This document shows positions 1 to 64,000 of a stretch of DNA of 64,000 nucleotides, in pieces. Location: contig JAJYGC010000009.1 of the NCBI GenBank assembly GCA_021785195.1, positions 62,001 through 126,000 of the forward strand, written 5' to 3'. The position numbers and the translations under genes are program-made. The notes under the pieces are model-generated. The model searched no databases. It saw only the letters and a list, made by a program, of their open reading frames with translations, and was not told the origin of the DNA. This DNA is from Nitrospirota bacterium (GTDB lineage: Bacteria > Nitrospirota > Leptospirillia > Leptospirillales > Leptospirillaceae). Every line of letters begins with the position of its first letter. Position 1 is the stretch's first letter.

Positions 1-758
1 TGGAAAACCTTGCGGAATTCCTCCGGATGTCCGAGCGGTTCGAACAGGGAAAGGCCTTCGACAAGGATCGGATGCCGGTCGGGGTCTTTCTGGAAGAGCT
101 GGCGCTTTCCCAGGAGGATCCAGGAGATCCGGGGGCTGGCGAAATGCCGGACAGGGTCTCTCTCCTGACGATCCATCAGGCCAAGGGACTCGAGTTCTCC
201 CATGTCTACCTGACCGGTGCCGAAGAGGATGTCATCCCGATGAAGTCCCGCGAACGGACCGATGTTGAGGAAGAGCGGCGCCTGTTTTATGTGGCGATGA
301 CCCGTGCCCGGGATTCTCTGGCAATTACGTACTGCCTGACCCGTCAGCTGTTTGGACGGACAGATTCCCAGAAACCGTCCCGGTTTTTGCTGGATCTTCC
401 AAAGGAGGCCGTTTCTGGCGACCGACCCGTGATGCGGGCTGTCCCGTTTCCCGCCCACGACCGGCCCTCCCCTCCGGCCCGGCCCCCGGAGTCCGGGAGA
501 CAGTCCCCCTCACGTTCGCTCCGGGTCACAGGGGAGCCCAGACCTTCCTCCCCCGTCGTTTCCAATCCCGATCCGAAACCTGCCGCTTTGCCCCGACCGG
601 AATGGGTCGGAAAATCGGTCGTTCACCCGCGGTTCGGAAAAGGGGTGGTTGAATCGGCTTCGGGAGCCGGCGGGGATCTGGAGCTGACAATCCGGTTTGA
701 AGGGACCGGAGTGAAGAAGCTTCTTGAGAAATACTCGAACCTGAGTCTGTCCGAGTAA
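1..758 (+). CDS. UvrD/PcrA-type DNA helicase, C-terminal part (5' end outside window)
   Basis: ATP-dependent 3'-5' DNA helicase of superfamily 1, used in repair and replication restart. The reading frame is open from base 3, so the gene starts upstream. Motif V (LLTIHQAKGLEFSHVY) and motif VI (EEERRLFYVAMTRAR) are intact; this is the 2A domain that binds ATP and DNA. A proline- and serine-rich linker follows, and then a C-terminal PcrA-type Tudor-like domain (WVGKSVVHPRFGKGVV), as in PcrA/UvrD of many bacteria. UvrD and PcrA cannot be told apart from this part alone. The gene is followed by a promoter-like gap and gatC. Confidence 0.93.
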   Translation, partial: ENLAEFLRMSERFEQGKAFDKDRMPVGVFLEELALSQEDPGDPGAGEMPDRVSLLTIHQAKGLEFSHVYLTGAEEDVIPMKSRERTDVEEERRLFYVAMTRARDSLAITYCLTRQLFGRTDSQKPSRFLLDLPKEAVSGDRPVMRAVPFPAHDRPSPPARPPESGRQSPSRSLRVTGEPRPSSPVVSNPDPKPAALPRPEWVGKSVVHPRFGKGVVESASGAGGDLELTIRFEGTGVKKLLEKYSNLSLSE

Positions 759-821
759 ACCTGGAGTGTTTCTTCTGATTGACAACAGTCTGTCATGATT
801 CGGGCGGGTGGGGAACCCTCC

Positions 822-850
822 TGTAATTTCCCCCGAAGATCGAATATAAT
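822..850 (+). promoter_or_regulatory. Possible sigma70 promoter of the gatC operon
   Basis: A perfect -10 hexamer TATAAT lies at 845-850, 17 bases after a weak -35 (TGTAAT, 822-827). The start codon of gatC is 43 bases downstream. The -35 match is poor, so this is tentative. Confidence 0.35.
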
Positions 851-893
851 TCCGGGACGATGTAATCTGGACCCGCGAGAAAGGAAGAGTATC

Positions 894-1193
894 GTGAAAC
901 TGACTAAGGAACAGGTCCTCCACGTAGCCCGTCTGGCAAGCCTTTCCCTGACGGATGATGAAGAGGAGCATTTCGCCGGGGAACTCTCGGGCATACTTGA
1001 TTATGTGGAAACGCTGAACCGCCTTGAACTTCCTCCGCCAGGAATCCATGTTTTGGAACAATCGGAAGAGCCCACCTTGCTCGACCCGGATACGCCCCGT
1101 CCATCCATTCGTCCGGAAGAGGCCTTGTCCAATGCCCCGGACCACTCCGGTGCGTTTTTCCGGGTGCCCCGCATTCTAGAGGAGGGACGCTGA
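894..1193 (+). CDS. gatC: Asp-tRNA(Asn)/Glu-tRNA(Gln) amidotransferase subunit C
   Basis: Small subunit of the GatCAB complex, which converts misacylated Glu-tRNA(Gln) and Asp-tRNA(Asn) to the correct aminoacyl-tRNAs. GatC wraps around GatA and GatB and stabilises them. The 99-residue product begins [20 protein letters not shown], the usual GatC opening helix. The GTG at 894 is chosen over in-frame starts further upstream because AAGGAAGA lies 5 bases before it and the family begins here. It is followed after 4 bases by panD. Confidence 0.92.
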
Positions 1194-1197
1194 TTTT

Positions 1198-1563
1198 ATG
1201 CTGAGAACCATGCTTCGCTCCAAAATCCATCGGGCAACGGTGACCGAGTCCGATCTCGAATATGAAGGCAGCCTGACCCTCGACGAGGATTTGATGAAGG
1301 CTTCCGGCCTGATCCCGTTCGAGCAGGTGGTGGTCAGCAACCTGAACAACGGTGAGCGTTTCACCACATATGTCATTCCGGGTCCCTCCGGAAGTGGCAC
1401 TGTGTGCCTGAACGGTCCGACGGCCCGAAAAGGTGCCGTCGGGGACAGGATCATCATTTTCTGCTACGCCCAATACACAGGGGAAGAGCTCTCAAAATAC
1501 CTGCCGGTCATCGTCAAGGTCGACGGGAAGAACCGGATTCGCTCCACGGGGAATGTCCTGTGA
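1198..1563 (+). CDS. panD: Aspartate 1-decarboxylase
   Basis: Pyruvoyl enzyme that converts L-aspartate to beta-alanine for pantothenate and CoA synthesis. The 121-residue zymogen carries the self-cleavage site Gly-Ser (EYEGSLTL); the Ser becomes the pyruvoyl group. The conserved [10 protein letters not shown] start and the [12 protein letters not shown] segment are also present. A second ATG lies 9 bases in (MLRSKIHR) and could be the real start. The stop overlaps the GTG of gatA (GTGA), so panD sits inside the gatCAB operon and is probably translationally coupled to it. Confidence 0.95.
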
Positions 1564-3041
1564 GCGGCTTGTTCACCACACTCGAATCATTCGTGAAAGG
1601 CCGGGACGAAAGGGCATTTTCGATCGAAGAGGCCGTCCGCCATTATCTTGGCCGGATCGAAGGCTTGGACAGTGGTCTGGGCGCCTTTCTGACGGTCAAC
1701 CCCAATGCCATCAACCGTGCAAGGCAGCTGGACAACCGGCTGGCCCGGAATCCGGCCCATTCCCCCTTCTATGGCTACCCCATCGCGATCAAGGACAATA
1801 TGCATGTACTGGGGTTGCCCACGACCTGCGCTTCCAGGATGCTGGCCAATTTCCGTCCCCTTGAAAATGCGACTGTCGTGGAACGCCTTCTGAAGGCCGG
1901 GGCGGTCATCCTTGGGAAAACCAACATGGATGAATTTGCGATGGGAAGCTCCACCGAAAACTCCGCCATGGGAATCACCCGAAACCCTTGGGATACGGAA
2001 CGGGTTCCAGGGGGCTCATCCGGCGGGTCGGCGGTAGCAGTTTCTGCGGATCTGGCTCCTCTGTCCCTGGGGTCTGATACGGGGGGATCCATCCGGCAGC
2101 CGGCCGCATTCTGCGGAGTCCTAGGGCTCAAGCCCACCTATGGCCGGGTGTCCCGCTACGGTCTGGTGGCCTTTTCCTCCTCCCTCGACCAGATCGGTCC
2201 ATTTTCCCGATGCGCTCAGGACGCCCTTGAACTGACGGTCCTTGTTTCGGGTCCGGATGGACGGGACATGACAGTCCGGGATCGCGATCCCCAGGAAATG
2301 GTCCGGGAGTTTGACGGGAGTGTCCGGGGAATGACCATCGGGATCCCGGAGGAGTTTTTTGGGGACGGCCTGGATCCGGAGGTCGCGGCATCCCTTGAAC
2401 AGGCTCGTGAAGTCTGGTCGGCTGAGGGGGCGGTCTTCAAGCCGATCCGTCTTCCCTCTGCCCGGTTTGGCGTCAATGTGTACTACCTGATCGCCACGAG
2501 CGAGGCGGCTTCCAATCTTTCCCGGTATGACGGGGTCCGGTACGGCTATCGATCCCTGTCTTCCCAGACGCTGAAGGACATGTACCAGAACGCGCGACGG
2601 GAGGGGTTTGGCCCGGAAGTCAAACGGAGAATCCTCCTGGGAACTTTCGCCCTGTCCGCAGGGTATCAGGATCAGTATTACCGGAAAGCCCAGCAGGTCC
2701 AGTCGCTGATCCGGGAAGAGTTCGACCGGGCGTTTCACGAGGTCGACCTTGTCTTCGCCCCCACGACACCCACTCCGGCCTTCCGGTTCGGGGAAAAGCT
2801 TTCGGATCCCCTGGCCATGTACCTTTCGGACATCTACACGATTTCGGCGAACCTCGCCGGATTGCCGGCCCTGTCCACCCCTTCATGGCCTACCCGGTCG
2901 GGTCTTCCGGTCGGGGCACAGCTGATTGGTCCATCCTGGTCGGAGGGTCGATTGCTGCGTGCGGCCCGGGTGCTGGAAGAAGCCGTAGGGTTCCGGACCC
3001 CTCCCATTGCCGTGCAGGCGACAGGAGGAAAAACATTATGA
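1560..3041 (+). CDS. gatA: Asp-tRNA(Asn)/Glu-tRNA(Gln) amidotransferase subunit A
   Basis: Amidase-signature subunit that hydrolyses glutamine and passes ammonia through the complex to GatB. The 493-residue product has the Lys-cisSer-Ser triad region: Lys in PIAIKDN, and the Ser residues in [11 protein letters not shown] and [13 protein letters not shown]. The GTG at 1560 overlaps the panD stop. Longer in-frame extensions upstream are rejected because they only read panD in another frame. The 3' end overlaps gatB by 4 bases (ATGA). Confidence 0.95.
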
Positions 3042-4510
3042 GCACTGAATATGAAATGGTGGTGGGACTGGAGGTCCATTCACAGCTTCTGACCCGGACA
3101 AAGCTATTCTGCCGTTGCGAAAACCGGTTCGGGGCTCCTCCCAACTCGCTGACCTGCCCGGTCTGTCTGGGGCATCCCGGAGTCCTTCCCGTCCTGAACG
3201 AGGAGGCGGTCCGCCTGGGCATCCGTCTGGGACTGGCCCTGGAGTGTTCCATCCATCATCGAAGCGTGTTTGACCGGAAGCATTATTTCTATCCCGACCT
3301 TCCGAAGGGGTACCAAATTTCCCAATTTACCTATCCCCTCCTGACGGGGGGCCTTCTGACCGTGAGAAGCGGTGAGGGGACCCGTGAAGTTCGCATCCAC
3401 CGGATCCACATGGAGGAAGATGCCGGAAAAAACATGCACGCCGGCATCCGGGATGCCAGCCATGTGGATCTGAACCGGTCTGGCGTTCCCCTTCTGGAGA
3501 TCGTTTCCGAACCGGATATCCGCACCCCTGAGGAGGCGGTGGATTATCTGAAGAAGCTGCGTCAGATCCTGCGGTCCATCGGCGTTTCGGATGGGAATAT
3601 GGAGGAAGGGAGTTTCCGCTGTGACGCCAATGTGTCGCTGCGTCCCCGGGGCGGTTCGGTTTTTGGCACGAAAGTCGAGATCAAGAACATGAATTCCTTC
3701 CGTTTTGTCCACAAGGCCCTTCTGTTCGAGTGCGACCGTCAGGCCCAGATCCTGGATCGTGGCGAACGGGTTGTCAGCGAAACCCGCCTGTTTGACAGTT
3801 CCACCGGAAGGACCCTTCCGATGCGCTCAAAGGAAGAAGCTCTTGACTACCGGTACTTTCCAGAGCCGGACCTTCCTCCAATCCTTTTGGATCCGGCCTG
3901 GATCGAAGAAGAGAGAGCCCGCCTTCCGGAGCTTCCCCAGGAACGGGTATCGAGGCTCTCGAGGGAGTTCGGGATCCGTGAGGAGGATGCGGAAGCCCTG
4001 GTTTTGGAGGAGGACCTTTCCCGATATTTTGAGGAGGCCAGCGAAGCGATCCAGGAGTTTGCCGGAAAGGGAGGATGGCCGGTAGAGCAGGGGACGCTCC
4101 GACTGGTGAATTTTCTGCTGTCTGAAGTGCTGAGGGAGTGGAACCGGAAGGGGGCCGGCATCCTGGTGGGCCCCCTGTCCGCACGAGAGGTCTCCCATCT
4201 GGTGTCAATGGTGGTTGAGGAGCAGATCTCCCTGAACCAGGCCAAGGACGTTTATGCGGTCTGTGTTGAGTCCCTGAAGTCCCCCAGGGAGGTTGTCGCT
4301 GAAAAAAACCTGTTCCAGGAGTCCGGAGACGAGGCGCTCGGGGGATGGATTGCGGAAGTCATGGCGGAAAACCCTGGAGAGGTCCAGTCCTACCGGGAGG
4401 GGAAGGAACGGGTATTCGGTTTCCTGGTGGGACAGGTGATGAAAAAATCCGCAGGGAAGGCAAATCCCCAGAAGGTCAACCGAATGCTGAAAGAGGCCCT
4501 GTCCCGGTGA
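3038..4510 (+). CDS. gatB: Asp-tRNA(Asn)/Glu-tRNA(Gln) amidotransferase subunit B
   Basis: Kinase/transamidase subunit that phosphorylates the misacylated glutamate or aspartate on the tRNA and replaces it with an amide. It starts [19 protein letters not shown], the family signature, with AGGAGGA 8 bases before the ATG. The zinc-site cysteines FCRCENRF and LTCPVCLGHPG are present, followed by the cradle and a C-terminal YqeY/tail domain. Length is 490 residues, normal for GatB. It overlaps gatA upstream and the next gene downstream by 4 bases each. Confidence 0.96.
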   Translation: MSTEYEMVVGLEVHSQLLTRTKLFCRCENRFGAPPNSLTCPVCLGHPGVLPVLNEEAVRLGIRLGLALECSIHHRSVFDRKHYFYPDLPKGYQISQFTYPLLTGGLLTVRSGEGTREVRIHRIHMEEDAGKNMHAGIRDASHVDLNRSGVPLLEIVSEPDIRTPEEAVDYLKKLRQILRSIGVSDGNMEEGSFRCDANVSLRPRGGSVFGTKVEIKNMNSFRFVHKALLFECDRQAQILDRGERVVSETRLFDSSTGRTLPMRSKEEALDYRYFPEPDLPPILLDPAWIEEERARLPELPQERVSRLSREFGIREEDAEALVLEEDLSRYFEEASEAIQEFAGKGGWPVEQGTLRLVNFLLSEVLREWNRKGAGILVGPLSAREVSHLVSMVVEEQISLNQAKDVYAVCVESLKSPREVVAEKNLFQESGDEALGGWIAEVMAENPGEVQSYREGKERVFGFLVGQVMKKSAGKANPQKVNRMLKEALSR

Positions 4511-5169
4511 GCGGGCCTGTTGGGGCAAGGGGTCTTTTTCTGGCCCTTCTCGCGTGGTCCGTGGTTGTCTGTTCCGGATCGGTCCAGGCCGGGGAACCCC
4601 CTGACGCCTATTTTCCCCTGGGTCCCCTGGTCGAGAATTTTAGTGGCCTGGGAGGAAAAATTTTGATCCAGGAGTCCCTGCGCCCCCTTCCCCTCAAGGG
4701 CCAACTCCTGCGGGTCCAGATTTCCCGGACGATCCAGTACGTCAAATTCCCAAGCCGGACGATCGTCTCCACCTTTAGCTATGATCCGGTTTCCGGAACC
4801 GTGGTCCAGAACACTTCGACGTCAGCCTTTGGCAGTCGTGTCTGGACATTCAGGCCGCCTCTCCTCCAATACCGGATTCCGTTCCGGAAAGGGGAGACCT
4901 GGGAGTCCCAGGACGGACAGAACCGGGTGTCGAGCCGTGTCTGGGGAAAGGTCAAGCTTACGTTGCCGGCGGGAACCTTTGTTGCCTGGGTTGTCCGGAA
5001 GAGGGTAACCTATGACCTGATTCGCCGGAAAAGTCCCCAAATCCTCTACGACTACTACGTTCCGAAGCTGGGAATGATCGCAGAGGGTGGTTGGGCCGAT
5101 GACGGTCTCTGGCATTGGTCACGGAAACTCCTGTCCTTCCGGATGGGAGAATCGTCGCCAACGCATTGA
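4507..5169 (+). CDS. Exported protein of unknown function
   Basis: No family recognised. The GTG at 4507 overlaps the gatB stop (GTGA) and gives 220 residues beginning with a signal peptide: a hydrophobic stretch LFLALLAWSVVVCSG, then a probable Ala-X-Ala type cleavage near SVQAGE. The mature part is rich in beta-forming residues and aromatic pairs (RIPFRKGETWES, DYYVPKLGMIAEGG). This pattern resembles periplasmic or lipoprotein-like beta-sheet proteins, but no catalytic motif is visible. It lies between gatB and a cytochrome gene and shares their strand. Confidence 0.7.
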   Translation: MSGPVGARGLFLALLAWSVVVCSGSVQAGEPPDAYFPLGPLVENFSGLGGKILIQESLRPLPLKGQLLRVQISRTIQYVKFPSRTIVSTFSYDPVSGTVVQNTSTSAFGSRVWTFRPPLLQYRIPFRKGETWESQDGQNRVSSRVWGKVKLTLPAGTFVAWVVRKRVTYDLIRRKSPQILYDYYVPKLGMIAEGGWADDGLWHWSRKLLSFRMGESSPTH

Positions 5170-5199
5170 TGAGCATGGCAGGATTCGGGAGGATTGTTG

Positions 5200-6983
<1,784 letters not shown>

Positions 6984-6984
6984 A

Positions 6985-7326
6985 ATGTCTTCTCCGGCCA
7001 ATCCGCCTGTTCAGGGGGAACCCGCTTCCGGTGGAAAGGCCCTGGTCTGGCTGCTGCTTCTCTCGGGAATCGCCATGATCTTGTATGGGACAGCGGCTTT
7101 GGTTTCTTCGGAGACCGGGCTGATGGCCCTGGTCCGTTATCGTTGGCAGGCAAGGGATCTGGCCCGTGACAAGGAAGCGCTCATGAAACGAATCGAGCGT
7201 CAGCGACAGAATGTCGAGTCGCTCCGGTCGGATCCCTTTGCATTGGAACGAATCGCCCGCGAACGAGAACACCGGGTTCGTCCCGGGGAAATTCTGGTTC
7301 TTCCCGGGGGGGCCCAGACCCACTGA
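6985..7326 (+). CDS. FtsB/DivIC-family septum formation protein
   Basis: Small bitopic division protein that, in known relatives, joins FtsL and FtsQ in the divisome. It has 113 residues: a short cytoplasmic N-terminus, one membrane helix (WLLLLSGIAMILYGTAAL) and a periplasmic coiled coil (RDKEALMKRIERQRQNVESL), ending in the family motif region DPFALERIAREREHRVRPGE. It starts just after eno, as ftsB does in many genomes. The assignment rests on architecture and context. Confidence 0.8.
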   Translation: MSSPANPPVQGEPASGGKALVWLLLLSGIAMILYGTAALVSSETGLMALVRYRWQARDLARDKEALMKRIERQRQNVESLRSDPFALERIAREREHRVRPGEILVLPGGAQTH

Positions 7327-7518
7327 TCTCCCTTGGAACGGTTTGTAGTGTTCCCACCCCCGCCAAGCCCTTTCCGCCCTCCGTACGTTTCCCCGTCAAT
7401 GCCCAAAAGGAAATGTTTTTCGTTAAGCGTGGTTTTACGAGGACAGAACAGGTGCATCCCTTTGCCGTCAGGGAATCCGGGCCAGAAGATTGGTGAAGGG
7501 CCAAAGTAGGGTTAGGGG

Positions 7519-7956
7519 TTAACGGGGTGAGAATCCATAGAGGTAACGCCATGTGACGGATTGTTCGGGATCCGGGATCTGGAAGAGGACCGGAAGAAGG
7601 TTCCCCTGGGAATTCTGGAGTTCCAGAACCACCAGATTTCCCCCCAGAAAACGGATTCGGCCTCTGGTCAGGACGGTCCACTTGATCCCCCTTGAAATCT
7701 CGGGAGGGAGCATGGGGGCGTAATCCGGAACGGCCAGAACCGCCTTGATCACATCCAGTTCGTAGGTCCCGTTCCCAGAGGGAACCGCCTTTTCGGAAAA
7801 GGAGATCGCACCTCCGGACTGTGCCTTGGAACGGAGCTTGAGTTTCTCGATCTGTGATGTCAGGTCCGCAATCGTGCCCTGCTGATAAGTCAGGATAACA
7901 ACCGACGACAGGAAGAGCACGATGATTGACCCAATGGCGATTCTTCGCTCGTTCAC
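7519..7956 (-). CDS. Small membrane-anchored protein of unknown function
   Basis: It has 145 residues. An N-terminal membrane helix (IAIGSIIVLFLSSVVILTY) is followed by a short coiled coil (IADLTSQIEKLKLRSKAQ) and a compact domain with no recognised motif. It is likely anchored in the cytoplasmic membrane with the C-terminal domain outside. It sits alone between the eno/ftsB run and the COX24-like gene, which lies 47 bases upstream on the same strand and may be co-transcribed with it. Confidence 0.6.
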   Translation of the reverse strand: MNERRIAIGSIIVLFLSSVVILTYQQGTIADLTSQIEKLKLRSKAQSGGAISFSEKAVPSGNGTYELDVIKAVLAVPDYAPMLPPEISRGIKWTVLTRGRIRFLGGNLVVLELQNSQGNLLPVLFQIPDPEQSVTWRYLYGFSPR

Positions 7957-8003
7957 GGGAGGTGTCCCCCCTCGGGATGATCGACCATATGAAGGGAGGG
8001 CTG

Positions 8004-8093
8004 TTACTTCTTCTTGTGACGAGAAGCCCTGCGGAGTTTCTTGTATTTGTGTTTCCGAATCTTCTTGCGGCGTTTCTTGATCACACTCGACAT
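8004..8093 (-). CDS. 29-residue AURKAIP1/COX24 (bS22-like) ribosomal protein
   Basis: A very small gene encoding an extremely basic peptide with the pattern SSVIKKRRKKIRKHKYKK. It matches the AURKAIP1/COX24 domain family, which includes bS22 of actinobacterial 30S subunits. About 17 of 29 residues are Lys, Arg or His. GGAAGGA lies about 11 bases upstream of the ATG, which supports translation. A role on the small ribosomal subunit is inferred from family membership only. Automated gene callers usually miss genes of this length. Confidence 0.8.
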   Translation of the reverse strand: MSSVIKKRRKKIRKHKYKKLRRASRHKKK

Positions 8094-8256
8094 ATTTCAG
8101 AGAGTCCTTCCGTCATGGAACGATCATGAATCAGGTAAAGGGGAAATTTACACAAGGGGAAAGACTATCCGGATAATGGAAAAATTGCAAGATCCTTTTG
8201 CTTGATACGGGGAACACTTCTGTTGTGCAGTCGTCATTTTTCTGGTTCTGGTGCCG

Positions 8257-9141
8257 TCAGGCGAAGCCCAGCGCTGTCAGATCGATTTTCCCGTTCTTGA
8301 CGGGAGGACACCAATAATATCCCCCGGTCACAGGTCGGGAAAATGAGAACAGGGCATCCGGGATTCCATCCTCCTCTCCAACCATTCGACGCAGGACCCG
8401 TTCAAAGGGATCAAGCGAATGCCCATAGACGATGAATTCCAGCCCCTGTTCATCAACGGTGGCCCATGGCATGGAGCGGCGCAACATGAATGCCGGCGGG
8501 TTGAAGCTTTCCTGGGCTGTCCGTTTGACATGGGCCGAATCTGGGGCTTGATCCAGTTCCTCATTGGTTTTTTGTTTGCGTCCGATGATGTTGTCCTGCT
8601 CATGCCTGGGGTGGGACTGGAACCATTTCAGATCATGAATCCAACGCTGGACCGCCACAAAACTGGATCCCGCCAGTGGATTTCCGGGGGGGACAAAGGC
8701 AACTTTGGCAATCTCGTCCCCTTTGGGGTTTTCCGTCCCGTCCTCATACCCGCTCAGGTCCCTTCCGTGGTAGAAAAATGTATCCATCGCGTCCTCAAGG
8801 GCAAAGTCTTTCTCCAGAAACGACCTGAGGATCCTTGACCGATCAAAAATCTCTCCGCGATCGTTTCCTCTCAGAAAGACCCAAAGGTCTTTCTGGGTGG
8901 CGGGCACCGTACAGTTGACCCCTGACAGGGAGGGAAAAGTCCGCAGCCCTGGAATTGTTCCCGGAAACGCCCTGGCAAAGGGGGCCCCGATTCCGATCAC
9001 CCCTTCTGTGTGGTCAAATCCTAGGGAAAGGCGTTCAAGGGCCAGTTTGGGGTTCCGTCCGGGGGAAAGGCGAAAGGTCATGGATTGTCCAAATGGCGGA
9101 AGGGAAAGGGGGATGGTTGGTTGAAAGGAAGGTTCGTTCAT
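8257..9141 (-). CDS. Dyp-type heme peroxidase, YfeX-like
   Basis: Heme peroxidase of the dye-decolorising family. The GxxDG motif is present (DLSGYEDGTENP), as are the proximal heme histidine (DSAHVKRT), the distal arginine region (LRRSMPW) and the C-terminal PVTGGYYWCPP segment. The VQRWIHDLKWF and IIGRKQKTNEELD blocks place it with YfeX/EfeB-like class P proteins. There is no signal peptide, so it is probably cytoplasmic. The ATG at 9141 is chosen because GGA-rich sequence precedes it, and longer starts would read into the hairpin at 9181-9206. No encapsulin gene is adjacent. Confidence 0.9.
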   Translation of the reverse strand: MNEPSFQPTIPLSLPPFGQSMTFRLSPGRNPKLALERLSLGFDHTEGVIGIGAPFARAFPGTIPGLRTFPSLSGVNCTVPATQKDLWVFLRGNDRGEIFDRSRILRSFLEKDFALEDAMDTFFYHGRDLSGYEDGTENPKGDEIAKVAFVPPGNPLAGSSFVAVQRWIHDLKWFQSHPRHEQDNIIGRKQKTNEELDQAPDSAHVKRTAQESFNPPAFMLRRSMPWATVDEQGLEFIVYGHSLDPFERVLRRMVGEEDGIPDALFSFSRPVTGGYYWCPPVKNGKIDLTALGFA

Positions 9142-9180
9142 TGTTCGGTCCATTCCTGCGGGGATGCGTTGACGCCCAAG

Positions 9181-9206
9181 GCTTGCCCAGGCAATCCCGG
9201 GCAAGC
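9181..9206 (-). terminator. Hairpin after the M16 protease genes
   Basis: Perfect 8-bp inverted repeat (GCTTGCCC / GGGCAAGC) with a 10-base loop, 14 bases after the stop of the M16-like gene. There is no clear T run, so termination may be partial or the hairpin may protect the 3' end. Confidence 0.5.
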
Positions 9207-9219
9207 AATATCAGGAGGT

Positions 9220-10656
9220 CTATTGCATCAGCACATCTCTTCCATTGGGCCGCAGTCCGGTCTTCTTGATGGGGCCCACGACTACCGTGACGAGGTGATC
9301 GGGATGGATCAGATCCTGGGCAGCGGAAAACGCTGATGCCGGAGTGACCTGAAGGACCTTGTTTGGGTAATCGGTGAAATAGGTCAGTCCGAGATGATAG
9401 TTTTCGACGAAGAGGAGGAGGGAGGCAATCCGGTCATCCGTATCCACCCGAAAGGGAAACTGGCCCAGAAGATTGTTCTGAGTCGTCTGGATCTCTTGGG
9501 CGGAAACAGGCTGGCTCTTCATCCGGGCCAGAATCTGTTTGGTCATGGAGATGACTTTGGGGGTATTCGGAGCGAATGTCTGGAAGGCGACGAAAAATGG
9601 TCCGGCATGACGTTCCGCATCGAAACCACTGTATATATAGTACACAAGCCCGCTTTTCTGGCGAACTTCGTGATTGAGCCGGGACGTGGTGGTCCCTCCC
9701 AGAATCTGGTTCATGACAAGAGCACTGTAAAATCTCGGATCGTTTCGCCGGATTCCGTTGGTTCCCATCATGACCATCGCCTGGGCGAACTGGGGGCGGT
9801 CAAGAAGAAGGGTCTTGGAGGGGGAAAGGGTTTCCTGCCCCGGAGTGACCGTGGAAGGCTGAGCTGCGGGAACGGAGGTCTTCCATGTCCCGAATGTCGA
9901 CTTGGCCAGTTCAAGGGCGGCCTCGGGTGTGATATCTCCCGCGAAGGTCAAGACGGTCCGATCGGGCGTGTAGTGATCATGGTAAAAATCAAGAATGTCC
10001 TTGTACTGGATCCGGGAAATGGAGGTTTCCGTTCCGGTGGGGGGATGCCCATAGGCACCGTTTCCATAAAGCGTTTTGTAAAAAAGGTTCCGGGCGACCG
10101 GACCGGCATGGTCTTTCTCATCCATGAGACCCGCTTTGGTCTGTTCGAGGTTGCGTTCGAATTCCTGTTTTGGAAAGACCGGATTCAGGACAATGTCTGC
10201 GGCCAGGGAGAAAAGCCCATTGAGGTCCGAAGTCAGCACTTTTCCGGAGACAGTGGTCATGTCTCGACCCGCGTCCGCTTCGAGGCTGCCGCCTGAGTCG
10301 TCAATTTTCCGGAAAATTGTCAGCGCATCTGCGTGAGTGGTCCCCCGGTTCAGGAGGGAAGCCGTAAGGTCAGCGACCCCGGCCTTGCCATCGGGGTCCT
10401 TTGCGGAACCGGCAAGGATGCCGATCCTAAACGATACGACCGGAACGACCGGGCGGGGCAAAACAATCAGTACCACCCCGTTGTCAAGGACGGTCCGGTA
10501 AACCTTGCTGTGGATGACCGGGACCGGCTGCTCGTCAAAGGGTGACGAGGGAACGGTCGGGGTTGCTGTCTGGATGGCCGGGGTGGTGTGGGCGCAGCCT
10601 GAAAGCAGAAGGATGCCGATCATGATGAGGGAACGGGCAGTGCGGTCAAATATCAT
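9220..10656 (-). CDS. M16-family lipoprotein, non-catalytic partner subunit
   Basis: It resembles the zinc peptidase M16 family, but the HxxEH zinc motif is replaced (AGVADLTASLL where the helix should be), so it should not hydrolyse peptides itself. An N-terminal lipobox (ILLLSGCAH) predicts a lipoprotein. Two M16 repeats are visible: the first has TVLDNGVVLIVLPRPVVPVV and the second has LLDRPQFAQAMVMMGTNG with HEVRQKSGLVYYIYSG. It lies 48 bases downstream of an active M16 gene. Such active/inactive pairs are known to form heterodimers, which suggests a two-subunit periplasmic protease. Confidence 0.88.
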   Translation of the reverse strand: MIFDRTARSLIMIGILLLSGCAHTTPAIQTATPTVPSSPFDEQPVPVIHSKVYRTVLDNGVVLIVLPRPVVPVVSFRIGILAGSAKDPDGKAGVADLTASLLNRGTTHADALTIFRKIDDSGGSLEADAGRDMTTVSGKVLTSDLNGLFSLAADIVLNPVFPKQEFERNLEQTKAGLMDEKDHAGPVARNLFYKTLYGNGAYGHPPTGTETSISRIQYKDILDFYHDHYTPDRTVLTFAGDITPEAALELAKSTFGTWKTSVPAAQPSTVTPGQETLSPSKTLLLDRPQFAQAMVMMGTNGIRRNDPRFYSALVMNQILGGTTTSRLNHEVRQKSGLVYYIYSGFDAERHAGPFFVAFQTFAPNTPKVISMTKQILARMKSQPVSAQEIQTTQNNLLGQFPFRVDTDDRIASLLLFVENYHLGLTYFTDYPNKVLQVTPASAFSAAQDLIHPDHLVTVVVGPIKKTGLRPNGRDVLMQ

Positions 10657-10704
10657 GGCCTCTCCTTAGATTGCGATCAACGTCTCTGTTCGGTCATGGT
10701 CCCG

Positions 10705-12138
10705 CTATCGTACGATGCGATTCGGTCGGGCGAATGACTGTTTCTTGGGAACGCCCGAAGGGTAGAGGTATCCGACCGTTTCGTTCGAGGTCTTCAGATA
10801 CGTTTGTGCGACCCGTTGGATATCCTGGCTGGTGACGGCGCGGATCTTGTCCACGTAGGTATCGATGTAGTCGAGGGGGACTCCGATGCTCGCCATTTCT
10901 CCCAGCAGCATCCCCAGTCCGAATGTGGATTCCTGACCCATGAGAAACCCTGAAATGACCTGTTTCTTGGCGCGATCAAGATCCGCCTGGCTGACGGGAG
11001 TCGATTTCAGCGCCTTGATGATGTCCTCGAATTTGTGCCGAAGGAGGGGCGGTGTGACCTTGGGCAACCCCTGGGCATAGAAGTAAAACAGGGCGGGACC
11101 CTTGCTCATCGGTTCATAATCCCCTTCGGCATCCACTGCAACCGGGTTGTTGTAGACCATCTTCTGAAAGAGGATGGAGGACCGTCCGCCAGAAAGAAGG
11201 GTCGACAAAACGGTCAGGGGATAGGAATCCGGGTTTTTGAAGTTCGGAACATGGAACGCCATCATGGTCACCGGAAGCATGGCCGGTTTATGGAGAACCG
11301 TAAACCTGAGTCCATGCTGGGGAGGCTCCAGGGAGGTGACGGGAGGGGGTGCCGTCCCGGTCGGCAGTGTTCCGAATTTCTTCCCGACCTCATCAACGAG
11401 CTGGGGGCCGTTTACGGGGCCAACCACGACGATGGTGGCGTTGTTGGGCATGTAGTAGGTCCGGTAATAGTTTCTCAGGTCGGACTGTGAGAGATGCTTG
11501 ATGTCGGGTTCCCAACCGATGACCGGATTGTGGTAGGGGTGCTTCCGGAATGCCTTGGCATAAACTTGTTCGACCAGTTTCTGGGCCGGGTCGTCGTAAT
11601 CGTTCCGACGTTCTTCCAGAACGATCCGCCGTTCCCGGTCGATCTGGTCGGTGGAAAGTGCCAGATTGAACATCCGGTCGGACTCGACATTCATGGCAAT
11701 CGAGAGATAGGAGGGGGCGGTGTTCTCGAAATAGGCCGTGAAGTCATAGTCGGTAAAGGCATTGGATTCCCCTCCGATGGCGTTGATTTCCTTGTCCAGG
11801 GCACCGTGGGGGTAGCGGGGGGTTCCGGTAAACATCATGTGTTCGAGAAAGTGGGAGATGCCCGTCTTGTGTTTTTTCTCGTAGAGGGAGCCCACCCTGT
11901 ACCAGATCTGGAATGTGACAATGGGTGAATACGGATTGTCCACATAGATCAGCCTGAGTCCGTTTGGATAGACATGAAGGACGGGGGAAGGGTGAAATTC
12001 CTTGTGGGTGGCCATGTCGGCCCGGGCAAGGGAAGGTTGGAAAACGAAGGGGGAAAATGCCGCAAAAATAAGGACGGCCCTCATGGTCTGACGTAAAAAA
12101 ACGGGCATGGACCTTTTGAATTTCTCGATGTGGAACAT
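10705..12138 (-). CDS. M16-family zinc metallopeptidase, catalytic subunit
   Basis: It has 477 residues with an N-terminal export signal (AVLIFAAFSPFVFQPSLARA). The inverted zinc motif HFLEH is intact, with the downstream third ligand in ERRIVLEERRNDYDD. The C-terminal M16 domain (RFTVLHKPAMLPVTMMAFHVP) ends with the LSGGRSSILFQKMV segment. It is predicted to act in the periplasm on unfolded or small peptides together with the inactive partner encoded just downstream. The two genes and the DUF5069 gene 63 bases upstream are all on the minus strand. Confidence 0.92.
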   Translation of the reverse strand: MFHIEKFKRSMPVFLRQTMRAVLIFAAFSPFVFQPSLARADMATHKEFHPSPVLHVYPNGLRLIYVDNPYSPIVTFQIWYRVGSLYEKKHKTGISHFLEHMMFTGTPRYPHGALDKEINAIGGESNAFTDYDFTAYFENTAPSYLSIAMNVESDRMFNLALSTDQIDRERRIVLEERRNDYDDPAQKLVEQVYAKAFRKHPYHNPVIGWEPDIKHLSQSDLRNYYRTYYMPNNATIVVVGPVNGPQLVDEVGKKFGTLPTGTAPPPVTSLEPPQHGLRFTVLHKPAMLPVTMMAFHVPNFKNPDSYPLTVLSTLLSGGRSSILFQKMVYNNPVAVDAEGDYEPMSKGPALFYFYAQGLPKVTPPLLRHKFEDIIKALKSTPVSQADLDRAKKQVISGFLMGQESTFGLGMLLGEMASIGVPLDYIDTYVDKIRAVTSQDIQRVAQTYLKTSNETVGYLYPSGVPKKQSFARPNRIVR

Positions 12139-12201
12139 CCGCAGCTCCTTACAGGGAATGCCAGACGCATGGCCACCGCATGGATCGGGGTGCCGGAGAC
12201 T

Positions 12202-12624
12202 TTAGACGGGTCTTTTCTCTTCCAGGTCGATCAATTTGACCCAGGTTGTGATATCGGGACGGTTTGGGGAGAGCGCATCCCGGACTGATTTGAAATAATC
12301 CCATTTTTCGGGGGAATCCGGTCCCCGGGACTCGTAGTCCCGGTTGAAGGATTCGACAGCGCTCGGGTCTTTGGCTCTGGGAGAGTGTTTGCGAATCCAT
12401 TCCAGCATTTCGTCGTCGGTCAGACGGGTGGATGCAGCCTTGGAAAACTCTTCTGCGTCGATCCCGAAGAACGAAAAAAATGCCTGGTCAAGGGGGCAGT
12501 TGTATATGTATTCGCCGAGCGTTCCGGCGAGATGGGCACGGGCCTTGTCCGTCACCCTCTTGAGGTGGTCGAGGCCACCAATGCGGTCGACCGGGCTTCT
12601 GGGAAAAGCTTTTGTCAGATCCAT
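12202..12624 (-). CDS. DUF5069 protein
   Basis: It has 140 residues. The start MDLTKAFPRSPVDRIGGLDHL and the block YIYNCPLDQAFFSFFGIDAEEF are characteristic of DUF5069, a family without a known function. ATG at 12624 is chosen for the strong GAGGAGGAG just upstream. No signal peptide or membrane segment is seen, so it is cytoplasmic. It precedes the M16 pair and could be in the same transcript. Confidence 0.8.
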   Translation of the reverse strand: MDLTKAFPRSPVDRIGGLDHLKRVTDKARAHLAGTLGEYIYNCPLDQAFFSFFGIDAEEFSKAASTRLTDDEMLEWIRKHSPRAKDPSAVESFNRDYESRGPDSPEKWDYFKSVRDALSPNRPDITTWVKLIDLEEKRPV

Positions 12625-13038
12625 CGCTCTCCTCCTCAATGATCAGGCGATCAGGATTGAATGGGTTCTGCATGGGTGAATCTCATTCTCGGGATTGTAT
12701 CTTCTGGAGGAGTTTTAGACAAGCAAAACGATCATTGGCGGTCCGCCGGGGAGAACAGGAGGTGGCCGCTCGGAGAGCGGAACCGAAGGGGCGGGTCGAT
12801 ATCAACGAAAGAGACACGTTATTGCAGGAATCAGTTTTGATGGCAGAAAAACATCCTGTTCATCGAACAGCTCCGGGTGGGCTTTCTGATGCCTCTTTGA
12901 CTGGTGAGAAACGGGGGCTGTCTAAGTATTGGCTCCAGAATGTCCAATTTTTTACGAAAGAGGCCGGCAGGCGCTTTGTGAATATCGTTGGGGGGGGGAT
13001 GGGAAGGAAAGGGATTGCTGTCCTTCCGGGGCGAATTG
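12625..13038. other. Intergenic stretch of about 410 bases with no recognised gene
   Basis: It lies between the start of the DUF5069 gene and the end of the DUF2156 gene. Frames open through it on the plus strand show no recognisable domain and run into the DUF2156 gene antisense. I see no RNA gene or convincing terminator. Confidence 0.5.
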
Positions 13039-13998
13039 TTAAGAGGGAAGGAGGGAAAGGGTTTGGGTGTATGTCGGGGAACAGGCCTGTGGAGCTTCAA
13101 ATTGTTTCGCCTGTTCGATTCCCGCAACGCCAGACCCCCCCTGGATATTCAATTGATCATAATTTGGAAAAAGCCGAAAGAAGGATTGGGTGAGAAAAAC
13201 CGGAATTCCCTTCAGATCCGGATTCCGGGCTTCTAGAAAGCAGATGGACGATTGCTCTTCCTCCAAAAGGGCAAACCAACTGATGGCCAGGAGTTCCGTT
13301 CCGGAAAAAAGCAGAATGCCTGTCAGATCCAGATCTCCGGAATGGTCAATGGCCTGTTCATGAGCCCGGTACTGGTCATCGAGAAGAAGCCGTGTGTAGG
13401 AATCCTCCTTCTTCACCCGACAAGAAGAAAAAAAACGTTCGACAAGCTTTCCGGCCGGGATCCGATATTCCGGGCTCCAGGGAATGGCCTGAATGGCATT
13501 GTATTCCCGCCTGAGGCAGTTCAGTTCCCATCGGTGGGCCCGAAATCGCTTTCCCTGAAGCGTTTCCCAAGGGGCTCTCATCAGGATGTATTCCGTATCC
13601 GTCAGTCTGGGGGACGGGAATCCTTCCGCGGAAAGTCCGAGGGGAAGGCTGTCAAGGCGCGGGGGGATCCCATTGTTCCATCCCGTCAGTGTTTCGGCAA
13701 GGCATTTCCAGAAATCAGGATATTTCAGGGATCCGGGTGAGGGGTGGCCTTTTTCCCGAAGGGTCCAGGGGGGAGGGGCCGGCACATAAAAATGGCCCCC
13801 ACTCTCCAGAAGGAGGAAAGGGTATGCGTTCCATGAACCCCTCCAGAAGTTCATTCCCCGGTCAAAAAGGAGGAGTGATGCAGGGTGGCTTGTGGAGACA
13901 AACGGTTGAAGGCCCCGGGGAAGCAGGGGGGAAATCTCAATTCGGACCGCGTATCTGGGTCCGGAAATCAGGGTCCGGGAAATCCCGTTGTCCATCAT
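13039..13998 (-). CDS. DUF2156 / lysylphosphatidylglycerol-synthase-like acyltransferase domain protein
   Basis: The central segment (DTEYILMRAPWETLQGKRFRAHRWELNCLRREY) has the pattern of DUF2156, a GNAT-like fold related to the C-terminal domain of MprF and to FemAB-type aminoacyl transferases. It has 319 residues and no membrane helices, unlike full MprF. The substrate is not evident. It forms a 4-base overlap (ATGA) with the YkgJ gene upstream, so YkgJ, this gene and hflX are probably one transcript. Confidence 0.7.
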   Translation of the reverse strand: MMDNGISRTLISGPRYAVRIEISPLLPRGLQPFVSTSHPASLLLFDRGMNFWRGSWNAYPFLLLESGGHFYVPAPPPWTLREKGHPSPGSLKYPDFWKCLAETLTGWNNGIPPRLDSLPLGLSAEGFPSPRLTDTEYILMRAPWETLQGKRFRAHRWELNCLRREYNAIQAIPWSPEYRIPAGKLVERFFSSCRVKKEDSYTRLLLDDQYRAHEQAIDHSGDLDLTGILLFSGTELLAISWFALLEEEQSSICFLEARNPDLKGIPVFLTQSFFRLFPNYDQLNIQGGSGVAGIEQAKQFEAPQACSPTYTQTLSLLPS

Positions 13999-14489
13999 GG
14001 GCCGTCAGAAAGACTCAGCAACGGGATCAGGTCGGGAAACGCATCCGTTCTGAAAAACGGCAAGAGGGTCCGTTTTTGTTCATCGGTCCATCCAGACCAG
14101 ACTTCTTCCCGAATCTGTCGGGCTTTCTCCCCAAACCATGTGAGTGGTTGTCGATTCGAATAGGGGCAGGACGGATCAAGTCCGATTTTGCTCGAGTTTC
14201 CCTCTGAGTAGAAGACAAGGGGGTAGATCCGGCAATCAAGCGGATGGTCGGGCCAATCCCGACAAACATAATCGGAACCATTCAGGATCGAGCACGTCCA
14301 GACAGGAATCTCATTCTTGACGTCGGGGGAGAGTGTCGGCAACCCGGAACGGGAACGAAAGTCCTCAGAGAGGGCGGTTGCCTCTTCCAAACCACGGGAA
14401 GCGTAGGGAGTAAGAAAGGGGGGAGCCACAAAATGGCAGCATTGCCGACACTCATTGCAGAGCGCGTGTGGAACGTCAATCCGGATCAT
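13995..14489 (-). CDS. YkgJ-family cysteine cluster protein
   Basis: It has 164 residues. The N-terminal CNECRQCCHF cluster and further Cys in VCRDWPDHPLDCRIYP and DPSCPY are the conserved set of the YkgJ/UPF0153 family, thought to bind a metal or an Fe-S cluster. Function is unknown. It overlaps hflX by 4 bases upstream and the DUF2156 gene by 4 bases downstream. Confidence 0.85.
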   Translation of the reverse strand: MIRIDVPHALCNECRQCCHFVAPPFLTPYASRGLEEATALSEDFRSRSGLPTLSPDVKNEIPVWTCSILNGSDYVCRDWPDHPLDCRIYPLVFYSEGNSSKIGLDPSCPYSNRQPLTWFGEKARQIREEVWSGWTDEQKRTLLPFFRTDAFPDLIPLLSLSDGP

Positions 14490-16105
14490 TTGCGGGCCAG
14501 AATGCGGTCGGGGTCGTCAGTCATTGATCGGGTGAAAAGCCGGGTTTCCATTTCTTCGAGGAGAGGTGACAGGGAGGAGGGGTCAAGGGCTGAGATGGGA
14601 ATGGAACGGGGGAACCGTGCCGCCATTATCGTCCGGTCTTCCTGGGAGAGAAGGTCGATCTTGTTCAGGACAAGGAGGGAGGGAATCCGCTCAAGCTCCA
14701 TTTCCTTCAGGAGTTCCTCCACCCGTTCGATCTGGTCGGCCACCTTGACGTGGGAGGCATCCGCCACATGGATGAGCAGGTGCGCATCCTTCAATTCATC
14801 AAACGTCGCCAGAAAAGCCCGTTTCAGATCACCGGGAAGATCCCGGATGAATCCCACGGTATCTGTCAGGATGATCTCCCGCTCCTGAGGAAAGCGAAGC
14901 CTTCTGGTGGTCGGATCCAACGTGGCGAACATCTTGTTTTCTGTGAGGACATCACTTCCGGTGAGGCGGTTCAGTAATGTCGACTTGCCGACATTGGTGT
15001 ACCCTACGAGCGATACAATGGGGAGTTCCCGTTCTTTCCGGCGTTCCTTGCGTTGCTGGCGTTCCTGTCCCACCCTCTCCAGTTTTTGGGAAAGATGGGA
15101 AATCCGATCCCGCACACGGCGCCTGTCTTCCTCAAGCCGTGTTTCTCCCGGTCCCCTTCCTCCAATTCCTCCCGTCAGCCGGGACAGTGCCGTTGAACGA
15201 CGTTCCAGTCTTGGAAGGAGATATCGAAGCTGGGCGAGTTCCACCTGGAGCTTACCGTCACTCGAATGGGCTCTCCTGGCGAAGATGTCGAGAATCAGCT
15301 GGGTGCGATCAATGACCTTGAGCTCAGTCATGTCGGCGATGGTCTTGACCTGCGCAGGAGAAAGGTTCTGTTCGAAGATGATCAGGGTTGCCTGGACCTG
15401 AAGGGCATGGATGATCAGGGACTTCAGCCGGTCCCGGCTCATCAGGGTGCTGGGGTGGTAAGTGGAGACCCGCTGGGTTTCGACTCCCAGGACCTCCACT
15501 CCGGCAGAATCAGCCAGTTCCCGGAGTTCGTTGATGTTTTCCTCCTGCGACGAAACCGATTCTGGGGAGACCGAAACCAGTATGGCCCGTTCCCGGTTGG
15601 AAAGGCGGTGCCGGGAAGAGGTCCTGACCCGACGCATCTCCTCTTCGATCGCCGTGATCCGGTCATGCCCCTCGAGATTCCGGGCATTGATCTGGAGACC
15701 GGTTTCGAGTACCCAGGGCAAGGATGAAAGGGGATCGGGAGACAACGTGGCGAGTGAAAAAGTGGCAACGTCCGGGGTATCCCGTTTGAGGTGGAGCACA
15801 ATTTGCGCATCCAGGCGAAGAAGGGCAAGGTCGTTCAGGTCGTCCTGGGACAGGGGCTCCCCCCGAAGATGGGTATGGACGAGGCTCAAGCCGCGCAGCA
15901 GGTGGTCTCCTCCCCTGGAGGCGGGAAGTTTTTCGATGTAGATTTCCTGGGTGGTTCCTACCAGCACTTCCATGACTGCCCCTTCCCGAGAGAGGAAGAG
16001 GCCAATCTGCCTTCCCGTGTCGTGACTGATTTCTGCGAGGGCGTGGGCGAGTTCTGGCGTCAGCCACAGATCCGGCGGGACCTTCCGGCGGAACAGGCGG
16101 TTCAA
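14486..16105 (-). CDS. hflX: GTPase HflX
   Basis: Ribosome-associated GTPase that, in studied bacteria, splits stalled or heat-damaged 70S ribosomes. The HflX domain (VETQRVSTYHPSTLMSRDRL, GIGGRGPGETRLEEDRRRV) is followed by the G domain: G1 SLVGYTNVGKST, G3 LTDTVGFIRDLP, G4 LVLNKIDLL. It has 539 residues, longer than the roughly 430 of E. coli HflX because of an N-terminal extension of about 170 residues seen in some other phyla. It is the third gene in the minus-strand set with ykgJ and DUF2156. Confidence 0.95.
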   Translation of the reverse strand: MNRLFRRKVPPDLWLTPELAHALAEISHDTGRQIGLFLSREGAVMEVLVGTTQEIYIEKLPASRGGDHLLRGLSLVHTHLRGEPLSQDDLNDLALLRLDAQIVLHLKRDTPDVATFSLATLSPDPLSSLPWVLETGLQINARNLEGHDRITAIEEEMRRVRTSSRHRLSNRERAILVSVSPESVSSQEENINELRELADSAGVEVLGVETQRVSTYHPSTLMSRDRLKSLIIHALQVQATLIIFEQNLSPAQVKTIADMTELKVIDRTQLILDIFARRAHSSDGKLQVELAQLRYLLPRLERRSTALSRLTGGIGGRGPGETRLEEDRRRVRDRISHLSQKLERVGQERQQRKERRKERELPIVSLVGYTNVGKSTLLNRLTGSDVLTENKMFATLDPTTRRLRFPQEREIILTDTVGFIRDLPGDLKRAFLATFDELKDAHLLIHVADASHVKVADQIERVEELLKEMELERIPSLLVLNKIDLLSQEDRTIMAARFPRSIPISALDPSSLSPLLEEMETRLFTRSMTDDPDRILARK

Positions 16106-16146
16106 TGTCTGGATCTGGCTGGATTTCAGGCCTTTGGTGTTTCCGG

Positions 16147-16398
16147 TTACCAGGGAAATGGGGTTCTCCCTCCCTCGGCTTCGATTCGTTTGAGTCCCAT
16201 ATAGTAGGCACAGCGCTCATCGTCGAGGTCGTTAAAAAAAGTGCGTTCCTGTCCGTCGTCAAACTGGATGCGGACGTAAGCGGCGCCTCCGGGAAGGGAT
16301 GAGACCGAGATCTGGAGCACCCTCCCTCGGCCCCATTCGGGGTAGTCCCGGTGGGACACCGTGTCTCCACAGCGGAGATAGATGCGTGGCCTATCCAA
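16147..16398 (-). CDS. Small DUF3553-like protein
   Basis: It has 83 residues and starts MDRPRIYLRCGDTVSHRDYP. The pattern of a G-D-x-V-x-H start followed by WGRGRVL and then VRIQFDDGQERTF resembles DUF3553, an SH3-like fold also seen at helicase C-termini. The C-terminal part (DDERCAYYMGLKRIEAEGG) is not recognised. It lies 41 bases upstream of hflX on the same strand. Confidence 0.55.
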   Translation of the reverse strand: MDRPRIYLRCGDTVSHRDYPEWGRGRVLQISVSSLPGGAAYVRIQFDDGQERTFFNDLDDERCAYYMGLKRIEAEGGRTPFPW

Positions 16399-16431
16399 CT
16401 TCTGGTCCAGCCATCGCCTTTGGAACGGTTT

Positions 16432-17172
16432 TCATCTGGGCCTCCTGGTCAGAAGACGCTTTTGGTAGATGGGGTTCCGTGGACAAAGCTGGGCCGCTTT
16501 CTGTATTGCGGCAAACCCCCTCTGATCCCGGTCCAGCGCGAGATAGGCCAGTCCGGTCCAGGACAGGATCCGGGGGTTGTCGGGGTCGGCCGAAAGGGCC
16601 TTTTTGAATCGGCTCAACGCCTTTACGTAGGAGCCCCCGACAAACCAGGGCTTGTAGTAGTTCTCGAGCCCTTTGGAGAGATTTGCGGAAGGATCGTCCG
16701 GCGCATAGGAAAGGGCCTGGTTATTGGCCCGGCTGGCCCGTTTTCCATAGGTGATGCCTTTCGGAAAATGCAGGTACTGGGTCTTGAGCAGGTCGAGCAT
16801 CCCTTCCATGGCCCAGGGCCAGGATTGTCCGGGATTTTGTGATTCGGCCAAAACGGCGGAGCGGATCCCTTCGTCCAAAACTTTCATCCCTTCTTGCCGG
16901 GCGTCCGGGATCTGATGGTTGTCCCTTAGCAGGCGGGCTTTCAGCAGGAGGAGGCTGATTCGCGTCCGAACCGGCAACGTCTGGTTCAGCGCCTGGTTCA
17001 CCGATTCGATGTTTCCGGAACAGTCAAGAAGCCTGGGGTCGGGTGTTCCCGAGGGCACTGCAACCGGCTGGGTCGGTTCAGCGGAACTTGTTCCGGTGAA
17101 AGTGGGGATGAAGGGACAAACCAGGAGGACCACCGCCACGAGGCGGTCAAGACGCGGGCAATGCTTCATCAA
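16432..17172 (-). CDS. Exported TPR-repeat protein
   Basis: It has 246 residues with an N-terminal signal sequence (LVAVVLLVCPFIPTFTGTSSA). The C-terminal half has TPR-like helical repeats (YVKALSRFKKALSADPDNP, ILSWTGLAYLALDRDQRGF), which usually mediate protein contacts. It is predicted to be periplasmic. It overlaps the upstream gene by 26 bases, suggesting one transcript from serS. Confidence 0.65.
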   Translation of the reverse strand: MMKHCPRLDRLVAVVLLVCPFIPTFTGTSSAEPTQPVAVPSGTPDPRLLDCSGNIESVNQALNQTLPVRTRISLLLLKARLLRDNHQIPDARQEGMKVLDEGIRSAVLAESQNPGQSWPWAMEGMLDLLKTQYLHFPKGITYGKRASRANNQALSYAPDDPSANLSKGLENYYKPWFVGGSYVKALSRFKKALSADPDNPRILSWTGLAYLALDRDQRGFAAIQKAAQLCPRNPIYQKRLLTRRPR

Positions 17173-17509
17173 GTACCGCCTTGAGGGCAGGGCCGAGTTG
17201 GGAACGGTGGATGATGCGATCCAGTCCCGCTTCCTTTCCGCGTTGATGGCTTTCCGTGTCGGTATGAAAAGAGATCCCGACGACGACCGTTTTTCCCGGA
17301 TGTTGCCGGATGGACTGCGTCAAAGGAAAAACCCCTTCTTTCAGGGATGCGAGGTCAAAGACGGCCACAAGCGGTTCCCCCGTATCGGACGGGACCGGGA
17401 CAGTGGGGTCCGCCTGGCGGAAGGACCAGCCGGATGCCATGGCGGCCTGGCGAATTGGTCCGGAGAGGAAAAGATCCCGCCCCAGGTAAAGCAGGGTTGG
17501 TGAGTTCAT
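17147..17509 (-). CDS. Receiver-like small protein of unknown function
   Basis: It has 120 residues. The alternating hydrophobic strands (TLLYLGRDLFLSGPIRQAA, PLVAVFDLASLKEG, KTVVVGISFHT) and the ending GLDRIIHRSQLGPALKAVLDE look like a response-regulator receiver or similar Rossmann-like fold. The acidic phosphorylation pocket is not convincing. ATG at 17509 is chosen because GGAGA lies 6 bases before it and this leaves 16 bases after the serS stop. It may modulate a partner without phosphorylation; this is inference. Confidence 0.5.
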   Translation of the reverse strand: MNSPTLLYLGRDLFLSGPIRQAAMASGWSFRQADPTVPVPSDTGEPLVAVFDLASLKEGVFPLTQSIRQHPGKTVVVGISFHTDTESHQRGKEAGLDRIIHRSQLGPALKAVLDEALPAS

Positions 17510-17525
17510 TGGTGTCTCCATGGAG

Positions 17526-18830
17526 TCATGAGTCAGGAGGAGGGATGCGCTGGATCCCTCCCATATAGGGGACAAGAACATCGGGAATCGTCACTGAGCC
17601 ATCCAGCTCCTGAAAATTTTCGAGGATGGCGGCGATGGTCCGCCCGACTGCAAGTCCGGACCCGTTCAGGGTGTGGACCGGCCGGGGTTTTTTCGATTCC
17701 TGTGGTCGGTACCGGATACCGGCCCGACGGGCCTGGAAATCTTCAAAATTCGAACAGGACGAGATTTCCCGGTAGACCTTTTGGGCGGGCATCCAGACTT
17801 CGAGGTCGTACGTCTTGGCCGATGAGAACCCAAGATCTCCCGTACACAGGGCAATCCGCCTGTAGGGAAGTCCCAGGTCATTAAGGATGGCTTCGGCGTC
17901 ACGGGTCAACTCCTCGTGGTCGTCATAAGACGTCTCCGGTCGGGTAATCCACACGAGTTCGACCTTGAGGAACTGGTGCTGTCGGATCAGTCCGCGGGTG
18001 TCTTTTCCTGCCGCGCCGGCTTCCCGTCGGAAACATGGGGTACAGGAAACATACTTGAGGGGGAGGTCCGCCTCCTCGATGACAGTATCCCGGTGGAGGT
18101 TCGTGACCGGGACTTCCGCTGTCGGGATCAGAAAAAGGCCGTCATCGGGGACGGAAAAGCTTTCCTCCCGGAACTTCGGAAACTGACCTGTGCCTTCCAT
18201 CATTTCGGGACGCACAAGGAGCGGAACGGAAACCTCCTGATAGGGTTTTCCGGAGGGACGATTCCTCCCGGGATGGGTATGCCGGTCGAGCATGTAGGCG
18301 GATAACGCCCTCTCCAGACGGGATCCCATTCCCTTGAGGACGGAGAACCGACTGCCGGAGAGGATGGCCGCCCGGTCGAAATCCAGAATGCCGAGCTTTC
18401 CGCCGATTTCCCAGTGGGGCAAAGCCTCGAATGAAAATGAACGGGGAACCCCGTGGCGATGGATTTCCGGGTTGTCGCGTTCGTCCGCCCCCACCGGAAC
18501 GCTTTCGTGGGGAATGTTTGGCAGCAGAAGCAATTGGGCCCTGACATCATCCTCCCTTTTGCGGAGATCGGACTCCATTCTTGCGATTTCGGCGTTGACC
18601 CCCCGGGATTCCTCCATTTGGCGGGAGACGTCTTCTCCACCCTTTTTCTTTCGGCCGATCTCTTCGGCGAGACGGTTTCTCTGCTCGCGCAACGCTTCCC
18701 AGCTTTTTCGAAGAACATTCAGTTCCCGTTCGGCGGCAAGGACGGCTTCGAGGGAAAAAGAGTCCTTGCGATTTCTGAGGGCTTGTTGAATCGGGCCGGG
18801 GTCGGCAGAAATCTGTCGGATGTCGAGCAT
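17526..18830 (-). CDS. serS: Seryl-tRNA synthetase
   Basis: Class II synthetase that charges tRNA-Ser. The N-terminal coiled-coil arm (residues about 30-105) is followed by the catalytic core with motif 2 ([26 protein letters not shown]) and motif 3 ([19 protein letters not shown]). It has 434 residues, typical for the family. It is the first gene of a minus-strand run with the receiver-like and TPR proteins downstream. Confidence 0.97.
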
Positions 18831-18965
18831 GGTTCCTTCCGGTGAATGGCGGTCTCTCGTTCAAAAATTGTAATCTGAAGCCATTCTACCCCTCTTCAAG
18901 GGGGGTGTAAATGTGATTGGAAAATCTTTCTCTTTCCCGTTCAGTCTTTTTCCGGGGGAAGAGAT

Positions 18966-19760
18966 TCACAGGGGAGTCGTTCCTTCGTGGACGAGGACAG
19001 TGAGTTTGAGATCTCTCCTGATCACTGGCAGAAATGTAACCTGCCGGTATTCCAGCAGGCCGAGGGTTGGATGGCGAAAAAGCTTTCTTCCCCCCTCCCT
19101 CCAGGAGACCTCACGGGTCTGCCAGAATTTTCGGAATTCAGGACTGCCCGAATGGAGGGAGTCCAGGATCCTGGAAAAAGGAGGCTCTTCAAATTTTGTG
19201 GCACAATCGGCCCGAAAATCCGCAATGAGTCGGCGGGCCCGGTCTTCCCAATCGATCACCAGGGATCGGGCCGCCGGTTCAAGAAACATGTATTCAAGGA
19301 GATTCCTGCTCTTGGCGCCGGGAGACAGCCATCCCCAGAAAAGTTCCTCCGCCGGTTTGTTCCACAGAATGGCATCCCAGGATGTGTTCAGAAGATAGGA
19401 CGGACCCGTCTGGTTCAGGACAAATTCCGGAATTGGCAGGGGAATCTCTTCTGTCTCCCGCAAATCCGGTGGACCGCTTGAATGTTTTCCCGCCAGATCG
19501 AAAAGATATTGTCGTTGTGCGAGGGTCATCCGAAGTGTCGATGCCAGCCGATCAAGAACTCCCGCCGAAACTGAAACGGGGCGTCCCTGTTCAATCCAGG
19601 AGTACCAGGTAGAGCTGATCCCGGAAAGGTGGGCAAGCTCTTCTCTCCTTAAGCCGGGGGTTCTTCTTCTGCCTCCTCCTGAAAGTCCGACAGTTTCCGG
19701 GGAAATGCCTTCCCGGAGGGATCTCAGGAATCGTCCCAGTTCTTTTCCGGTGGAAGCCAT
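18966..19760 (-). CDS. XRE-family regulator with MmyB-type ligand domain
   Basis: It has 264 residues. The N-terminal helix-turn-helix (GLRREELAHLSGISSTWYSWIEQGR) has the phrase typical of MmyB-like regulators. The C-terminal domain (YLLNTSWDAILWNKPAEELF, LVHEGTTPL) is the MmyB ligand-binding PAS-like domain, which in Streptomyces relatives binds fatty acids. It is divergent from the methyltransferase at 19931 and probably controls it through repeats in the shared intergenic region. Confidence 0.88.
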   Translation of the reverse strand: MASTGKELGRFLRSLREGISPETVGLSGGGRRRTPGLRREELAHLSGISSTWYSWIEQGRPVSVSAGVLDRLASTLRMTLAQRQYLFDLAGKHSSGPPDLRETEEIPLPIPEFVLNQTGPSYLLNTSWDAILWNKPAEELFWGWLSPGAKSRNLLEYMFLEPAARSLVIDWEDRARRLIADFRADCATKFEEPPFSRILDSLHSGSPEFRKFWQTREVSWREGGRKLFRHPTLGLLEYRQVTFLPVIRRDLKLTVLVHEGTTPL

Positions 19761-19804
19761 CGCGGAGCCCTCCCTGATTGGATGGTTTCAAAAACAAGTA
19801 ATTT

Positions 19805-19859
19805 TTATACCAGGATAAATTCTTCATATTGTACCAGTATGCATTCGGGATTATACCTG
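19805..19859. promoter_or_regulatory. Three 9-base direct repeats, candidate operator
   Basis: TTATACCAG (19805-19813), TTGTACCAG (19829-19837) and TTATACCTG (19851-19859) recur about every two helical turns between the divergent MmyB-type regulator and the methyltransferase. The spacing and position fit a regulator binding array. No footprint or second genomic example is available here. Confidence 0.45.
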
Positions 19860-19930
19860 AAGGGCAAGTCGTTCTCGATCCATGTTGGCCAAACGATGAC
19901 TGAACAATACATATTGGAGCAGGAGGAGAA

Positions 19931-20737
19931 ATGTCCACTCATGACGACAGGGTGACCCGGCAGTTTTCCAAGGGGGCACAACGATACCTGGGCAGCAAGG
20001 TTCATTCGGAAGGGGGAGGGCTGGACTGGCTGTCGGGGATTGTTGAACTTCACAAATTTAAAAAGGTTCTTGATCTTGGAACCGGGGCGGGTCACGCCGC
20101 CTATCGGGTGGCTCCCCATGTGGCTTCAGTCACGGCACTGGATCCCAGTCTCGACATGCTTTCGGTCGTCGATCGAGAATCCCGGTTCAGGGGAATCGCA
20201 AACATAGAGACCCGGGTGGGGGACTCAAACGCCATTCCTTTTGAGGACAGATCATTCTGTTGCATCGTTTCTCGTTTCAGCGCCCATCACTGGAGGGATC
20301 TCCAGGGTTCGCTCAAGGAGTGTTTTCGAGTCCTGAAACCGGGAGGGCGATTTCTCTTGGTGGATACTGCCGCACCCCGGGAAGCGCTGTTGGATACCTG
20401 GTTCCAGGCATTCGAGATCCTGCACGACACGACCCATGTGCGGAATCACTCCTTGACGGAATGGGAACGGAGTCTTGGCTGTGCCGGATTCGATGTGATT
20501 TCATACCGGAATGAGAAGATTGTCCTCCCAGTCCAGATGTGGCTCCAGACATCCGCTACGACAGAAGACCGCTCTGTCATGATCCGGAAACTGTTTGATC
20601 TCGCACCCGATGAGGTGCGAGAGTATTATCTGGAAAACGGAGGCAACGATCTGGTCATCGATATTGTGATGATCGAAGGTGTTTTATATCCAAAACAAGA
20701 TGAATTGATCATTCATCGGGAGGGGCAGTGGGGATGA
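19931..20737 (+). CDS. Class I SAM-dependent methyltransferase, UbiE-like
   Basis: It has 268 residues. Motif I VLDLGTGAGHAAYRVAPHV, the following acidic residue in VTALDPSLDML and the post motif VLKPGGRFLLVDTAAP define a Methyltransf_11 type enzyme. The small-molecule substrate is unknown. AGGAGGAG sits 5 bases before the ATG. The stop overlaps the ATG of the PEBP gene (ATGA), so the two are coupled. Confidence 0.87.
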   Translation: MSTHDDRVTRQFSKGAQRYLGSKVHSEGGGLDWLSGIVELHKFKKVLDLGTGAGHAAYRVAPHVASVTALDPSLDMLSVVDRESRFRGIANIETRVGDSNAIPFEDRSFCCIVSRFSAHHWRDLQGSLKECFRVLKPGGRFLLVDTAAPREALLDTWFQAFEILHDTTHVRNHSLTEWERSLGCAGFDVISYRNEKIVLPVQMWLQTSATTEDRSVMIRKLFDLAPDEVREYYLENGGNDLVIDIVMIEGVLYPKQDELIIHREGQWG

Positions 20738-21297
20738 AAATGAACAGATGGACAGTTGTGGGGCTTTTTACCATTCTGGTGCTGGCGACCGGCTCTTTTG
20801 CCCAGTCCTCCATCAAGGTCACCAGTTCCGATTTCAGAAATGGTGGAAAAATCGGGATGAAACAGGTGTTCTCTGGATTTGGGTGTTCGGGCGGGAACGT
20901 TTCTCCCGAGATCCGGTGGCGACATCTTCCCAAAGGAACGAAGAGCATTGCCCTGACGGCATATGATCCGAATGCTCCGACGGGTTCCGGATGGTGGCAC
21001 TGGGTCGTTTATAACCTTCCTCCTTCAGTCAGCGAACTCAAACGGGGAGAAGGCAGTTCGGATGGAGGGAGACTTCCCGCCGGTGCCATCCAGGCGGTCA
21101 CGGACTTCGGAAAGAAGGGGTACGGTGGTCCCTGTCCACCGAAAGGGGACCGTCCCCATCACTACATTTTTACCGTCTATGCCCTGAAGGTCGCTCATCT
21201 CGACCTTCCTGCGAACGCTTCTCCGGCCCTGATCGGGTACTATCTTCACATGAACATGATCGGAAAAGGAACCATCGTCGGTCGTTATGGTCGCTGA
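20734..21297 (+). CDS. Exported YbhB/YbcL-type PEBP-family protein
   Basis: It has 187 residues with a signal peptide (WTVVGLFTILVLATGSFAQ). The PEBP signatures are present: NVSPEIRWRHLPKGTKSIAL, DPNAPTGSGWWHWVVYNLP and YGGPCPPKGDRPHHYIFTVYAL. PEBP proteins bind phosphate-like or phospholipid head groups; the bacterial role is unclear. ATG at 20734 has GGAGGGG 8 bases before it and overlaps the methyltransferase stop. Confidence 0.9.
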   Translation: MKMNRWTVVGLFTILVLATGSFAQSSIKVTSSDFRNGGKIGMKQVFSGFGCSGGNVSPEIRWRHLPKGTKSIALTAYDPNAPTGSGWWHWVVYNLPPSVSELKRGEGSSDGGRLPAGAIQAVTDFGKKGYGGPCPPKGDRPHHYIFTVYALKVAHLDLPANASPALIGYYLHMNMIGKGTIVGRYGR

Positions 21298-21362
21298 GTG
21301 ATTTTCCTCCGCCGGGAGAGGGGCGTTTTACCTTTCCCGGAAATCTTGAAATTTGCCTTCGT

Positions 21363-21394
21363 TTGCCAGACTGCCACCGGATGCCGTCTGGCAA
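21363..21394. terminator. Hairpin between convergent genes
   Basis: A 9-bp perfect inverted repeat (TTGCCAGAC / GTCTGGCAA) with a 14-base loop lies between the PEBP gene and the convergent 421-residue gene. A TTTT follows 4 bases later on the plus strand. It probably terminates one or both transcripts. The rest of the 317-base gap shows no gene. Confidence 0.5.
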
Positions 21395-21614
21395 TGACTT
21401 TTCAGAGGACTTTCGGTCGTACAGTCCTCCTCCGGGATCGCCATGGAGGAGGACTTGGGATGTTCGGTCCTTCAGGGGACGGGGTTTCCAGACCTTTTTG
21501 TCTTGACGGTCCGGCCCCTTGTCTTGACTGGATGGGGATGGGAACGGTGCCTTACCCATCGGAGTCCGGCAGGAAGTTCTGGTGGGGGGTCCGGGAACGA
21601 AGGGGGCTCTCTCG

Positions 21615-22880
21615 CTAGGAGATCGGATCTTCCTGGGGAAGACTTTCGGTTTTCCGGGCCGGACTTTCGCAGTAACGAAGAAGGAATGCTTCGAGGGAAA
21701 GGGGAGACCCGACCAGTTTTTCCATGCGGCCTACCAGGGAGGGCCGCGCCGTCAGCTCCGCCCCTTCCGGGGTCAGGTTCCGCAGCGTCACCCAGGCCTG
21801 TTCTTCCTTGGGGTCCCAGAACAACGGTTCGTCCATTCGGGTTTTGCCGGCGATTTCCCGAAGGTTTGCCAGGGTCGAGTGGATTGGAATCAGGGAAATC
21901 ACTTCGGTTTCAGACCGGATCAGACGGAGGATCCTTTCCGCCTGACGGAGATCGTACCCTGCAGGGTTGAGCCACTGACGTGCATATCTGTATTTGTTTC
22001 CCCAGGTAAATATCCGCGAGCATTCGAGAATCTGCTCTGACATCCGCAGCAGGACGCTCCTGAAAAAAGTGATCCCGATCTCACGGATGTATTCACTGTT
22101 GGCCGAGACGGTCATGATCGGCAATCCCCGTGCACACCGGAGAACCGTATGAGCCCATATCCCCAGGCTCTCTTTCTCTTCTTCGATGCGGGTTCCCCAC
22201 CATCTCGGCATGACGGAAATATCCCCCGGCATACTGGGCAGACGGTCTTCCCGGCGATTGTCCGGGCGGCTCAGGAGTGTTCCCCTGACTGATCGGATGA
22301 CGACATCGGGGGGAGGCCCATTGCGGAACGCGGCCTTGAAAACCCCCAGGGCAATGACCGAAAGCGACTCGTCGTCCACTTGCTCGAGCCAATCCGCCGT
22401 TTTCTGGAGGAGGACCTCTCCGCCGGAAAAGAACGCTGGCTCCAGAACGGCATCAGCTCTTGATGCCGTTCCTTCCGGAACAAAAAGAAAATGCAGGAGG
22501 TTTTCCGTTTTTCGGGATGCGATCCCCATCTTGGGGGGTAACGTCAGATCTTTTCGGTGGGTCTTGAAGACGGTTGACATCCGGTTTTCGACGATGGATT
22601 GTGATCGGAATGGGGCTATATCCTTGGCGTTCGAGGAGTGGACCATCAGGTTCAGCTCGGAGAAGAACGCATCAATCCCCTTGAGTGTGGGAATTGACCG
22701 GAACGGAGCCGGTAGATTGTCTGAGCGGTACAGCAGGTCTCCCGACCGGGAAAACCCGATGTGCCAGACTTCTCTAGGGAGGCCCGTTTCGGGGGCCAGA
22801 TAGGCGCTGTTCAGGGATTTGGGGGCAAGGATCCCCATTCCCTCAGTCAGATATGGATGGGGGGATGCAACGATTTTCAT
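21615..22880 (-). CDS. Unknown 421-residue protein
   Basis: No family recognised. There is no signal peptide or membrane helix. The body is a mixed alpha/beta protein with several basic and tryptophan-bearing segments (SVMPRWWGTRIEEEKES, WGNKYRYARQWLNPAGYDL) and no obvious catalytic motif. Codon use is like its neighbours, so it is not clearly foreign. It stands alone: the PEBP gene converges on it, and 181 bases without a supported gene separate it from the phosphoribosyltransferase upstream. Confidence 0.6.
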   Translation of the reverse strand: MKIVASPHPYLTEGMGILAPKSLNSAYLAPETGLPREVWHIGFSRSGDLLYRSDNLPAPFRSIPTLKGIDAFFSELNLMVHSSNAKDIAPFRSQSIVENRMSTVFKTHRKDLTLPPKMGIASRKTENLLHFLFVPEGTASRADAVLEPAFFSGGEVLLQKTADWLEQVDDESLSVIALGVFKAAFRNGPPPDVVIRSVRGTLLSRPDNRREDRLPSMPGDISVMPRWWGTRIEEEKESLGIWAHTVLRCARGLPIMTVSANSEYIREIGITFFRSVLLRMSEQILECSRIFTWGNKYRYARQWLNPAGYDLRQAERILRLIRSETEVISLIPIHSTLANLREIAGKTRMDEPLFWDPKEEQAWVTLRNLTPEGAELTARPSLVGRMEKLVGSPLSLEAFLLRYCESPARKTESLPQEDPIS

Positions 22881-23061
22881 GAATTCATCCTGAATGGGAA
22901 AGACCTGTAGGAATCACCCGTTTCATGTGTTGAGAGCCAGAGACCGGATCCGTTCATTTCCGACAGGGATGTCAACACCACGGTAGGTCCGGGTAAGGAT
23001 ACACGAGCAGACGGGAGAAAGAAATCGGTCAGACCCTGGATGAACGGAGATGAGAAAGAAG

Positions 23062-23718
23062 TCACAGTGTGTTCTTGGGTGAACATTGTCGCAGGGTGAT
23101 CAGAACCTCTCCATCGGAAACTTCCGGAAACTCTTCGTACCATTCTCCCACCGCCTGGAAATGACGGGGTATCATGAGGATCAATGATTGGATCCCTTCT
23201 TTTTTGAGTTCCAGGGCCACTTCTGCTGGAGCCACCGGAAGTCCGAGCATGACCCGGGACGGGTTATGCCGGTGGACTTCAAGAACCGCAGCAAAAAGAG
23301 TCGCACCGGTGGCAACCCCATCATCGATGATCAGGATGGCTTTTCCTTCCAGTGAGGGCAATGGTGTTCCGGAGCGGAGCATTGAGACCCGGGAGGTCAC
23401 TTCTTTGCGCGCTTTTTCCCGCAGTATGGAGAGATCTCGTTCAGAGATTCCATAACGGTCGACGAGTTCGGAATTCCAGAACAGACCTCCTCCTTCGGCC
23501 AGAGCTCCCAGGGCAAGTTCCCTGTGTCCGGGAAGACCGATTTTCCGGACAACCATGGGAACGAGCGGAAGGCCAAGGGCCTTCGCCACCGGGGCGGCGA
23601 CAGGGACCCCTCCACGGGCGAGTCCAAGGATCAGGTCGAAGTGGTCTCCCCTTGCGAGGAACGCTTTCCCAAGTGCCTGTCCGGCGGTTGTCCGGTTCCG
23701 AAATTTTCCGTCAATCAC
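23062..23718 (-). CDS. Phosphoribosyltransferase-fold protein
   Basis: Type I phosphoribosyltransferase fold. The PRPP-binding loop AILIIDDGVATGAT is intact, and FDLILGLARGGVPVAAPVAKAL is the usual N-terminal glycine-rich strand. It has 218 residues. These orphan proteins are often found near hydrolases or universal stress proteins and their base substrate is usually unknown. The C-terminus ends IPRHFQAVGEWYEEFPEVSD, typical of this subgroup. Confidence 0.85.
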   Translation of the reverse strand: MIDGKFRNRTTAGQALGKAFLARGDHFDLILGLARGGVPVAAPVAKALGLPLVPMVVRKIGLPGHRELALGALAEGGGLFWNSELVDRYGISERDLSILREKARKEVTSRVSMLRSGTPLPSLEGKAILIIDDGVATGATLFAAVLEVHRHNPSRVMLGLPVAPAEVALELKKEGIQSLILMIPRHFQAVGEWYEEFPEVSDGEVLITLRQCSPKNTL

Positions 23719-23983
23719 TGACCTACCTCACCTCAGCATGGGGCATCACCCCGGATCCCTGAATCAGATTCTAGCATTGACCGAGGGTCGGGAAGAAGGT
23801 GTGTCCAAGAATCTGTTGCGGCAGTTCATGTTGCAAGTGTAGGATGTAGGACCTGAAGAATTTCAAGCCTTGGCGACAGCCCTGGAGTGAGAGGTATCCA
23901 ACATGAGGTCGGGAAGTCCGGTAATGCTCCGGGCCATTGTCGATCCCTGAAGTTCCTTTTCCCCTGGCGTAAGGAACGGTGAC

Positions 23984-25033
23984 GTGACAGAGAATAGCTT
24001 GCTTCATTTTCCGATGATGGGTGAGAACCCCCGGCCGCTCGTCCTTGGTGGAGGCTCTTGGGGGACCGCCCTGACGCTCCATCTTTCCGGAAAAAACATC
24101 CCTGTGATGCAGTGGGTCAGGTCGCCCGATCTCGCCAGGGAGATCCAGTCCACCCGTGAAAATCGGTCCTATCTTGCAGGTTGCCCCTATCCTTCCTCCA
24201 TCACGGTCAGTGATCGACTGGAGGATCTCGCTCCCCGTGCGACAGTCCTGATCCTGGCTGTACCATGCCAGGCGGTAAGGCCCGTTCTCGCACGGGTGGG
24301 GAGTCTTCTTTCGGCTCCGCTCCCGCTGATCAGTGGGACAAAGGGGATTGAGCGGGAAAGCCATGCCCTTGTTTCCCGAATCGTCCGGGAATCTTATGTC
24401 CCGGACCCCGCGCTCTATGCGGTTTTGTCAGGGCCTTCCTTTGCCCGGGAAGTGGTCCGGAAGCTTCCAACCGCTGTTGTCATGGCTTCATCATCGCGTC
24501 AGCTGGCACTGGAAGGACAGGTACTGTTCTCTGCACCATCGTTCAAGGTCTATACCCGACAGGATGTGATCGGTCTGGAGGTTGCCGGGGCACTGAAGAA
24601 TGTGATGGCCATTGCGGCCGGGATCTCCGACGGGATGGAGTTGGGCGCGAACAGTCGTGCGGCCCTCCTGACACGGGGACTGGCCGAAATGACCCGTTTG
24701 GGAGTAAGCCTTGGCGCCAAACGGGAAACCTTTTCAGGCCTTGGGGGAGTGGGCGACCTTTTGTTGACCGCCACGTCCGAGCTTTCCAGGAATCGTCGGG
24801 TTGGCGTTCAGCTTGGGAAAGGGGAGTCTCTGCCCCAAGTGCTCAAGCAGGTAGGACAGGTTGCCGAGGGTGTTCCTACCACACAATCCGCCCATGAACT
24901 GGCCAAGGAGATCGGAACGGACCTTCCGATTACCCGGGCCATTTACCAGATTCTTTATGAAAATGCGGGGTTGGGTGAGACATTGAATCATTTGATGTCC
25001 AGACCGTTCAAGTCGGAAGAAGAAGACTTCTGA
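23984..25033 (+). CDS. gpsA: Glycerol-3-phosphate dehydrogenase [NAD(P)+]
   Basis: Makes sn-glycerol 3-phosphate from dihydroxyacetone phosphate for phospholipid synthesis. The Rossmann motif PLVLGGGSWGTAL begins at about residue 18, followed by ISGTKGIERES, VLSGPSFAREV, the catalytic lysine region GLEVAGALKNVMAIAAGISDG and NSRAALLTRGLAEM. GTG at 23984 has AAGGAA upstream; the internal ATG at about residue 11 is a possible alternative. Length is 349, slightly above the usual 330-340. Confidence 0.95.
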   Translation: MTENSLLHFPMMGENPRPLVLGGGSWGTALTLHLSGKNIPVMQWVRSPDLAREIQSTRENRSYLAGCPYPSSITVSDRLEDLAPRATVLILAVPCQAVRPVLARVGSLLSAPLPLISGTKGIERESHALVSRIVRESYVPDPALYAVLSGPSFAREVVRKLPTAVVMASSSRQLALEGQVLFSAPSFKVYTRQDVIGLEVAGALKNVMAIAAGISDGMELGANSRAALLTRGLAEMTRLGVSLGAKRETFSGLGGVGDLLLTATSELSRNRRVGVQLGKGESLPQVLKQVGQVAEGVPTTQSAHELAKEIGTDLPITRAIYQILYENAGLGETLNHLMSRPFKSEEEDF

Positions 25034-25077
25034 ATCAGTCATAGATTGGGCAGGTGCCCTCAGAGATGGAGTCATTG

Positions 25078-25401
25078 ATGTCTATGGAAATGCCTTCTGA
25101 AATCAATCCTGTCGGACAGTCGGCGGTCCGGATCCTTTGGCAGGACGGCCATGAAAGCGTCTATGAAAACGTGTATCTTCGAGAGCATTGCCAGTGTGCT
25201 GAATGCATCCATGAGTGGACAGGGGAGAAGTTGATCTCCCGGGACCGGATTCCGCCGGACATCCGTCCGGTTTCTGTCACGGCCGTCGGGAATTATGCCG
25301 TATCGATCCGGTTCAGCGACGGGCATGGAACGGGTGTCTATTCATACGATCTGCTCAGGAAGATCTGTCCATGCTCCCGCTGTCAGCCCGTGGCAAAGTA
25401 G
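25078..25401 (+). CDS. DUF971 protein
   Basis: It has 107 residues. The pattern VRILWQDGHESVYENVYLREHCQCAECIHEW with a later CPCSRC is DUF971, the domain found alone in bacteria and at the N-terminus of gamma-butyrobetaine hydroxylases, where its cysteines and histidine bind zinc. ATG at 25078 is chosen for GGAG 7 bases before it. Stand-alone versions often accompany Mrp/ApbC genes; here mrp is about 2 kb away on the other strand. Confidence 0.82.
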   Translation: MSMEMPSEINPVGQSAVRILWQDGHESVYENVYLREHCQCAECIHEWTGEKLISRDRIPPDIRPVSVTAVGNYAVSIRFSDGHGTGVYSYDLLRKICPCSRCQPVAK

Positions 25402-25463
25402 GCCCCGACTCCATTCTCCATGCCCGGGGAAATCGGTCGGGTTTTCCCTGCAGGCCATGTTCC

Positions 25464-26261
25464 CTAGGGGATTTCTCCCGGAAATGGCGGGAAGGGATCC
25501 CTTTTCCCGTACAGAACCCGGACCAAGGACAGTCCCTCGGGGGGGGCCGGTCTCAAAGGAACCTTTGGATCAAGGGAACCCTCCATGAGCAATTCGTTGA
25601 CCTCTTGAACGGTTCTTCGTCCCCTCCCGACATCGATCAATGCTCCCACCATGAACCGGATCATCATGTGAAGGAATCCCCGTCCGACGATCCAGAAGGC
25701 TATCCGGTCAGATTTGATCTCCCAATGGAGATCATCGACGGTGCGGCGGCTGTCGGGTGGCAGGGATCTCCTGACGGTAAAATGGCGGTAATCCCTGACC
25801 CCCGGAAACAGGGCAGAGGTTTCCCTCATCCGTTCCAGATCCAGAGGGTAGTGAAAATGGGCAATATAGGGTGATCCGAGCGGGGATGGTGTATATCCCG
25901 AGCCCAAAGATGAGGTCATGTGATAGCGGTAGATCTTTCGAACCACATCGTGTCGGGCGTGGAAATCATCTGGTACATGGCGCCCAAGAATGACCCGAAT
26001 TGATAGGGGCAAAAAATGGTTCATTCCCCTGCGAAGCGTTTCCTCAGTCCATCGCCCTTCCTCAATGTCACAGTGAAACACCTGACCCCAAGCCGATACC
26101 CCTGTATCGGTGCGTCCCGAACCCGAGATCCGGACAGATTTCCCGGTGAGCCTCAGGATGGATTCCTCGATCGCTCCCTGAACGGTGGGGCCGGAACGTT
26201 GTTGTTGCCACCCCTGGAATCCTCGTCCATCATAGTTGACGGTGAATGCAAATCGTTTCAT
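25464..26261 (-). CDS. truA: tRNA pseudouridine(38-40) synthase
   Basis: Forms pseudouridine at positions 38-40 of the tRNA anticodon arm. The start MKRFAFTVNYDGRGFQGWQQQ is typical. The catalytic aspartate is in SGSGRTDTGVSAWGQVFH, followed by the family blocks DFHARHDVVRKIYRYHM and GRGFLHMMIRFMVGALIDVGRG. It has 265 residues. Confidence 0.96.
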   Translation of the reverse strand: MKRFAFTVNYDGRGFQGWQQQRSGPTVQGAIEESILRLTGKSVRISGSGRTDTGVSAWGQVFHCDIEEGRWTEETLRRGMNHFLPLSIRVILGRHVPDDFHARHDVVRKIYRYHMTSSLGSGYTPSPLGSPYIAHFHYPLDLERMRETSALFPGVRDYRHFTVRRSLPPDSRRTVDDLHWEIKSDRIAFWIVGRGFLHMMIRFMVGALIDVGRGRRTVQEVNELLMEGSLDPKVPLRPAPPEGLSLVRVLYGKRDPFPPFPGEIP

Positions 26262-26724
26262 GGTCGAATGAAATCTTTCCGGAAAAATAATGCCCTTGTT
26301 GCCCGAGGGTTCGACAGGATCAAGTGCTTTATCCCAGCTTTTCTCAAGACAGGTTCACGCTTTGGGACAATGAACCTTGACCTGGTCTCGCTTTTTTCGT
26401 TCCGTATGGTCATTCGTAATCCAGAACAAAAACCGATTGTGGTTTGCGATGAACGACCGTCCCCGAACATAACACAATATGAAAGCAAAACCAGTATCGA
26501 TCGGAGTGTTGGAGTGGATTGCTTTGGGAGATGCTCCCCACGATTCCCTCCATGGCTGACGGGAGGGCGAATCGATTCCCCAGCTCGAAGGAAGGGATCG
26601 GCAGGAACGAAGCTGATCCGGAAGGAAAATGGACTGAACCGGTGGGGAACATGATGAGAAAATGAATAAAATGCGGCACTGGAAGGGAGGGAGTGGGACA
26701 AAAAATGAAGTGGGGTCAAAAATC
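26262..26724. other. Intergenic stretch of about 460 bases
   Basis: Upstream of truA and of the DUF4359-like gene, so promoters for both probably lie here. The open frames in it are low-complexity and lack recognisable domains. No RNA gene or hairpin with a T run was recognised. Confidence 0.45.
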
Positions 26725-27006
26725 ATGAAAAAATACTTTGTCCTTGGGTTGGTCCTGATTCTGATGGCGGTCATGAATCCCGGGAATCATGAGTTCAACG
26801 GATTCATTCTTCGGCATGTGAAGGAACAGCAGAAGGTTCGAAAAGGGGATTTCAAGGACGGGGTCCTGTCATTTTTCGGTCCGGTTTTGATCGGGCAAAT
26901 TTCAGAACGGAACAGTTATTTTTTCTTTTCCGTTTATACGCTCAGGCTTCCGAACAACCCTCCCCGAACATTTCTGGGGGTATTGCATTTTTTTATTCCG
27001 GTCTAA
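26725..27006 (+). CDS. DUF4359-like small secreted protein
   Basis: It has 93 residues: an N-terminal hydrophobic segment (YFVLGLVLILMAVMNPGN) and a short domain ending RNSYFFFSVYTLRLPNNPPRTFLGVLHFFIPV. The M-x-x-x-NP start and the final F-S-x-Y ... F-L-G-x-x-x-x-F-I pattern resemble DUF4359. It is probably membrane-anchored with the domain outside. Function is unknown. Confidence 0.55.
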   Translation: MKKYFVLGLVLILMAVMNPGNHEFNGFILRHVKEQQKVRKGDFKDGVLSFFGPVLIGQISERNSYFFFSVYTLRLPNNPPRTFLGVLHFFIPV

Positions 27007-27060
27007 ACGTTCCCGTTCCGGGAGGCATGGAATGGTCATTGCCTCCGGAACGGGGTCAAG

Positions 27061-27300
27061 TCAGTTTGTCGGGTTCTCTTCGTTCAACTCTTGCCAGGCT
27101 TCTTTCAGGTCGACCCACAACTCCAGTTCCCGGTTGATGGATTCTTCCCATGCGGTCCAGTCCGCATCCTGCCCCGAGCCTTCAAAGGTTCCTGGCCCCA
27201 GAGCCTTTCGTGATGCCATCTCCGTCATCATATGAAGGGATTTCCATTGTTTCAAGACCTCGTCATACCGGGCCACCCGGGCCACCTTGAGAGGGTTCAT
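27061..27300 (-). CDS. Small unknown protein downstream of mrp
   Basis: It has 79 residues, mostly helical, with an acidic C-terminus (ESINRELELWVDLKEAWQELNEE). No family recognised. It starts 34 bases after the mrp stop, so it may be the last gene of the isc-mrp transcript. Confidence 0.5.
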   Translation of the reverse strand: MNPLKVARVARYDEVLKQWKSLHMMTEMASRKALGPGTFEGSGQDADWTAWEESINRELELWVDLKEAWQELNEENPTN

Positions 27301-27334
27301 TGAGGACCTTTCCTCCCTTGCTTGGCCGGGGTTT

Positions 27335-28411
27335 TCAAGCGAAGTTCCCGATCTGGATGGGTTTGGATCCGGAATTCAGGATGCTGATGGCCGACGCGAT
27401 ATTTCCGGCAATATGCTGGTAACTCTTGGTGATCGGGCTTTCGGGTTCCCCGACTCCGATCGGGAGTCCCTTGTCTCCGCCTTCACGGATCGAAAGATTG
27501 ATGGGAATCCGTCCCAGGAATGGAACCTTCAGCTCCTTGGCGGCCAATTCACCGCCTCCCTGCGAGAAAATCGGTGTCTCATGGCTGCAGTTCGGGCAGA
27601 CAAAGGTACTCATGTTCTCGATAATGCCGAGAATGGGAACGTTGACTTTTTGGAACATGGCCAGACCCCGTCTGGAGTCGGCTAGGGAGACTTCCTGAGG
27701 GGTGGTGACGATGACCGCGCCGGAAAGGGGGACCAATTGCGCGAGGGAAAGCTGGGCATCGCCCGTGCCAGGGGGCATGTCAACGATGAGGTAGTCGAGG
27801 TCGCCCCATTCCACATCGCGGACAAACTGCTGGATGATCCCGTGGAGCATGGGCCCTCTCCAGATGAGCGGAGTGCCGGGAGGAACCAAAAATGCCATGG
27901 ACATGCAGGCAATTCCATGTCCCAATGGGGGAATGAAGCGATTGCCGACCTGCTTGGGGGTTGTATTGATTCCAAGCATCATGGGGATGTTTGGTCCATA
28001 AACGTCCGCATCCAGAATCCCGACCTTGGCCCCAAGCGCCTTGAGTCCGATGGCAAGATTGACCGATGTCGTGGATTTGCCTACTCCGCCCTTTCCGCTT
28101 GAGACGGCCAGAACGTTCCGTACGCCTGTGATCGGAGTCTTTCCTGCGAACGATCCGCTCGTAGTCCGGGCAGTGAAGGCGATTTCAATGTCCTTGATGC
28201 CGTCCACCGTAGCCAGCGCTTCGTTGCAGGACTTTTTCATCTCGTCCTTGAGGGGGCAGGCTGGAGTGGTCAGGACGATCGTGAAGGAAACCTTTCCGCC
28301 GTCAATCTTGAGGTCCTCGATCATCTTGAGGGTGACCAGGTCTTTCTTGAAATCTGGTTCAATGACCCGGCTTAATGCCTGCCATACTTTTTCTTCGGAT
28401 ACCTGGGACAT
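27335..28411 (-). CDS. mrp: Mrp/ApbC-type Fe-S cluster carrier ATPase
   Basis: P-loop scaffold that carries and transfers Fe-S clusters. The N-terminal MIP18/DUF59 domain (residues about 1-90, with TTPACPLKDEM) is followed by the deviant Walker A SSGKGGVGKSTTSVNLA, DADVYGPNIPMMLG, VDMPPGTGDAQL and the cluster-binding CxxC in VCPNCSHETPIF. It has 358 residues. Its position at the end of the isc run supports a role in cluster delivery. Confidence 0.95.
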   Translation of the reverse strand: MSQVSEEKVWQALSRVIEPDFKKDLVTLKMIEDLKIDGGKVSFTIVLTTPACPLKDEMKKSCNEALATVDGIKDIEIAFTARTTSGSFAGKTPITGVRNVLAVSSGKGGVGKSTTSVNLAIGLKALGAKVGILDADVYGPNIPMMLGINTTPKQVGNRFIPPLGHGIACMSMAFLVPPGTPLIWRGPMLHGIIQQFVRDVEWGDLDYLIVDMPPGTGDAQLSLAQLVPLSGAVIVTTPQEVSLADSRRGLAMFQKVNVPILGIIENMSTFVCPNCSHETPIFSQGGGELAAKELKVPFLGRIPINLSIREGGDKGLPIGVGEPESPITKSYQHIAGNIASAISILNSGSKPIQIGNFA

Positions 28412-28553
28412 GGAATACTCCTTGGGAAGCGCTCGCTTCGCATATTGGTGATATCAGTACGGCACTGTTTGGAATGCCGAAAGATCTTCGTCGACCCGGG
28501 TCCCTTCTCGGCCGGGGCCATGAGAAGGGGAGAGCTCCGGGGTGAGAAAAACT

Positions 28554-28973
28554 TCAGCCCTGTTGCATCGGGCTGGAGCCTGACCCGCTGATGGGTCTGA
28601 AAAACCTGATGAACTCCTCATGGGAACAGTGTCCCATGACTCCGTCCTCCCGGACAAGCCTGATGCTGGATGGTTCTTCCGAGAGCACCTGATAGGTTCT
28701 CCCGTTTTCGTCAGACCATGACGGTCGAAAGGGAATCCACTCCTCCCGATCATGCGGATGGGGAGGAAGCCTGTTCCACAGGCGATGAAATTCGGACTCC
28801 CCGATTTCCGGCTGTCCTTTTCGGGCAATGACAAAATCGCCGTAAGTGGCTCCGGATTTCACATGCTTGAGCCGTTGAACCAGCTCCGGGGCTTCCAGGA
28901 CCTCTGTTGGAATCCGAATTCGGACCTTGAGCCACCGGTCAGGAATCCTGTCGTCTAATCGGGGAGTCTTCAT
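28554..28973 (-). CDS. Unknown protein embedded in the isc operon
   Basis: It has 139 residues and starts MKTPRLDDRIPDRWLKVRIR. No family recognised. It has one cysteine (GHCSHEEF) and a central basic/aromatic region (REEWIPFRPSWSDENGRTY). It begins 4 bases after the iscX stop, so translation is likely coupled. Position between iscX and mrp suggests a part in Fe-S maturation, but that is inference from context. Confidence 0.6.
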   Translation of the reverse strand: MKTPRLDDRIPDRWLKVRIRIPTEVLEAPELVQRLKHVKSGATYGDFVIARKGQPEIGESEFHRLWNRLPPHPHDREEWIPFRPSWSDENGRTYQVLSEEPSSIRLVREDGVMGHCSHEEFIRFFRPISGSGSSPMQQG

Positions 28974-28977
28974 GGGA

Positions 28978-29181
28978 TCAATCCCGATCCTGCCACTCCT
29001 CAAGCCATGCCATCTGAATCGCCTCCAGAATTTTCTCGTTGGAGGTCTTGGGATCCCCTTTGAAGCCTGGAAGTTCCAGAACATAACGATGCAGGTCGGT
29101 AAAGCGCACCGTCAGGGGATCGATCTCCGGATGCTTTTCCAGAAGCTGGTATCCGATTTCATGGGGCTCGTTCCAGTTCAC
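28978..29181 (-). CDS. iscX: IscX
   Basis: Small acidic iron-binding regulator of the ISC system that, in E. coli, competes with frataxin for IscS. The 67-residue product matches IscX across its length: WNEPHEIGYQLLEKHPEIDP, TVRFTDLHRYVLEL and SNEKILEAIQMAWLEEW. GTG at 29181 is chosen because GGGAG lies 9 bases upstream and it gives the family length; the longer frame adds an unmatched N-terminus. Confidence 0.92.
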   Translation of the reverse strand: MNWNEPHEIGYQLLEKHPEIDPLTVRFTDLHRYVLELPGFKGDPKTSNEKILEAIQMAWLEEWQDRD

Positions 29182-29231
29182 CTTTACAGTCTCCCTCTCT
29201 ATTCGGGGTGGATGGAATCTCACGTTTAGGA

Positions 29232-29543
29232 TTAGTGCTCGTGTCCACCTTTGCTGCAGGGGGGGATCCGGACCACCAAATCTCCCCGAACGATGGCCTG
29301 GCAGGCAAGCCTGGATTTTAGTGTCAATCCTTCTGCTTCATCCAGTTGATCTTCCTCGTCTTCGTCCATTTCCGAAAGCTGTCCGAACCCTTCCTCGACG
29401 ATGACATGACAGGTCGAGCAGGCACAGACCCCTCCACAGTTATGCTCGATCGGGATTCCCGACCGGAGCGCGGCCTGAAGGATGGATTCCCCCTCCTTGA
29501 CCTCGATGGTCTTTCCCGAATCCTGAAAATGAATCTTTGGCAT
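29232..29543 (-). CDS. fdx: [2Fe-2S] ferredoxin of the ISC system
   Basis: Adrenodoxin-type ferredoxin that supplies electrons for cluster assembly. The cysteine pattern HNCGGVCACSTCHV plus the later Cys in SRLACQAI gives the four ligands, and the acidic DEDEEDQLDEAEGLT segment is typical of ISC Fdx. It has 103 residues, 17 bases after hscA. Confidence 0.95.
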   Translation of the reverse strand: MPKIHFQDSGKTIEVKEGESILQAALRSGIPIEHNCGGVCACSTCHVIVEEGFGQLSEMDEDEEDQLDEAEGLTLKSRLACQAIVRGDLVVRIPPCSKGGHEH

Positions 29544-29560
29544 CCGCCGGATCTCCCCTG

Positions 29561-31372
29561 TTACTCGTCCACTTGTTTTCCACCCAGCGCTTCCTGCACG
29601 GAATGGTTCATCAGCCTTTCCGCAAGCGGTTGGGTTGCCTTGTCCAGCTGGGTTGTTTCATTCCGTACGAGACGTCCGTCCGTTCCCTTCATCGCCTCTT
29701 CAAGGCGGGTCATCTGCGTCTGGATCAGAATCCGTTCTTCTTTCGGCACGATCAGGTCATCCAACCGGTCCAGCGCCCTCCTTGTTGCGTTTAAAACGGT
29801 TTGCGCTTCGGTTTTGGCATCGATCAGGAGACGGGTTTCGAAGTCTTCCTTGGCATGGACGAAGGATTCCTTGATCAGTTCCCGGACATCTTCCCGGCCA
29901 AGTCCATAGGAGGGGTGCACGACGACACCCTGAGACTTTCCCGTCCGCTGATCAAGCGCCCGGACATCCAGAATTCCGTTGGCATCGATCATGAAAGTCA
30001 CTTCAATCCGGGCGGCCCCGGCTGTCATGGGATCAATCCCCGTCAGGGAGAAACGGGCCAGGCTCCGATTATCCTTGGAGAGTTCCCGTTCTCCCTGGAG
30101 AACATGGATGTCAACCCGGGTCTGTCCGTCCAGAAAGGTCGTGAACATTTCCTTGGCCTGTGTCGGAATCGTTGTGTTTCGGGGAATCAGTGTCGACATG
30201 ACCCCTCCCATTGTTTCGATGCCGAGGGAAAGGGGGGTGACGTCGAGAAGGAGAAGGTCCTTCCGCTGTCCTGAAAGGATATGGCCCTGGACAGCGGCCC
30301 CTTCGGCCACGACAAGATCGGGGTCAACCGTGTCGTAAAGTGTTTTCCCGAAGAACTCCTGGACAGCCTCCTTGATTCGGGGAAGACGGGTCGCCCCCCC
30401 CACCAGAATGACTCCGTCGATTGAGTCGGGCTCGATCCCGGCATCATCCAGCGCCTTCCGGACGGGAACCATTGTCCGTTGGACCAGAGGCTCGACAAGG
30501 TCATTGAGTTTTGCTCGGGTCAAGGTCGTCCTGAAATGGAGCGCCGGAATGGCAATCTCCACCGAATGGGTCGAGGAAAGGGCGATTTTCGCTTTTTCGG
30601 CCTCTTTGCGAAGCAGATCACGAATTTCAGGCTTGTCCTGCGATCCGTTGACGGCCTTGAGGTCTTCTAGCCAGGAGGCCACTATCGCCGCATCAAAGTC
30701 GTCTCCGCCAAGGTGGGTGTCTCCGCTGGTCGCCCTGACTTCAAAAATTCCCTTTCGGATATCAAGCAGGCTGAAGTCGAATGTGCCCCCCCCAAGATCG
30801 TAGACGGCAAAAAGGCCGTCCTTTCCCGAGCCGAACCCATAAGCAAGAGCCGCTGCGGTGGGTTCGTTCACGATTCTCAGGACATTGAGCCCCGCCATTT
30901 CTCCGGCGTCTTTCGTGGCCTGCCTCTGGGCGTCATTGAAATAGGCCGGAACGGTGATGACCGCATCCCGGACTGGCTCGTTCAGATAAAATTCCGCCCG
31001 TTTTCTCAAATCCGAAAGGACCAGTGCCCCGATTTCGGGAGGGGAGAGATGACGATTCCGAAATCGGTCCGGAACCATCGGAAGTCCCCTGATGTCCTCA
31101 ACCGGGTAGGAAAGAAATGGCAGTTCCCCCGAGACCTCTTCGTATCCACGGCCCATGAGCCGCTTGGCGGAATAGACGACAACAGTTTCCGGGTCGTTGA
31201 GCCTTGCCCGCGCAGGATATCCCACCTGGACTCCGGATTGTGCGAATGCCACGACGGATGGAAGGAGGGAGCGGCCTTCTCCGTCGGGGATGACTTCGAC
31301 CCGTTCTCCGCGCAAAACGGCTATAAGGGAGTTGGTGGTACCCAGATCGATGCCGACAACAGTACGGGACAC
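29561..31372 (-). CDS. hscA: HscA, Hsp70-type chaperone for IscU
   Basis: Specialised Hsp70 that binds the LPPVK motif of IscU and helps release the cluster. ATPase signatures [31 protein letters not shown] and [16 protein letters not shown] are intact, and the substrate-binding domain follows [14 protein letters not shown]. It has 603 residues, near the usual 615. It starts with GTG, 10 bases after hscB. Confidence 0.95.
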
Positions 31373-31382
31373 AATTTCTCCT

Positions 31383-32054
31383 TCAGACCATCTGTCCGCG
31401 GGCAGAAGACGACCGCGTCTTCAAATCCCGTTCAATAGACTTCAAATATTTTCGGTATTCCAGGTTTCGGCTGAGGCTGGCGCGGCAGGAGAGAAGGGAA
31501 GAGTGATCCCTTCCCCCGGTCATTTGGTCAAGTTCAGCCATTCCTTCAAGAATCTTCGACTCGACATCCTTGATCCTGAGGGAGAGTGTCCGAAATGCGC
31601 CAATGCTATCCTGTGACTCCGCCTGCTCCTCCAATGACTCCTTGAACTCCATGATTTCCATGAGAAGCTCCGGCGGTAACGCCAGTTTCTGGCCCTGGGG
31701 AGAATGATGGGGGCCCGTCAGGTCAAGGTAATAGAGCGCCCGTTCAAAAGGGTCCTTGAGCGTTTTGAATGCCTGATTGAGCAGGGCGGCATTGTTCAGG
31801 CTGATGTCCTGTTCCGTTCCGTTTTCCAGCCGATGAAAGTCCGGGTGAAAAAGACGGCTTTTGAGATGGAACCGTTCCGTCAGTTCGTTCATGTCGACAA
31901 TCAGTTGAACGGGCAATCCCAGGATTGAAAAGAAATCCGCGTCATGCCCGATCGGCTGAATCTTGATGCACGAAGAACAGAGATCCGATTCTGACAGGCT
32001 CTCCCTGCAGTTCCAGCAAAGAGACGGATCGACCCTCTCGAACGAATGGGGCAC
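31383..32054 (-). CDS. hscB: HscB J-domain co-chaperone with N-terminal zinc ribbon
   Basis: J-protein that brings IscU to HscA and stimulates ATP hydrolysis. The HPD motif is in [14 protein letters not shown], and the C-terminal IscU-binding helices follow ([19 protein letters not shown]). An N-terminal CxxC...CxxC pair ([18 protein letters not shown]) forms a zinc ribbon like that of human HSCB, which E. coli HscB lacks. It has 223 residues. Confidence 0.93.
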
Positions 32055-32143
32055 CCCTTCTCCTCCTTTTCACGGTTTTTTCCGGTGGGCAGGGCAGAGG
32101 CGAACTCTCCGACGATGAAGAGCCCCTGCCCTGTTTCAGGGGA

Positions 32144-32473
32144 TTAGACGGCGAACGACGTACCGCAACCGCAACTATGGGTGGCATTGGGGTTCTGGAA
32201 TTTGAATCCTCCTCCCATGATCCCGCCTCCCTGGAAGTCGAGAACGGACCCATCGAGGTAAACCATGGATTTCGGGTCAATCAGGATCCTGAGGCCCGAA
32301 GGACCTTCCTGGACTTCGTCAAACTCTCCGGGCTCATCTTCAAACTTGATCAGGTAAGAGAGACCCGAACACCCTCCGCCTTCAATCCCGAGCCGCAGGT
32401 ACTTCCCTTCCTTTTTCTGAATCTTCGACATCCGAAGAACTTCCGAGACGGCTGGCTCTGTCACATTGATCAT
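32144..32473 (-). CDS. iscA: IscA-type Fe-S assembly protein
   Basis: A-type carrier that accepts and passes on Fe-S clusters. The three conserved cysteines are in GGGCSGLSY and HSCGCGTSF. It has 109 residues. It sits between iscU and hscB in the classical order. An ErpA identity is possible on sequence alone. Confidence 0.93.
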   Translation of the reverse strand: MINVTEPAVSEVLRMSKIQKKEGKYLRLGIEGGGCSGLSYLIKFEDEPGEFDEVQEGPSGLRILIDPKSMVYLDGSVLDFQGGGIMGGGFKFQNPNATHSCGCGTSFAV

Positions 32474-32483
32474 GATTCCCTCC

Positions 32484-32885
32484 TCAGGCTTGAACGTTTT
32501 CTTTCAGGTCCTTTTTGGCCTTGTAGTCATTGATGGCGCCCTTGATGGCATCTTCTGCCAGGACGGAGCAATGTATCTTGACCGGGGGCAGATTCAGTTC
32601 CTGAACGATATCCGTGTTCTTGATCTGGAGTGCTTCCTCAATCGTTTTTCCTTTGACCCATTCAGTGGCCAGGGAACTTGATGCTATGGCACTTCCACAT
32701 CCGAATGTCTTGAACTTTGCTTCTTCGATGACACCGGAGTCATTGATCTTCAGCTGAAGCTTCATTACATCTCCGCATTCCGGTGCACCGACAATGCCCG
32801 TGCCGACATTTTCTTCCGTTTTCTCAAAGGACCCCATGTTTCTCGGGTTGTTATAGTGGTCGATAACCTTATCGCTATATGCCAT
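32484..32885 (-). CDS. iscU: IscU scaffold protein
   Basis: Scaffold on which [2Fe-2S] clusters are built. The three ligand cysteines (GAPECGDVMKL, TFGCGSAIASSS, KIHCSVLAEDA) and the HscA-binding LPPVK motif are intact. ATG at 32885 is preceded by GGGAGG. It has 133 residues. Since this scaffold looks fully functional, the degenerate state of the IscS upstream is all the more notable. Confidence 0.95.
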   Translation of the reverse strand: MAYSDKVIDHYNNPRNMGSFEKTEENVGTGIVGAPECGDVMKLQLKINDSGVIEEAKFKTFGCGSAIASSSLATEWVKGKTIEEALQIKNTDIVQELNLPPVKIHCSVLAEDAIKGAINDYKAKKDLKENVQA

Positions 32886-32957
32886 TTCTAGCCTCCCATT
32901 CAATTTCAGTGCAGTGTCGGAGATCCGACCGGAACATTGCGCGTAATTCCTGCGGTC

Positions 32958-34172
32958 TCAGTGAGAGTTCCACTGGACGGTTTTCAGGTCAATTCCCTCT
33001 TTTGCCATTTCGTAAAGAGGGGACATATCGCGGAGCCGGCTCACGGCCTCCTTGACCCGTCGTACGGAGTATGCAATTTCTTCTTCGGTGTTGAACCGGC
33101 CCACTGAAAACCGGATGGAGGAATGTGCGAGGTCGGTTCCAACTCCCAGCGCCCGGAGAACATAAGATGGTTCCAGCGTTGAAGAGGTACAGGCCGAACC
33201 CGAAGAGAGTGCAATCTCCTTGAGCCCCATCAGAAGGGCTTCCCCCTCGACAAAGGCAAAAGAAAGATTGGACACGGCGGGGGAACGATGTTCCACGTCT
33301 CCGTTGATGCTCACATAGTCCAGCTCCTCCAAGATCCCGTTTTCGAGCTTGTCTCTCAGGTTCTGGAGGAATCGAATCTCCCCGTCCCAATTTTCCCTGA
33401 GGATCCGGCAGGCCATCCCCATCCCGACGATGCCGGGGGTGTTGAGGGTTCCAGACCTGAGTCCCCGTTCGTGTCCACCGCCGTCGATTTGCGCAGTCAG
33501 CCGAACCCGGGGGTTCTTCCGTCGGACATAAAGGACTCCGACCCCTTTCGGGCCATAGATGAGGTGGGCGTTCATGGAAAGGAGGTCAATGTTCATCCTG
33601 TTGACATCCAGAGGCATGACCCCAGCGGCGTAACTTGCATTGACGTGGAACAGGACGCCTTTTTCCCGGGTGATTTTCCCGATCTCCTCAAGGGGCTGGA
33701 TGGTCCCAATCTCGTGATTGACCGCCATCGTGCAGACCAGAATGGTTTCGGGGCGGATGGCCTCCCTGACTTTTTCAGGGTCAACCCTTCCCTTGCTGTC
33801 CACCGGAATGATGGTGACGGTAAAGCCATGCCGCTCCAGTGAATGGAGGGGATCCAGCAGGGAGCGGATATCCGTTTCAACGGCGATCAGGTGGTTCCCT
33901 TTTTCCCGGTACATCTCGGCAATTCCCTTGATTGCCAGATTGTCGGATTCGGTCATGCCGGAAGTAAAGACGATCTCTTTCGGATCGGCCTTGATCAGGG
34001 CTGCTACGTCGGAACGGGCCTGGTCCACCCCTTCCTCCGCCTTCCATCCATAGGAATGGTTGCGGGAAGAGGCGTTTCCGTAGTCCTCGGTGAAGTAGGG
34101 AATCATTGCGTCGAGGACGCGTGGATCCAGCCTAGTGGTAGCGTGGTTGTCCAAATAAATTGATCGATCCAT
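32958..34172 (-). CDS. IscS-like protein lacking the PLP lysine and other PLP contacts
   Basis: Homologous over its full 404 residues to the cysteine desulfurase IscS, with the same start (IYLDNHATT), the Cys328 loop (LSSGSACTSSTLEPSYVL) and the C-terminal IscU-binding segment. The catalytic site has changed. The lysine of the SGHK motif is Leu204 (NAHLIYGPKG), the PLP-ring aspartate is Asn178 and the phenolic-oxygen glutamine is Tyr181 (HVNASYAAG). The histidine that stacks on PLP is Ile102 (ETDIRSLLD) and Asn155 is His153. The Leu codon CTC (33561-33563) differs from a Lys codon at two or three bases. It probably cannot bind PLP covalently or desulfurate cysteine; it may be a scaffold or sulfur relay. 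Confidence 0.9.
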   Translation of the reverse strand: MDRSIYLDNHATTRLDPRVLDAMIPYFTEDYGNASSRNHSYGWKAEEGVDQARSDVAALIKADPKEIVFTSGMTESDNLAIKGIAEMYREKGNHLIAVETDIRSLLDPLHSLERHGFTVTIIPVDSKGRVDPEKVREAIRPETILVCTMAVNHEIGTIQPLEEIGKITREKGVLFHVNASYAAGVMPLDVNRMNIDLLSMNAHLIYGPKGVGVLYVRRKNPRVRLTAQIDGGGHERGLRSGTLNTPGIVGMGMACRILRENWDGEIRFLQNLRDKLENGILEELDYVSINGDVEHRSPAVSNLSFAFVEGEALLMGLKEIALSSGSACTSSTLEPSYVLRALGVGTDLAHSSIRFSVGRFNTEEEIAYSVRRVKEAVSRLRDMSPLYEMAKEGIDLKTVQWNSH

Positions 34173-34602
34173 TCAGGACTCCTCCCGTTGCGGGAACGGC
34201 TTGGGTCAACTCCTCAAGGGTCATGTCCTCGAGGAGCCACATGATTTTCCCCTGAATTTTTTCCAGGGGCGAGCGAATATCACAATTATCAATCTGCTGG
34301 CAAATTTTATCCTGTCCTTCAGAACAGCTGAGAATTCCGACGGGGCCATCGATCGCATCAATGACATTCAGGATTGAAATTTCCCGACCGGGCTTCTTGA
34401 GCGAATAGCCACCCTTTGGGGCATGGTGGCTCTGAAGGATCCCCTTCTTTGAAAGCTTCTGTAATACCTTTGCCAAGATTTCGGTGGGGATCTGGTACGC
34501 TTCCGAAATCTCCCGGATGTTCACAATCTGCTCCGGCTCCTGCTGCGACAGAAAGCTAAGTGCCAAAAGGGCATAGTCCACTTTTTTCGTCAACTTGAGC
34601 AA
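34132..34602 (-). CDS. iscR: IscR-like Rrf2-family regulator
   Basis: Fe-S-sensing repressor of the isc operon. The winged helix (LKLTKKVDYALLALSFLSQ) and three cysteines spaced C-x7-C-x5-C (SCSEGQDKICQQIDNC) are present. TTG at 34602 is chosen: GGAG lies 7 bases upstream and it gives the family's short N-terminus, whereas the ATG 75 bases earlier reads through the promoter. The 3' end overlaps the start of the IscS-like gene by 41 bases, so the two are tightly linked. Confidence 0.88.
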   Translation of the reverse strand: MLKLTKKVDYALLALSFLSQQEPEQIVNIREISEAYQIPTEILAKVLQKLSKKGILQSHHAPKGGYSLKKPGREISILNVIDAIDGPVGILSCSEGQDKICQQIDNCDIRSPLEKIQGKIMWLLEDMTLEELTQAVPATGGVLNGSINLFGQPRYH

Positions 34603-34626
34603 TGGAGTCTCCGACTCATTTAATCG

Positions 34627-34643
34627 CAGACCGAAATGGTCTG
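34627..34643. promoter_or_regulatory. Palindrome at the isc promoter, candidate operator
   Basis: CAGACC-N5-GGTCTG, a perfect 6-bp dyad, lies just downstream of the -10 box where transcription should start. It is well placed for autoregulation by IscR. It does not match a known IscR site that I can recall. Confidence 0.5.
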
Positions 34644-34648
34644 TGATC

Positions 34649-34677
34649 AATATAGCATTCTCGCGCTCCATCGTCAA
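34649..34677 (-). promoter_or_regulatory. sigma70-type promoter of the isc operon
   Basis: On the minus strand, -35 TTGACG (34672-34677) and -10 TATATT (34649-34654) are separated by exactly 17 bases. The iscR TTG start is about 47 bases downstream of the -10. Confidence 0.72.
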
Positions 34678-34682
34678 ACTCT

Positions 34683-34717
34683 GATCTCCCCGAAGGACGC
34701 ACTCCTTCGGGGAGATC
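34683..34717 (-). terminator. Strong hairpin terminator after the PLD-like membrane protein gene
   Basis: A perfect 15-bp inverted repeat (GATCTCCCCGAAGGA / TCCTTCGGGGAGATC) with a 5-base loop lies 10 bases beyond the stop of the gene at 34728. It also insulates the isc promoter from upstream transcription. No long T run follows on the minus strand. Confidence 0.75.
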
Positions 34718-34727
34718 TTTCGGCGGG

Positions 34728-35780
34728 TTATCCGACTGGAAGCGAGTGGAGGGGGATGGAGTGGTCCCAGATCACCTTGAAGTTGGCATCCATTCTCCGA
34801 ATCCGTTCAAAAAGGAGGAGTGTTGCCTGGACAGAGAGCTGTTTCTGGAAGGGAATGGGAATGTCTGCCCAACCCTTCGAGCCCTGGAGAAGAATGCGGC
34901 CATCAAGCACCGCGTAGGGGCGGAGCCATTTCGGTGTGTCCGGGGGAAGCAGTCGAACCGATATTCCTGCCGAAAGAAGGGTGGCAATGGTTTCCCGGTC
35001 TTCCTGCAGTGTTTCAGGGCGCACAAGAATCCGGATCTTGAGCCCTCGGGCCTGATCCTGGCGCAATGCTTCCAGAATGCGATAGGGCTTGATGAAGCGG
35101 AAAATGATCATATGGACCGATTTCCTGGATTGAAGCAGTTTCTCCGCAACGATATTCCTGGCGAACAGTCCCCCGCCGATGGATTGGTTTCCGGCGGAGT
35201 CCATCCCGATCCCCAGTCCGACGATTACGCCGATCAGGAGGATCGTTGCCAAAGAAATCCTGCTGAACGGGAATATCTGGAAGGACCCCTTCTGGGGTGG
35301 AGGTTCCGGCCTCTCCAGGGAAAGGATGTATTTCCCGAACAGGGGGAAGAATAGGTTCCCTCCGATGAATCCGATGAAGACGAATGCCGTGTCGGAAAGG
35401 AGCGCATAAAGGTAAGCGATGGCACAAACGAGAGCTGGAACCAGAAGGTAGCTGTTTCTGGAGGCCTGGCCGGGAACCAGACTTCCCATCCAGACCCGGG
35501 AGACAAGGAGGTGCAAAATGGAGGATGCGGTAAAGATCGACATTCCCCATCCCATGATCCTCAATCCCTTGACCTGGTCGGCCATGAAAGCGCTGGTCAG
35601 TCCAGACATTCCGAAGATCATGCCCAAGATCATGATGAACACGATACCCATTGTGATCATGGCAAATTGTTCATTCCGCTGTCGTTGTTCCGGATCGCTG
35701 AATTCAGGAGGAATGTTTTTCTCCTGAAAGGGGATCTGGTCGAAGTTGTCAGATTCGGATGCGGAATGGGTTTCGGTCAA
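34728..35780 (-). CDS. Membrane protein with a degenerate phospholipase-D-like domain
   Basis: It has 350 residues. Four or five membrane helices come first (FAMITMGIVFIMILGMIFG, YLLVPALVCAIAYLYALL, LATILLIGVIVGLGIGM). The C-terminal part has the order of a PLD half-domain (ILEALRQDQARGLKIRILV ... YAVLDGRILLQGSKGW), but the HxK of the HKD motif is replaced by LRP. The Asp and Gly-Ser remain, so hydrolysis is unlikely. It is the last gene of a three-gene minus-strand set with the CNNM protein. Confidence 0.6.
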   Translation of the reverse strand: MTETHSASESDNFDQIPFQEKNIPPEFSDPEQRQRNEQFAMITMGIVFIMILGMIFGMSGLTSAFMADQVKGLRIMGWGMSIFTASSILHLLVSRVWMGSLVPGQASRNSYLLVPALVCAIAYLYALLSDTAFVFIGFIGGNLFFPLFGKYILSLERPEPPPQKGSFQIFPFSRISLATILLIGVIVGLGIGMDSAGNQSIGGGLFARNIVAEKLLQSRKSVHMIIFRFIKPYRILEALRQDQARGLKIRILVRPETLQEDRETIATLLSAGISVRLLPPDTPKWLRPYAVLDGRILLQGSKGWADIPIPFQKQLSVQATLLLFERIRRMDANFKVIWDHSIPLHSLPVG

Positions 35781-35814
35781 GAAGAATCCTCCATCGGTGT
35801 GCAGGGCAAGATGA

Positions 35815-36381
35815 TCAATGTGTTTGTGTCTGGGGGGACAGGCCGGTCAGGACAACGGGCTTCATATGGAAGCGTCCTCCGATCCTCTCACCCATGAAGA
35901 GCGTTACGGTGATCGGGAGGTGGTGGGGTGTATCCGGAAAGGAAATCAACGTTTCGTAGGTTTCTCCAGGCCGGAAGTGTTTGTAGGGGGGAGGGTCAAA
36001 GGTTCCGAGGACCATTCGTCCATCGGACTCGACAAAATTCGGCACTTCGTACGAACCTATTTCAATGGTTGGGTCAGAGGAGGGAGGATGAAAGGAGAAC
36101 CTTACGTCGATCCATGTTTTTTGGCCGGATTCCCTGATGGACATCGCCGTGATGTCCAGATTGGAATCGTGAAACGTAGACTGGGTCTTGAGGGAGAACA
36201 TCCTCGGGGATTCGATGGTGGCCAAGGGGCCGTCCGGTCGATCGGAGGAAAGCGGCTTTTGATGGCTCACCATTGATTTGAACATGGCGGACACCATCAG
36301 TCCGATCAGCAGTCCGGCGAGAACAATCAACCATTCCCGTGGTTTCAGCCTTCGGATGGGGGCCAGGAGAATATCCAGCAT
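35815..36381 (-). CDS. Membrane-anchored protein of unknown function
   Basis: It has 188 residues. A basic N-terminus and one membrane helix (WLIVLAGLLIGLMVSAMF) anchor an outside beta-rich domain (LDITAMSIRESGQKTWIDVRF, ETLISFPDTPHHLPITVTL) that looks like an immunoglobulin-like fold. Function is unknown. It starts directly after the CNNM gene stop. Confidence 0.6.
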   Translation of the reverse strand: MLDILLAPIRRLKPREWLIVLAGLLIGLMVSAMFKSMVSHQKPLSSDRPDGPLATIESPRMFSLKTQSTFHDSNLDITAMSIRESGQKTWIDVRFSFHPPSSDPTIEIGSYEVPNFVESDGRMVLGTFDPPPYKHFRPGETYETLISFPDTPHHLPITVTLFMGERIGGRFHMKPVVLTGLSPQTQTH

Positions 36382-37824
36382 TTACTGTTTTCTCCTGATT
36401 TTGGGGTCATTGGGCAAGTCATTCCATTGAATCCGGGGTGTGGGGGGGGTGACCGGCGGCATTTCCGGTACTGGTTCGATCTTGACGCGGGATACCCGAT
36501 GTTTGTCCATGTCGACGATGGTAATTTTCATGTTGTTTTCGTAGAAAAACTCACCTCCCCGGGGAATGGTCTGCAACTGTGCGATGACATAGCCTGCAAG
36601 TGTCTCGTAGTCGTCTCCCTCGGGAAAATTGAGGTTGTAGTCTTCCCGAAGATCCCGGATCGATTGGGAGGCGTCTATCAGGAAGGAGCCATCCCGGAGC
36701 CGCTCCACCGGTTTCTGGATGTCATCGCTCTCATCTTCGATTTCCCCGACAAGCTCCTCCAGAAGATCTTCCATCGTCACGAGACCTTCCATTGTCCCAT
36801 ATTCGGAAAGCACCAGTGCCATCTGAGTCCTGCGTTTTTGCATTTCCTTCAGGGTGTGGGCCACCTTCATTGATTCCGGTATAAAGAAGGGGGCGTGAAC
36901 GAGGTCTGTGAGCCGGGCTTTCTGTCCCTGTGCGAACTTATCAAAGAGATCCTTGTAATAAAGGATTCCAACCACATCGCCCGTGCTGCCCCGGGTGACC
37001 GGATATCGCGAAAACCGGTGGTCTGAAAGAAACTGGATGGCTTGCTCTATGGGCATGGAGGCGTCCATGGAGACAATTTTCATCCGGGGAATCATGACTT
37101 CCCTGACGGAGATGTCCGTAAACTTGAATACGCTCTGGATCAAATCCTGTTCCGCCCGGTTGATGACCCCGTGTTCAGTCCCTTCCTTGAGAAGGAGGTC
37201 CAGTTCTTCCGGGCTGATCGGGTAGGCTGTTTTCCCGGTGGTCACGCCGATCAGGTGCAGAAATCCCTGGCTGGTGGAGGTAACGATCTTGACCGGGATG
37301 GATAGGACATCAGCCAGGAAAAGAGTTGGTCGTGAAAGGAGCATGGCTATCCGTTCGTTGTTTCGAATGGCCAGGGTCTTGGGAGCGATCTCACCCAGAA
37401 CGAGCATGGAGTAGACCTGGAAGAGGATGATTCCGGATACGGCAAGCGGCAGGAGAAAGTGGAATTCCTGAACAATGGGAAGGCTGTTGAGGCGTGGTTT
37501 CAGGAATTCATAGGTCACCGTCCCGGTCAAGGCCGATGTCATGGATGTGATCAGGGTCATGAGAACCTGAACGGTGGCAACGAATCGTTCCGGATCTTTC
37601 CTGAGGCGTTCGATGGCGAGTGTTTCCGGAGCTCCGTTCGTGGCCATCTGGTGAACCCGTGACAGGCGGATCGAGATGATGGAAAGCTCCGCTGCGGCCA
37701 GAAAGGCATTTATGAGGATCAGAAACACAATGGCAATGAAATCAAGCCAAACGGGAACCATGTCGGAAGGGTATCCTTTCGGGTAGGCGGCTGTCGGAAT
37801 GGACGACCGCCTTTCCATTATCAT
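36382..37824 (-). CDS. CNNM/CorC-family membrane protein with CBS domains
   Basis: It has 480 residues. An N-terminal DUF21/CNNM membrane domain (LDFIAIVFLILINAFLAAAELS) is followed by two CBS domains (VREVMIPRMKIVSMDASMP, LTDLVHAPFFIPESMK) and a C-terminal CorC_HlyC domain (SFLIDASQSIRDLREDYNL, EGDDYETLAGYVIAQL). Members are linked to magnesium or cobalt efflux; the older name is hemolysin-like. A later ATG (MVPVWLDF, residue 22) could be the true start. Confidence 0.88.
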   Translation of the reverse strand: MIMERRSSIPTAAYPKGYPSDMVPVWLDFIAIVFLILINAFLAAAELSIISIRLSRVHQMATNGAPETLAIERLRKDPERFVATVQVLMTLITSMTSALTGTVTYEFLKPRLNSLPIVQEFHFLLPLAVSGIILFQVYSMLVLGEIAPKTLAIRNNERIAMLLSRPTLFLADVLSIPVKIVTSTSQGFLHLIGVTTGKTAYPISPEELDLLLKEGTEHGVINRAEQDLIQSVFKFTDISVREVMIPRMKIVSMDASMPIEQAIQFLSDHRFSRYPVTRGSTGDVVGILYYKDLFDKFAQGQKARLTDLVHAPFFIPESMKVAHTLKEMQKRRTQMALVLSEYGTMEGLVTMEDLLEELVGEIEDESDDIQKPVERLRDGSFLIDASQSIRDLREDYNLNFPEGDDYETLAGYVIAQLQTIPRGGEFFYENNMKITIVDMDKHRVSRVKIEPVPEMPPVTPPTPRIQWNDLPNDPKIRRKQ

Positions 37825-37839
37825 CCAAATCTTTGATCC

Positions 37840-37869
37840 TTGACAATAAAGAGGGATGATGTCTATATT
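37840..37869 (+). promoter_or_regulatory. Near-consensus sigma70 promoter of the 38-residue membrane peptide gene
   Basis: Perfect -35 TTGACA (37840-37845) and -10 TATATT (37864-37869) with an 18-base spacer. It leaves a leader of about 78 bases before the ATG at 37954. Confidence 0.75.
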
Positions 37870-37953
37870 GGGTTGGTCGTTTTTCGTTCCTTAATAAAGG
37901 TTTTTAGCGTTTTCCGGGGGATCTTCCCATCCCAAACCGAGGGGGACTCGAAC

Positions 37954-38070
37954 ATGGTCAATTTTAGCAATGCTGTGCCCGCCAATCCGTCGTTTGGAAG
38001 CTGGGTGACATTGATGGTAGTCGTGGCAGCCTTGTTTGCCTGGGGCTTTGTGACCTCTTCACAGAAGTAG
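37954..38070 (+). CDS. 38-residue single-pass membrane peptide
   Basis: The ATG at 37954 has GAGGGGGA 7-13 bases upstream. The peptide (start MVNFSNAVPANPSFG) is one membrane helix (WVTLMVVVAALFAWGFV) with short polar ends. Size and shape resemble accessory subunits of respiratory complexes such as small cbb3-oxidase or bd-oxidase peptides. No family is recognised and no oxidase gene is near. It has its own strong promoter and terminator, so it is probably highly expressed as a single gene. Confidence 0.7.
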   Translation: MVNFSNAVPANPSFGSWVTLMVVVAALFAWGFVTSSQK

Positions 38071-38109
38071 GGTCGACCCGGGTTAATTGCCCAGGGCTTG
38101 ATTGCTGGA

Positions 38110-38143
38110 AAGGGCTTGGCCGAATGCTTTCGGCCAGGCCCTT
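38110..38143 (+). terminator. Intrinsic terminator of the 38-residue peptide gene
   Basis: A 15-bp stem with one G-T pair (AAGGGCTTGGCCGAA / TTCGGCCAGGCCCTT) and a 4-base loop, followed by TCGTGTTT. It lies 39 bases after the stop codon. Confidence 0.75.
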
Positions 38144-38489
38144 TCGTGTTTCCGGGTTCAATTCTTTCCCCATTCTGAATCATGACGTCCTGAGCGCTCT
38201 TCGAACCAAACAGGCTACAGGACCATCTCCTTCCCCGTTCCCGCCCAATCAACGACTGCCTTCATAAAGTTAATCCCGTTTGTCTTGATCCCGGGACCCG
38301 GGATTCCCGGGAAAATCTCATGAGCAATCCCTTAGAGACGATTTTTTCAATGAGGGATCTTCCATTTCTGTCAAGGCCACCGTTTGAAAGGGGAGAGGGA
38401 TATTTTATGGGTATGAAGTAGCCCTTGGCATGTTCAGTGGGGGGGGTTCCAGAATGGAAAGGACAACGTTGTTCTCCAAAAAACGGGTC
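38144..38489. other. Intergenic stretch of about 350 bases before the aprA promoter
   Basis: No gene recognised. A run of short frames on both strands lacks domains or ribosome binding sites. The aprA promoter begins at 38490. Confidence 0.5.
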
Positions 38490-38518
38490 TTGACTCACCC
38501 ATTTTTTTCGTGTATAAG
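38490..38518 (+). promoter_or_regulatory. sigma70-type promoter of aprA-aprB-sat
   Basis: -35 TTGACT (38490-38495) and -10 TATAAG (38513-38518) with a 17-base spacer, 38 bases before the aprA start codon. Confidence 0.72.
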
Positions 38519-38522
38519 GTTA

Positions 38523-38539
38523 ATAAGTTAGTAACTTAT
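38523..38539. promoter_or_regulatory. 17-bp palindrome at the aprA transcription start, candidate operator
   Basis: ATAAGTTAGTAACTTAT is a perfect 8+1+8 palindrome that covers the expected +1 position. A repressor bound here would block transcription. The regulator is unknown; a sulfur-source-sensing Rrf2 (CymR-like) or other dimeric factor is one idea. Confidence 0.6.
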
Positions 38540-38556
38540 ATTTATATGGAGGGGGC

Positions 38557-40290
38557 ATGAGTCAGACTCATTTTATCGATACGGATATTGCCATCATTGG
38601 GGGAGGAACCGCTGGTTGCTATGCGGCCCTGACCGCCAGGCGCCAGGCACCTGAGCTGGATGTTCTGATTCTGGAGAAGGCCCATATCGACCGCTCTGGG
38701 TGTCTGGCGGGGGGAATGAATGCCATCAATGCCTATATCAATCCCGGCGAGACGGTGGATTCGTTTGTGGATTATGTAAGGTTTGATGCCATGGGGATTC
38801 TCCGGGAAGATCTCGTCCGGACCCAGGCGGCCTTGTTTGCCGAGGTGGTCCGAGACCTGGAACAGATGGGTTTGCCGATCGTAAAGGATCAAACGGGAAG
38901 GTATGCCCCCCGCGGACGCTGGAACATCAAGATTCATGGAGAGTCTCTCAAGCCCCTTCTGGCGGGAAAGGTCCGGGAATCGGGAGCTTCTGTGCTGAAC
39001 CGGGTGGTCGTGACCAATCTCCTTCTCGAGGAGGGGAGGGTGGTTGGTGTCGTGGGATTCGGCCTTCGGGACGGGAGTTTCTATGTCGTCCGGTCCAAGA
39101 AGACGATTGTGGCGACCGGTGGGGCTTCCGGCCTCTATCGACCGAACAATGAGGGTGCCGCCCGCCATAAGATGTGGTACTCCCCCTTCAATACCGGTGC
39201 CGGGTACGCCATCGGGATACGTGCAGGGGCGGAAATGACCAGTTTCGAGCATCGGTTCATCGCCCTCAGGACCAAGGAAACCATTGCCCCTACCGGAACG
39301 CTTGCGCTGGGATTTGGCGCGCCCCAGGTAAATGCCTTGGGAGAGGAATTCATGAAGCTCAGATGGTCCCACATGGGGGGAGAAGGCGCACCGACACCGA
39401 TCCGGCTTTATGCCCCGATGAAAGAGATCGCTGAGGGAAGGGGGCCCTGTTACATGGATACCCGGCACCTTTCTTCCGAAAAGGTCCGCTCCCTCAAGGA
39501 AGCCTATCTCGATATGTATCCGAATACAGTTCTGTACTGGGGGGCAAACGGAATCGATCCGGGACGGGAACCCATCGAGATCTGCGGAACCGAGCCCTAC
39601 CTCGTGGGGGGGCACTGCCAGGCGGGGTATTGGGTCGATGTTGATCGTCGGACCTCAATCCCGAACCTGCTGGCCGCCGGTGATGTGGCAGGGGGCGCTC
39701 CGTACAAGTTTGTGTCCGGTTGCTTTGCGGAGGGAAAAATTGCGGCGGAGACCTCAGTTCGGGAAATCCTGGCCGAGCAGGCGGGCCTTGTGAAAATTCC
39801 GGATGACGTCGTGGCGAGGGAGCGGAGCCGGACGCTTGACCCGCTTGCCCATCCGGGCCCGGTTTCCCCGGAAGAAATGGAGGAACGCCTTCAGAAAGTC
39901 ATGGACGAGTACGCCGGCGGGATCCGGACGCAATATGCGATGAATGAGTCCAGCCTTCTGGTTGCCGAACGAAAGGTGAAGGTCATGCGGTCGGAGGCCT
40001 CCCTTCTCGGAGCGACTGATCTTCACGGGTTGATGAACCTCCATGAGGTGGTGGATCGGATCGACGTGGCCCGGGTTTTGATTTCCCACCTTCTGGCGCG
40101 ACGGGAGACGCGGTGGCCCGGGTTTCAGACCCGGCTGGATTTTCCCCAGACCCGTGAGGAGTGGCGCCTGTTTGTCAATTCTGTCAGTGAACCGGCCACC
40201 GGGCAGATCCGGATCGTGTTGAGACCGTTGGATTCCTTTACTGAAACGGCAGAGCTGCCGGAGGAGGTGGGTGTTGGGCATTCTCATTGA
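38557..40290 (+). CDS. aprA: Adenylylsulfate reductase alpha subunit (AprA-type)
   Basis: FAD subunit that interconverts APS and sulfite plus AMP. The FAD-binding start DIAIIGGGTAGCYAAL, the AprA blocks GGMNAINAYINPGETVDSFVDYVRFD and RWNIKIHGESLKPLL, and the GGHCQAGYWVDVD and CFAEGKIAAE segments place it with AprA rather than SdhA/FrdA. It has 577 residues, shorter than the roughly 620-660 of sulfate-reducer AprA. GGAGGGGG precedes the ATG. No dsr or qmo genes are nearby, so use in sulfate assimilation or sulfite handling is plausible; direction is inferred. Confidence 0.88.
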   Translation: MSQTHFIDTDIAIIGGGTAGCYAALTARRQAPELDVLILEKAHIDRSGCLAGGMNAINAYINPGETVDSFVDYVRFDAMGILREDLVRTQAALFAEVVRDLEQMGLPIVKDQTGRYAPRGRWNIKIHGESLKPLLAGKVRESGASVLNRVVVTNLLLEEGRVVGVVGFGLRDGSFYVVRSKKTIVATGGASGLYRPNNEGAARHKMWYSPFNTGAGYAIGIRAGAEMTSFEHRFIALRTKETIAPTGTLALGFGAPQVNALGEEFMKLRWSHMGGEGAPTPIRLYAPMKEIAEGRGPCYMDTRHLSSEKVRSLKEAYLDMYPNTVLYWGANGIDPGREPIEICGTEPYLVGGHCQAGYWVDVDRRTSIPNLLAAGDVAGGAPYKFVSGCFAEGKIAAETSVREILAEQAGLVKIPDDVVARERSRTLDPLAHPGPVSPEEMEERLQKVMDEYAGGIRTQYAMNESSLLVAERKVKVMRSEASLLGATDLHGLMNLHEVVDRIDVARVLISHLLARRETRWPGFQTRLDFPQTREEWRLFVNSVSEPATGQIRIVLRPLDSFTETAELPEEVGVGHSH

Positions 40291-40615
40291 CGAAAATAGC
40301 TGTCACGGTTGTACGCGGCTGCCGGAGGCCCGATGTGTCACGGCCTGTCCCGGTGACCTGATCGGGATTCGCTCCGGCGATGGGAAAGCATTCATGCGGG
40401 TGCAGCCAGATTGCTGGGATTGTTATGCCTGCGTGAAAATGTGCCCTGTATCGGCCATTGAAGTCATTCTTCCCTACCCACTGGCCGGGCGGGAAGCGCA
40501 TCTGATGCCGAAAATGAGGCGCGAGTCGATTCGCTGGACCCTGGTCACCCAGGACGGCAATGTTGAGCAGTTTGATGCCCCTACACGGGTTCCTGAAGAG
40601 CTTTTGGCAGATTGA
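40274..40615 (+). CDS. aprB: Adenylylsulfate reductase beta subunit (AprB-type)
   Basis: Electron-transfer subunit with two [4Fe-4S] clusters. The first site is CHGCTRLPEARCVTACPGD with the AprB-type insertion, and the second is CWDCYACVKMCPVSAI. The C-terminal tail (ESIRWTLVTQDGNVEQF) is the AprB arm that wraps AprA. TTG at 40274 is preferred since GGAGGTG ends 5 bases before it; the GTG at 40271 is too close. It overlaps the end of aprA by 17 bases. Confidence 0.9.
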   Translation: MGILIDENSCHGCTRLPEARCVTACPGDLIGIRSGDGKAFMRVQPDCWDCYACVKMCPVSAIEVILPYPLAGREAHLMPKMRRESIRWTLVTQDGNVEQFDAPTRVPEELLAD

Positions 40616-40669
40616 CCGGTCAGGGATTGACCCGATCACCGGTGAACATCATCATCCAAGGAGATTTGA

Positions 40670-41851
40670 ATGACGCTTGCACAGCCGCATGGTGGTACGC
40701 TTGTTTCCAATGTCATTGCCGACAATGAACGGGAGTCTTTCCTGAAGGAACTTTCCCGGGTTCCATTCCTGACGCTCGATGCCCGGGAGCTTTCCGATCT
40801 GGTCCTCCTCTCCCAGGGAGCACTCTCTCCCCTGAGCGGATTCATGGATCGGCAGTCCTATCTTTCCGTCATCGAACGGATGAGGTTGCCGAACGGGTTG
40901 CTGTTTCCCCTGCCGGTCGTTCTTTCCATTGGGGAAACCCTTTACAGGAAGCTTGGCAAAGGGGACCTTGTGGCGCTCAAGACACCGGCCGGGCAGATTG
41001 TGGGTGGATTGTGGGTGAGTGATCTGTTTGAACGACAGATCGAAAAGGAGGCGGCGGAAGTCTACCGGACCACAGACCGCGCTCACCCGGGAGTCCATTA
41101 TCTTTCCGAGGTTTCGCCTTTTGCGGTGGGGGGGACGGTCCGGGCGCTCGAATCTTTCGAAACGGATCCGTTCCGCGCCCAGCAACTCACTCCCGATGAA
41201 TCCAGGAGACTGTTTGTCCAGAAAGGGTGGAACACGGTGGTGGGATTTCAGACCAGGAATCCAATCCACCGGGCACACGAATATATCCAGAAGTGTGCAC
41301 TGGAGCTGGTGGATGGTCTTTTCATCCATCCTCTGGTCGGGGAAACAAAAGAGGACGATGTTCCGGCTTCGGTGCGGATGGACTGCTACAAGGCCCTTCT
41401 CTCACGGTATTATCCGAAAGAACGGGTCATTCTGGGTGTGTTTCCGGGTTCGATGAGGTATGCAGGCCCCCGGGAAGCCCTGTTCCATGCATTGATCCGG
41501 AAAAACTACGGCTGTACCCATTTCATTGTGGGGCGTGACCATGCGGGCGTGGGATCATATTATGGCCCGTTTGAAGCGCACGATCTCCTGAAACGGTTTG
41601 ATTTTGATGATCTTGGAATTGTTCCGATCTTTTTCGATACGGCCTATTATTGCCGGCTCTGCGGAAGCATGGCTTCCCACAAGACCTGCGGTCACAGCGA
41701 AGATTCCCGGATCCTCCTTTCGGGGACAAAAGTCAGGGCCCTGCTCCGGGAAGGGATTGCCCCCCCTCCGGAAATGACCCGCCCGGAAGTGGCGGAAATC
41801 CTGATCGGCCATTACTCAAGCCGGGTTGATTCACCGGAACGGGTTGCTTGA
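40670..41851 (+). CDS. sat: Sulfate adenylyltransferase (ATP sulfurylase), Sat type
   Basis: Makes APS from sulfate and ATP, the substrate of AprAB. The active-site motifs FQTRNPIHRAHEYIQ and VGRDHAGVGSYYG, the CRLCGSMASHKTCGH metal site and SGTKVRALLREG are all intact. It has 393 residues, the size of homo-oligomeric Sat enzymes. It is 54 bases after aprB in the same operon and there is no CysND here. Confidence 0.95.
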   Translation: MTLAQPHGGTLVSNVIADNERESFLKELSRVPFLTLDARELSDLVLLSQGALSPLSGFMDRQSYLSVIERMRLPNGLLFPLPVVLSIGETLYRKLGKGDLVALKTPAGQIVGGLWVSDLFERQIEKEAAEVYRTTDRAHPGVHYLSEVSPFAVGGTVRALESFETDPFRAQQLTPDESRRLFVQKGWNTVVGFQTRNPIHRAHEYIQKCALELVDGLFIHPLVGETKEDDVPASVRMDCYKALLSRYYPKERVILGVFPGSMRYAGPREALFHALIRKNYGCTHFIVGRDHAGVGSYYGPFEAHDLLKRFDFDDLGIVPIFFDTAYYCRLCGSMASHKTCGHSEDSRILLSGTKVRALLREGIAPPPEMTRPEVAEILIGHYSSRVDSPERVA

Positions 41852-41869
41852 GCAAACTGTTAAATCTGT

Positions 41870-42217
41870 CTAGTGATGGAGCCGGTCTGCCAAGGTGAGC
41901 AGGAGGGATCGATCCTTGCGCGTCAGCTGACGGAAACGGTCCAGCAGTATTTCTTCCTGGGGAGGCAGTCCGGCAGGTTCCCCTGCCAGACCCTCCCCGG
42001 TGTCGTTTTGCCCCTTGACCAGCCAGTCGAGAGAAACCCTGTGCATGCTAGAGAGTCTCAGGAGCAAGGGAAGCGAAGGGATCCGGTTTCCCGATTCAAA
42101 TCGGGAAACATCTTCCTGGGAAACGCCCAGCAACTCAGCAAAGGTTGTCTGGGACATGGCTCCACGAAGGGATCTAATCCTCGTTCCAAAGGCTTTGATA
42201 TTCCAGTTGTCGTCCAT
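41870..42217 (-). CDS. XRE-family small regulator
   Basis: It has 115 residues. The helix-turn-helix (MSQTTFAELLGVSQEDVSRFESG) is followed by SLDWLVKGQND and a C-terminal helical tail. ATG at 42217 (MDDNWNIKAF) is preferred because upstream sequence holds an operator repeat. It is divergent from the second HTH gene and convergent with sat. Confidence 0.8.
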   Translation of the reverse strand: MDDNWNIKAFGTRIRSLRGAMSQTTFAELLGVSQEDVSRFESGNRIPSLPLLLRLSSMHRVSLDWLVKGQNDTGEGLAGEPAGLPPQEEILLDRFRQLTRKDRSLLLTLADRLHH

Positions 42218-42218
42218 G

Positions 42219-42259
42219 ATTTTTTGGTATATCATTGCTAATATTATTTTTTGGTATAT
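42219..42259. promoter_or_regulatory. Two 14-base direct repeats between divergent HTH genes
   Basis: ATTTTTTGGTATAT occurs at 42219-42232 and 42246-42259, 27 bases apart from start to start. One copy abuts the ATG of the XRE gene. The pair is AT-rich and could serve as operator and promoter elements for either HTH protein. Confidence 0.55.
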
Positions 42260-42294
42260 ATTGTTGTTTATGTAAAAACGCGGGGATTATAGGA

Positions 42295-42489
42295 ATGCGC
42301 CCTGATGCGGTCAAGAAAATACGTATCGCCTTGCTCGAAAAGGGGTGGAATCAGGAGGTTCTCGCCGACCGCCTGGGAATCAGTCCAACGTATCTTTCCC
42401 TGATCATCAGCGGTCAGCGCGCCGGGAGAAGCCTTCTTCCCGGAATTGCCGAAATTCTGGAGATTCCCCTCCAGATCCTCTCCGATTGA
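42295..42489 (+). CDS. Small helix-turn-helix protein
   Basis: It has 64 residues and starts MRPDAVKKIRIALLEKGW. The body is one XRE-type helix-turn-helix (NQEVLADRLGISPTYLSLIISGQRAG), like Cro-type repressors. ATAGGA stands just before the ATG. It is divergent from the 115-residue XRE gene and may cross-regulate it. Confidence 0.7.
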   Translation: MRPDAVKKIRIALLEKGWNQEVLADRLGISPTYLSLIISGQRAGRSLLPGIAEILEIPLQILSD

Positions 42490-42732
42490 CCTGTTCTCTC
42501 TGAAAACCAGTCTCCTGGGCATCCTCCTGAATCAATTCCTTTCCGGATTCTCCCAGAGATTTTCATTCCTGAAATGCTGGGCTGGATGGATCTTGCGCAA
42601 AGGGGTGGGTCCAGAACATGACTCCCAAGTTTTTATAATCGATTTTTCATTTTGATGCCTGAACTTTACCGGAAAACTCTTTCGCGGCATGAACACATGT
42701 GTTACAGTTTTTTTAACGATTAGTATCATTTT
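42490..42732. other. Intergenic region upstream of the 44-residue gene
   Basis: No gene recognised. It is AT-richer near 42660-42732, and the promoter of the diguanylate cyclase transcript probably lies there. No clean -35/-10 pair was found. Confidence 0.4.
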
Positions 42733-42867
42733 ATGTGTAAAGGAAGCTCTATCAAGGATACAAGGCAGCCGGATGAGAATGGTATGACAATCATTGAGTG
42801 GGATGATGTTCCTGGATCGAATGGGGGGGAGCCTTTTCCTTGCATTAAGATGGGTATGGCCCGATGA
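42733..42867 (+). CDS. Possible 44-residue gene coupled to the diguanylate cyclase
   Basis: Encodes 44 residues starting MCKGSSIKDTRQPDENGMT. Its stop overlaps the ATG of the cyclase gene exactly (ATGA), the usual sign of translational coupling. There is no clear Shine-Dalgarno before its ATG and no known domain, so it may be a leader peptide or a small protein. It could also be chance. Confidence 0.4.
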   Translation: MCKGSSIKDTRQPDENGMTIIEWDDVPGSNGGEPFPCIKMGMAR

Positions 42868-44675
42868 CCATTGAATGGGCTGGATTTCACGAACAATTTG
42901 AAAATACAGTTGGCCTTGGGCAGATTTTTTCCGAAGCGGGGATCGCCATCGCGGTGGTGGATCGGACCTTTCGTTATGTCTGTGTCAATCCGAAGTGGAC
43001 GGAGCTGTTTGGGTATTCCGTAGGCGAGTCCCTGAAGATGACCGTCCTCGACATGACGGAACCAGAAGAATTCGAATCGACGACGCTCCGTCTCAAGCGA
43101 TTCCTTTCCGGAGAGAGTCCTTTCCTGAAAATTGAAAAACGGATTCTCCGGAAAGACCGCACGTCCTTATGGTGCGAGGTTACGCTGACACCCTGGCGGA
43201 ATGGTCAGGGCGAAATCATCGGGGTGATCGGAGCCATTCAGGATATTTCGGAGAAGAAGCTTCTGGAAGAACAGCTTCTGAATCTCAAGAGTCTGTATGC
43301 CGGATCAACCCAGGTCCACCAAATTCTGCTCAGGCGTCCGGATCTTCACGTGCTCTTTGGGGAGGTTTCACGGATTGGGGTGGCGTTTGGCGGGTTCGTG
43401 GCATCCTGGATCGTCCTTCTTGATGAAAACCGTCATCTCGTAAAGGTGGCTCTGTCCTGTGCGGACCCCAATCTGGCAGTCTTGCTGGAAACAGTCGAAA
43501 TTTCAGTCAATCCCGATGAGCCTCATGGGATAGGCTCTGTGGGGGAGTCGATCCGTACGGGTGTGCCTGTCTGCATCAATGATTTCATCACCAACCCCAG
43601 AACGACATTCTGGCGGGAACGGGCCATCCGGGCCAATGTCCGGTCTGTTGCCTCTTTCCCCTTGAAAAAAGAGGGAGAGATCGTCGGAACTTTCGTCGTT
43701 CTTGCCAATCGGGAAGGATATTTTCAGGGAGAGGTTTTTTCCCTCCTCCGGGAAATTGCGGACAGTCTGTCCTTTGCTTTTGATGATGTGTCCAGGGAAG
43801 AGCAGCGGGCCATTGCTTCAACAGTCTTCAAGGAAGCCCTGGAAGGCATCATGATTACGGATCTTTCCGGGAAAATCCTGATGGTCAATCTTGCGTTTTC
43901 CGGCATTACGGGCTATTCCCCGGAAGAGGCGATCGGACAGAATGCCTCCCTTCTCCGTTCTGGCCGCCATGACCGGATCTTTTTTTCGGAATTATGGGAT
44001 TTTCTCCAGAAAACGGGAGGCTGGCAGGGGGAGTTGTGGAACAAGCGGAAGAACGGGGCGGAGTATCTCCAGCAGCTTTCCATTGTCGGGGCGCGCGACC
44101 GGGAAGGACATCTCTCCCACTACATCGCATTCATGGCCGATATCACTTCCCGACGGGAAGAAGAAAACAGGATCCGAAGGCTCGCCTACCACGATCCCTT
44201 GACGGGGCTTCCCAACAGGGCCCTGTTCCAGGACAGGTTCGAACAGGCCATCCGTCTTGCCCGCAGGATGGGCCATCATGTGGGGTTGTGCTATCTGGAC
44301 CTTGACGCGTTCAAGCCCGTCAACGACCGGTTCGGTCATCTGGCGGGGGACGAGCTTCTCCGGGAGCTTTCCTTCCGTTTGGGCACTGCCCTGAGAGATT
44401 CCGATACGGTCTGCCGGGTGGGGGGGGATGAGTTTGTCCTTTTGTTTCCTGAACTTCCGGGGCCGGAAGAGTTGATTCGGGTCTCGAGCCTTGTTCTTGA
44501 AGAGATTTCCCGACCCTTCAATTGGGGAAACGATTCCATCTCCGTGACCTGCAGTATCGGTCTGTCGCTTTTTCCCGAAGACGGGGAGGATTTCTCCTCC
44601 TTGATGCTCAGAGCCGACCATTCCATGTATCAGGCCAAAAAAGCAGGGAGAAACCGGATGTTCTGGCATCCCTGA
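42864..44675 (+). CDS. Diguanylate cyclase with PAS-GAF-PAS sensor modules
   Basis: Makes cyclic di-GMP. It has 603 residues. PAS with its PAC tail (IAVVDRTFRYVCVNPKWTEL, residues about 15-140) is followed by GAF (about 150-320, FLKEGEIVGTFVVLAN-like core), a second PAS (EGIMITDLSGKILMVNLAF) and a C-terminal GGDEF domain (440-603). The active site is VGGDEFVLL, and the product-inhibition site RxxD (RDSD) lies five residues before it. There is no signal peptide or membrane segment, so it is cytoplasmic. No EAL domain. Confidence 0.92.
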   Translation: MTIEWAGFHEQFENTVGLGQIFSEAGIAIAVVDRTFRYVCVNPKWTELFGYSVGESLKMTVLDMTEPEEFESTTLRLKRFLSGESPFLKIEKRILRKDRTSLWCEVTLTPWRNGQGEIIGVIGAIQDISEKKLLEEQLLNLKSLYAGSTQVHQILLRRPDLHVLFGEVSRIGVAFGGFVASWIVLLDENRHLVKVALSCADPNLAVLLETVEISVNPDEPHGIGSVGESIRTGVPVCINDFITNPRTTFWRERAIRANVRSVASFPLKKEGEIVGTFVVLANREGYFQGEVFSLLREIADSLSFAFDDVSREEQRAIASTVFKEALEGIMITDLSGKILMVNLAFSGITGYSPEEAIGQNASLLRSGRHDRIFFSELWDFLQKTGGWQGELWNKRKNGAEYLQQLSIVGARDREGHLSHYIAFMADITSRREEENRIRRLAYHDPLTGLPNRALFQDRFEQAIRLARRMGHHVGLCYLDLDAFKPVNDRFGHLAGDELLRELSFRLGTALRDSDTVCRVGGDEFVLLFPELPGPEELIRVSSLVLEEISRPFNWGNDSISVTCSIGLSLFPEDGEDFSSLMLRADHSMYQAKKAGRNRMFWHP

Positions 44676-44760
44676 TCTTTTTCATCCCCAGTTTTCCCCC
44701 GCCCCCTTTTCCTGTGCGACTTTCTCGCGTTAAACTGATCCAAGCGTCTCCTTCCTCCGA

Positions 44761-44979
44761 ATGTTCCATCGGGGGTTTGGCCAGAGGATCGCCAACTTCG
44801 ATCATGCATTATTGAAACTGATGTTCGGTCTTGACCGCGATCAACCGGGTGTGTTCGAGGCCACCCACCGGTTTCTGGAGGAGGACCCGGACCCGATGTC
44901 TTTTTCAGCATTGTCCTACCCCGGGGAGGAACGCCCCTTTGTGAATGGCGTGAACGGCTGGATCGGGGATTTTGCGTGA
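44761..44979 (+). CDS. Possible small unknown protein
   Basis: It has 72 residues with codon use like real genes (MFHRGFGQRIANFDHALLKL ... VNGVNGWIGDFA). No family or good ribosome binding site is seen. The frame stops with TGA overlapping GTG of the next small frame, and may be a broken gene. Confidence 0.35.
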   Translation: MFHRGFGQRIANFDHALLKLMFGLDRDQPGVFEATHRFLEEDPDPMSFSALSYPGEERPFVNGVNGWIGDFA

Positions 44980-45222
44980 GTCACCCCCAGGAGGGGCAGC
45001 TTTCCTCCGGCCACAAGTGCATGTTTGTCCCGAAATACACGACTCCGGAAGAATTGGAAAAAGGGAACGACTGGCTACAAGGGAAGTTTCATGCAATGGG
45101 TTCGGTCGGAAGACGGTTCCTTTCCCCTGTTTCACTCATCATTCCAGTGGGACGGGATCCCTTCGAACCTGTTTTTCAATGACGTGTCCCGAAAGGGCAT
45201 TGATACCGTGGAGTCCTATTGA
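44976..45222 (+). other. Possible degraded coding sequence before the transporter
   Basis: Two frames, 44976-45182 and the frame ending at 45222, each look partly coding (GHKCMFVPKYTTPEELEKGN; FPLFHSSFQWDGIPSNLFF), as if one gene had been shifted. No family recognised, so it may be decayed or chance. Confidence 0.25.
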
Positions 45223-46757
45223 ACAAAGACAACCCGGGGGAGGGGTCTTCCCCTCCCGGAAATGGGGGACAGGGACATTCGGCCGGGATTTCAAACCCAT
45301 GGATGGTTCTCCTCACGGTTCTGCTGGGGACATCCATGCCCCTTGCGGACACGACCAGCATGAACGTGGGGCGATTCTTCATCTCGAGGGCCCTGGACTC
45401 CAATGCTGACGAAACACGATGGCTGACAGCAGGATACAGCCTGTTCGTGGCCATCGGGATTCCCCTTTCCCACCGGCTTCGGGGTTTTTTTTCGGAGAGG
45501 GTTCTCTATTCGCTGGCAATCCTGATGTTCATGGCTGGGTCTGTCGTGTCGATGTTGGCTCATTTCATGCCGATGATGATGGTGGGCCGGGCCCTGCAGG
45601 GGATTGCCGGGGGAATTCTTTTGCCGCTGTCGGCGACCCTTGTCTCAGAGTCTTTCCCGGTCCGTTCCAGAGGGGCCGGGCTGGGGCTTTTTTCCGTGGG
45701 CAATGCGGTGGCGGTGACGCTGGGTCCCACGATCGGTGGATTCCTGGTCGACGATGTGGGGTGGCGATGGACCATGGGGGTCCACCTCCCAGTCGGTTTT
45801 TTGACCCTGATCCTGGCGCATTACACGCTTGTGGACCATCCCCGGCAGGATCCCAAGCGATTTGACCTGATCGGTTGGCTGCTCTATGCGGCAAGCGGTT
45901 TTTTCTTTATGTATGCCGTCATGGAGGGGGAGCGGTTTGGCTGGCACAGCAACGCTATTTTTCATGTGACCATCCTGTTCCTGCTGATCTTTTTTTTCTA
46001 CCTCCTCTGGTCAGTTTTGACCCGCGAACCGATCTTTCCTCCTGAACTGCTGCAATTCCCTTCCTTCCTTGTTCTTTCCGCCGCCAACGTGCTCCGCTCC
46101 ATTTCCGTATTCGGCCGGCTCTACCTCCTTCCCCTTTATCTGGAGGGATTTTACCACTTCCAGTCACATCAGGCCGGCCTGATCATCCTGACCGGTGCGA
46201 TCGCGGAGATCCTCATCCCGGTATTCTCTTCATTCCTCTCCTTCAATATTCATTTCCCCTGGTTTGCCATGGGGGGAGGGTCCTTGTTGGTCGGCATCTC
46301 GAGCATGATCTACCTGACCCTTCCGGACAATGCCTTTTCGGTTCCGGAGACAATCCTGCCCCAATTGCTGTTCGGAATCGGGATGGCAATGGTCCAGGTC
46401 TCCCTGGGGCCTCTTGTCCAGCGGACGGTTCCAGATCACCTTGTCAGGGTGGGCAATGTCTTTCAGCTCTCGTTGATGTTTTTGGGAGGAATGGCGGGGA
46501 CAATCTACGCCAGGCATCTTCTGGACAATATGGTCCCCCTCTTTTGGTCCGGAGCCATCCAGTTGGGGCAGGGGAACCCCGCTTTTCCGGGAGGGCGACG
46601 AGAGGTTTTGAAGATCTCGGAGGCCTTTGCCTATAACCTGGATTTCTGGGTGATGGGGCTGTTTGGTCTGGCTGCGTCGGCACTCGTCATGATTTACCTG
46701 GTGGGCAAGGGGCTCCGGAGTGCCTGGATCGGCAGAAAAAGGATCTCCCCGGTCTGA
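45219..46757 (+). CDS. DHA2-family (EmrB/QacA-like) MFS efflux transporter
   Basis: It has 512 residues and about 14 membrane helices. The MFS loop motif appears as GIPLSHRLRGFFSER, and the TM5 antiporter motif as GNAVAVTLGPTIGGFLVDDVGWRW. Members export drugs or toxic organics by proton antiport; substrate is not visible. TTG at 45219 has GGAG 7 bases upstream. No adjacent EmrA-type periplasmic adaptor is present. A weak hairpin (46743-46774) overlaps the gene end. Confidence 0.88.
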   Translation: MNKDNPGEGSSPPGNGGQGHSAGISNPWMVLLTVLLGTSMPLADTTSMNVGRFFISRALDSNADETRWLTAGYSLFVAIGIPLSHRLRGFFSERVLYSLAILMFMAGSVVSMLAHFMPMMMVGRALQGIAGGILLPLSATLVSESFPVRSRGAGLGLFSVGNAVAVTLGPTIGGFLVDDVGWRWTMGVHLPVGFLTLILAHYTLVDHPRQDPKRFDLIGWLLYAASGFFFMYAVMEGERFGWHSNAIFHVTILFLLIFFFYLLWSVLTREPIFPPELLQFPSFLVLSAANVLRSISVFGRLYLLPLYLEGFYHFQSHQAGLIILTGAIAEILIPVFSSFLSFNIHFPWFAMGGGSLLVGISSMIYLTLPDNAFSVPETILPQLLFGIGMAMVQVSLGPLVQRTVPDHLVRVGNVFQLSLMFLGGMAGTIYARHLLDNMVPLFWSGAIQLGQGNPAFPGGRREVLKISEAFAYNLDFWVMGLFGLAASALVMIYLVGKGLRSAWIGRKRISPV

Positions 46758-47134
46758 TCCTGCGGGGGGGAGATGGGCTTCAAGATCATGTGGGACAACA
46801 TTTCATCAATGCATGGTGGAGAAGGCTCCAGGGAATTTGCGATGGATCCTCCTGAGCAATGAGGGTGGGCAAGGGATGTCCATGGGTTTATGGTGTTCGT
46901 TTCATTTCCATGTTCCCCCATGTGTCAGGGGCCCTGTTTGGGGGATATCCAAATCGACGGAGGAATTCTCCATTGACCCATTCGTGTTATGATTGATCCC
47001 ATGGTTGGGCCATGATTCGATGGGGATCGATAAGACTGTCAAGGGAGCAAAAGGGAACAACAAAATTACGGACCCCCTTCGATGGGTGTGCATTCCAGAC
47101 CTGAAAATGGCAATGGATCTTTGAAGGAGGAGGC
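46758..47134. other. Intergenic stretch of about 375 bases
   Basis: It lies between the transporter and the Hdr-like gene. The hairpin ATCTCCCC / GGGGAGAT (46743-46774) straddles the transporter stop. The rest shows no gene; the promoter of the Hdr-like operon should be here but no clean hexamer pair was found. Confidence 0.45.
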
Positions 47135-48403
47135 GTGGCGGAGGAAAATGCCGATGACGGGTCCTCGCTCCAGTCAGAGTGGCTGAAGGTGGCGGAAATC
47201 TGCAATGGTTGCCGCCGGTGTTTTCATCTGTGTCCGTCCTTCGACACGCTTTTCGATCTGCTGGATGTCCCCGAGGTCGATGGGGATCCTGGAAAACTCC
47301 CCTCCGATGCATTGGAACGGACTCAGGATGGGTGCAATCTCTGTAAACTCTGCTATAACCATTGTCCATACTGTCCTCCCCATTCCTATGCGCTTGATTT
47401 TCCGGGGCTCATGATCCGATCCCGAATCCGTTTTGTCCGGAAGAGGGGGAGGGAGGTTGTAGACCGGTTTTTGTCCCGGACAGACCGGACGGGGAGGTTG
47501 GGGAGCCGATTTTCCAGGGTGATGAACGCCGCCCTTCGATCCCCCTTTCTCAGAAAGGGGGGGCAGCGGCTGTTCGGCATCCATGCCGATGCCCCGATCC
47601 TTCCTTTTGCCCGGGAGACCTTCTGGGATCGCCACAGGAAGGGGGCGCGCACTGAAATCCCGGGGAATGTGAGGGCGGGGGGGCGAAAGGTGGCCCTGTT
47701 CGTCACCTGCCTCGGCAATTACCAATTGCCGGAGATTCCGGAAAGTGTGGCGCTCATTCTGGAACACCATGGCATACCCGTCGTGGTTCCGGGGTCGGTT
47801 TGTTGCGGCATGCCATATCTGGACGTGGGAGATCCGGAAGGGTTTCGCCGGCAGGCGGCCCGGGTCCTCTCCCTTTTTCTGCCCCTGGTCAGGGAAGGGT
47901 ATCAGGTGGTGGCACCGGTGCCGACCTGTTCGCTCACCCTCCGCAAGGAGTTCCTGCGTTATGGTGATCCGGGGACGGAGAGGGCGTTTGGGGAGCTGTC
48001 CGGCGCGACATGGGATTTTTTCCATTATCTTCAAAAGCTCAGGCAAGCGGGTGAGCTGAAGACGGACTTCAAGGGCACTGTCGGGCGGGTCTCCTACCAC
48101 GTACCGTGCCATCTCAGGGATCAGAATGTCGGAACCCCCGTTCGGGAAATCCTGGGACTGATTCCGGGCTCGGAAGTGTTTCCGGTCGAATTGTGTTCGG
48201 GGCATGGCGGGTCCTGGGGAATGCGGGAGACCCATTTCCCGGATGCCCGGGCCAAGGCCATCAGGACTGTAGGTGCCATGGAAGCGGCTTCGGGAAGCGT
48301 CTGGTCTTCGGACTGCCCCTTGGCGGCCCAGGCGCTCGGGGCACAAGGACACCGTTCGGTGGAGCATCCTGCGATTCTCCTTAGGAAAGCTTATGGACTT
48401 TAG
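47135..48403 (+). CDS. Heterodisulfide-reductase/GlpC-like Fe-S protein
   Basis: It has 422 residues. Two N-terminal [4Fe-4S] sites (CNGCRRCFHLCPSF, CNLCKLCYNHCPYCPP) are followed by two CCG-type domains. The first reads VCCGMPYLDVGD; the second is degenerate (ELCSGHGGSWGM). This matches the Hdr/GlpC-type protein usually encoded with rubrerythrin and DUF3501. GTG at 47135 has AAGGAGGAGG upstream. No rubrerythrin gene is seen here. It likely handles electrons between redox partners; substrate unknown. Confidence 0.85.
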   Translation: MAEENADDGSSLQSEWLKVAEICNGCRRCFHLCPSFDTLFDLLDVPEVDGDPGKLPSDALERTQDGCNLCKLCYNHCPYCPPHSYALDFPGLMIRSRIRFVRKRGREVVDRFLSRTDRTGRLGSRFSRVMNAALRSPFLRKGGQRLFGIHADAPILPFARETFWDRHRKGARTEIPGNVRAGGRKVALFVTCLGNYQLPEIPESVALILEHHGIPVVVPGSVCCGMPYLDVGDPEGFRRQAARVLSLFLPLVREGYQVVAPVPTCSLTLRKEFLRYGDPGTERAFGELSGATWDFFHYLQKLRQAGELKTDFKGTVGRVSYHVPCHLRDQNVGTPVREILGLIPGSEVFPVELCSGHGGSWGMRETHFPDARAKAIRTVGAMEAASGSVWSSDCPLAAQALGAQGHRSVEHPAILLRKAYGL

Positions 48404-48453
48404 GGAAGTGAACACATAAATAAAGATTCTGGAAGGAAAGGATAAAATACCCC

Positions 48454-49050
48454 ATGAAACCCATCACGACCGCAGATCTTCTTCCAAACGCAGAGTATGA
48501 AAAGAGGCGGGCGGAGTTCCGGACAAACATGATTGCCTTCAAAAAAAACCGGGGCCTGAATCTGGGCCCCCTGATCCGCATCGTCTTCGAAAATCGGGAA
48601 ACGGTCCTGTTCCAGATCCAGGAGATGTTGTTTGTCGAAAATGCGACCTCTCCGGAAAAGAGGGAAGAGGAAATCCGTGTTTACAGTGACATGCTTCCCT
48701 CCCGAACGGCGCTCAAGGCGACGCTCATGATCGAGATTGTGGAAGAGTCCCGGATCCGTGAAACCCTTGACAGCCTGAAGGGGCTGGACAGGGGGCCCTA
48801 CATTCATCTGGCGTTTGGTGGAGAGAGGGTGACCGCATTGTTCGAGGCGGATCGATCCACCGACGAAAAACTCAGCTCCGTCCATTATGTGACGTTCCCC
48901 TTTTCCGAAGGGCAACGAAAACTGTTTTGCGAACGGCCGGTGACCGAAAAAGTGGTTCTGTTGTCCGACCATCCCCGTTACTCCGCGATGGTGACTCTTC
49001 CACCAGAGATGGTCCAGAGCCTCCGGAGAGATCTTGCCGATGAATCCTGA
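48454..49050 (+). CDS. DUF3501 protein
   Basis: It has 198 residues starting MKPITTADLLPNAEYEKRR. The blocks IRIVFENRETVLFQIQEML and LPSRTALKATLMIEI are characteristic of DUF3501, whose genes usually follow a Hdr/GlpC-like Fe-S gene, as here (51 bases downstream). Function is unknown. Its end overlaps the start of the NifS-like gene by 11 bases. Confidence 0.85.
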   Translation: MKPITTADLLPNAEYEKRRAEFRTNMIAFKKNRGLNLGPLIRIVFENRETVLFQIQEMLFVENATSPEKREEEIRVYSDMLPSRTALKATLMIEIVEESRIRETLDSLKGLDRGPYIHLAFGGERVTALFEADRSTDEKLSSVHYVTFPFSEGQRKLFCERPVTEKVVLLSDHPRYSAMVTLPPEMVQSLRRDLADES

Positions 49051-50215
49051 AAGGGCTTTTCTCGATTGCGACAACCAGATGCCCCTCCGTCCGGGCGTGC
49101 GGGAATCCATCCTTGAGGGGCTTGATTCCTATGCCAATCCCATGAGTCGTTCCCGGAGGGGAAATCTGTCCAGAACCCGGCTTGAACATGCCCGGTCGGT
49201 CCTGGCCCGGGCACTCGGGGCCCATCCTTCGGAAGTGGTTTTTGTCTCCAGCGGCTCTGAAGCCAATACCTGGGCGATCGAGCGGGTTGTCATGGAAGGG
49301 GGGCGCCCTCCCGTGGCGATCCTGGTTTCCCCCCTCGAACATGTTTCAGTGCTGACGGCGGCGGGTTCCCGAAGCCGTCAGGAAGGCATTCCGCTGATCC
49401 GTCTGCCGATCGATCCAAAGGGTGTGGTCGATCTGGAGCAACTTGACCAGATGGTCGCGAAGACTCCCGGCCTGGTTTCTGTCCAATGGGCCAATCCCGA
49501 GATGGGACTGGTCCAGCCCATTTCCGAAATCGGAAACATCGTCCGCAAGCATGGGGGCTTGTTGCACGTGGATTTTATTGCGGCGGAAACAATGGTTCCG
49601 GTGCGCTTTTTCGATCTCCCGATCGATCTCCTGACTGTTTCTTCGGCGCGATGGGGAGGGCCTCCCGGTGTGGCCGCCCTTGTGATCCGCAGGGGGGTCC
49701 GAATCAAGGCCATGATGGGGGGGGGGTCCCAGGAAGAGGGGCGCAGGGGAGGGTCTCAGCCTGTTTTCCTGGCAGAATCCTGGGCCTGTGCCATCATGCA
49801 CTGGGAATCCCACCGGACGGAGGAAAGACATCGTCTGGAACTCCTGTCGGCCCGGGTGGAGGGGTTCGTGTCCTGTCTTGAGGGGGTGAATGTTGTCGGG
49901 CAAGGGTCCGAGCGGATTCCGGGCCTCGTCAGCCTGCTGGCCAAAGGGATCGATGGACAGGCGGCCTTGTCCAGGCTGGATCGGGCCGGAGTGGAGGTGG
50001 GGACCGGTTCGTCGTGTTCCGCGGATTCCCTCAAGGTTTCCCATGTCCTGTCGGAACTGGGCATTCCGGTCGTCCTCGCCCAGGGATCCGTTGTGCTCTC
50101 GATGGGATGGGGGACACACGCTTCCGAAATCGATCTGTTCTGCCAGCATTTCCCGGAGGTTCTGGCAGATCTGCGGGAATTGGCTCCGGCCCTGAAACTG
50201 TCTGGCAGAGTCTAA
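49040..50215 (+). CDS. NifS/IscS-like class V aminotransferase fold protein lacking the PLP lysine
   Basis: It has 391 residues and is clearly related to NifS/IscS over most of its length (SSGSEANTWAIERVV, SPLEHVSVLTAAG, VSVQWANPEMGLVQPISEIG). Where the family has SGHK, it reads SARW: the PLP lysine is Trp205 (TGG at 49652-49654) and the preceding His is Arg204. The PLP aspartate is kept (HVDF, Asp178), the glutamine is Ala181 and Asn155 is Pro153. The catalytic cysteine equivalent (GTGSSCSADSLKVSHVL, Cys326) remains. ATG at 49040 has GGAGAG 10 bases upstream. It probably cannot form an internal aldimine. Confidence 0.85.
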   Translation: MNPERAFLDCDNQMPLRPGVRESILEGLDSYANPMSRSRRGNLSRTRLEHARSVLARALGAHPSEVVFVSSGSEANTWAIERVVMEGGRPPVAILVSPLEHVSVLTAAGSRSRQEGIPLIRLPIDPKGVVDLEQLDQMVAKTPGLVSVQWANPEMGLVQPISEIGNIVRKHGGLLHVDFIAAETMVPVRFFDLPIDLLTVSSARWGGPPGVAALVIRRGVRIKAMMGGGSQEEGRRGGSQPVFLAESWACAIMHWESHRTEERHRLELLSARVEGFVSCLEGVNVVGQGSERIPGLVSLLAKGIDGQAALSRLDRAGVEVGTGSSCSADSLKVSHVLSELGIPVVLAQGSVVLSMGWGTHASEIDLFCQHFPEVLADLRELAPALKLSGRV

Positions 50216-50230
50216 GATTGGAGGTCTGCC

Positions 50231-51139
50231 GTGAATGTCGTGGTGACGGGTGGTACGGGGTTCCTGGGCAAAGCTTTGATGGAACAATGGGCCGAGAGTC
50301 GAAGGGATGGGTGGTTTCGGGTCCTCTCCCGGCATCCCCCTGCCTATGCGCTTCCGGAAGGCGTGGAGTGGTTTCCGGGCAATGTGTCCGATTCGAAATC
50401 CCTGGAGCAGGCTTTTGAAGGGGCGCAGGCGGTTTTCCATCTCACAGGGATCCTGTCTGAAACCAGAACGCAGACCTATGAGAAGGTTCATGTGGAGGGA
50501 ACGGGCAATGTCCTGCAAATGGCCAAATCCGCCGGTATTACCAGAATCCTCTACCTTAGCGCCATCGGGGCCTCGATGGAAGCACCCTCCCGCTATCATC
50601 GGACCAAATATGTTGCCGAAGAAATCCTGAAGGCCTCCGGGCTGGATTGCACGATTTTCCGCCCCAGCGTTCTCTTTGGTCCGGGGGACAAGTTCCTCTC
50701 CCTTTTTGTGGCGATGGGAAGGAATCTCCATGTCCTGCCCCTGATCGGAAACGGACTGAAACGGATCCACCCTGTTTTTGTGAGGGATCTTGCAAATGCC
50801 GTCCTGATGGCGGGTGGAAATCCCGAAACGTTCGGTCGGACGTTCAGGATTGGCGGAGGCCGGATCTATCGTTACAGGGAACTGATGCGGGTCATTGCCG
50901 ATTCGCTCCACCTCAAGGTGATTGTCCTTTCCCAGCCGGTGGGCTTTCTCAATGGGGTGGCGCGACTCCAGGAATGGTTCTTTTCGTCGCCCTTTTTGAC
51001 CCGGGAAATGATCAAGATGGCCCTTGAAGACAATGTGGCCATTCCGAATGACCTGGTGACCTTTTTTGGAATGTCACCGTTTCCGCTCGAAGCCTATCTG
51101 GAAGAAGCATTTCCAGCGTCGGATGGCCGTCCGGGATGA
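50231..51139 (+). CDS. NDUFA9-like NAD(P)-binding protein (extended SDR)
   Basis: Rossmann protein with MNVVVTGGTGFLGKALMEQW at the start, and PSRYHRTKYVAEEIL with the YxxxK catalytic pair. The C-terminal part (RIGGGRIYRYRELMRVIADSL) matches the complex I NDUFA9 subunit family. It has 302 residues. It starts with GTG 15 bases after the NifS-like gene. It could act on isoprenoids or sugars; substrate unknown. Confidence 0.82.
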   Translation: MNVVVTGGTGFLGKALMEQWAESRRDGWFRVLSRHPPAYALPEGVEWFPGNVSDSKSLEQAFEGAQAVFHLTGILSETRTQTYEKVHVEGTGNVLQMAKSAGITRILYLSAIGASMEAPSRYHRTKYVAEEILKASGLDCTIFRPSVLFGPGDKFLSLFVAMGRNLHVLPLIGNGLKRIHPVFVRDLANAVLMAGGNPETFGRTFRIGGGRIYRYRELMRVIADSLHLKVIVLSQPVGFLNGVARLQEWFFSSPFLTREMIKMALEDNVAIPNDLVTFFGMSPFPLEAYLEEAFPASDGRPG

Positions 51140-51152
51140 TGCATTCTTCGTC

Positions 51153-51181
51153 TTGAGTCTCCGGTGCCTTTGGGGTACAAT
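51153..51181 (+). promoter_or_regulatory. sigma70-type promoter of the glutaredoxin gene
   Basis: -35 TTGAGT (51153-51158) and -10 TACAAT (51176-51181) with a 17-base spacer, 35 bases before the ATG. Confidence 0.65.
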
Positions 51182-51216
51182 CCCCTGAGAATTATCGAAT
51201 CCTAGGAGGTACGAAC

Positions 51217-51534
51217 ATGTCTGAAACACAAGTAAAGGTCCAGATCAGGGCATTCCTGAAACCCACCTGTGGATGGTCGAATGGGGTGCGTGCCGTTCTG
51301 AGAAAATATGGTTTGCCTTTTGATGATGTGGATATCATTACCAATCCCGTGGCCTATATGGAAATGGTCCAGAAATCCCACCAGAGGCTCTCTCCATGTG
51401 TGGAAATTGATGGAGTGATGCTTGCCGATGTCAGTGGTGAGGAAGTGGAATCCTATCTTATCCAGAAGGGGTTGGTTCGTCCTTCAGAGTCCGAGGACTC
51501 GACTCCGATCAATCAGGGCTGCCCCTCCCATTGA
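51217..51534 (+). CDS. Monothiol glutaredoxin-like protein with a CGWS active site
   Basis: It has 105 residues. A Grx fold has its active site in FLKPTCGWSNGVRAVL, in place of CGFS of the Grx4/GrxD group, which binds and transfers [2Fe-2S] clusters. The thioredoxin-fold TVP-like turn appears as RLSPCVEIDGVMLAD with a second Cys. It sits downstream of the Hdr, DUF3501 and NifS-like genes but has its own promoter and AGGAGG site. Confidence 0.82.
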   Translation: MSETQVKVQIRAFLKPTCGWSNGVRAVLRKYGLPFDDVDIITNPVAYMEMVQKSHQRLSPCVEIDGVMLADVSGEEVESYLIQKGLVRPSESEDSTPINQGCPSH

Positions 51535-51587
51535 AGTTGGGGGGGAGTGTTGGAAACGGTGCCGGGGCATTCCGGCCATTTTCAGGG

Positions 51588-51800
51588 ATGGGGGTTCCAT
51601 TGAGTCAATCTGTTCATGCACAGGCTGTTGGGGCCGAAGAGCGATCCGTTCCTCTTTCATGGCTTCGTGTGTTGGGAGTCCTTCTGTTTGCGTCCTGGAT
51701 TCCCTTTACGCTTTATCTCCTCCTTTTTGCTCCGCTGCCGATGGTCCATGATGCGGTGCATCCTGTCCGCCATGCGTTCAGCATGATCATGTGCCACTGA
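51588..51800 (+). CDS. CbtB-like small membrane protein
   Basis: It has 70 residues: one membrane helix (LLFASWIPFTLYLLLF) and the histidine-rich tail MVHDAVHPVRHAFSMIMCH. The H-x3-H-x2-RH...CH pattern is that of CbtB, the small partner of the predicted cobalt transporter CbtA. TTG at 51600, with GGGGG upstream, is an alternative start. No cbtA follows; the next feature is a tRNA and then an island, so a partner may have been displaced. Confidence 0.7.
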   Translation: MGVPLSQSVHAQAVGAEERSVPLSWLRVLGVLLFASWIPFTLYLLLFAPLPMVHDAVHPVRHAFSMIMCH

Positions 51801-51809
51801 GGGACTCTG

Positions 51810-51886
51810 CGCCTGTAGCTCAAGCGGATAGAGCAACAGCCTTCTAAGCTGTGGGCTGCTGGTTCGAGTCCAGCCAGGCGCACCAT
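51810..51886 (+). tRNA. tRNA-Arg (UCU)
   Basis: A 77-base gene with encoded CCA. Acceptor GCGCCTG pairs with CAGGCGC, the anticodon stem is ACAGC/GCTGT with loop CTTCTAA, and the anticodon TCT is at 51844-51846. The T arm has GGTTCGAGTCC. The 3' end is the left junction of the integrated element. Confidence 0.96.
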
Positions 51887-51930
51887 GTTTCATAAGGACT
51901 TAATCGATTCTCTTCTGCGGTCATTTCTTC

Positions 51931-51951
51931 TCTGTTCCATACATGTTCCAT
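51931..51951. repeat. Left copy of a GTTCCAT repeat pair
   Basis: Contains GTTCCAT twice, 11 bases apart, 45 bases inside the left junction. The same 21-base block occurs with one mismatch at 56207-56227, inside the right end and upstream of the integrase start. These fit integrase arm-binding sites. Confidence 0.55.
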
Positions 51952-51968
51952 TTCCGGCGAACATTTTT

Positions 51969-52043
51969 CCCCTTTTTGCCTTGTGGCTATCCACGGGGAA
52001 AATAATTCTGGCAGATTCATGGGGAGGGGAACCTACAAAACCC
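51969..52043. repeat. Deletion copy of the 56500-56842 segment
   Basis: TTGTGGCTATCCACGGGG here is joined directly to sequence matching 56795-56842 (ATAATyCTGGCAGATTCATG). The 275-base interval 56520-56794 of the right-hand copy, which contains most of the small gene there, is absent. The join is at GGGG in both. Confidence 0.65.
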
Positions 52044-52218
52044 ACTCCCTTCGGTTTTCCGTTCTGGGGTGTTGCTACTGCGGTTTTCGCTACTATTGCG
52101 GTTTTTCTCCCCGGAAAGGGAGTTTCAGGTCTGGGGCCAAAAAAGATAGGGGCCTATTTGGTCATTTAAGCCCTGTTTGATGTAGTGGGTGAGCCTGTGG
52201 CCTGTAGGGTAGCAGGCA

Positions 52219-52242
52219 AGCCCCTCCAGATAGGCAGGGGCT
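52219..52242 (-). terminator. Hairpin after terS
   Basis: AGCCCCT / AGGGGCT with a 10-base loop, 24 bases past the terS stop on the minus strand. A matching hairpin is at 57610-57634 after the second terS-like fragment. Confidence 0.55.
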
Positions 52243-52265
52243 ATGGGGCAGGGCGTGGAGCGGGG

Positions 52266-52844
52266 TTAATTCAGTGCAGGAGCATCCGAGAACAGGTCAG
52301 CCCGAAGGCCGCCGATCACGAGCGGGTTCGGAAGTATTTCACCCCGTTGATAGGCCATATATGCCACTCCTATCTGCCTCGCTTTCTCCGCTTCAGAGTC
52401 CGGGAAACCGCCATCAATGATGATCGCCCGTTCAAGGATCTTCTCGAAGGGTTCCCTTCCATCGGTGTTGATCTGAATGCCTATCTGGGTTTCCGGTTGC
52501 CACATCCCCAAATGTTTGCCGATCAATTCAAGGCTCTTGATCGCCGCTTCCGGCTTGGTCATCAGACCTTCCTCATTGGGCCGCATGGCTTCATCCTTGA
52601 TCCGGGACAGGTCGTTTAGGACGCTGGCCTTGGTTAAAACCGCGACCGTGGCCGCCTCTGCCCTCAATCCATCAATTCTTGCCGCGATCTTGCCGTTCTG
52701 TAGAAGTTCGAATGCCTTCCTGTTGACCGAGGAATCCTTCATTCGCCCGACATTGTAGGACAGCCGGTATGCCTCGGAAGCATTGCCGCATTCCAGGTAT
52801 TCGAGGCAGAATTTCTCCTGCTTCGGGGTCAGTCCGTGTGACAC
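52266..52844 (-). CDS. terS: Phage terminase small subunit
   Basis: It has 192 residues. The N-terminal DNA-binding part (LTPKQEKFCLEYLECGNASEAY, NRKAFELLQNGKIAARI) is the Terminase_2 small-subunit signature. In phages TerS recognises the packaging site; in satellites a stand-alone TerS redirects helper packaging. No large subunit lies near. The C-terminal 75 residues (IIIDGGFPDSEAEKARQIG...) are shared with the fragment at 57663-58082. Confidence 0.85.
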   Translation of the reverse strand: MSHGLTPKQEKFCLEYLECGNASEAYRLSYNVGRMKDSSVNRKAFELLQNGKIAARIDGLRAEAATVAVLTKASVLNDLSRIKDEAMRPNEEGLMTKPEAAIKSLELIGKHLGMWQPETQIGIQINTDGREPFEKILERAIIIDGGFPDSEAEKARQIGVAYMAYQRGEILPNPLVIGGLRADLFSDAPALN

Positions 52845-52845
52845 G

Positions 52846-53064
52846 TCACGCCTCCTTGATTAATTCCCTATAGCGATCAACAGCTCGATTGATGACTCGA
52901 CCGATTTCAGCAAGATCCTCGATCCCGTCAAGCTCGAATCCGTGGGCCTCATGGCCATTCCGGGCGAGGAAAGTAACGCGAATATGGCCGTCCGATGGGT
53001 AGAACCGGATCTTCAAACCATCGGACTCATCCGGTCGGAAACCGGCCAACAGTACATCTTTCAT
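52846..53064 (-). CDS. Small unknown protein of the island
   Basis: It has 72 residues beginning MKDVLLAGFRPDESDGLKIR. ATG at 53064 is preceded by GGGGGAGG. The frame is open further upstream, but the upstream part is debris. No family recognised. It ends 1 base before terS. Confidence 0.6.
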   Translation of the reverse strand: MKDVLLAGFRPDESDGLKIRFYPSDGHIRVTFLARNGHEAHGFELDGIEDLAEIGRVINRAVDRYRELIKEA

Positions 53065-53138
53065 TTCGCCTCCCCCTTGAAAAGCCCCGACCGGAGCCGG
53101 GGGTGTCAACAGGATTGAAAAATACCCCCCTCTGGTTT

Positions 53139-53303
53139 TTAAAGAGTTTCTATTTTGGGTTCGTCCGAATGTCGGGACAAGAGTCCTGATTTCCGCTTTT
53201 CCTTGAGCCGGTAGCTCTCTCCCTTGATATTGACCGTGGTGGCGTGATGAAGAACCCGGTCCAGAATGGCACTGGCGATGATCGGGTCTCCAAAGATCTC
53301 TCC
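53139..53303 (-). pseudogene. IS21-family IstB C-terminal fragment
   Basis: The last 54 residues of an IstB-like ATPase (FGDPIIASAILDRVLHHATT, IKGESYRLKEKRKSGL) are intact to a stop. Everything upstream of them is missing. It is a scar of an IS21-family insertion and deletion, and it is fused out of frame to the primase-like gene. Confidence 0.8.
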
Positions 53304-53487
53304 CGAGAAGCCGGGCGCACTCTTCGGAAGAAATGAACCGGATCCCCGCGGCCTTGGCAACGTCCAGGGGAATACCTGAAGAATGGAGTTTTTCTTGCAA
53401 CCACGCGGGGAAGGGTGTAGTATTTTCACGATGATTGTTCAGGTTTTCGGCGTCCTCTCGGCGGGGGACGCCTTTTTTTATTTTCAT
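53304..53487 (-). pseudogene. Truncated primase/DUF3854-like gene
   Basis: Only the first 60 or so residues remain (MKIKKGVPRREDAENL; FPAWLQEKLHSSGIPLDVAKAAGIRFISSEECARLLGR), the pattern of the N-terminus of phage or plasmid primase-helicase or DUF3854 proteins. Homology ends at the IstB scar at about 53304. In related satellites a pri-rep gene sits here. The frame then continues through the scar as a chimera. Confidence 0.55.
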
Positions 53488-53489
53488 TC

Positions 53490-53675
53490 TCACACCGCCT
53501 CTCCTGAAACGGTGTTCTTCCTCACCCAATCCTCAAGTGTCCGTCGGTCGTATCTGACCAATCGCCCAATTTTCGCAAACGCTGGCCCCTTGCCGTAAAG
53601 CCTCCAGCAAGCGAGAGTCTGCGGCCTGACCCCAAGAACATTTGCCGCCTGTTCCGAATTAAGAAGTTCGCCCAT
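53490..53675 (-). CDS. Excisionase/AlpA-like helix-turn-helix protein
   Basis: It has 61 residues (MGELLNSEQAANVLGVRPQT ... RYDRRTLEDWVRKN). The fold is the MerR-like HTH_17 seen in Xis and AlpA. ATG at 53675 has GGAGG upstream; longer starts are less likely. It would control excision or the element's transcription. Confidence 0.82.
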   Translation of the reverse strand: MGELLNSEQAANVLGVRPQTLACWRLYGKGPAFAKIGRLVRYDRRTLEDWVRKNTVSGEAV

Positions 53676-53806
53676 AACTACCTCCGTCTTTTGACACCTA
53701 TTTTCGTTGACGGAACTAGTCTGGCATTGGGTTTCAGGGGATACAAACAAGCGAATTTAGACTTTTTTCTGATGCTATTTTCGCTTGTTTTTTCTGAGGA
53801 GGGGGG

Positions 53807-54520
53807 TTACTTCTGAAAGGTCTTCGATCCTGCAATCTTATTGTAGATGTCGTAAAACTCGCCGGGGGGCTTGCCTTCTATAGCAGTAAGGACAAGTTTA
53901 CATAGTTGGTAGGGGATGGCTGTTCTATTGCGCTCTTGATCTCGGTCTCTTGGGATCGATGCAGTCGGTGGGATCGACTGGCCGTATTCCTGCCAGAATT
54001 TCAAAGTGTCCCGGATGATCTTCTGTCTGGGGTATCGTGCGGATTTCCCCTCCCCAAGAATTTCATCACATTTCGCAATCTTGACCCCGAGTTGGTTCGC
54101 TTGGCTGTCTGGGAAGAGCATTCTCAGGGGGTACTCTGTCCTCCGAGTTCCATCTCCCGCGATATAGGGCAGAGAGAAAGTTTCCCGGTGGTCAATGGCA
54201 TCTTTGAGAAGCTTCCGGTATTTCTCGATCCCCTTTTTTCTCGCTTCATTGGTAATCCAATTCCGGGCGGGGATAATCACTTCGTAGGTCAATCTGAATG
54301 GAAGTTCTTTGGCCGCTATCTGCTGTTCTTGGCTAAACGGGACATTCCTCGAGATGAGTCTTCGGATCTCTTCCTGATTATCGAGTAACATCGGAACAAC
54401 ATCATGGTTCGAAAGATCGATCCCTATTTCAGCCTTCAATTCCGCATTCTCCTTGCGTCTCCTGTGGGTAGGGGCCAGCGGGGGGAGAATCCCCGCGTTC
54501 ATCTGAGCGGGATCCTTCAT
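53807..54520 (-). CDS. Unknown protein of the island
   Basis: It has 237 residues, mostly helical and charged (ELKAEIGIDLSNHDVVPMLL ... WITNEARKKGIEKYRKLLKD). No family recognised. ATG at 54520 overlaps the hicA stop by 4 bases (ATGA), so translation is coupled to the toxin gene. It could be a replication or regulatory protein of the element. Confidence 0.6.
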   Translation of the reverse strand: MKDPAQMNAGILPPLAPTHRRRKENAELKAEIGIDLSNHDVVPMLLDNQEEIRRLISRNVPFSQEQQIAAKELPFRLTYEVIIPARNWITNEARKKGIEKYRKLLKDAIDHRETFSLPYIAGDGTRRTEYPLRMLFPDSQANQLGVKIAKCDEILGEGKSARYPRQKIIRDTLKFWQEYGQSIPPTASIPRDRDQERNRTAIPYQLCKLVLTAIEGKPPGEFYDIYNKIAGSKTFQK

Positions 54521-54735
54521 AACCGATTAAACTCTTCCACGGTCAGCCCGGCTTGTCGGATGATCGCCCGGAGGGTTCCCCGATCCAGAACGCGATGGTC
54601 AGGAACAACCACTTGAGCAAAAGGTTGGTCTCTCCGGAGAATGATATGGCTCCCTTCCTGACGCTTGAAAGAGAAGCCAACCCTTTTCAGACGACGAATG
54701 CACTCTTGCCCGGAGATAACGGGAAGGCCGGTCAT
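54517..54735 (-). CDS. hicA: HicA-type mRNA interferase toxin
   Basis: It has 72 residues. The HicA dsRBD-like fold shows in SGQECIRRLKRVGFSFKRQEGSHIILRRD with the catalytic His in GSHIIL, and GTLRAIIRQAGLTVEEF at the end. ATG overlaps the hicB stop (ATGA). Confidence 0.9.
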   Translation of the reverse strand: MTGLPVISGQECIRRLKRVGFSFKRQEGSHIILRRDQPFAQVVVPDHRVLDRGTLRAIIRQAGLTVEEFNRL

Positions 54736-54938
54736 ACAGAGACCACCATCACATCAAAGTGATCTTCCGGAACCGGGAGATGGTCCTGGATCAATGCTGC
54801 AATGTACCCCTGGATCGCCTCCCGAATATTGGCAAGAGCTTCTTCTTTCGTTTCTCCTTGACTGATACATCCGGGAAGGCTGGGACATTCCGTCACCCAA
54901 AAACCATCTTCTCCCGGAAAAAGAATCACTTGGCGCAT
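54732..54938 (-). CDS. hicB: HicB-type antitoxin
   Basis: It has 68 residues. The partial RNase H fold (VILFPGEDGFWVTECPSLPGCISQGETKEEALANIREAI) is the HicB signature. It is the short form and lacks a clear C-terminal DNA-binding domain. The hicB-hicA order and 4-base overlap are typical. Confidence 0.9.
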   Translation of the reverse strand: MRQVILFPGEDGFWVTECPSLPGCISQGETKEEALANIREAIQGYIAALIQDHLPVPEDHFDVMVVSV

Positions 54939-54981
54939 ATTGTCCTCCCATGCTCAACATCCCACATTGCTTATCCCTTCG

Positions 54982-56127
54982 TTAAACCGTTTTTTTCCTG
55001 TTCCGGTTCATGGCCTCGACCGCCTGCTCCATTGCCGCCCGTACCGGGTCCAGGTTCAGTCGGGCATAGATGCTTGTCGCCTGAGAGGTCTTGTGACCCA
55101 ACGCCTTCCCGACAATGGGGAGAGGCGTTCCACCGATGGTCATCCATGACCCCATGCTTCGCCGCAAATCATGAATCCGGAGGTCTTCCAGCTTGGCCCG
55201 TTTTAGGAGCGTTCCCCATGCCCTCTTGGGTTCCATGTAATGGCCCTTCGCTCCTGGTCCCGGTAAGACGAAGATGGAAGAGGTTTCAGCTCTCCGTACC
55301 TTGAGGATTTCGAGAACATCGGGACCGAGGGGAATCTGCATCGGATCCCCATTCTTGGAAAGCTCTCCCGGTATCTTCCAGACGTTGCGCTCAAAGTCGA
55401 TATCCTTCCAGCGCATGGAAAGGACGTTAGACTTTCTGGCCCCGGTGAACAACGACAGGAGAATGAAGTCCTTGAACGCCGGATTCTCGGTCAGGTCCAG
55501 AGCCTCGAAGAACCGCCCAAGCTCTTCCCCGGACAGAAACCGATCACGGGAAGTTTCCTTGAATTTCCGGATGCCCTTGCACGGGTTTTCTCCCTTGTGG
55601 TAGCCCCAAAGGATGGCCTGAGCGAAGACGGAAGACAGGAGGACCAGGAGTCGATTGGCCCTAACTGGAGTTCCCTTTCCAACCGACTTGTGCAATGACT
55701 CTATTTTATTTCGCGTAATCCCTGAAAGGAGCTGATCTTTCCACTGGGCCAAATGTTGATGGTAAAGAGACTGATACTCTTTTGCTGATTTCTTTGTCGA
55801 TCCGTGCCGTTCCATGTAGACAAGGAAAAACTCCCCGACCGTGGTCCCTTCCTTCTTCTGCGCCTTCGGATTCTTCCCCTGGGCCAGATCCGTCCTCATC
55901 TTCTTAGCCTTCTCCCGGACCATCGCCACATTCAGGTCGGGCCAGACGCCGATCTTGAACATGTCGTGCTTCCCGTCTGTCAGAACATCAAGGAAAAAGG
56001 TCTTCCGTCCGGTGGAGTAGACCTTCACAACAAGACCGGGAACCTCGTCATCCCGGACAAGATAGGGCTTCTCTTTCGGGAGCAAGGTTTCAAGCCCCTT
56101 TTGCGTGAAGTGCTGAGTTTTCGCCAT
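54982..56127 (-). CDS. int: Tyrosine site-specific integrase
   Basis: It has 381 residues. An N-terminal P4-type DUF4102 arm-binding domain (FTQKGLETLLPKEKPYLVRDDEVPGL, KTFFLDVLTDGKHDMFKIGVW) is followed by SAM-like and catalytic domains. The catalytic set is Arg in FTGARKSNVLSMRW, HxxR in IHDLRRSMGSW, His in LGHKTSQATSIYARL and Tyr in the same segment. ATG at 56127 has AGGAGG 8 bases upstream. This is the P4-like type that targets tRNA and ssrA genes. Confidence 0.93.
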   Translation of the reverse strand: MAKTQHFTQKGLETLLPKEKPYLVRDDEVPGLVVKVYSTGRKTFFLDVLTDGKHDMFKIGVWPDLNVAMVREKAKKMRTDLAQGKNPKAQKKEGTTVGEFFLVYMERHGSTKKSAKEYQSLYHQHLAQWKDQLLSGITRNKIESLHKSVGKGTPVRANRLLVLLSSVFAQAILWGYHKGENPCKGIRKFKETSRDRFLSGEELGRFFEALDLTENPAFKDFILLSLFTGARKSNVLSMRWKDIDFERNVWKIPGELSKNGDPMQIPLGPDVLEILKVRRAETSSIFVLPGPGAKGHYMEPKRAWGTLLKRAKLEDLRIHDLRRSMGSWMTIGGTPLPIVGKALGHKTSQATSIYARLNLDPVRAAMEQAVEAMNRNRKKTV

Positions 56128-56206
56128 TCTCGTTTCCTCCTGTTCCATATTCCGGATCGATCCCCGGAAACAGACTTTAAGGACTGTAGCCACTTCAATG
56201 TCAATT

Positions 56207-56227
56207 TCTGTTCCATATATGTTCCAT
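56207..56227. repeat. Right copy of the GTTCCAT repeat pair
   Basis: Matches 51931-51951 at 20 of 21 bases. A further single GTTCCAT is at 56142-56148. Candidate integrase arm sites. Confidence 0.55.
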
Positions 56228-56370
56228 ATTGTACGTCAATTTTCATCAAAGAACAAGGAAACGGATCAAAGAGGGAATCCCGAAAATGTGTTGAAAGTGC
56301 TTGATTTATAGGGGTTGATCAATCGAGGTCAAACAGGATAAAAACACGAGACATGAGACTGGAAGTCTTG

Positions 56371-56403
56371 AGGTCAGTGGTTCGATCCCCCTCAGCTCCA
56401 CCA
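56371..56403 (+). other. tRNA/tmRNA-like 3' end, candidate right attachment site
   Basis: GGTTCGATCC followed by CAGCTCCACCA gives a T-loop, acceptor strand and CCA like the 3' end of tmRNA (ssrA) or a tRNA. The upstream half does not fold as a tRNA, and the T stem has one mismatch. Likely a displaced gene 3' end left by integration. Confidence 0.6.
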
Positions 56404-56499
56404 TATTTCATCAGTAGTTAGCCAATCCCCTCCGGATCACGAAAAAGTCGTGGTCATCACATGGTCATCACGAGAAGAAAAACTCCCCCCCCCCTTTTT

Positions 56500-56842
56500 C
56501 CTTGTGGCTATCCACGGGGTAAACTGTCATCGAAGGGAGGGATTTGCCATGCCACTGACGCAATCCGAACGGGACAAAAAAAAGACTGGACAAACTCAAG
56601 GAAGCAGGCGGGAAGAATGTCCTCTTGCGATTGCGCCGGGAAGAGGCCGCCGCCTTGGACTTTCTGGCCCGATACTGCGATATGAACAAGGGGGATGTTG
56701 TGTCCAAGCTCATCATCGAAGAGAACAGGCGGCTTGCTAGCCTCATCGTGACCGATCCGGAAGCGCGGGCCCGGTTTGCCAGGACGCCCCCTCCGGGGAA
56801 ATAATCCTGGCAGATTCATGGGGAGGGAAACCTACAAAACCC
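56500..56842. repeat. Full copy of the segment whose ends are fused at 51969-52043
   Basis: Blocks 56500-56519 and 56795-56842 match the first element's left end; the interval between them, holding the small basic gene, is absent there. Confidence 0.6.
56549..56804 (+). pseudogene. Small ribbon-helix-helix-like gene with an A8 frameshift
   Basis: ATG at 56549 opens MPLTQSERDKK and then shifts frame in a run of eight A (56576-56583). Removing one A restores an 84-residue reading (RLDKLKEAGGKNVLLRLRRE ... SKLIIEENRRLASLIVTDPE) to TAA at 56804. The second half is like a CopG-type or related DNA-binding helix pair. It may be a pseudogene, a homopolymer error or slippage-dependent. Confidence 0.55.
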
Positions 56843-56855
56843 CTCGGGTCAATCC

Positions 56856-57590
56856 GGTGACATTTTGTCCGCTCCTGATACGATCCTCGATGAGCAGTAA
56901 CCCCCATGGTATCCTTTGATACGGGTTGACACTGGTTGATACGTGTTGAGCCCAATTTATCGGCAGCATTCCCCAAGGGGTAACGACATTGAAACCACGC
57001 GACCTTATTCTCCGATGCTATGCAGAGCGCAAGGACGGCCAATGGCAGGCATTTTGCCTTGATTTGTGTCTCGCCGCGCAAGCGGATACCTTTGATGAGT
57101 CCAAGCGGAAACTATCGGGGATGATTTCGGACTATCTTGAAGAGGCCCTTGTTGGGGAAGACAAGGCCTATGCCAATCAGCTTCTTTCCCGGAAGGCTCC
57201 TCTGTTTTCGTGGATTCGGTATTTTCGTTTGAGACTTGTCAGAGTTCACAAGGATTTTACCCGTCTTTTCATCCTCCCTGTTCCCCTTGCGCCTGTTCAC
57301 CCCCATGCGCCACTCTGATTAGTGGGAAAACACCGCCCCTTGACCTGTCAGGAAGTCAAAACCATTCCCAAAAACTTGGGGTTCTAGGCCCGTCCAAAGA
57401 AATACACTTCTCATGAGCAGTGGGTTAAAACAGTGGGTGGTTGTTTTTATAAGGTTACTGTCGATTGTCCGAAAGTCCCCTTTAGTCAGGACTTGATTGG
57501 ATACATGACAAAACAGGCGGGGGTTTCCAAACAAAGATTCTACGATGCCTTGGAGAGGTAACCTTGGTTTGCCCTGGTGACATTTTGTCC
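56856..57590. repeat. 15-base direct repeats of possible IS21-type end
   Basis: GGTGACATTTTGTCC occurs exactly at 56856-56870 and 57576-57590. The motif GTGACATTTT is frequent in the terminal repeats of IS21-like elements, and an IstB fragment is 3 kb away. Interpretation is tentative. Confidence 0.35.
56989..57318 (+). CDS. HicB-like fold small protein
   Basis: It has 109 residues. The start (RDLILRCYAERKDGQWQAFCLDLCLAAQADTFDESKRKL) looks like the partial RNase H fold of HicB-type proteins, then an unrelated basic C-terminus (RLRLVRVHKDFTRLF). TTG at 56989 has AAGGGG 8 bases upstream. No hicA follows. A stand-alone regulator or remnant. Confidence 0.5.
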   Translation: MKPRDLILRCYAERKDGQWQAFCLDLCLAAQADTFDESKRKLSGMISDYLEEALVGEDKAYANQLLSRKAPLFSWIRYFRLRLVRVHKDFTRLFILPVPLAPVHPHAPL

Positions 57591-57609
57591 TCCCTCACTG
57601 GCACAGGAA
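57319..57609. other. Intergenic region of the decayed element
   Basis: Holds one short open piece (near 57505-57561, TKQAGVSKQRFYDALER, HTH-like) that may be the end of a lost gene, and the right copy of the GTGACATTTT repeat. Nothing else recognised. Confidence 0.35.
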
Positions 57610-57634
57610 AGCCCCTCCAGTAATGGCAGGGGCT
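57610..57634 (-). terminator. Hairpin after the terS remnant
   Basis: AGCCCCT / AGGGGCT with an 11-base loop, the counterpart of 52219-52242. Confidence 0.5.
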
Positions 57635-57662
57635 CGGGCGGCAGGACGTGAAGCGGGGAGGG

Positions 57663-58082
57663 TTACTCTTGGATGGCGTCCACAAAAATATCGTCATAAA
57701 GTCCGCCGATGACAATGGGGTCGGGCAAGGTCTCCCCTCGCTGATACCGCTGGAAAAGCTCTCCGATGTCCCGTTGTTTCTTCGCTTCAAAGTCCGGGAA
57801 ACCGCCGTCAATGATGATTGCCCTTCCCAAAATCTGCTCGAAAGACTCCTTTTCTCCCTCAACCTGGATGCCGACCGCCACATTCAGCGCGCTTCCGGAA
57901 GGGAGAAGTCGCCCAAGCACGCTCATGAATGCCTGCGGGTTCTTTTCAGCCTGAGTGGCAAGGTATTCCGGAACGCCGACCTCCTGAAAGGCCGTCTCAA
58001 CCGCTGTTCCGTGGTCCGGGAGATGAAAATGGCAGGGTTGTTTCCGGGTGGGTTTTTGCCGCCACTCGTCATATCCGTCCAC
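57663..58082 (-). pseudogene. Terminase small subunit remnant
   Basis: The last 75 residues (IEGEKESFEQILGRA-type; IIIDGGFPDFEAKKQRDIGELF) align with the terS at 52266 (IIIDGGFPDSEAEKARQIG). The N-terminal DNA-binding part is missing or replaced by unrelated sequence, so this is a non-functional copy. Confidence 0.65.
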
Positions 58083-58431
58083 CGGGATAATTCATCGCCG
58101 ATAGCGGAATGAGTCACCGCTAGGCAGGTTTATCCCCAACTGTCTCGACACGGGCGTTATCGCGTGCTACTTGCCTCTTTCCTTGGCCCATTGAGGGATT
58201 AGACCCCCCCCGGGAGTCCATAGCGCTGACGATTGTCGGGGACTCTAAACCCTTAAGCCCAAATCCAATTTTCCAGGGGAGACATTGTATGAGGTTGAAA
58301 ACTCCATGTCAGGGGTTTTGACCTGAAAGAGTTCGGCGTAATCCGCAATCTTTTTTGTTGAGTGAATCGTCCGAACATAAGATTACCCCTCCAAAAAAGG
58401 AATTTGGACGATTAGATTCGCTTCACAGATA
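58083..58431. other. Intergenic stretch with no recognised gene
   Basis: AT-richer than the surrounding core genome. It has one loose inverted repeat (AATCGTCC / GGACGATT near 58363-58411). No gene, RNA or terminator recognised. Confidence 0.4.
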
Positions 58432-58623
58432 TTGATTCCTGTTTCGGGACAAAATAAGGTCGGCAAGATTCCTTTGCCTATAGACGGTCGCACTTATCCT
58501 CAATTGAGGATCCGGGTGAGGACTGGAAAGGGTGGAAGGATTCAGGGGACGCTCGGAAAAACGATAAATATCCCGCCAAAGGGTGCTGTAACCTCTGGCG
58601 GGATGAACTTGCCCTTTTTTTAG
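58432..58623 (+). CDS. Possible small unknown protein
   Basis: It has 63 residues (MIPVSGQNKVGKIPLPIDG ...). No family and no clear ribosome binding site. It ends inside a T-rich stretch and may not be a gene. Confidence 0.25.
   Translation: MIPVSGQNKVGKIPLPIDGRTYPQLRIRVRTGKGGRIQGTLGKTINIPPKGAVTSGGMNLPFF
58571..58603. terminator. Hairpin next to the 60-residue hydrophilic protein gene
   Basis: TCCCGCCA / TGGCGGGA, an 8-bp stem with a 17-base loop, followed by T-rich sequence on the minus strand and by CCCTTTTTTT on the plus strand. It probably ends the 58620-58802 transcript. Confidence 0.6.
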
Positions 58624-58802
58624 TGACTTTTTCCCATCCCAGGTTTCTGGGGTTCTGTACGGGAATCTTTCTTGCCAGCAGGCGACCCTGGAGTTGTGGA
58701 CTCCTTTTTCATGTCCTTCTGGACACCGGAAGCGTCCCGTCTGGTTTCCTGCCGTTCCATTGGTTTGTTGTGGATCGAATCTTTGCTGGCATCCTTGGCC
58801 AT
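58620..58802 (-). CDS. 60-residue hydrophilic basic protein
   Basis: It begins MAKDASKDSIHNKPMERQET and is almost devoid of hydrophobic residues (many Lys, Glu, Asp, Ser, Gly, Pro), so likely disordered. GGGAGG lies 5 bases before the ATG. Stress-induced small proteins can look like this, but no family is recognised. Confidence 0.6.
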   Translation of the reverse strand: MAKDASKDSIHNKPMERQETRRDASGVQKDMKKESTTPGSPAGKKDSRTEPQKPGMGKSH

Positions 58803-59247
58803 TGAAACCTCCCTAAGGTTATCCGATTGTCAAACACTCTCAATCCTCTGCGAAGAAGTTGCCCGCAAGAAGACAGTGTTTGTGACGATGGCCCGGGACT
58901 CGACAAGGATTGGTTCAGAATTCATTCAAAGGTTAATGAAGGACTTGTTTGAAACAACACCACCTCATGATTCAAATAGGGTCAAAGTATCCCAACCCTC
59001 ATAAGAAACCCCGGCAGTGTCAGCCTTATTGGACCATGCAAGTGTCATCCTACGCCTATTTTATGAAGGGAGCAAGTGACTTTTATCACAAGATTGGATG
59101 GGTTTCCCCAAAAAATACCAGTATTATTGGTGGAATAAGATTCTCTGAATGTGCCGGACAGAATTTGAATTACGGCGTCATGGTAAAGGTTCCAGGAAAT
59201 ATGGAATTTCTTTTCAGCCTAAATTGGTCATTCATCAGTTCTATGAG
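58803..59247. other. Intergenic stretch of about 445 bases
   Basis: AT-rich. Contains open frames without domains, for example 58949-59251 plus, ending next to the GGDEF-EAL gene. No convincing gene. The promoter of the 60-residue gene should lie at its left edge. Confidence 0.4.
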
Positions 59248-61527
59248 TTAGTTATTTTGATTGATACTTTCCTGTGCTGTCTTTAAATCCAGAAACTGGT
59301 CAAACTCTTCAAGGGGTAACGGATGGCTGATCAGGAACCCCTGGTAGGCATTACAGCCATGTTCCATGAAAAAGTCCATCTGTTCTTCGGTTTCTATTCC
59401 ATGGGCAGTGATGCCCAGGCCGAGAATTTCAGCGATGTTGATGATGGAGGCAACGATGACCGAATTGGCCGGATCGAGGAGTGGATTTTGGAGCACCGAT
59501 GCGTCAATGTTCAGGCGGTCGATGGGAAGTTTCCTGAGATAGCTGAGGGATGACAGTCCTGTTCCAAATCCATCGAGAGAAAAGCTGATTCCCAATTCTT
59601 TGATGTCATGCATGATGGAGATGGTTTTTTCCAGGTTATTGACAAGTTCTTCTCTCAGGTCGATCACCAGGCGGGACGGATCGGTGCCGCTTCTGGTAAT
59701 TGCGTTCTTGACGGCCGCGACAAATCCGGGGTGACAAAACTGACGGGAACTGATGTTGATCGAAAGTCTCAAGTGGCGACTGTTTTTTTTGGACTCCCAG
59801 TTTTTGATCTGGGTGCAGGCGCTTTCCAGAACCCATTGACTGATGGGCATGATCAAACCGGTTTCTTCGGCGAGAGGGAGAAAGCTTTTTGGGGTTAAAA
59901 GACCCATATCCGGGTGAGACCATCTCAGCAGGGCCTCTGCCCCGATAACCCGTTGCCTGTTGTCGGTCAGGGCCTGGTAATAGAACTTGAGCTGATTCTG
60001 GGCCAATGCCTCGCTCAAGGTTTTTTCCTGGGCTTTTCGGCGGTCGATTGCGGCCTGCATGGACGGGTTGAAGAAATGGAGGGCGTTGCCACCGGACTTT
60101 TTGGCTTGGTACAGGGACAAATCAGCCTGTTTGAGCAATTTGTGGACCGACAGTTCCCGTTTGTGGAACAAGGTGATGCCAAAGCTTGTCGTGCACAGGA
60201 GTTCTCCGGACGGAAGGCTGTAGGGATGGGAGAGGGCTTCGTGGAGTTTTTCCGCGACATGCCTTGCCTGAATTGCTGCTTCAGTGTCCTGGTCGCTCAG
60301 ATTTTCCAGAACAACGACAAACTCGTCTCCGCCGAGGCGGGAGATCGTGCTGCCTGTCCGGGAAACGGTATCGCTTTCGCGGAGGGTGTTGTGCAGGCGC
60401 TGAGCCACTTCGACCAGGACCTGATCCCCGATGTCATGACCTTGTGTGTCATTGAGCGTCTTGAAATTGTCCAGATCCAGAAACATGAGGGCTCCGTAAC
60501 TCCCGTTTCGGCTGCTCATTGCCAGGGCTTGTTCAATCCTGTCCAGAACCATGCGTCTGTTGGGAAGCTGGGTGAGTGCGTCGTAGTAGGCCAGACGATG
60601 GATTTCAGCTTCAGCTTCACGGTTTTTGGAAATATCGGAAAAAGTGTAGACGTAATGGGTAACCTGATCTTCGATATCGGTAACGGCGGAGATGGTCACC
60701 CATTCCGCATAAACTTTACCGTTCTTTCGTCGGTTCCACATCTCCCCCTGCCAGACCTTCTTCTCTCTGAGTTCAATTTGCTGACGCAGAAAGAAGGATT
60801 GGTCATGGCGACCCGACTGAAGGAGCATTGGTGTTCTCCCAATGATTTCCTCCGTGCTGTATCCGGTCAGTTGGGAGAAGGCACGGTTGACCCGGAGAAT
60901 GTTTCCTTGGGGGTCTACCACGATCATGGCCTCTTGGGATTCGAAGGCAATGGCGGCGATCCTAAGGTCTTCGCTAGCCCTTTTTTGATCCGTGATGTCG
61001 GTCACCGCCACTCGAACCACCGGGGCCGGTCCGTCTGAGAGATTCAAGCAATCAAGTGAGGCCTGGAATGGGGACTGGTTTGAGCGGATCAAGCGCAATT
61101 CGCAGGATTGTTTTTTTTCTTGTTTCAGGATGTTCAAAAACTGCCGGTACCAACGATCCCTGTCTTCAAGTACCACGAAGGAGGAAAATCTTCTGCGGAC
61201 CATCTGTTTTCGTTCAACGCCAAAAAGGGAGACACCGGTGAGGTTCACCTCCTTGATCAACCCATCAAGGGAGAGTGTGATATATCCGACCGGGGCAAAC
61301 TCGTAAAGATCGAGATAGCGATCCCGGGATTCTTCGAGTGCGACCTGGGAACGTCGAAGCTCTTCGTTCTGAATTTCGAGCTCGATCTGGTAAACCTGTA
61401 GCTCATGAAGGAGTTTCTGGCTTGAGTAGTGCGCTTCTTCAACCGGTGAGATCTGGGAGAGTCGTTCCTCCGCAGCGGCTCTCAATCGCTCTTGTATGTT
61501 GTCGGTATTCTTAGGGTTCTGAGTCAT
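59248..61527 (-). CDS. PAS-PAS-GGDEF-EAL protein with a degenerate EAL domain
   Basis: It has 759 residues. Two PAS domains (EFAPVGYITLSLDGLIKEV; AMIVVDPQGNILRVNRAF) precede GGDEF (RLGGDEFVVVL, intact) and EAL. The RxxD site (RESD) is separated from GGDEF by 12 residues instead of 5, an insertion of about 7. In EAL the EALLRW motif remains, but the metal DDFG is DGFG (LDGFGTGLSSL), the catalytic lysine of LKID is Asn (LNIDASVL) and AEGVE is AHGIE. It is probably a cyclase or sensor with an inactive phosphodiesterase. The start overlaps the CheB-CheR stop by 4 bases. Confidence 0.88.
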   Translation of the reverse strand: MTQNPKNTDNIQERLRAAAEERLSQISPVEEAHYSSQKLLHELQVYQIELEIQNEELRRSQVALEESRDRYLDLYEFAPVGYITLSLDGLIKEVNLTGVSLFGVERKQMVRRRFSSFVVLEDRDRWYRQFLNILKQEKKQSCELRLIRSNQSPFQASLDCLNLSDGPAPVVRVAVTDITDQKRASEDLRIAAIAFESQEAMIVVDPQGNILRVNRAFSQLTGYSTEEIIGRTPMLLQSGRHDQSFFLRQQIELREKKVWQGEMWNRRKNGKVYAEWVTISAVTDIEDQVTHYVYTFSDISKNREAEAEIHRLAYYDALTQLPNRRMVLDRIEQALAMSSRNGSYGALMFLDLDNFKTLNDTQGHDIGDQVLVEVAQRLHNTLRESDTVSRTGSTISRLGGDEFVVVLENLSDQDTEAAIQARHVAEKLHEALSHPYSLPSGELLCTTSFGITLFHKRELSVHKLLKQADLSLYQAKKSGGNALHFFNPSMQAAIDRRKAQEKTLSEALAQNQLKFYYQALTDNRQRVIGAEALLRWSHPDMGLLTPKSFLPLAEETGLIMPISQWVLESACTQIKNWESKKNSRHLRLSINISSRQFCHPGFVAAVKNAITRSGTDPSRLVIDLREELVNNLEKTISIMHDIKELGISFSLDGFGTGLSSLSYLRKLPIDRLNIDASVLQNPLLDPANSVIVASIINIAEILGLGITAHGIETEEQMDFFMEHGCNAYQGFLISHPLPLEEFDQFLDLKTAQESINQNN

Positions 61528-64000
61528 GGGAGGTTCTCCTGTTTTGAGCCTGCCAACTCCATTGCCAAAAGAATCATGTGGAAATTCGACTTTGTCTTGT
61601 TCTTGATTCTGGTCCCGTTGATTGTGATCGTTTTGTGACCGATGAGGGGGAAATCGTATTCGATCCTGTAGTCCACAATGTTATGATTCAAGGCCAGAAT
61701 ATTCCCGAGAAGCTCCTTGAACCCGGGGATATCCCATTGCCGGTTCCCGATTGCGTAAATCGACTGTCCAATAGTGTCCTGGGCACTTGTCCTGAAGGTT
61801 GTGTAGAAGGCCCGGTTTGCGGATATGATTTCGAGTCTGTCGTCGAGGACCACAAAGGGTTCCCTTACGGTATTGACGATATCTTCAGCCAGTTGTGTCT
61901 TCCTCTGTAACTCCTCGGATTCGAGCCGACTGGTGATGTCGGTGAAAGTCATCACCACCCCGTCAATGATGTTGTCCAGTGTCCGATAGGGTTGGATGCG
62001 CATCAGAAACCAGTTTCCATCCAAGGTTTCGAGTTCCCGTTCGCAAAGGATCAGGGTGTTCAGGACGGACCTTGCGTCCGAAATCAGGTCGGCATCGACC
62101 AGGTTGGACTTGAAGTCGGAGAGGAGACGTCCCAGATCGGAATCGATCAGGTGATAGATCTTTTCCGATTCGCGGGAAAACCGCCGAATCCTCAAGTTTC
62201 CATCCAAGAAAATTGTGCCCACATTGATGTTGTCGAGAAGGTTTTTCATATCGTTTTGCATGTTCGCCAATTCTTCGATCTTACCCTGCAAATCAATGTT
62301 GATGGTGATCAGCTCCTCTTTGGAGATTTCCAGTTCCTCATTGGTGGACTGGAGCTCCTCATTGGTGGACTGGAGCTCCTCATTGGTGGACTGGAGCTCC
62401 TCATTGGTGGATTTGAGTTCTTCGTTGGAAGCCTGTTGTTCCTCGATCGTAATCTGCAGGCTCTCCTTGGTGTCTGCCAGATCCCGTTCGAGCGCTTCAA
62501 GGTGGCTCCGGTCTTTTTTCCTGGAACGGTGCTGCATGGGTTCGGCGCTCTCGGAGGGAGGGACGGGGATGTCCTGGAAGCTGATCAGCAAAAGGGTCTG
62601 TTTTGTATCCGGGTCCGGCAATGGCCGAACGCTGAGGCTAATGTCCCGAATGCCGTTTTCAGTTTTGATCGACAAGGGTCTATCCAGGGTGGGTTCGTTG
62701 AGTTTTCCTGCAGTGTACATTGCATCCCGAAGTTCCAGCTTCAGTCCGTCACGGGCCATGTCGAGGGCGTTGTTGCTGGGCTGACCTGATGCGAGTTGAA
62801 GGTATTTTCCTGTTTCTCCTTGAACAAAAAGAATCTCTCCCTTCAGGTCGGTGACCACCGACGCCGGAGCGTAAGAGAGGAGTAGCGCCCGACGGGTCAA
62901 CTCGGCAATGTTGTTTTCTTTGTTTTTTTGCATCGCTTCCTGCTGTGGATTTTTTTCTGTGGATGACTGGGTCCATGATAAGCCGCTTTTGATGATGGAT
63001 CGGGTGGAGTCAATGGAGGAAAGAGCCCTGTAAATTTTCATCTTCCTGTTGAGGGGGGCAAACATGTCTGCCTGATTCCCGATTGTTTCAGAAGGTGAAA
63101 GGATCAGGATCCCTCCTGGCTTGAGGGCGTAATGGAAGGCCAGGAGGAGCTGGTTCTGAAGTTCCGCCTCGAGATAGATCATGAGGTTTCGACAGCTGAG
63201 AATGTCCAGTCTGGTAAACGGGGGATCCTTGATGACGTCCTGGATCGCGAATACCACCATATCCCGGATCTCTTTCTGGACCCGAAAGGACATTTTCTCT
63301 TTGATGAAGAACCGGTTTAGCCGCTCAGGAGCCAGGTGCTGCGAGATATTGTGCGAATATATCCCGGCGCGTGCCTTGGAGATCGCTTCATCGTCCAGAT
63401 CTGTTCCGTAAATCTGAGCGGTGAATTTCTTTTGTTTTTTTTCCATGAATTCCTTGATCAGGATGGCGAGAGAATAGGCCTCTTCTCCGGTTGAGCAACC
63501 CGGAACCCAGACCCTGAGGACATAGTCTTCCGGTTTGTTCTTCATCAATCCGGGAAGAATTTCCTCCGCAAGGACCTTGAACACTGACGGATCCCGGAAG
63601 AAACTGGTGCTGTTGATCAGAAGTTCCTTGATCAGGATAGTGGCTTCGGAAGGGAATTCCTGAAGATAACGCAGATAGAGATCGGTCTGCCCAATGTCGA
63701 GTTGGGCCATGCGGCGTTTGATCCGGCGGACAATCGTGGTTTTTTTGTATTGGGAGAAATTATGCCCTGTGGTGGAGTAAACAAGTCCCAAAATCTTGTT
63801 GACCCCTGAAACCTGAGTCTGGCTGATCGGTCCCGATAGATGGACTTCCATGTGTTTTACGACTTTCTGGAGCGCTTCCGGCATCTTGTCGACAGGTAGC
63901 ACATGGGTGGGGAAAGCGTCCCGAATGGCACTTTGCGGCATTCCGTCATATTTTGCGGTGGTGGGGTCCTGGACAAAAGAGGAGCCACCCGCTTCGTGGA
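61524..64000 (-). CDS. CheB-CheR-PAS fusion (5' end outside window)
   Basis: The frame is open to the window edge; the first visible residues (HEAGGSSFVQDPTTAKYDGM) are the CheB methylesterase C-terminus, so the ATG at 63941 is internal. Next come CheR N- and C-domains with SAM motif VWVPGCSTGEEAYSLAI and NLMIYLEAELQ, a long coiled coil with heptad repeats STNEELQ (about residues 490-540), and two PAS domains. Hybrid proteins of this kind act in chemotaxis-like signalling. Coupled to the GGDEF-EAL gene downstream. Confidence 0.93.
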   Translation of the reverse strand, partial: HEAGGSSFVQDPTTAKYDGMPQSAIRDAFPTHVLPVDKMPEALQKVVKHMEVHLSGPISQTQVSGVNKILGLVYSTTGHNFSQYKKTTIVRRIKRRMAQLDIGQTDLYLRYLQEFPSEATILIKELLINSTSFFRDPSVFKVLAEEILPGLMKNKPEDYVLRVWVPGCSTGEEAYSLAILIKEFMEKKQKKFTAQIYGTDLDDEAISKARAGIYSHNISQHLAPERLNRFFIKEKMSFRVQKEIRDMVVFAIQDVIKDPPFTRLDILSCRNLMIYLEAELQNQLLLAFHYALKPGGILILSPSETIGNQADMFAPLNRKMKIYRALSSIDSTRSIIKSGLSWTQSSTEKNPQQEAMQKNKENNIAELTRRALLLSYAPASVVTDLKGEILFVQGETGKYLQLASGQPSNNALDMARDGLKLELRDAMYTAGKLNEPTLDRPLSIKTENGIRDISLSVRPLPDPDTKQTLLLISFQDIPVPPSESAEPMQHRSRKKDRSHLEALERDLADTKESLQITIEEQQASNEELKSTNEELQSTNEELQSTNEELQSTNEELEISKEELITINIDLQGKIEELANMQNDMKNLLDNINVGTIFLDGNLRIRRFSRESEKIYHLIDSDLGRLLSDFKSNLVDADLISDARSVLNTLILCERELETLDGNWFLMRIQPYRTLDNIIDGVVMTFTDITSRLESEELQRKTQLAEDIVNTVREPFVVLDDRLEIISANRAFYTTFRTSAQDTIGQSIYAIGNRQWDIPGFKELLGNILALNHNIVDYRIEYDFPLIGHKTITINGTRIKNKTKSNFHMILLAMELAGSKQENLP

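Follow-up and report, generated by a model that had tools for sequence, protein, structure and literature searches.

A lysine-less IscS fixed in the isc operon of Leptospirillum and its relatives

Cysteine desulfurase is the accepted point at which sulfur enters the ISC system. The IscS of A. fulgidus reportedly shows no desulfurase activity and contributes a cysteine ligand to a [2Fe-2S] cluster on IscU (PMC7585200, where Marinoni 2012, Yamanaka 2013, and Pagnier 2014 are cited for the lysine-less IscS). According to the same source, IscS1 of M. acetivorans also lacks the catalytic lysine and has been suggested to act like the A. fulgidus protein; it is one of three IscS proteins in that archaeon, the other two of which carry the PLP residues. 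In Methanococcales without a cysteine desulfurase, Fe-S clusters are nevertheless assembled, and the use of sulfide has been proposed (PMC10067955, PMC12647591).

Here we analyzed an IscS ortholog encoded in a 64,000-nt stretch of DNA (the window) from a genome of the class that comprises Leptospirillum and its kin, five genera in all (the class). Like A. fulgidus IscS (4eb5, 4eb7, 4hvk; D199K mutant 4r5f), the window IscS has the IscS fold and the loop cysteine but no PLP lysine. A PDB alignment places Asp at the lysine site of 4eb5 and Lys at that of the 4r5f mutant, whereas the class has Leu. At the H104 and D180 sites, A. fulgidus IscS still has His and Asp, both of which are gone in Leptospirillum. 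The A. fulgidus protein comes from an anaerobic archaeon and is 39-40% identical to the window IscS. A. fulgidus is not known to have a complete iscRSUA-hscBA-fdx-iscX operon. In contrast to M. acetivorans IscS1, the lysine-less copy of the class sits in a complete isc operon and occurs class-wide, and in contrast to the Methanococcales, where the desulfurase gene is absent, the gene is kept under selection. Canonical bacterial IscS and human NFS1 are 52-54% identical to the window IscS over nearly the whole length and have the same fold; canonical IscS shares with the class the E. coli operon order, the Cys328 loop, and the docking residues, but the PLP lysine and pocket residues of these enzymes are replaced in every class copy found.

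With E. coli K-12 IscS as the reference for site numbering, the replacements reported in a first-pass annotation of this DNA (Leu204, Asn178, Tyr181, Ile102, His153, and Asn201) were all borne out by direct codon reading and alignment to the E. coli protein, as were the gene coordinates given there (Table 1). The K206 site is Leu in 21/21 class rows, compared to Lys in 69/69 canonical rows (68 sisters plus E. coli). Asn201 (AAC) occupies the S203 site, which is a weak marker because sister IscS proteins vary there (Ser in 65%). The same annotation held that nearly all PLP contacts had been lost, a wording that proved too strong because the phosphate cup survives: six sites have changed, but the window IscS retains Thr74 (T76), His203 (H205), Thr242 (T243), and Arg354, and these four are kept in 20/20 class rows counted. 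We take T76, H205, and T243 to be the phosphate-cup residues and Arg354 to be the residue that holds the substrate carboxylate. With K206, D180, H104, and Q183 gone, the protein would be left with no internal aldimine, no electron sink, and no stacking on the PLP ring. A relocated PLP lysine was ruled out, as no invariant lysine new to the class was found in the aligned class IscS rows.

Measured against the PLP enzymes of the IscS family, every class row lacks the PLP lysine and the ring-holding Asp, His, and Gln but has the loop cysteine; the window IscS has the fold and family membership, and the isc-operon setting with IscU was seen in the window and in six class loci. The window IscS matches PF00266 (7.6e-76) and passes the NCBIfam IscS model NF010611 (597.9 against a cut-off of 548), but misses the TIGR02006 IscS equivalog (573.7 against 643.2). 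NF010611 labels it a cysteine desulfurase, above cut-off, despite the absent lysine, which is likely a misannotation. Judged by its residues, the class IscS is very likely a pseudo-desulfurase.

Table 1. Features in the window and, for the DsrE-tusA pairs, in other loci of the class.
Feature	Position	Strand	Basis
IscX	28978..29223	-	homology to sister isc loci
Fdx	29232..29543	-	homology to sister isc loci
HscA	29561..31372	-	homology to sister isc loci
HscB	31383..32054	-	homology to sister isc loci
IscA	32144..32473	-	three cysteines kept
IscU scaffold	32484..32903	-	three cluster cysteines kept
IscS ortholog without PLP lysine, 404 aa	32958..34172	-	NF010611, E. coli alignment
TGT, Cys328, loop cysteine, retained	33189..33191	-	codon read; alignment
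CTC, Leu204 at PLP-lysine site (E. coli K206)	33561..33563	-	codon read directly
TAC, Tyr181 (E. coli Q183)	33630..33632	-	Tyr 21/21 class rows
AAT, Asn178 (E. coli D180)	33639..33641	-	Asn 21/21 class rows
CAC, His153 (E. coli N155)	33714..33716	-	His 20/21, Asn 1/21 class rows
ATC, Ile102 (E. coli H104)	33867..33869	-	Ile 15/21, Gly 6/21 class rows
IscR	34132..34677	-	homology to sister isc loci and E. coli iscR
Adenylyl-sulfate reductase subunit alpha (AprA)	38557..40290	+	NF005331 749.4 vs cut-off 557; TIGR02061 aprA not reached
AprB-like ferredoxin-type protein	40271..40615	+	TIGR02060 72.8, below cut-off 135.65
ATP sulfurylase	40670..41851	+	PF01747 7e-94
Second class-V paralog, 393 aa, Arg at PLP-lysine site, loop Cys kept	49034..50215	+	PF00266 3.9e-38
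DsrE-tusA pair, L182	3951-4636		
DsrE-tusA pair, L183	3474-4138		
DsrE-tusA pair, L184	5656-6318		
DsrE-tusA pair, L185	5181-5827		
DsrE-tusA pair, L206	16128-16808		

Lys at this site in relatives would have pointed to an error or a strain-specific change, so we asked how far the replacements extend. Searches of genomes by family and by class returned the identical 21 genomes. An IscS ortholog with 73-100% identity was present in 20 of them and was not found in G009 (66% complete). All 21 copies in these 20 genomes (G012 has two, one partial) carry Leu at the lysine site. Across the 395 Nitrospirota genomes searched, the Leu-form motif occurred in 20, all of the one family to which the window genome belongs. 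As an outgroup we used the best 80 of at least 538 related stretches. Class members accounted for 12 of these, and the 68 sisters came from Nitrospirota (among them Nitrospira and Manganitrophus), Acidobacteriota, and a small number of further phyla. H104, N155, D180, Q183, and K206 occur together in 68/68 sisters of this best-80 set. In a 112-row tree, made by a quick method and showing long paralog branches, the IscS rows of the class (20) formed a single clade (SH-aLRT 100) that groups with canonical bacterial IscS, A. fulgidus not being included. A single loss of the lysine on the class stem is the simplest reading. The losses in the class and in A. fulgidus would be independent, given identities of 52-54% to E. 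coli and human proteins compared to 39-40% to the archaeal one.

Class IscS is under strong purifying selection, with a constraint about equal to that on its lysine-bearing relatives. By the Nei-Gojobori method, for pairs with 0.02<pS<0.62, the class had a median dN/dS of 0.058 (19 sequences; 47 of 171 pairs), compared to 0.041 for the sisters (14 sequences; 24 of 91 pairs). Of 189 alignment columns at least 95% conserved in the sisters, 17 differed in 90% or more of the class, and these included six of the ten conserved columns on a list of PLP and substrate contacts (hypergeometric P 3.6e-5, a value that is descriptive because the list was made after the finding). The window genome is estimated to be 64% complete and most class genomes used are metagenome assemblies, which raises the question of sequencing error, a strain-specific lesion, or gene decay. 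The same residues recur across 20 genomes and five genera in stop-free open frames with dN/dS near 0.06, and artifact or decay of this kind is almost certainly not the explanation.

The rest of the operon looks intact. The genes iscR-iscS-iscU-iscA-hscB-hscA-fdx-iscX run in one direction and in E. coli order in the window and in the six class loci examined. Among 14 sister loci, fdx was in the same place in four, upstream on the other strand in six, and absent from the stretch in four; iscR was not seen in one and hscB not seen in one. Each of the three cluster-cysteine sites of IscU is Cys in 13/13 class rows, and a single IscU column is class-specific among these rows, so that an altered IscU was rejected. 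With purifying selection, a complete operon, and an unchanged IscU, the earlier view that the isc system is not decaying held up.

So did the view that the Cys328 loop and the IscU-binding region are conserved. Cys328 is present in all class IscS rows. Using interface residues taken from PMC2854127, we found that class proteins kept, on average, 97% of the sister majority residues in the Cys loop, 88% in the IscU-contact helix 309-316, 95% at the TusA-docking sites, and 100% in the phosphate cup plus Arg354. The TusA-docking residues W45, E49, R55, R220, and R237 are kept in 20/20 class rows, and D52 is D or E. The residue group tested for ThiI, CyaY, and IscX binding was less well kept (58% in the class compared to 80% within the sisters). 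An AlphaFold2 model of the window IscS built from 26 rows had a mean pLDDT of 81.1 and a pTM of 0.84, with residues 324-348, including the Cys loop, below pLDDT 50. Its top 18 structure matches were all chains of human NFS1 (TM 0.90-0.92) or of E. coli IscS, the latter by itself or paired with TusA or IscU (TM 0.87-0.88). The window IscS looks folded and docked like IscS. Since the kept phosphate cup and Arg354 exceed what a bare scaffold needs, the pocket may still bind a ligand, and this pattern of residues speaks against a purely passive scaffold.

Published work on the genus has credited IscS with activity. Perez et al. 2022 (PMC9628965) reported cysteine-dependent thiocyanate formation with cyanide in extracts of Leptospirillum sp. 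CF-1, at 124-151% of control under stress, credited it to IscS, and stated that no other desulfurase gene was found. The eight isc genes of CF-1 are reported there to be co-transcribed, with iscS mRNA up 31-fold under ferric stress (1 h) and 40-fold with no ferrous iron. As reported, the rise in activity is far below the rise in mRNA, and the assay was made on crude extract. The main text of PMC9628965 contains neither "lysine" nor "PLP", and lysine loss is mentioned in no title or abstract opening of the literature found on the subject. From the class-wide result, the CF-1 IscS would be expected to carry Leu as well. Something in the CF-1 extract, on the published account, does release sulfur from cysteine.

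One way to accommodate this activity is for the window IscS to remain a desulfurase by unusual chemistry, with PLP held in the phosphate cup without the lysine bond, or with a different cofactor. The invariance of the phosphate cup and Arg354 in all 20 class rows counted would fit such chemistry, as would the desulfurase-type activity in CF-1 extracts (PMC9628965). However, K206, D180, H104, and Q183 have been lost together, and A. fulgidus IscS, with fewer losses, is reported to be inactive (PMC7585200). The CF-1 assay combined crude extract with cyanide, and rhodanese-type enzymes could contribute to it. We consider residual catalysis by this protein improbable.

In a different reading, another PLP cysteine desulfurase would mobilize the sulfur, with the isc-operon copy as its docking adaptor. 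The first-pass annotation called for a search for a normal SufS or IscS. We searched the 21 genomes with PF00266, which matched in 14/14 control genomes, and with two protein queries, and then read the active-site residues. In place of a SufS, CsdA, or other class-V desulfurase throughout, the PF00266 search gave patchy lysine-bearing copies, NifS-type in 11/21 genomes (plus a fragment in G020) and DndA-like in 6/21. The two NifS-type copies whose neighbors were read sit in nif clusters (nifH and nifD in G001, nifB in G003). No lysine-bearing class-V desulfurase was found in 8/21 genomes (G000, G002, G006, G009, G014, G015, G018, and G019), of which G002 is estimated to be 99%, G018 95%, and G006 89% complete, the rest being 64-78% complete. 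The L-cysteine desulfidase family PF03313, that of the CyuA present in the Methanococcales, was found in 0/21 class genomes, while 9/14 control genomes were positive. The NifS-type and DndA-like copies argue for a separate desulfurase in the genomes that have them, but given their patchiness, the nif neighbors of the two NifS-type copies read, and the near-complete genomes in which none was found, such an arrangement is very improbable for the class.

Other class-V proteins in these genomes were also read. The second class-V paralog of the window has 19 copies spread over 18 genomes, and the lysine site could be read in 18 of these copies; its H104 and D180 residues are retained, and the lysine site is Arg, Ala, Ser, Met, or Val. 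With Lys in 0/18 readable copies, it was ruled out as a lysine donor. In the window it adjoins a DUF3501 gene (48454-49050) and a CCG/Fer4 protein (47135-48403), and by eye, similar neighbors accompany it in G002 (L067) and, in part, in G003 and G006. A class-V protein in G002, G006, and G018 (PF00266 about 85-105 bits) looks like an aminotransferase; its best model was BhcA, whose cut-off was not reached since each protein was scanned as a fragment. One weak PF00266 hit in G002 was GcvPB. Two DndA-like copies are split over two frames, G003:C1:1271651-1272761 (L079) in an otherwise single-contig genome, and G016:C141:3140-4233 (L202), one of three in that genome.

Because the PLP lysine is lost and IscS is otherwise kept, sulfur probably enters cluster assembly elsewhere. 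We surveyed the genomes for candidate sources. The sulfite/nitrite-reductase family, taken whole with its two functions undivided, was present in 14/21 genomes, including 4/4 near-complete ones, and was not found in 7/21 (64-81% complete). In the window, the AprA, AprB-like, and ATP sulfurylase genes (38557-41851, +) lie about 4 kb from iscR. TusA-family proteins were found in 20/21 class genomes and rhodaneses in 18/21, the latter not being found in G000, G004, and G019 (64%, 80%, and 70% complete). A DsrE-like gene lies directly beside tusA in the five genomes read (G000, G002, G003, G006, and G018), and the DsrE-TusA pair is a candidate sulfur relay; a DsrE neighbor was absent at seven other TusA-type loci looked at.

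The tRNA-thiolating enzyme MnmA was also examined. Its CC and CxxC motifs were present in 10/10 loci examined (L179 5366-6454 and nine others), with the third cysteine found by a strict motif in 7/10; the family match was weak in G006 (1.3e-4) and partial in G014. The class MnmA resembles the Fe-S-dependent MnmA class of PMC11784392, a type that, according to that source, also occurs outside sulfide-economy organisms. Its presence therefore permits a sulfide-based reading, and we rejected it as proof of a sulfide economy. Collectively, the sulfite reductase, Apr, TusA, rhodanese, and MnmA data permit both sulfide and persulfide routes and prove neither.

In a persulfide route, rhodanese, the DsrE-TusA pair, or both would load Cys328 with sulfane sulfur, and the pseudo-IscS would pass it to IscU, reversing the usual flow from IscS to TusA. 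In favor of such a relay are the five TusA-docking residues kept in all 20 class rows counted, the frequency of TusA and rhodanese, and, in the five genomes read, the DsrE-TusA pair. However, a large part of this docking surface is also conserved in the sisters, where it serves its ordinary function, and inspection by eye of the class TusA proteins read showed neither of the two arginines through which E. coli TusA binds IscS. The rhodanese, TusA, and DsrE genes all lie outside the isc operon, DsrE is missing beside the seven other TusA-type loci, and three genomes yielded no rhodanese. A relay of this kind is a tentative proposal that we regard as rather doubtful.

The interpretation offered in the first-pass annotation, a scaffold or a sulfur relay, was partly supported overall and, by sequence, is the leading reading. 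To that account the present analysis adds the A. fulgidus precedent, the second lysine-less paralog of the window, and the near-complete relatives that yielded no lysine-bearing class-V desulfurase. In its sulfide form, IscS would act as a scaffold and cysteine ligand for IscU with sulfide as the sulfur source, a combination to which we give about an even chance. The class IscS would be a fixed, functional pseudo-enzyme, most likely without PLP cysteine desulfuration, that persists as a dimeric platform bound by IscU. Cys328 would reach into the IscU site and ligate the cluster transiently, in the manner suggested for A. fulgidus IscS, which also lacks the lysine. The sulfur would most likely be inorganic sulfide from sulfate or sulfite reduction rather than from cysteine on the pseudo-IscS, and later steps would be carried out by HscA/HscB, IscA, and Fdx as usual.

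Several observations argue for this sulfide-fed scaffold. The pocket has been rebuilt while the Cys loop, the IscU helix, the TusA-docking sites, and the phosphate cup were kept; the sulfite/nitrite-reductase family is widespread; G002, G018, and G006 yielded no lysine-bearing class-V desulfurase; and A. fulgidus provides a precedent (PMC7585200). Against it stand the CF-1 activity credited to IscS (PMC9628965), the retention of more of the pocket than a bare scaffold needs, and the NifS-type or DndA-like copies, which could supply sulfur where they occur. Free sulfide is also less acceptable in an aerobe than in A. fulgidus, and the reductase family, counted across both its sulfite and nitrite functions, was not found in a third of the genomes (7/21, 64-81% complete).

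Because of the A. fulgidus precedent, lysine-less IscS is already known as a kind. What is new here is that the case is bacterial, extends across a whole class with aerobes among its members, and lies in a complete isc operon; the pocket is also more thoroughly rebuilt, and in some near-complete genomes no lysine-bearing class-V desulfurase was found. Homology surveys would likely miss the case because a curated family model names the class IscS a cysteine desulfurase, and our results cast doubt on that annotation and on one published activity assignment (PMC9628965).

In this acid-loving, iron-oxidizing class, which includes the bioleaching genus Leptospirillum, the operon is complete and its entry enzyme lacks the catalytic residues, a loss old enough to be fixed across five genera. 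Some aerobes of the class may depend on a complete isc operon, with no PLP cysteine desulfurase, for all of their Fe-S clusters and thiolated tRNAs. The pseudo-IscS would be supplied by sulfide or by a rhodanese/DsrE-TusA relay, and an Fe-S-type (CC-CxxC) MnmA would thiolate the tRNAs; the evidence for and against this wider proposal is, in our judgment, evenly balanced. The class would offer a natural setting in which what IscS does as a docking partner and ligand is separated from what it does as a catalyst, and in which the question of sulfide versus persulfide becomes directly testable.
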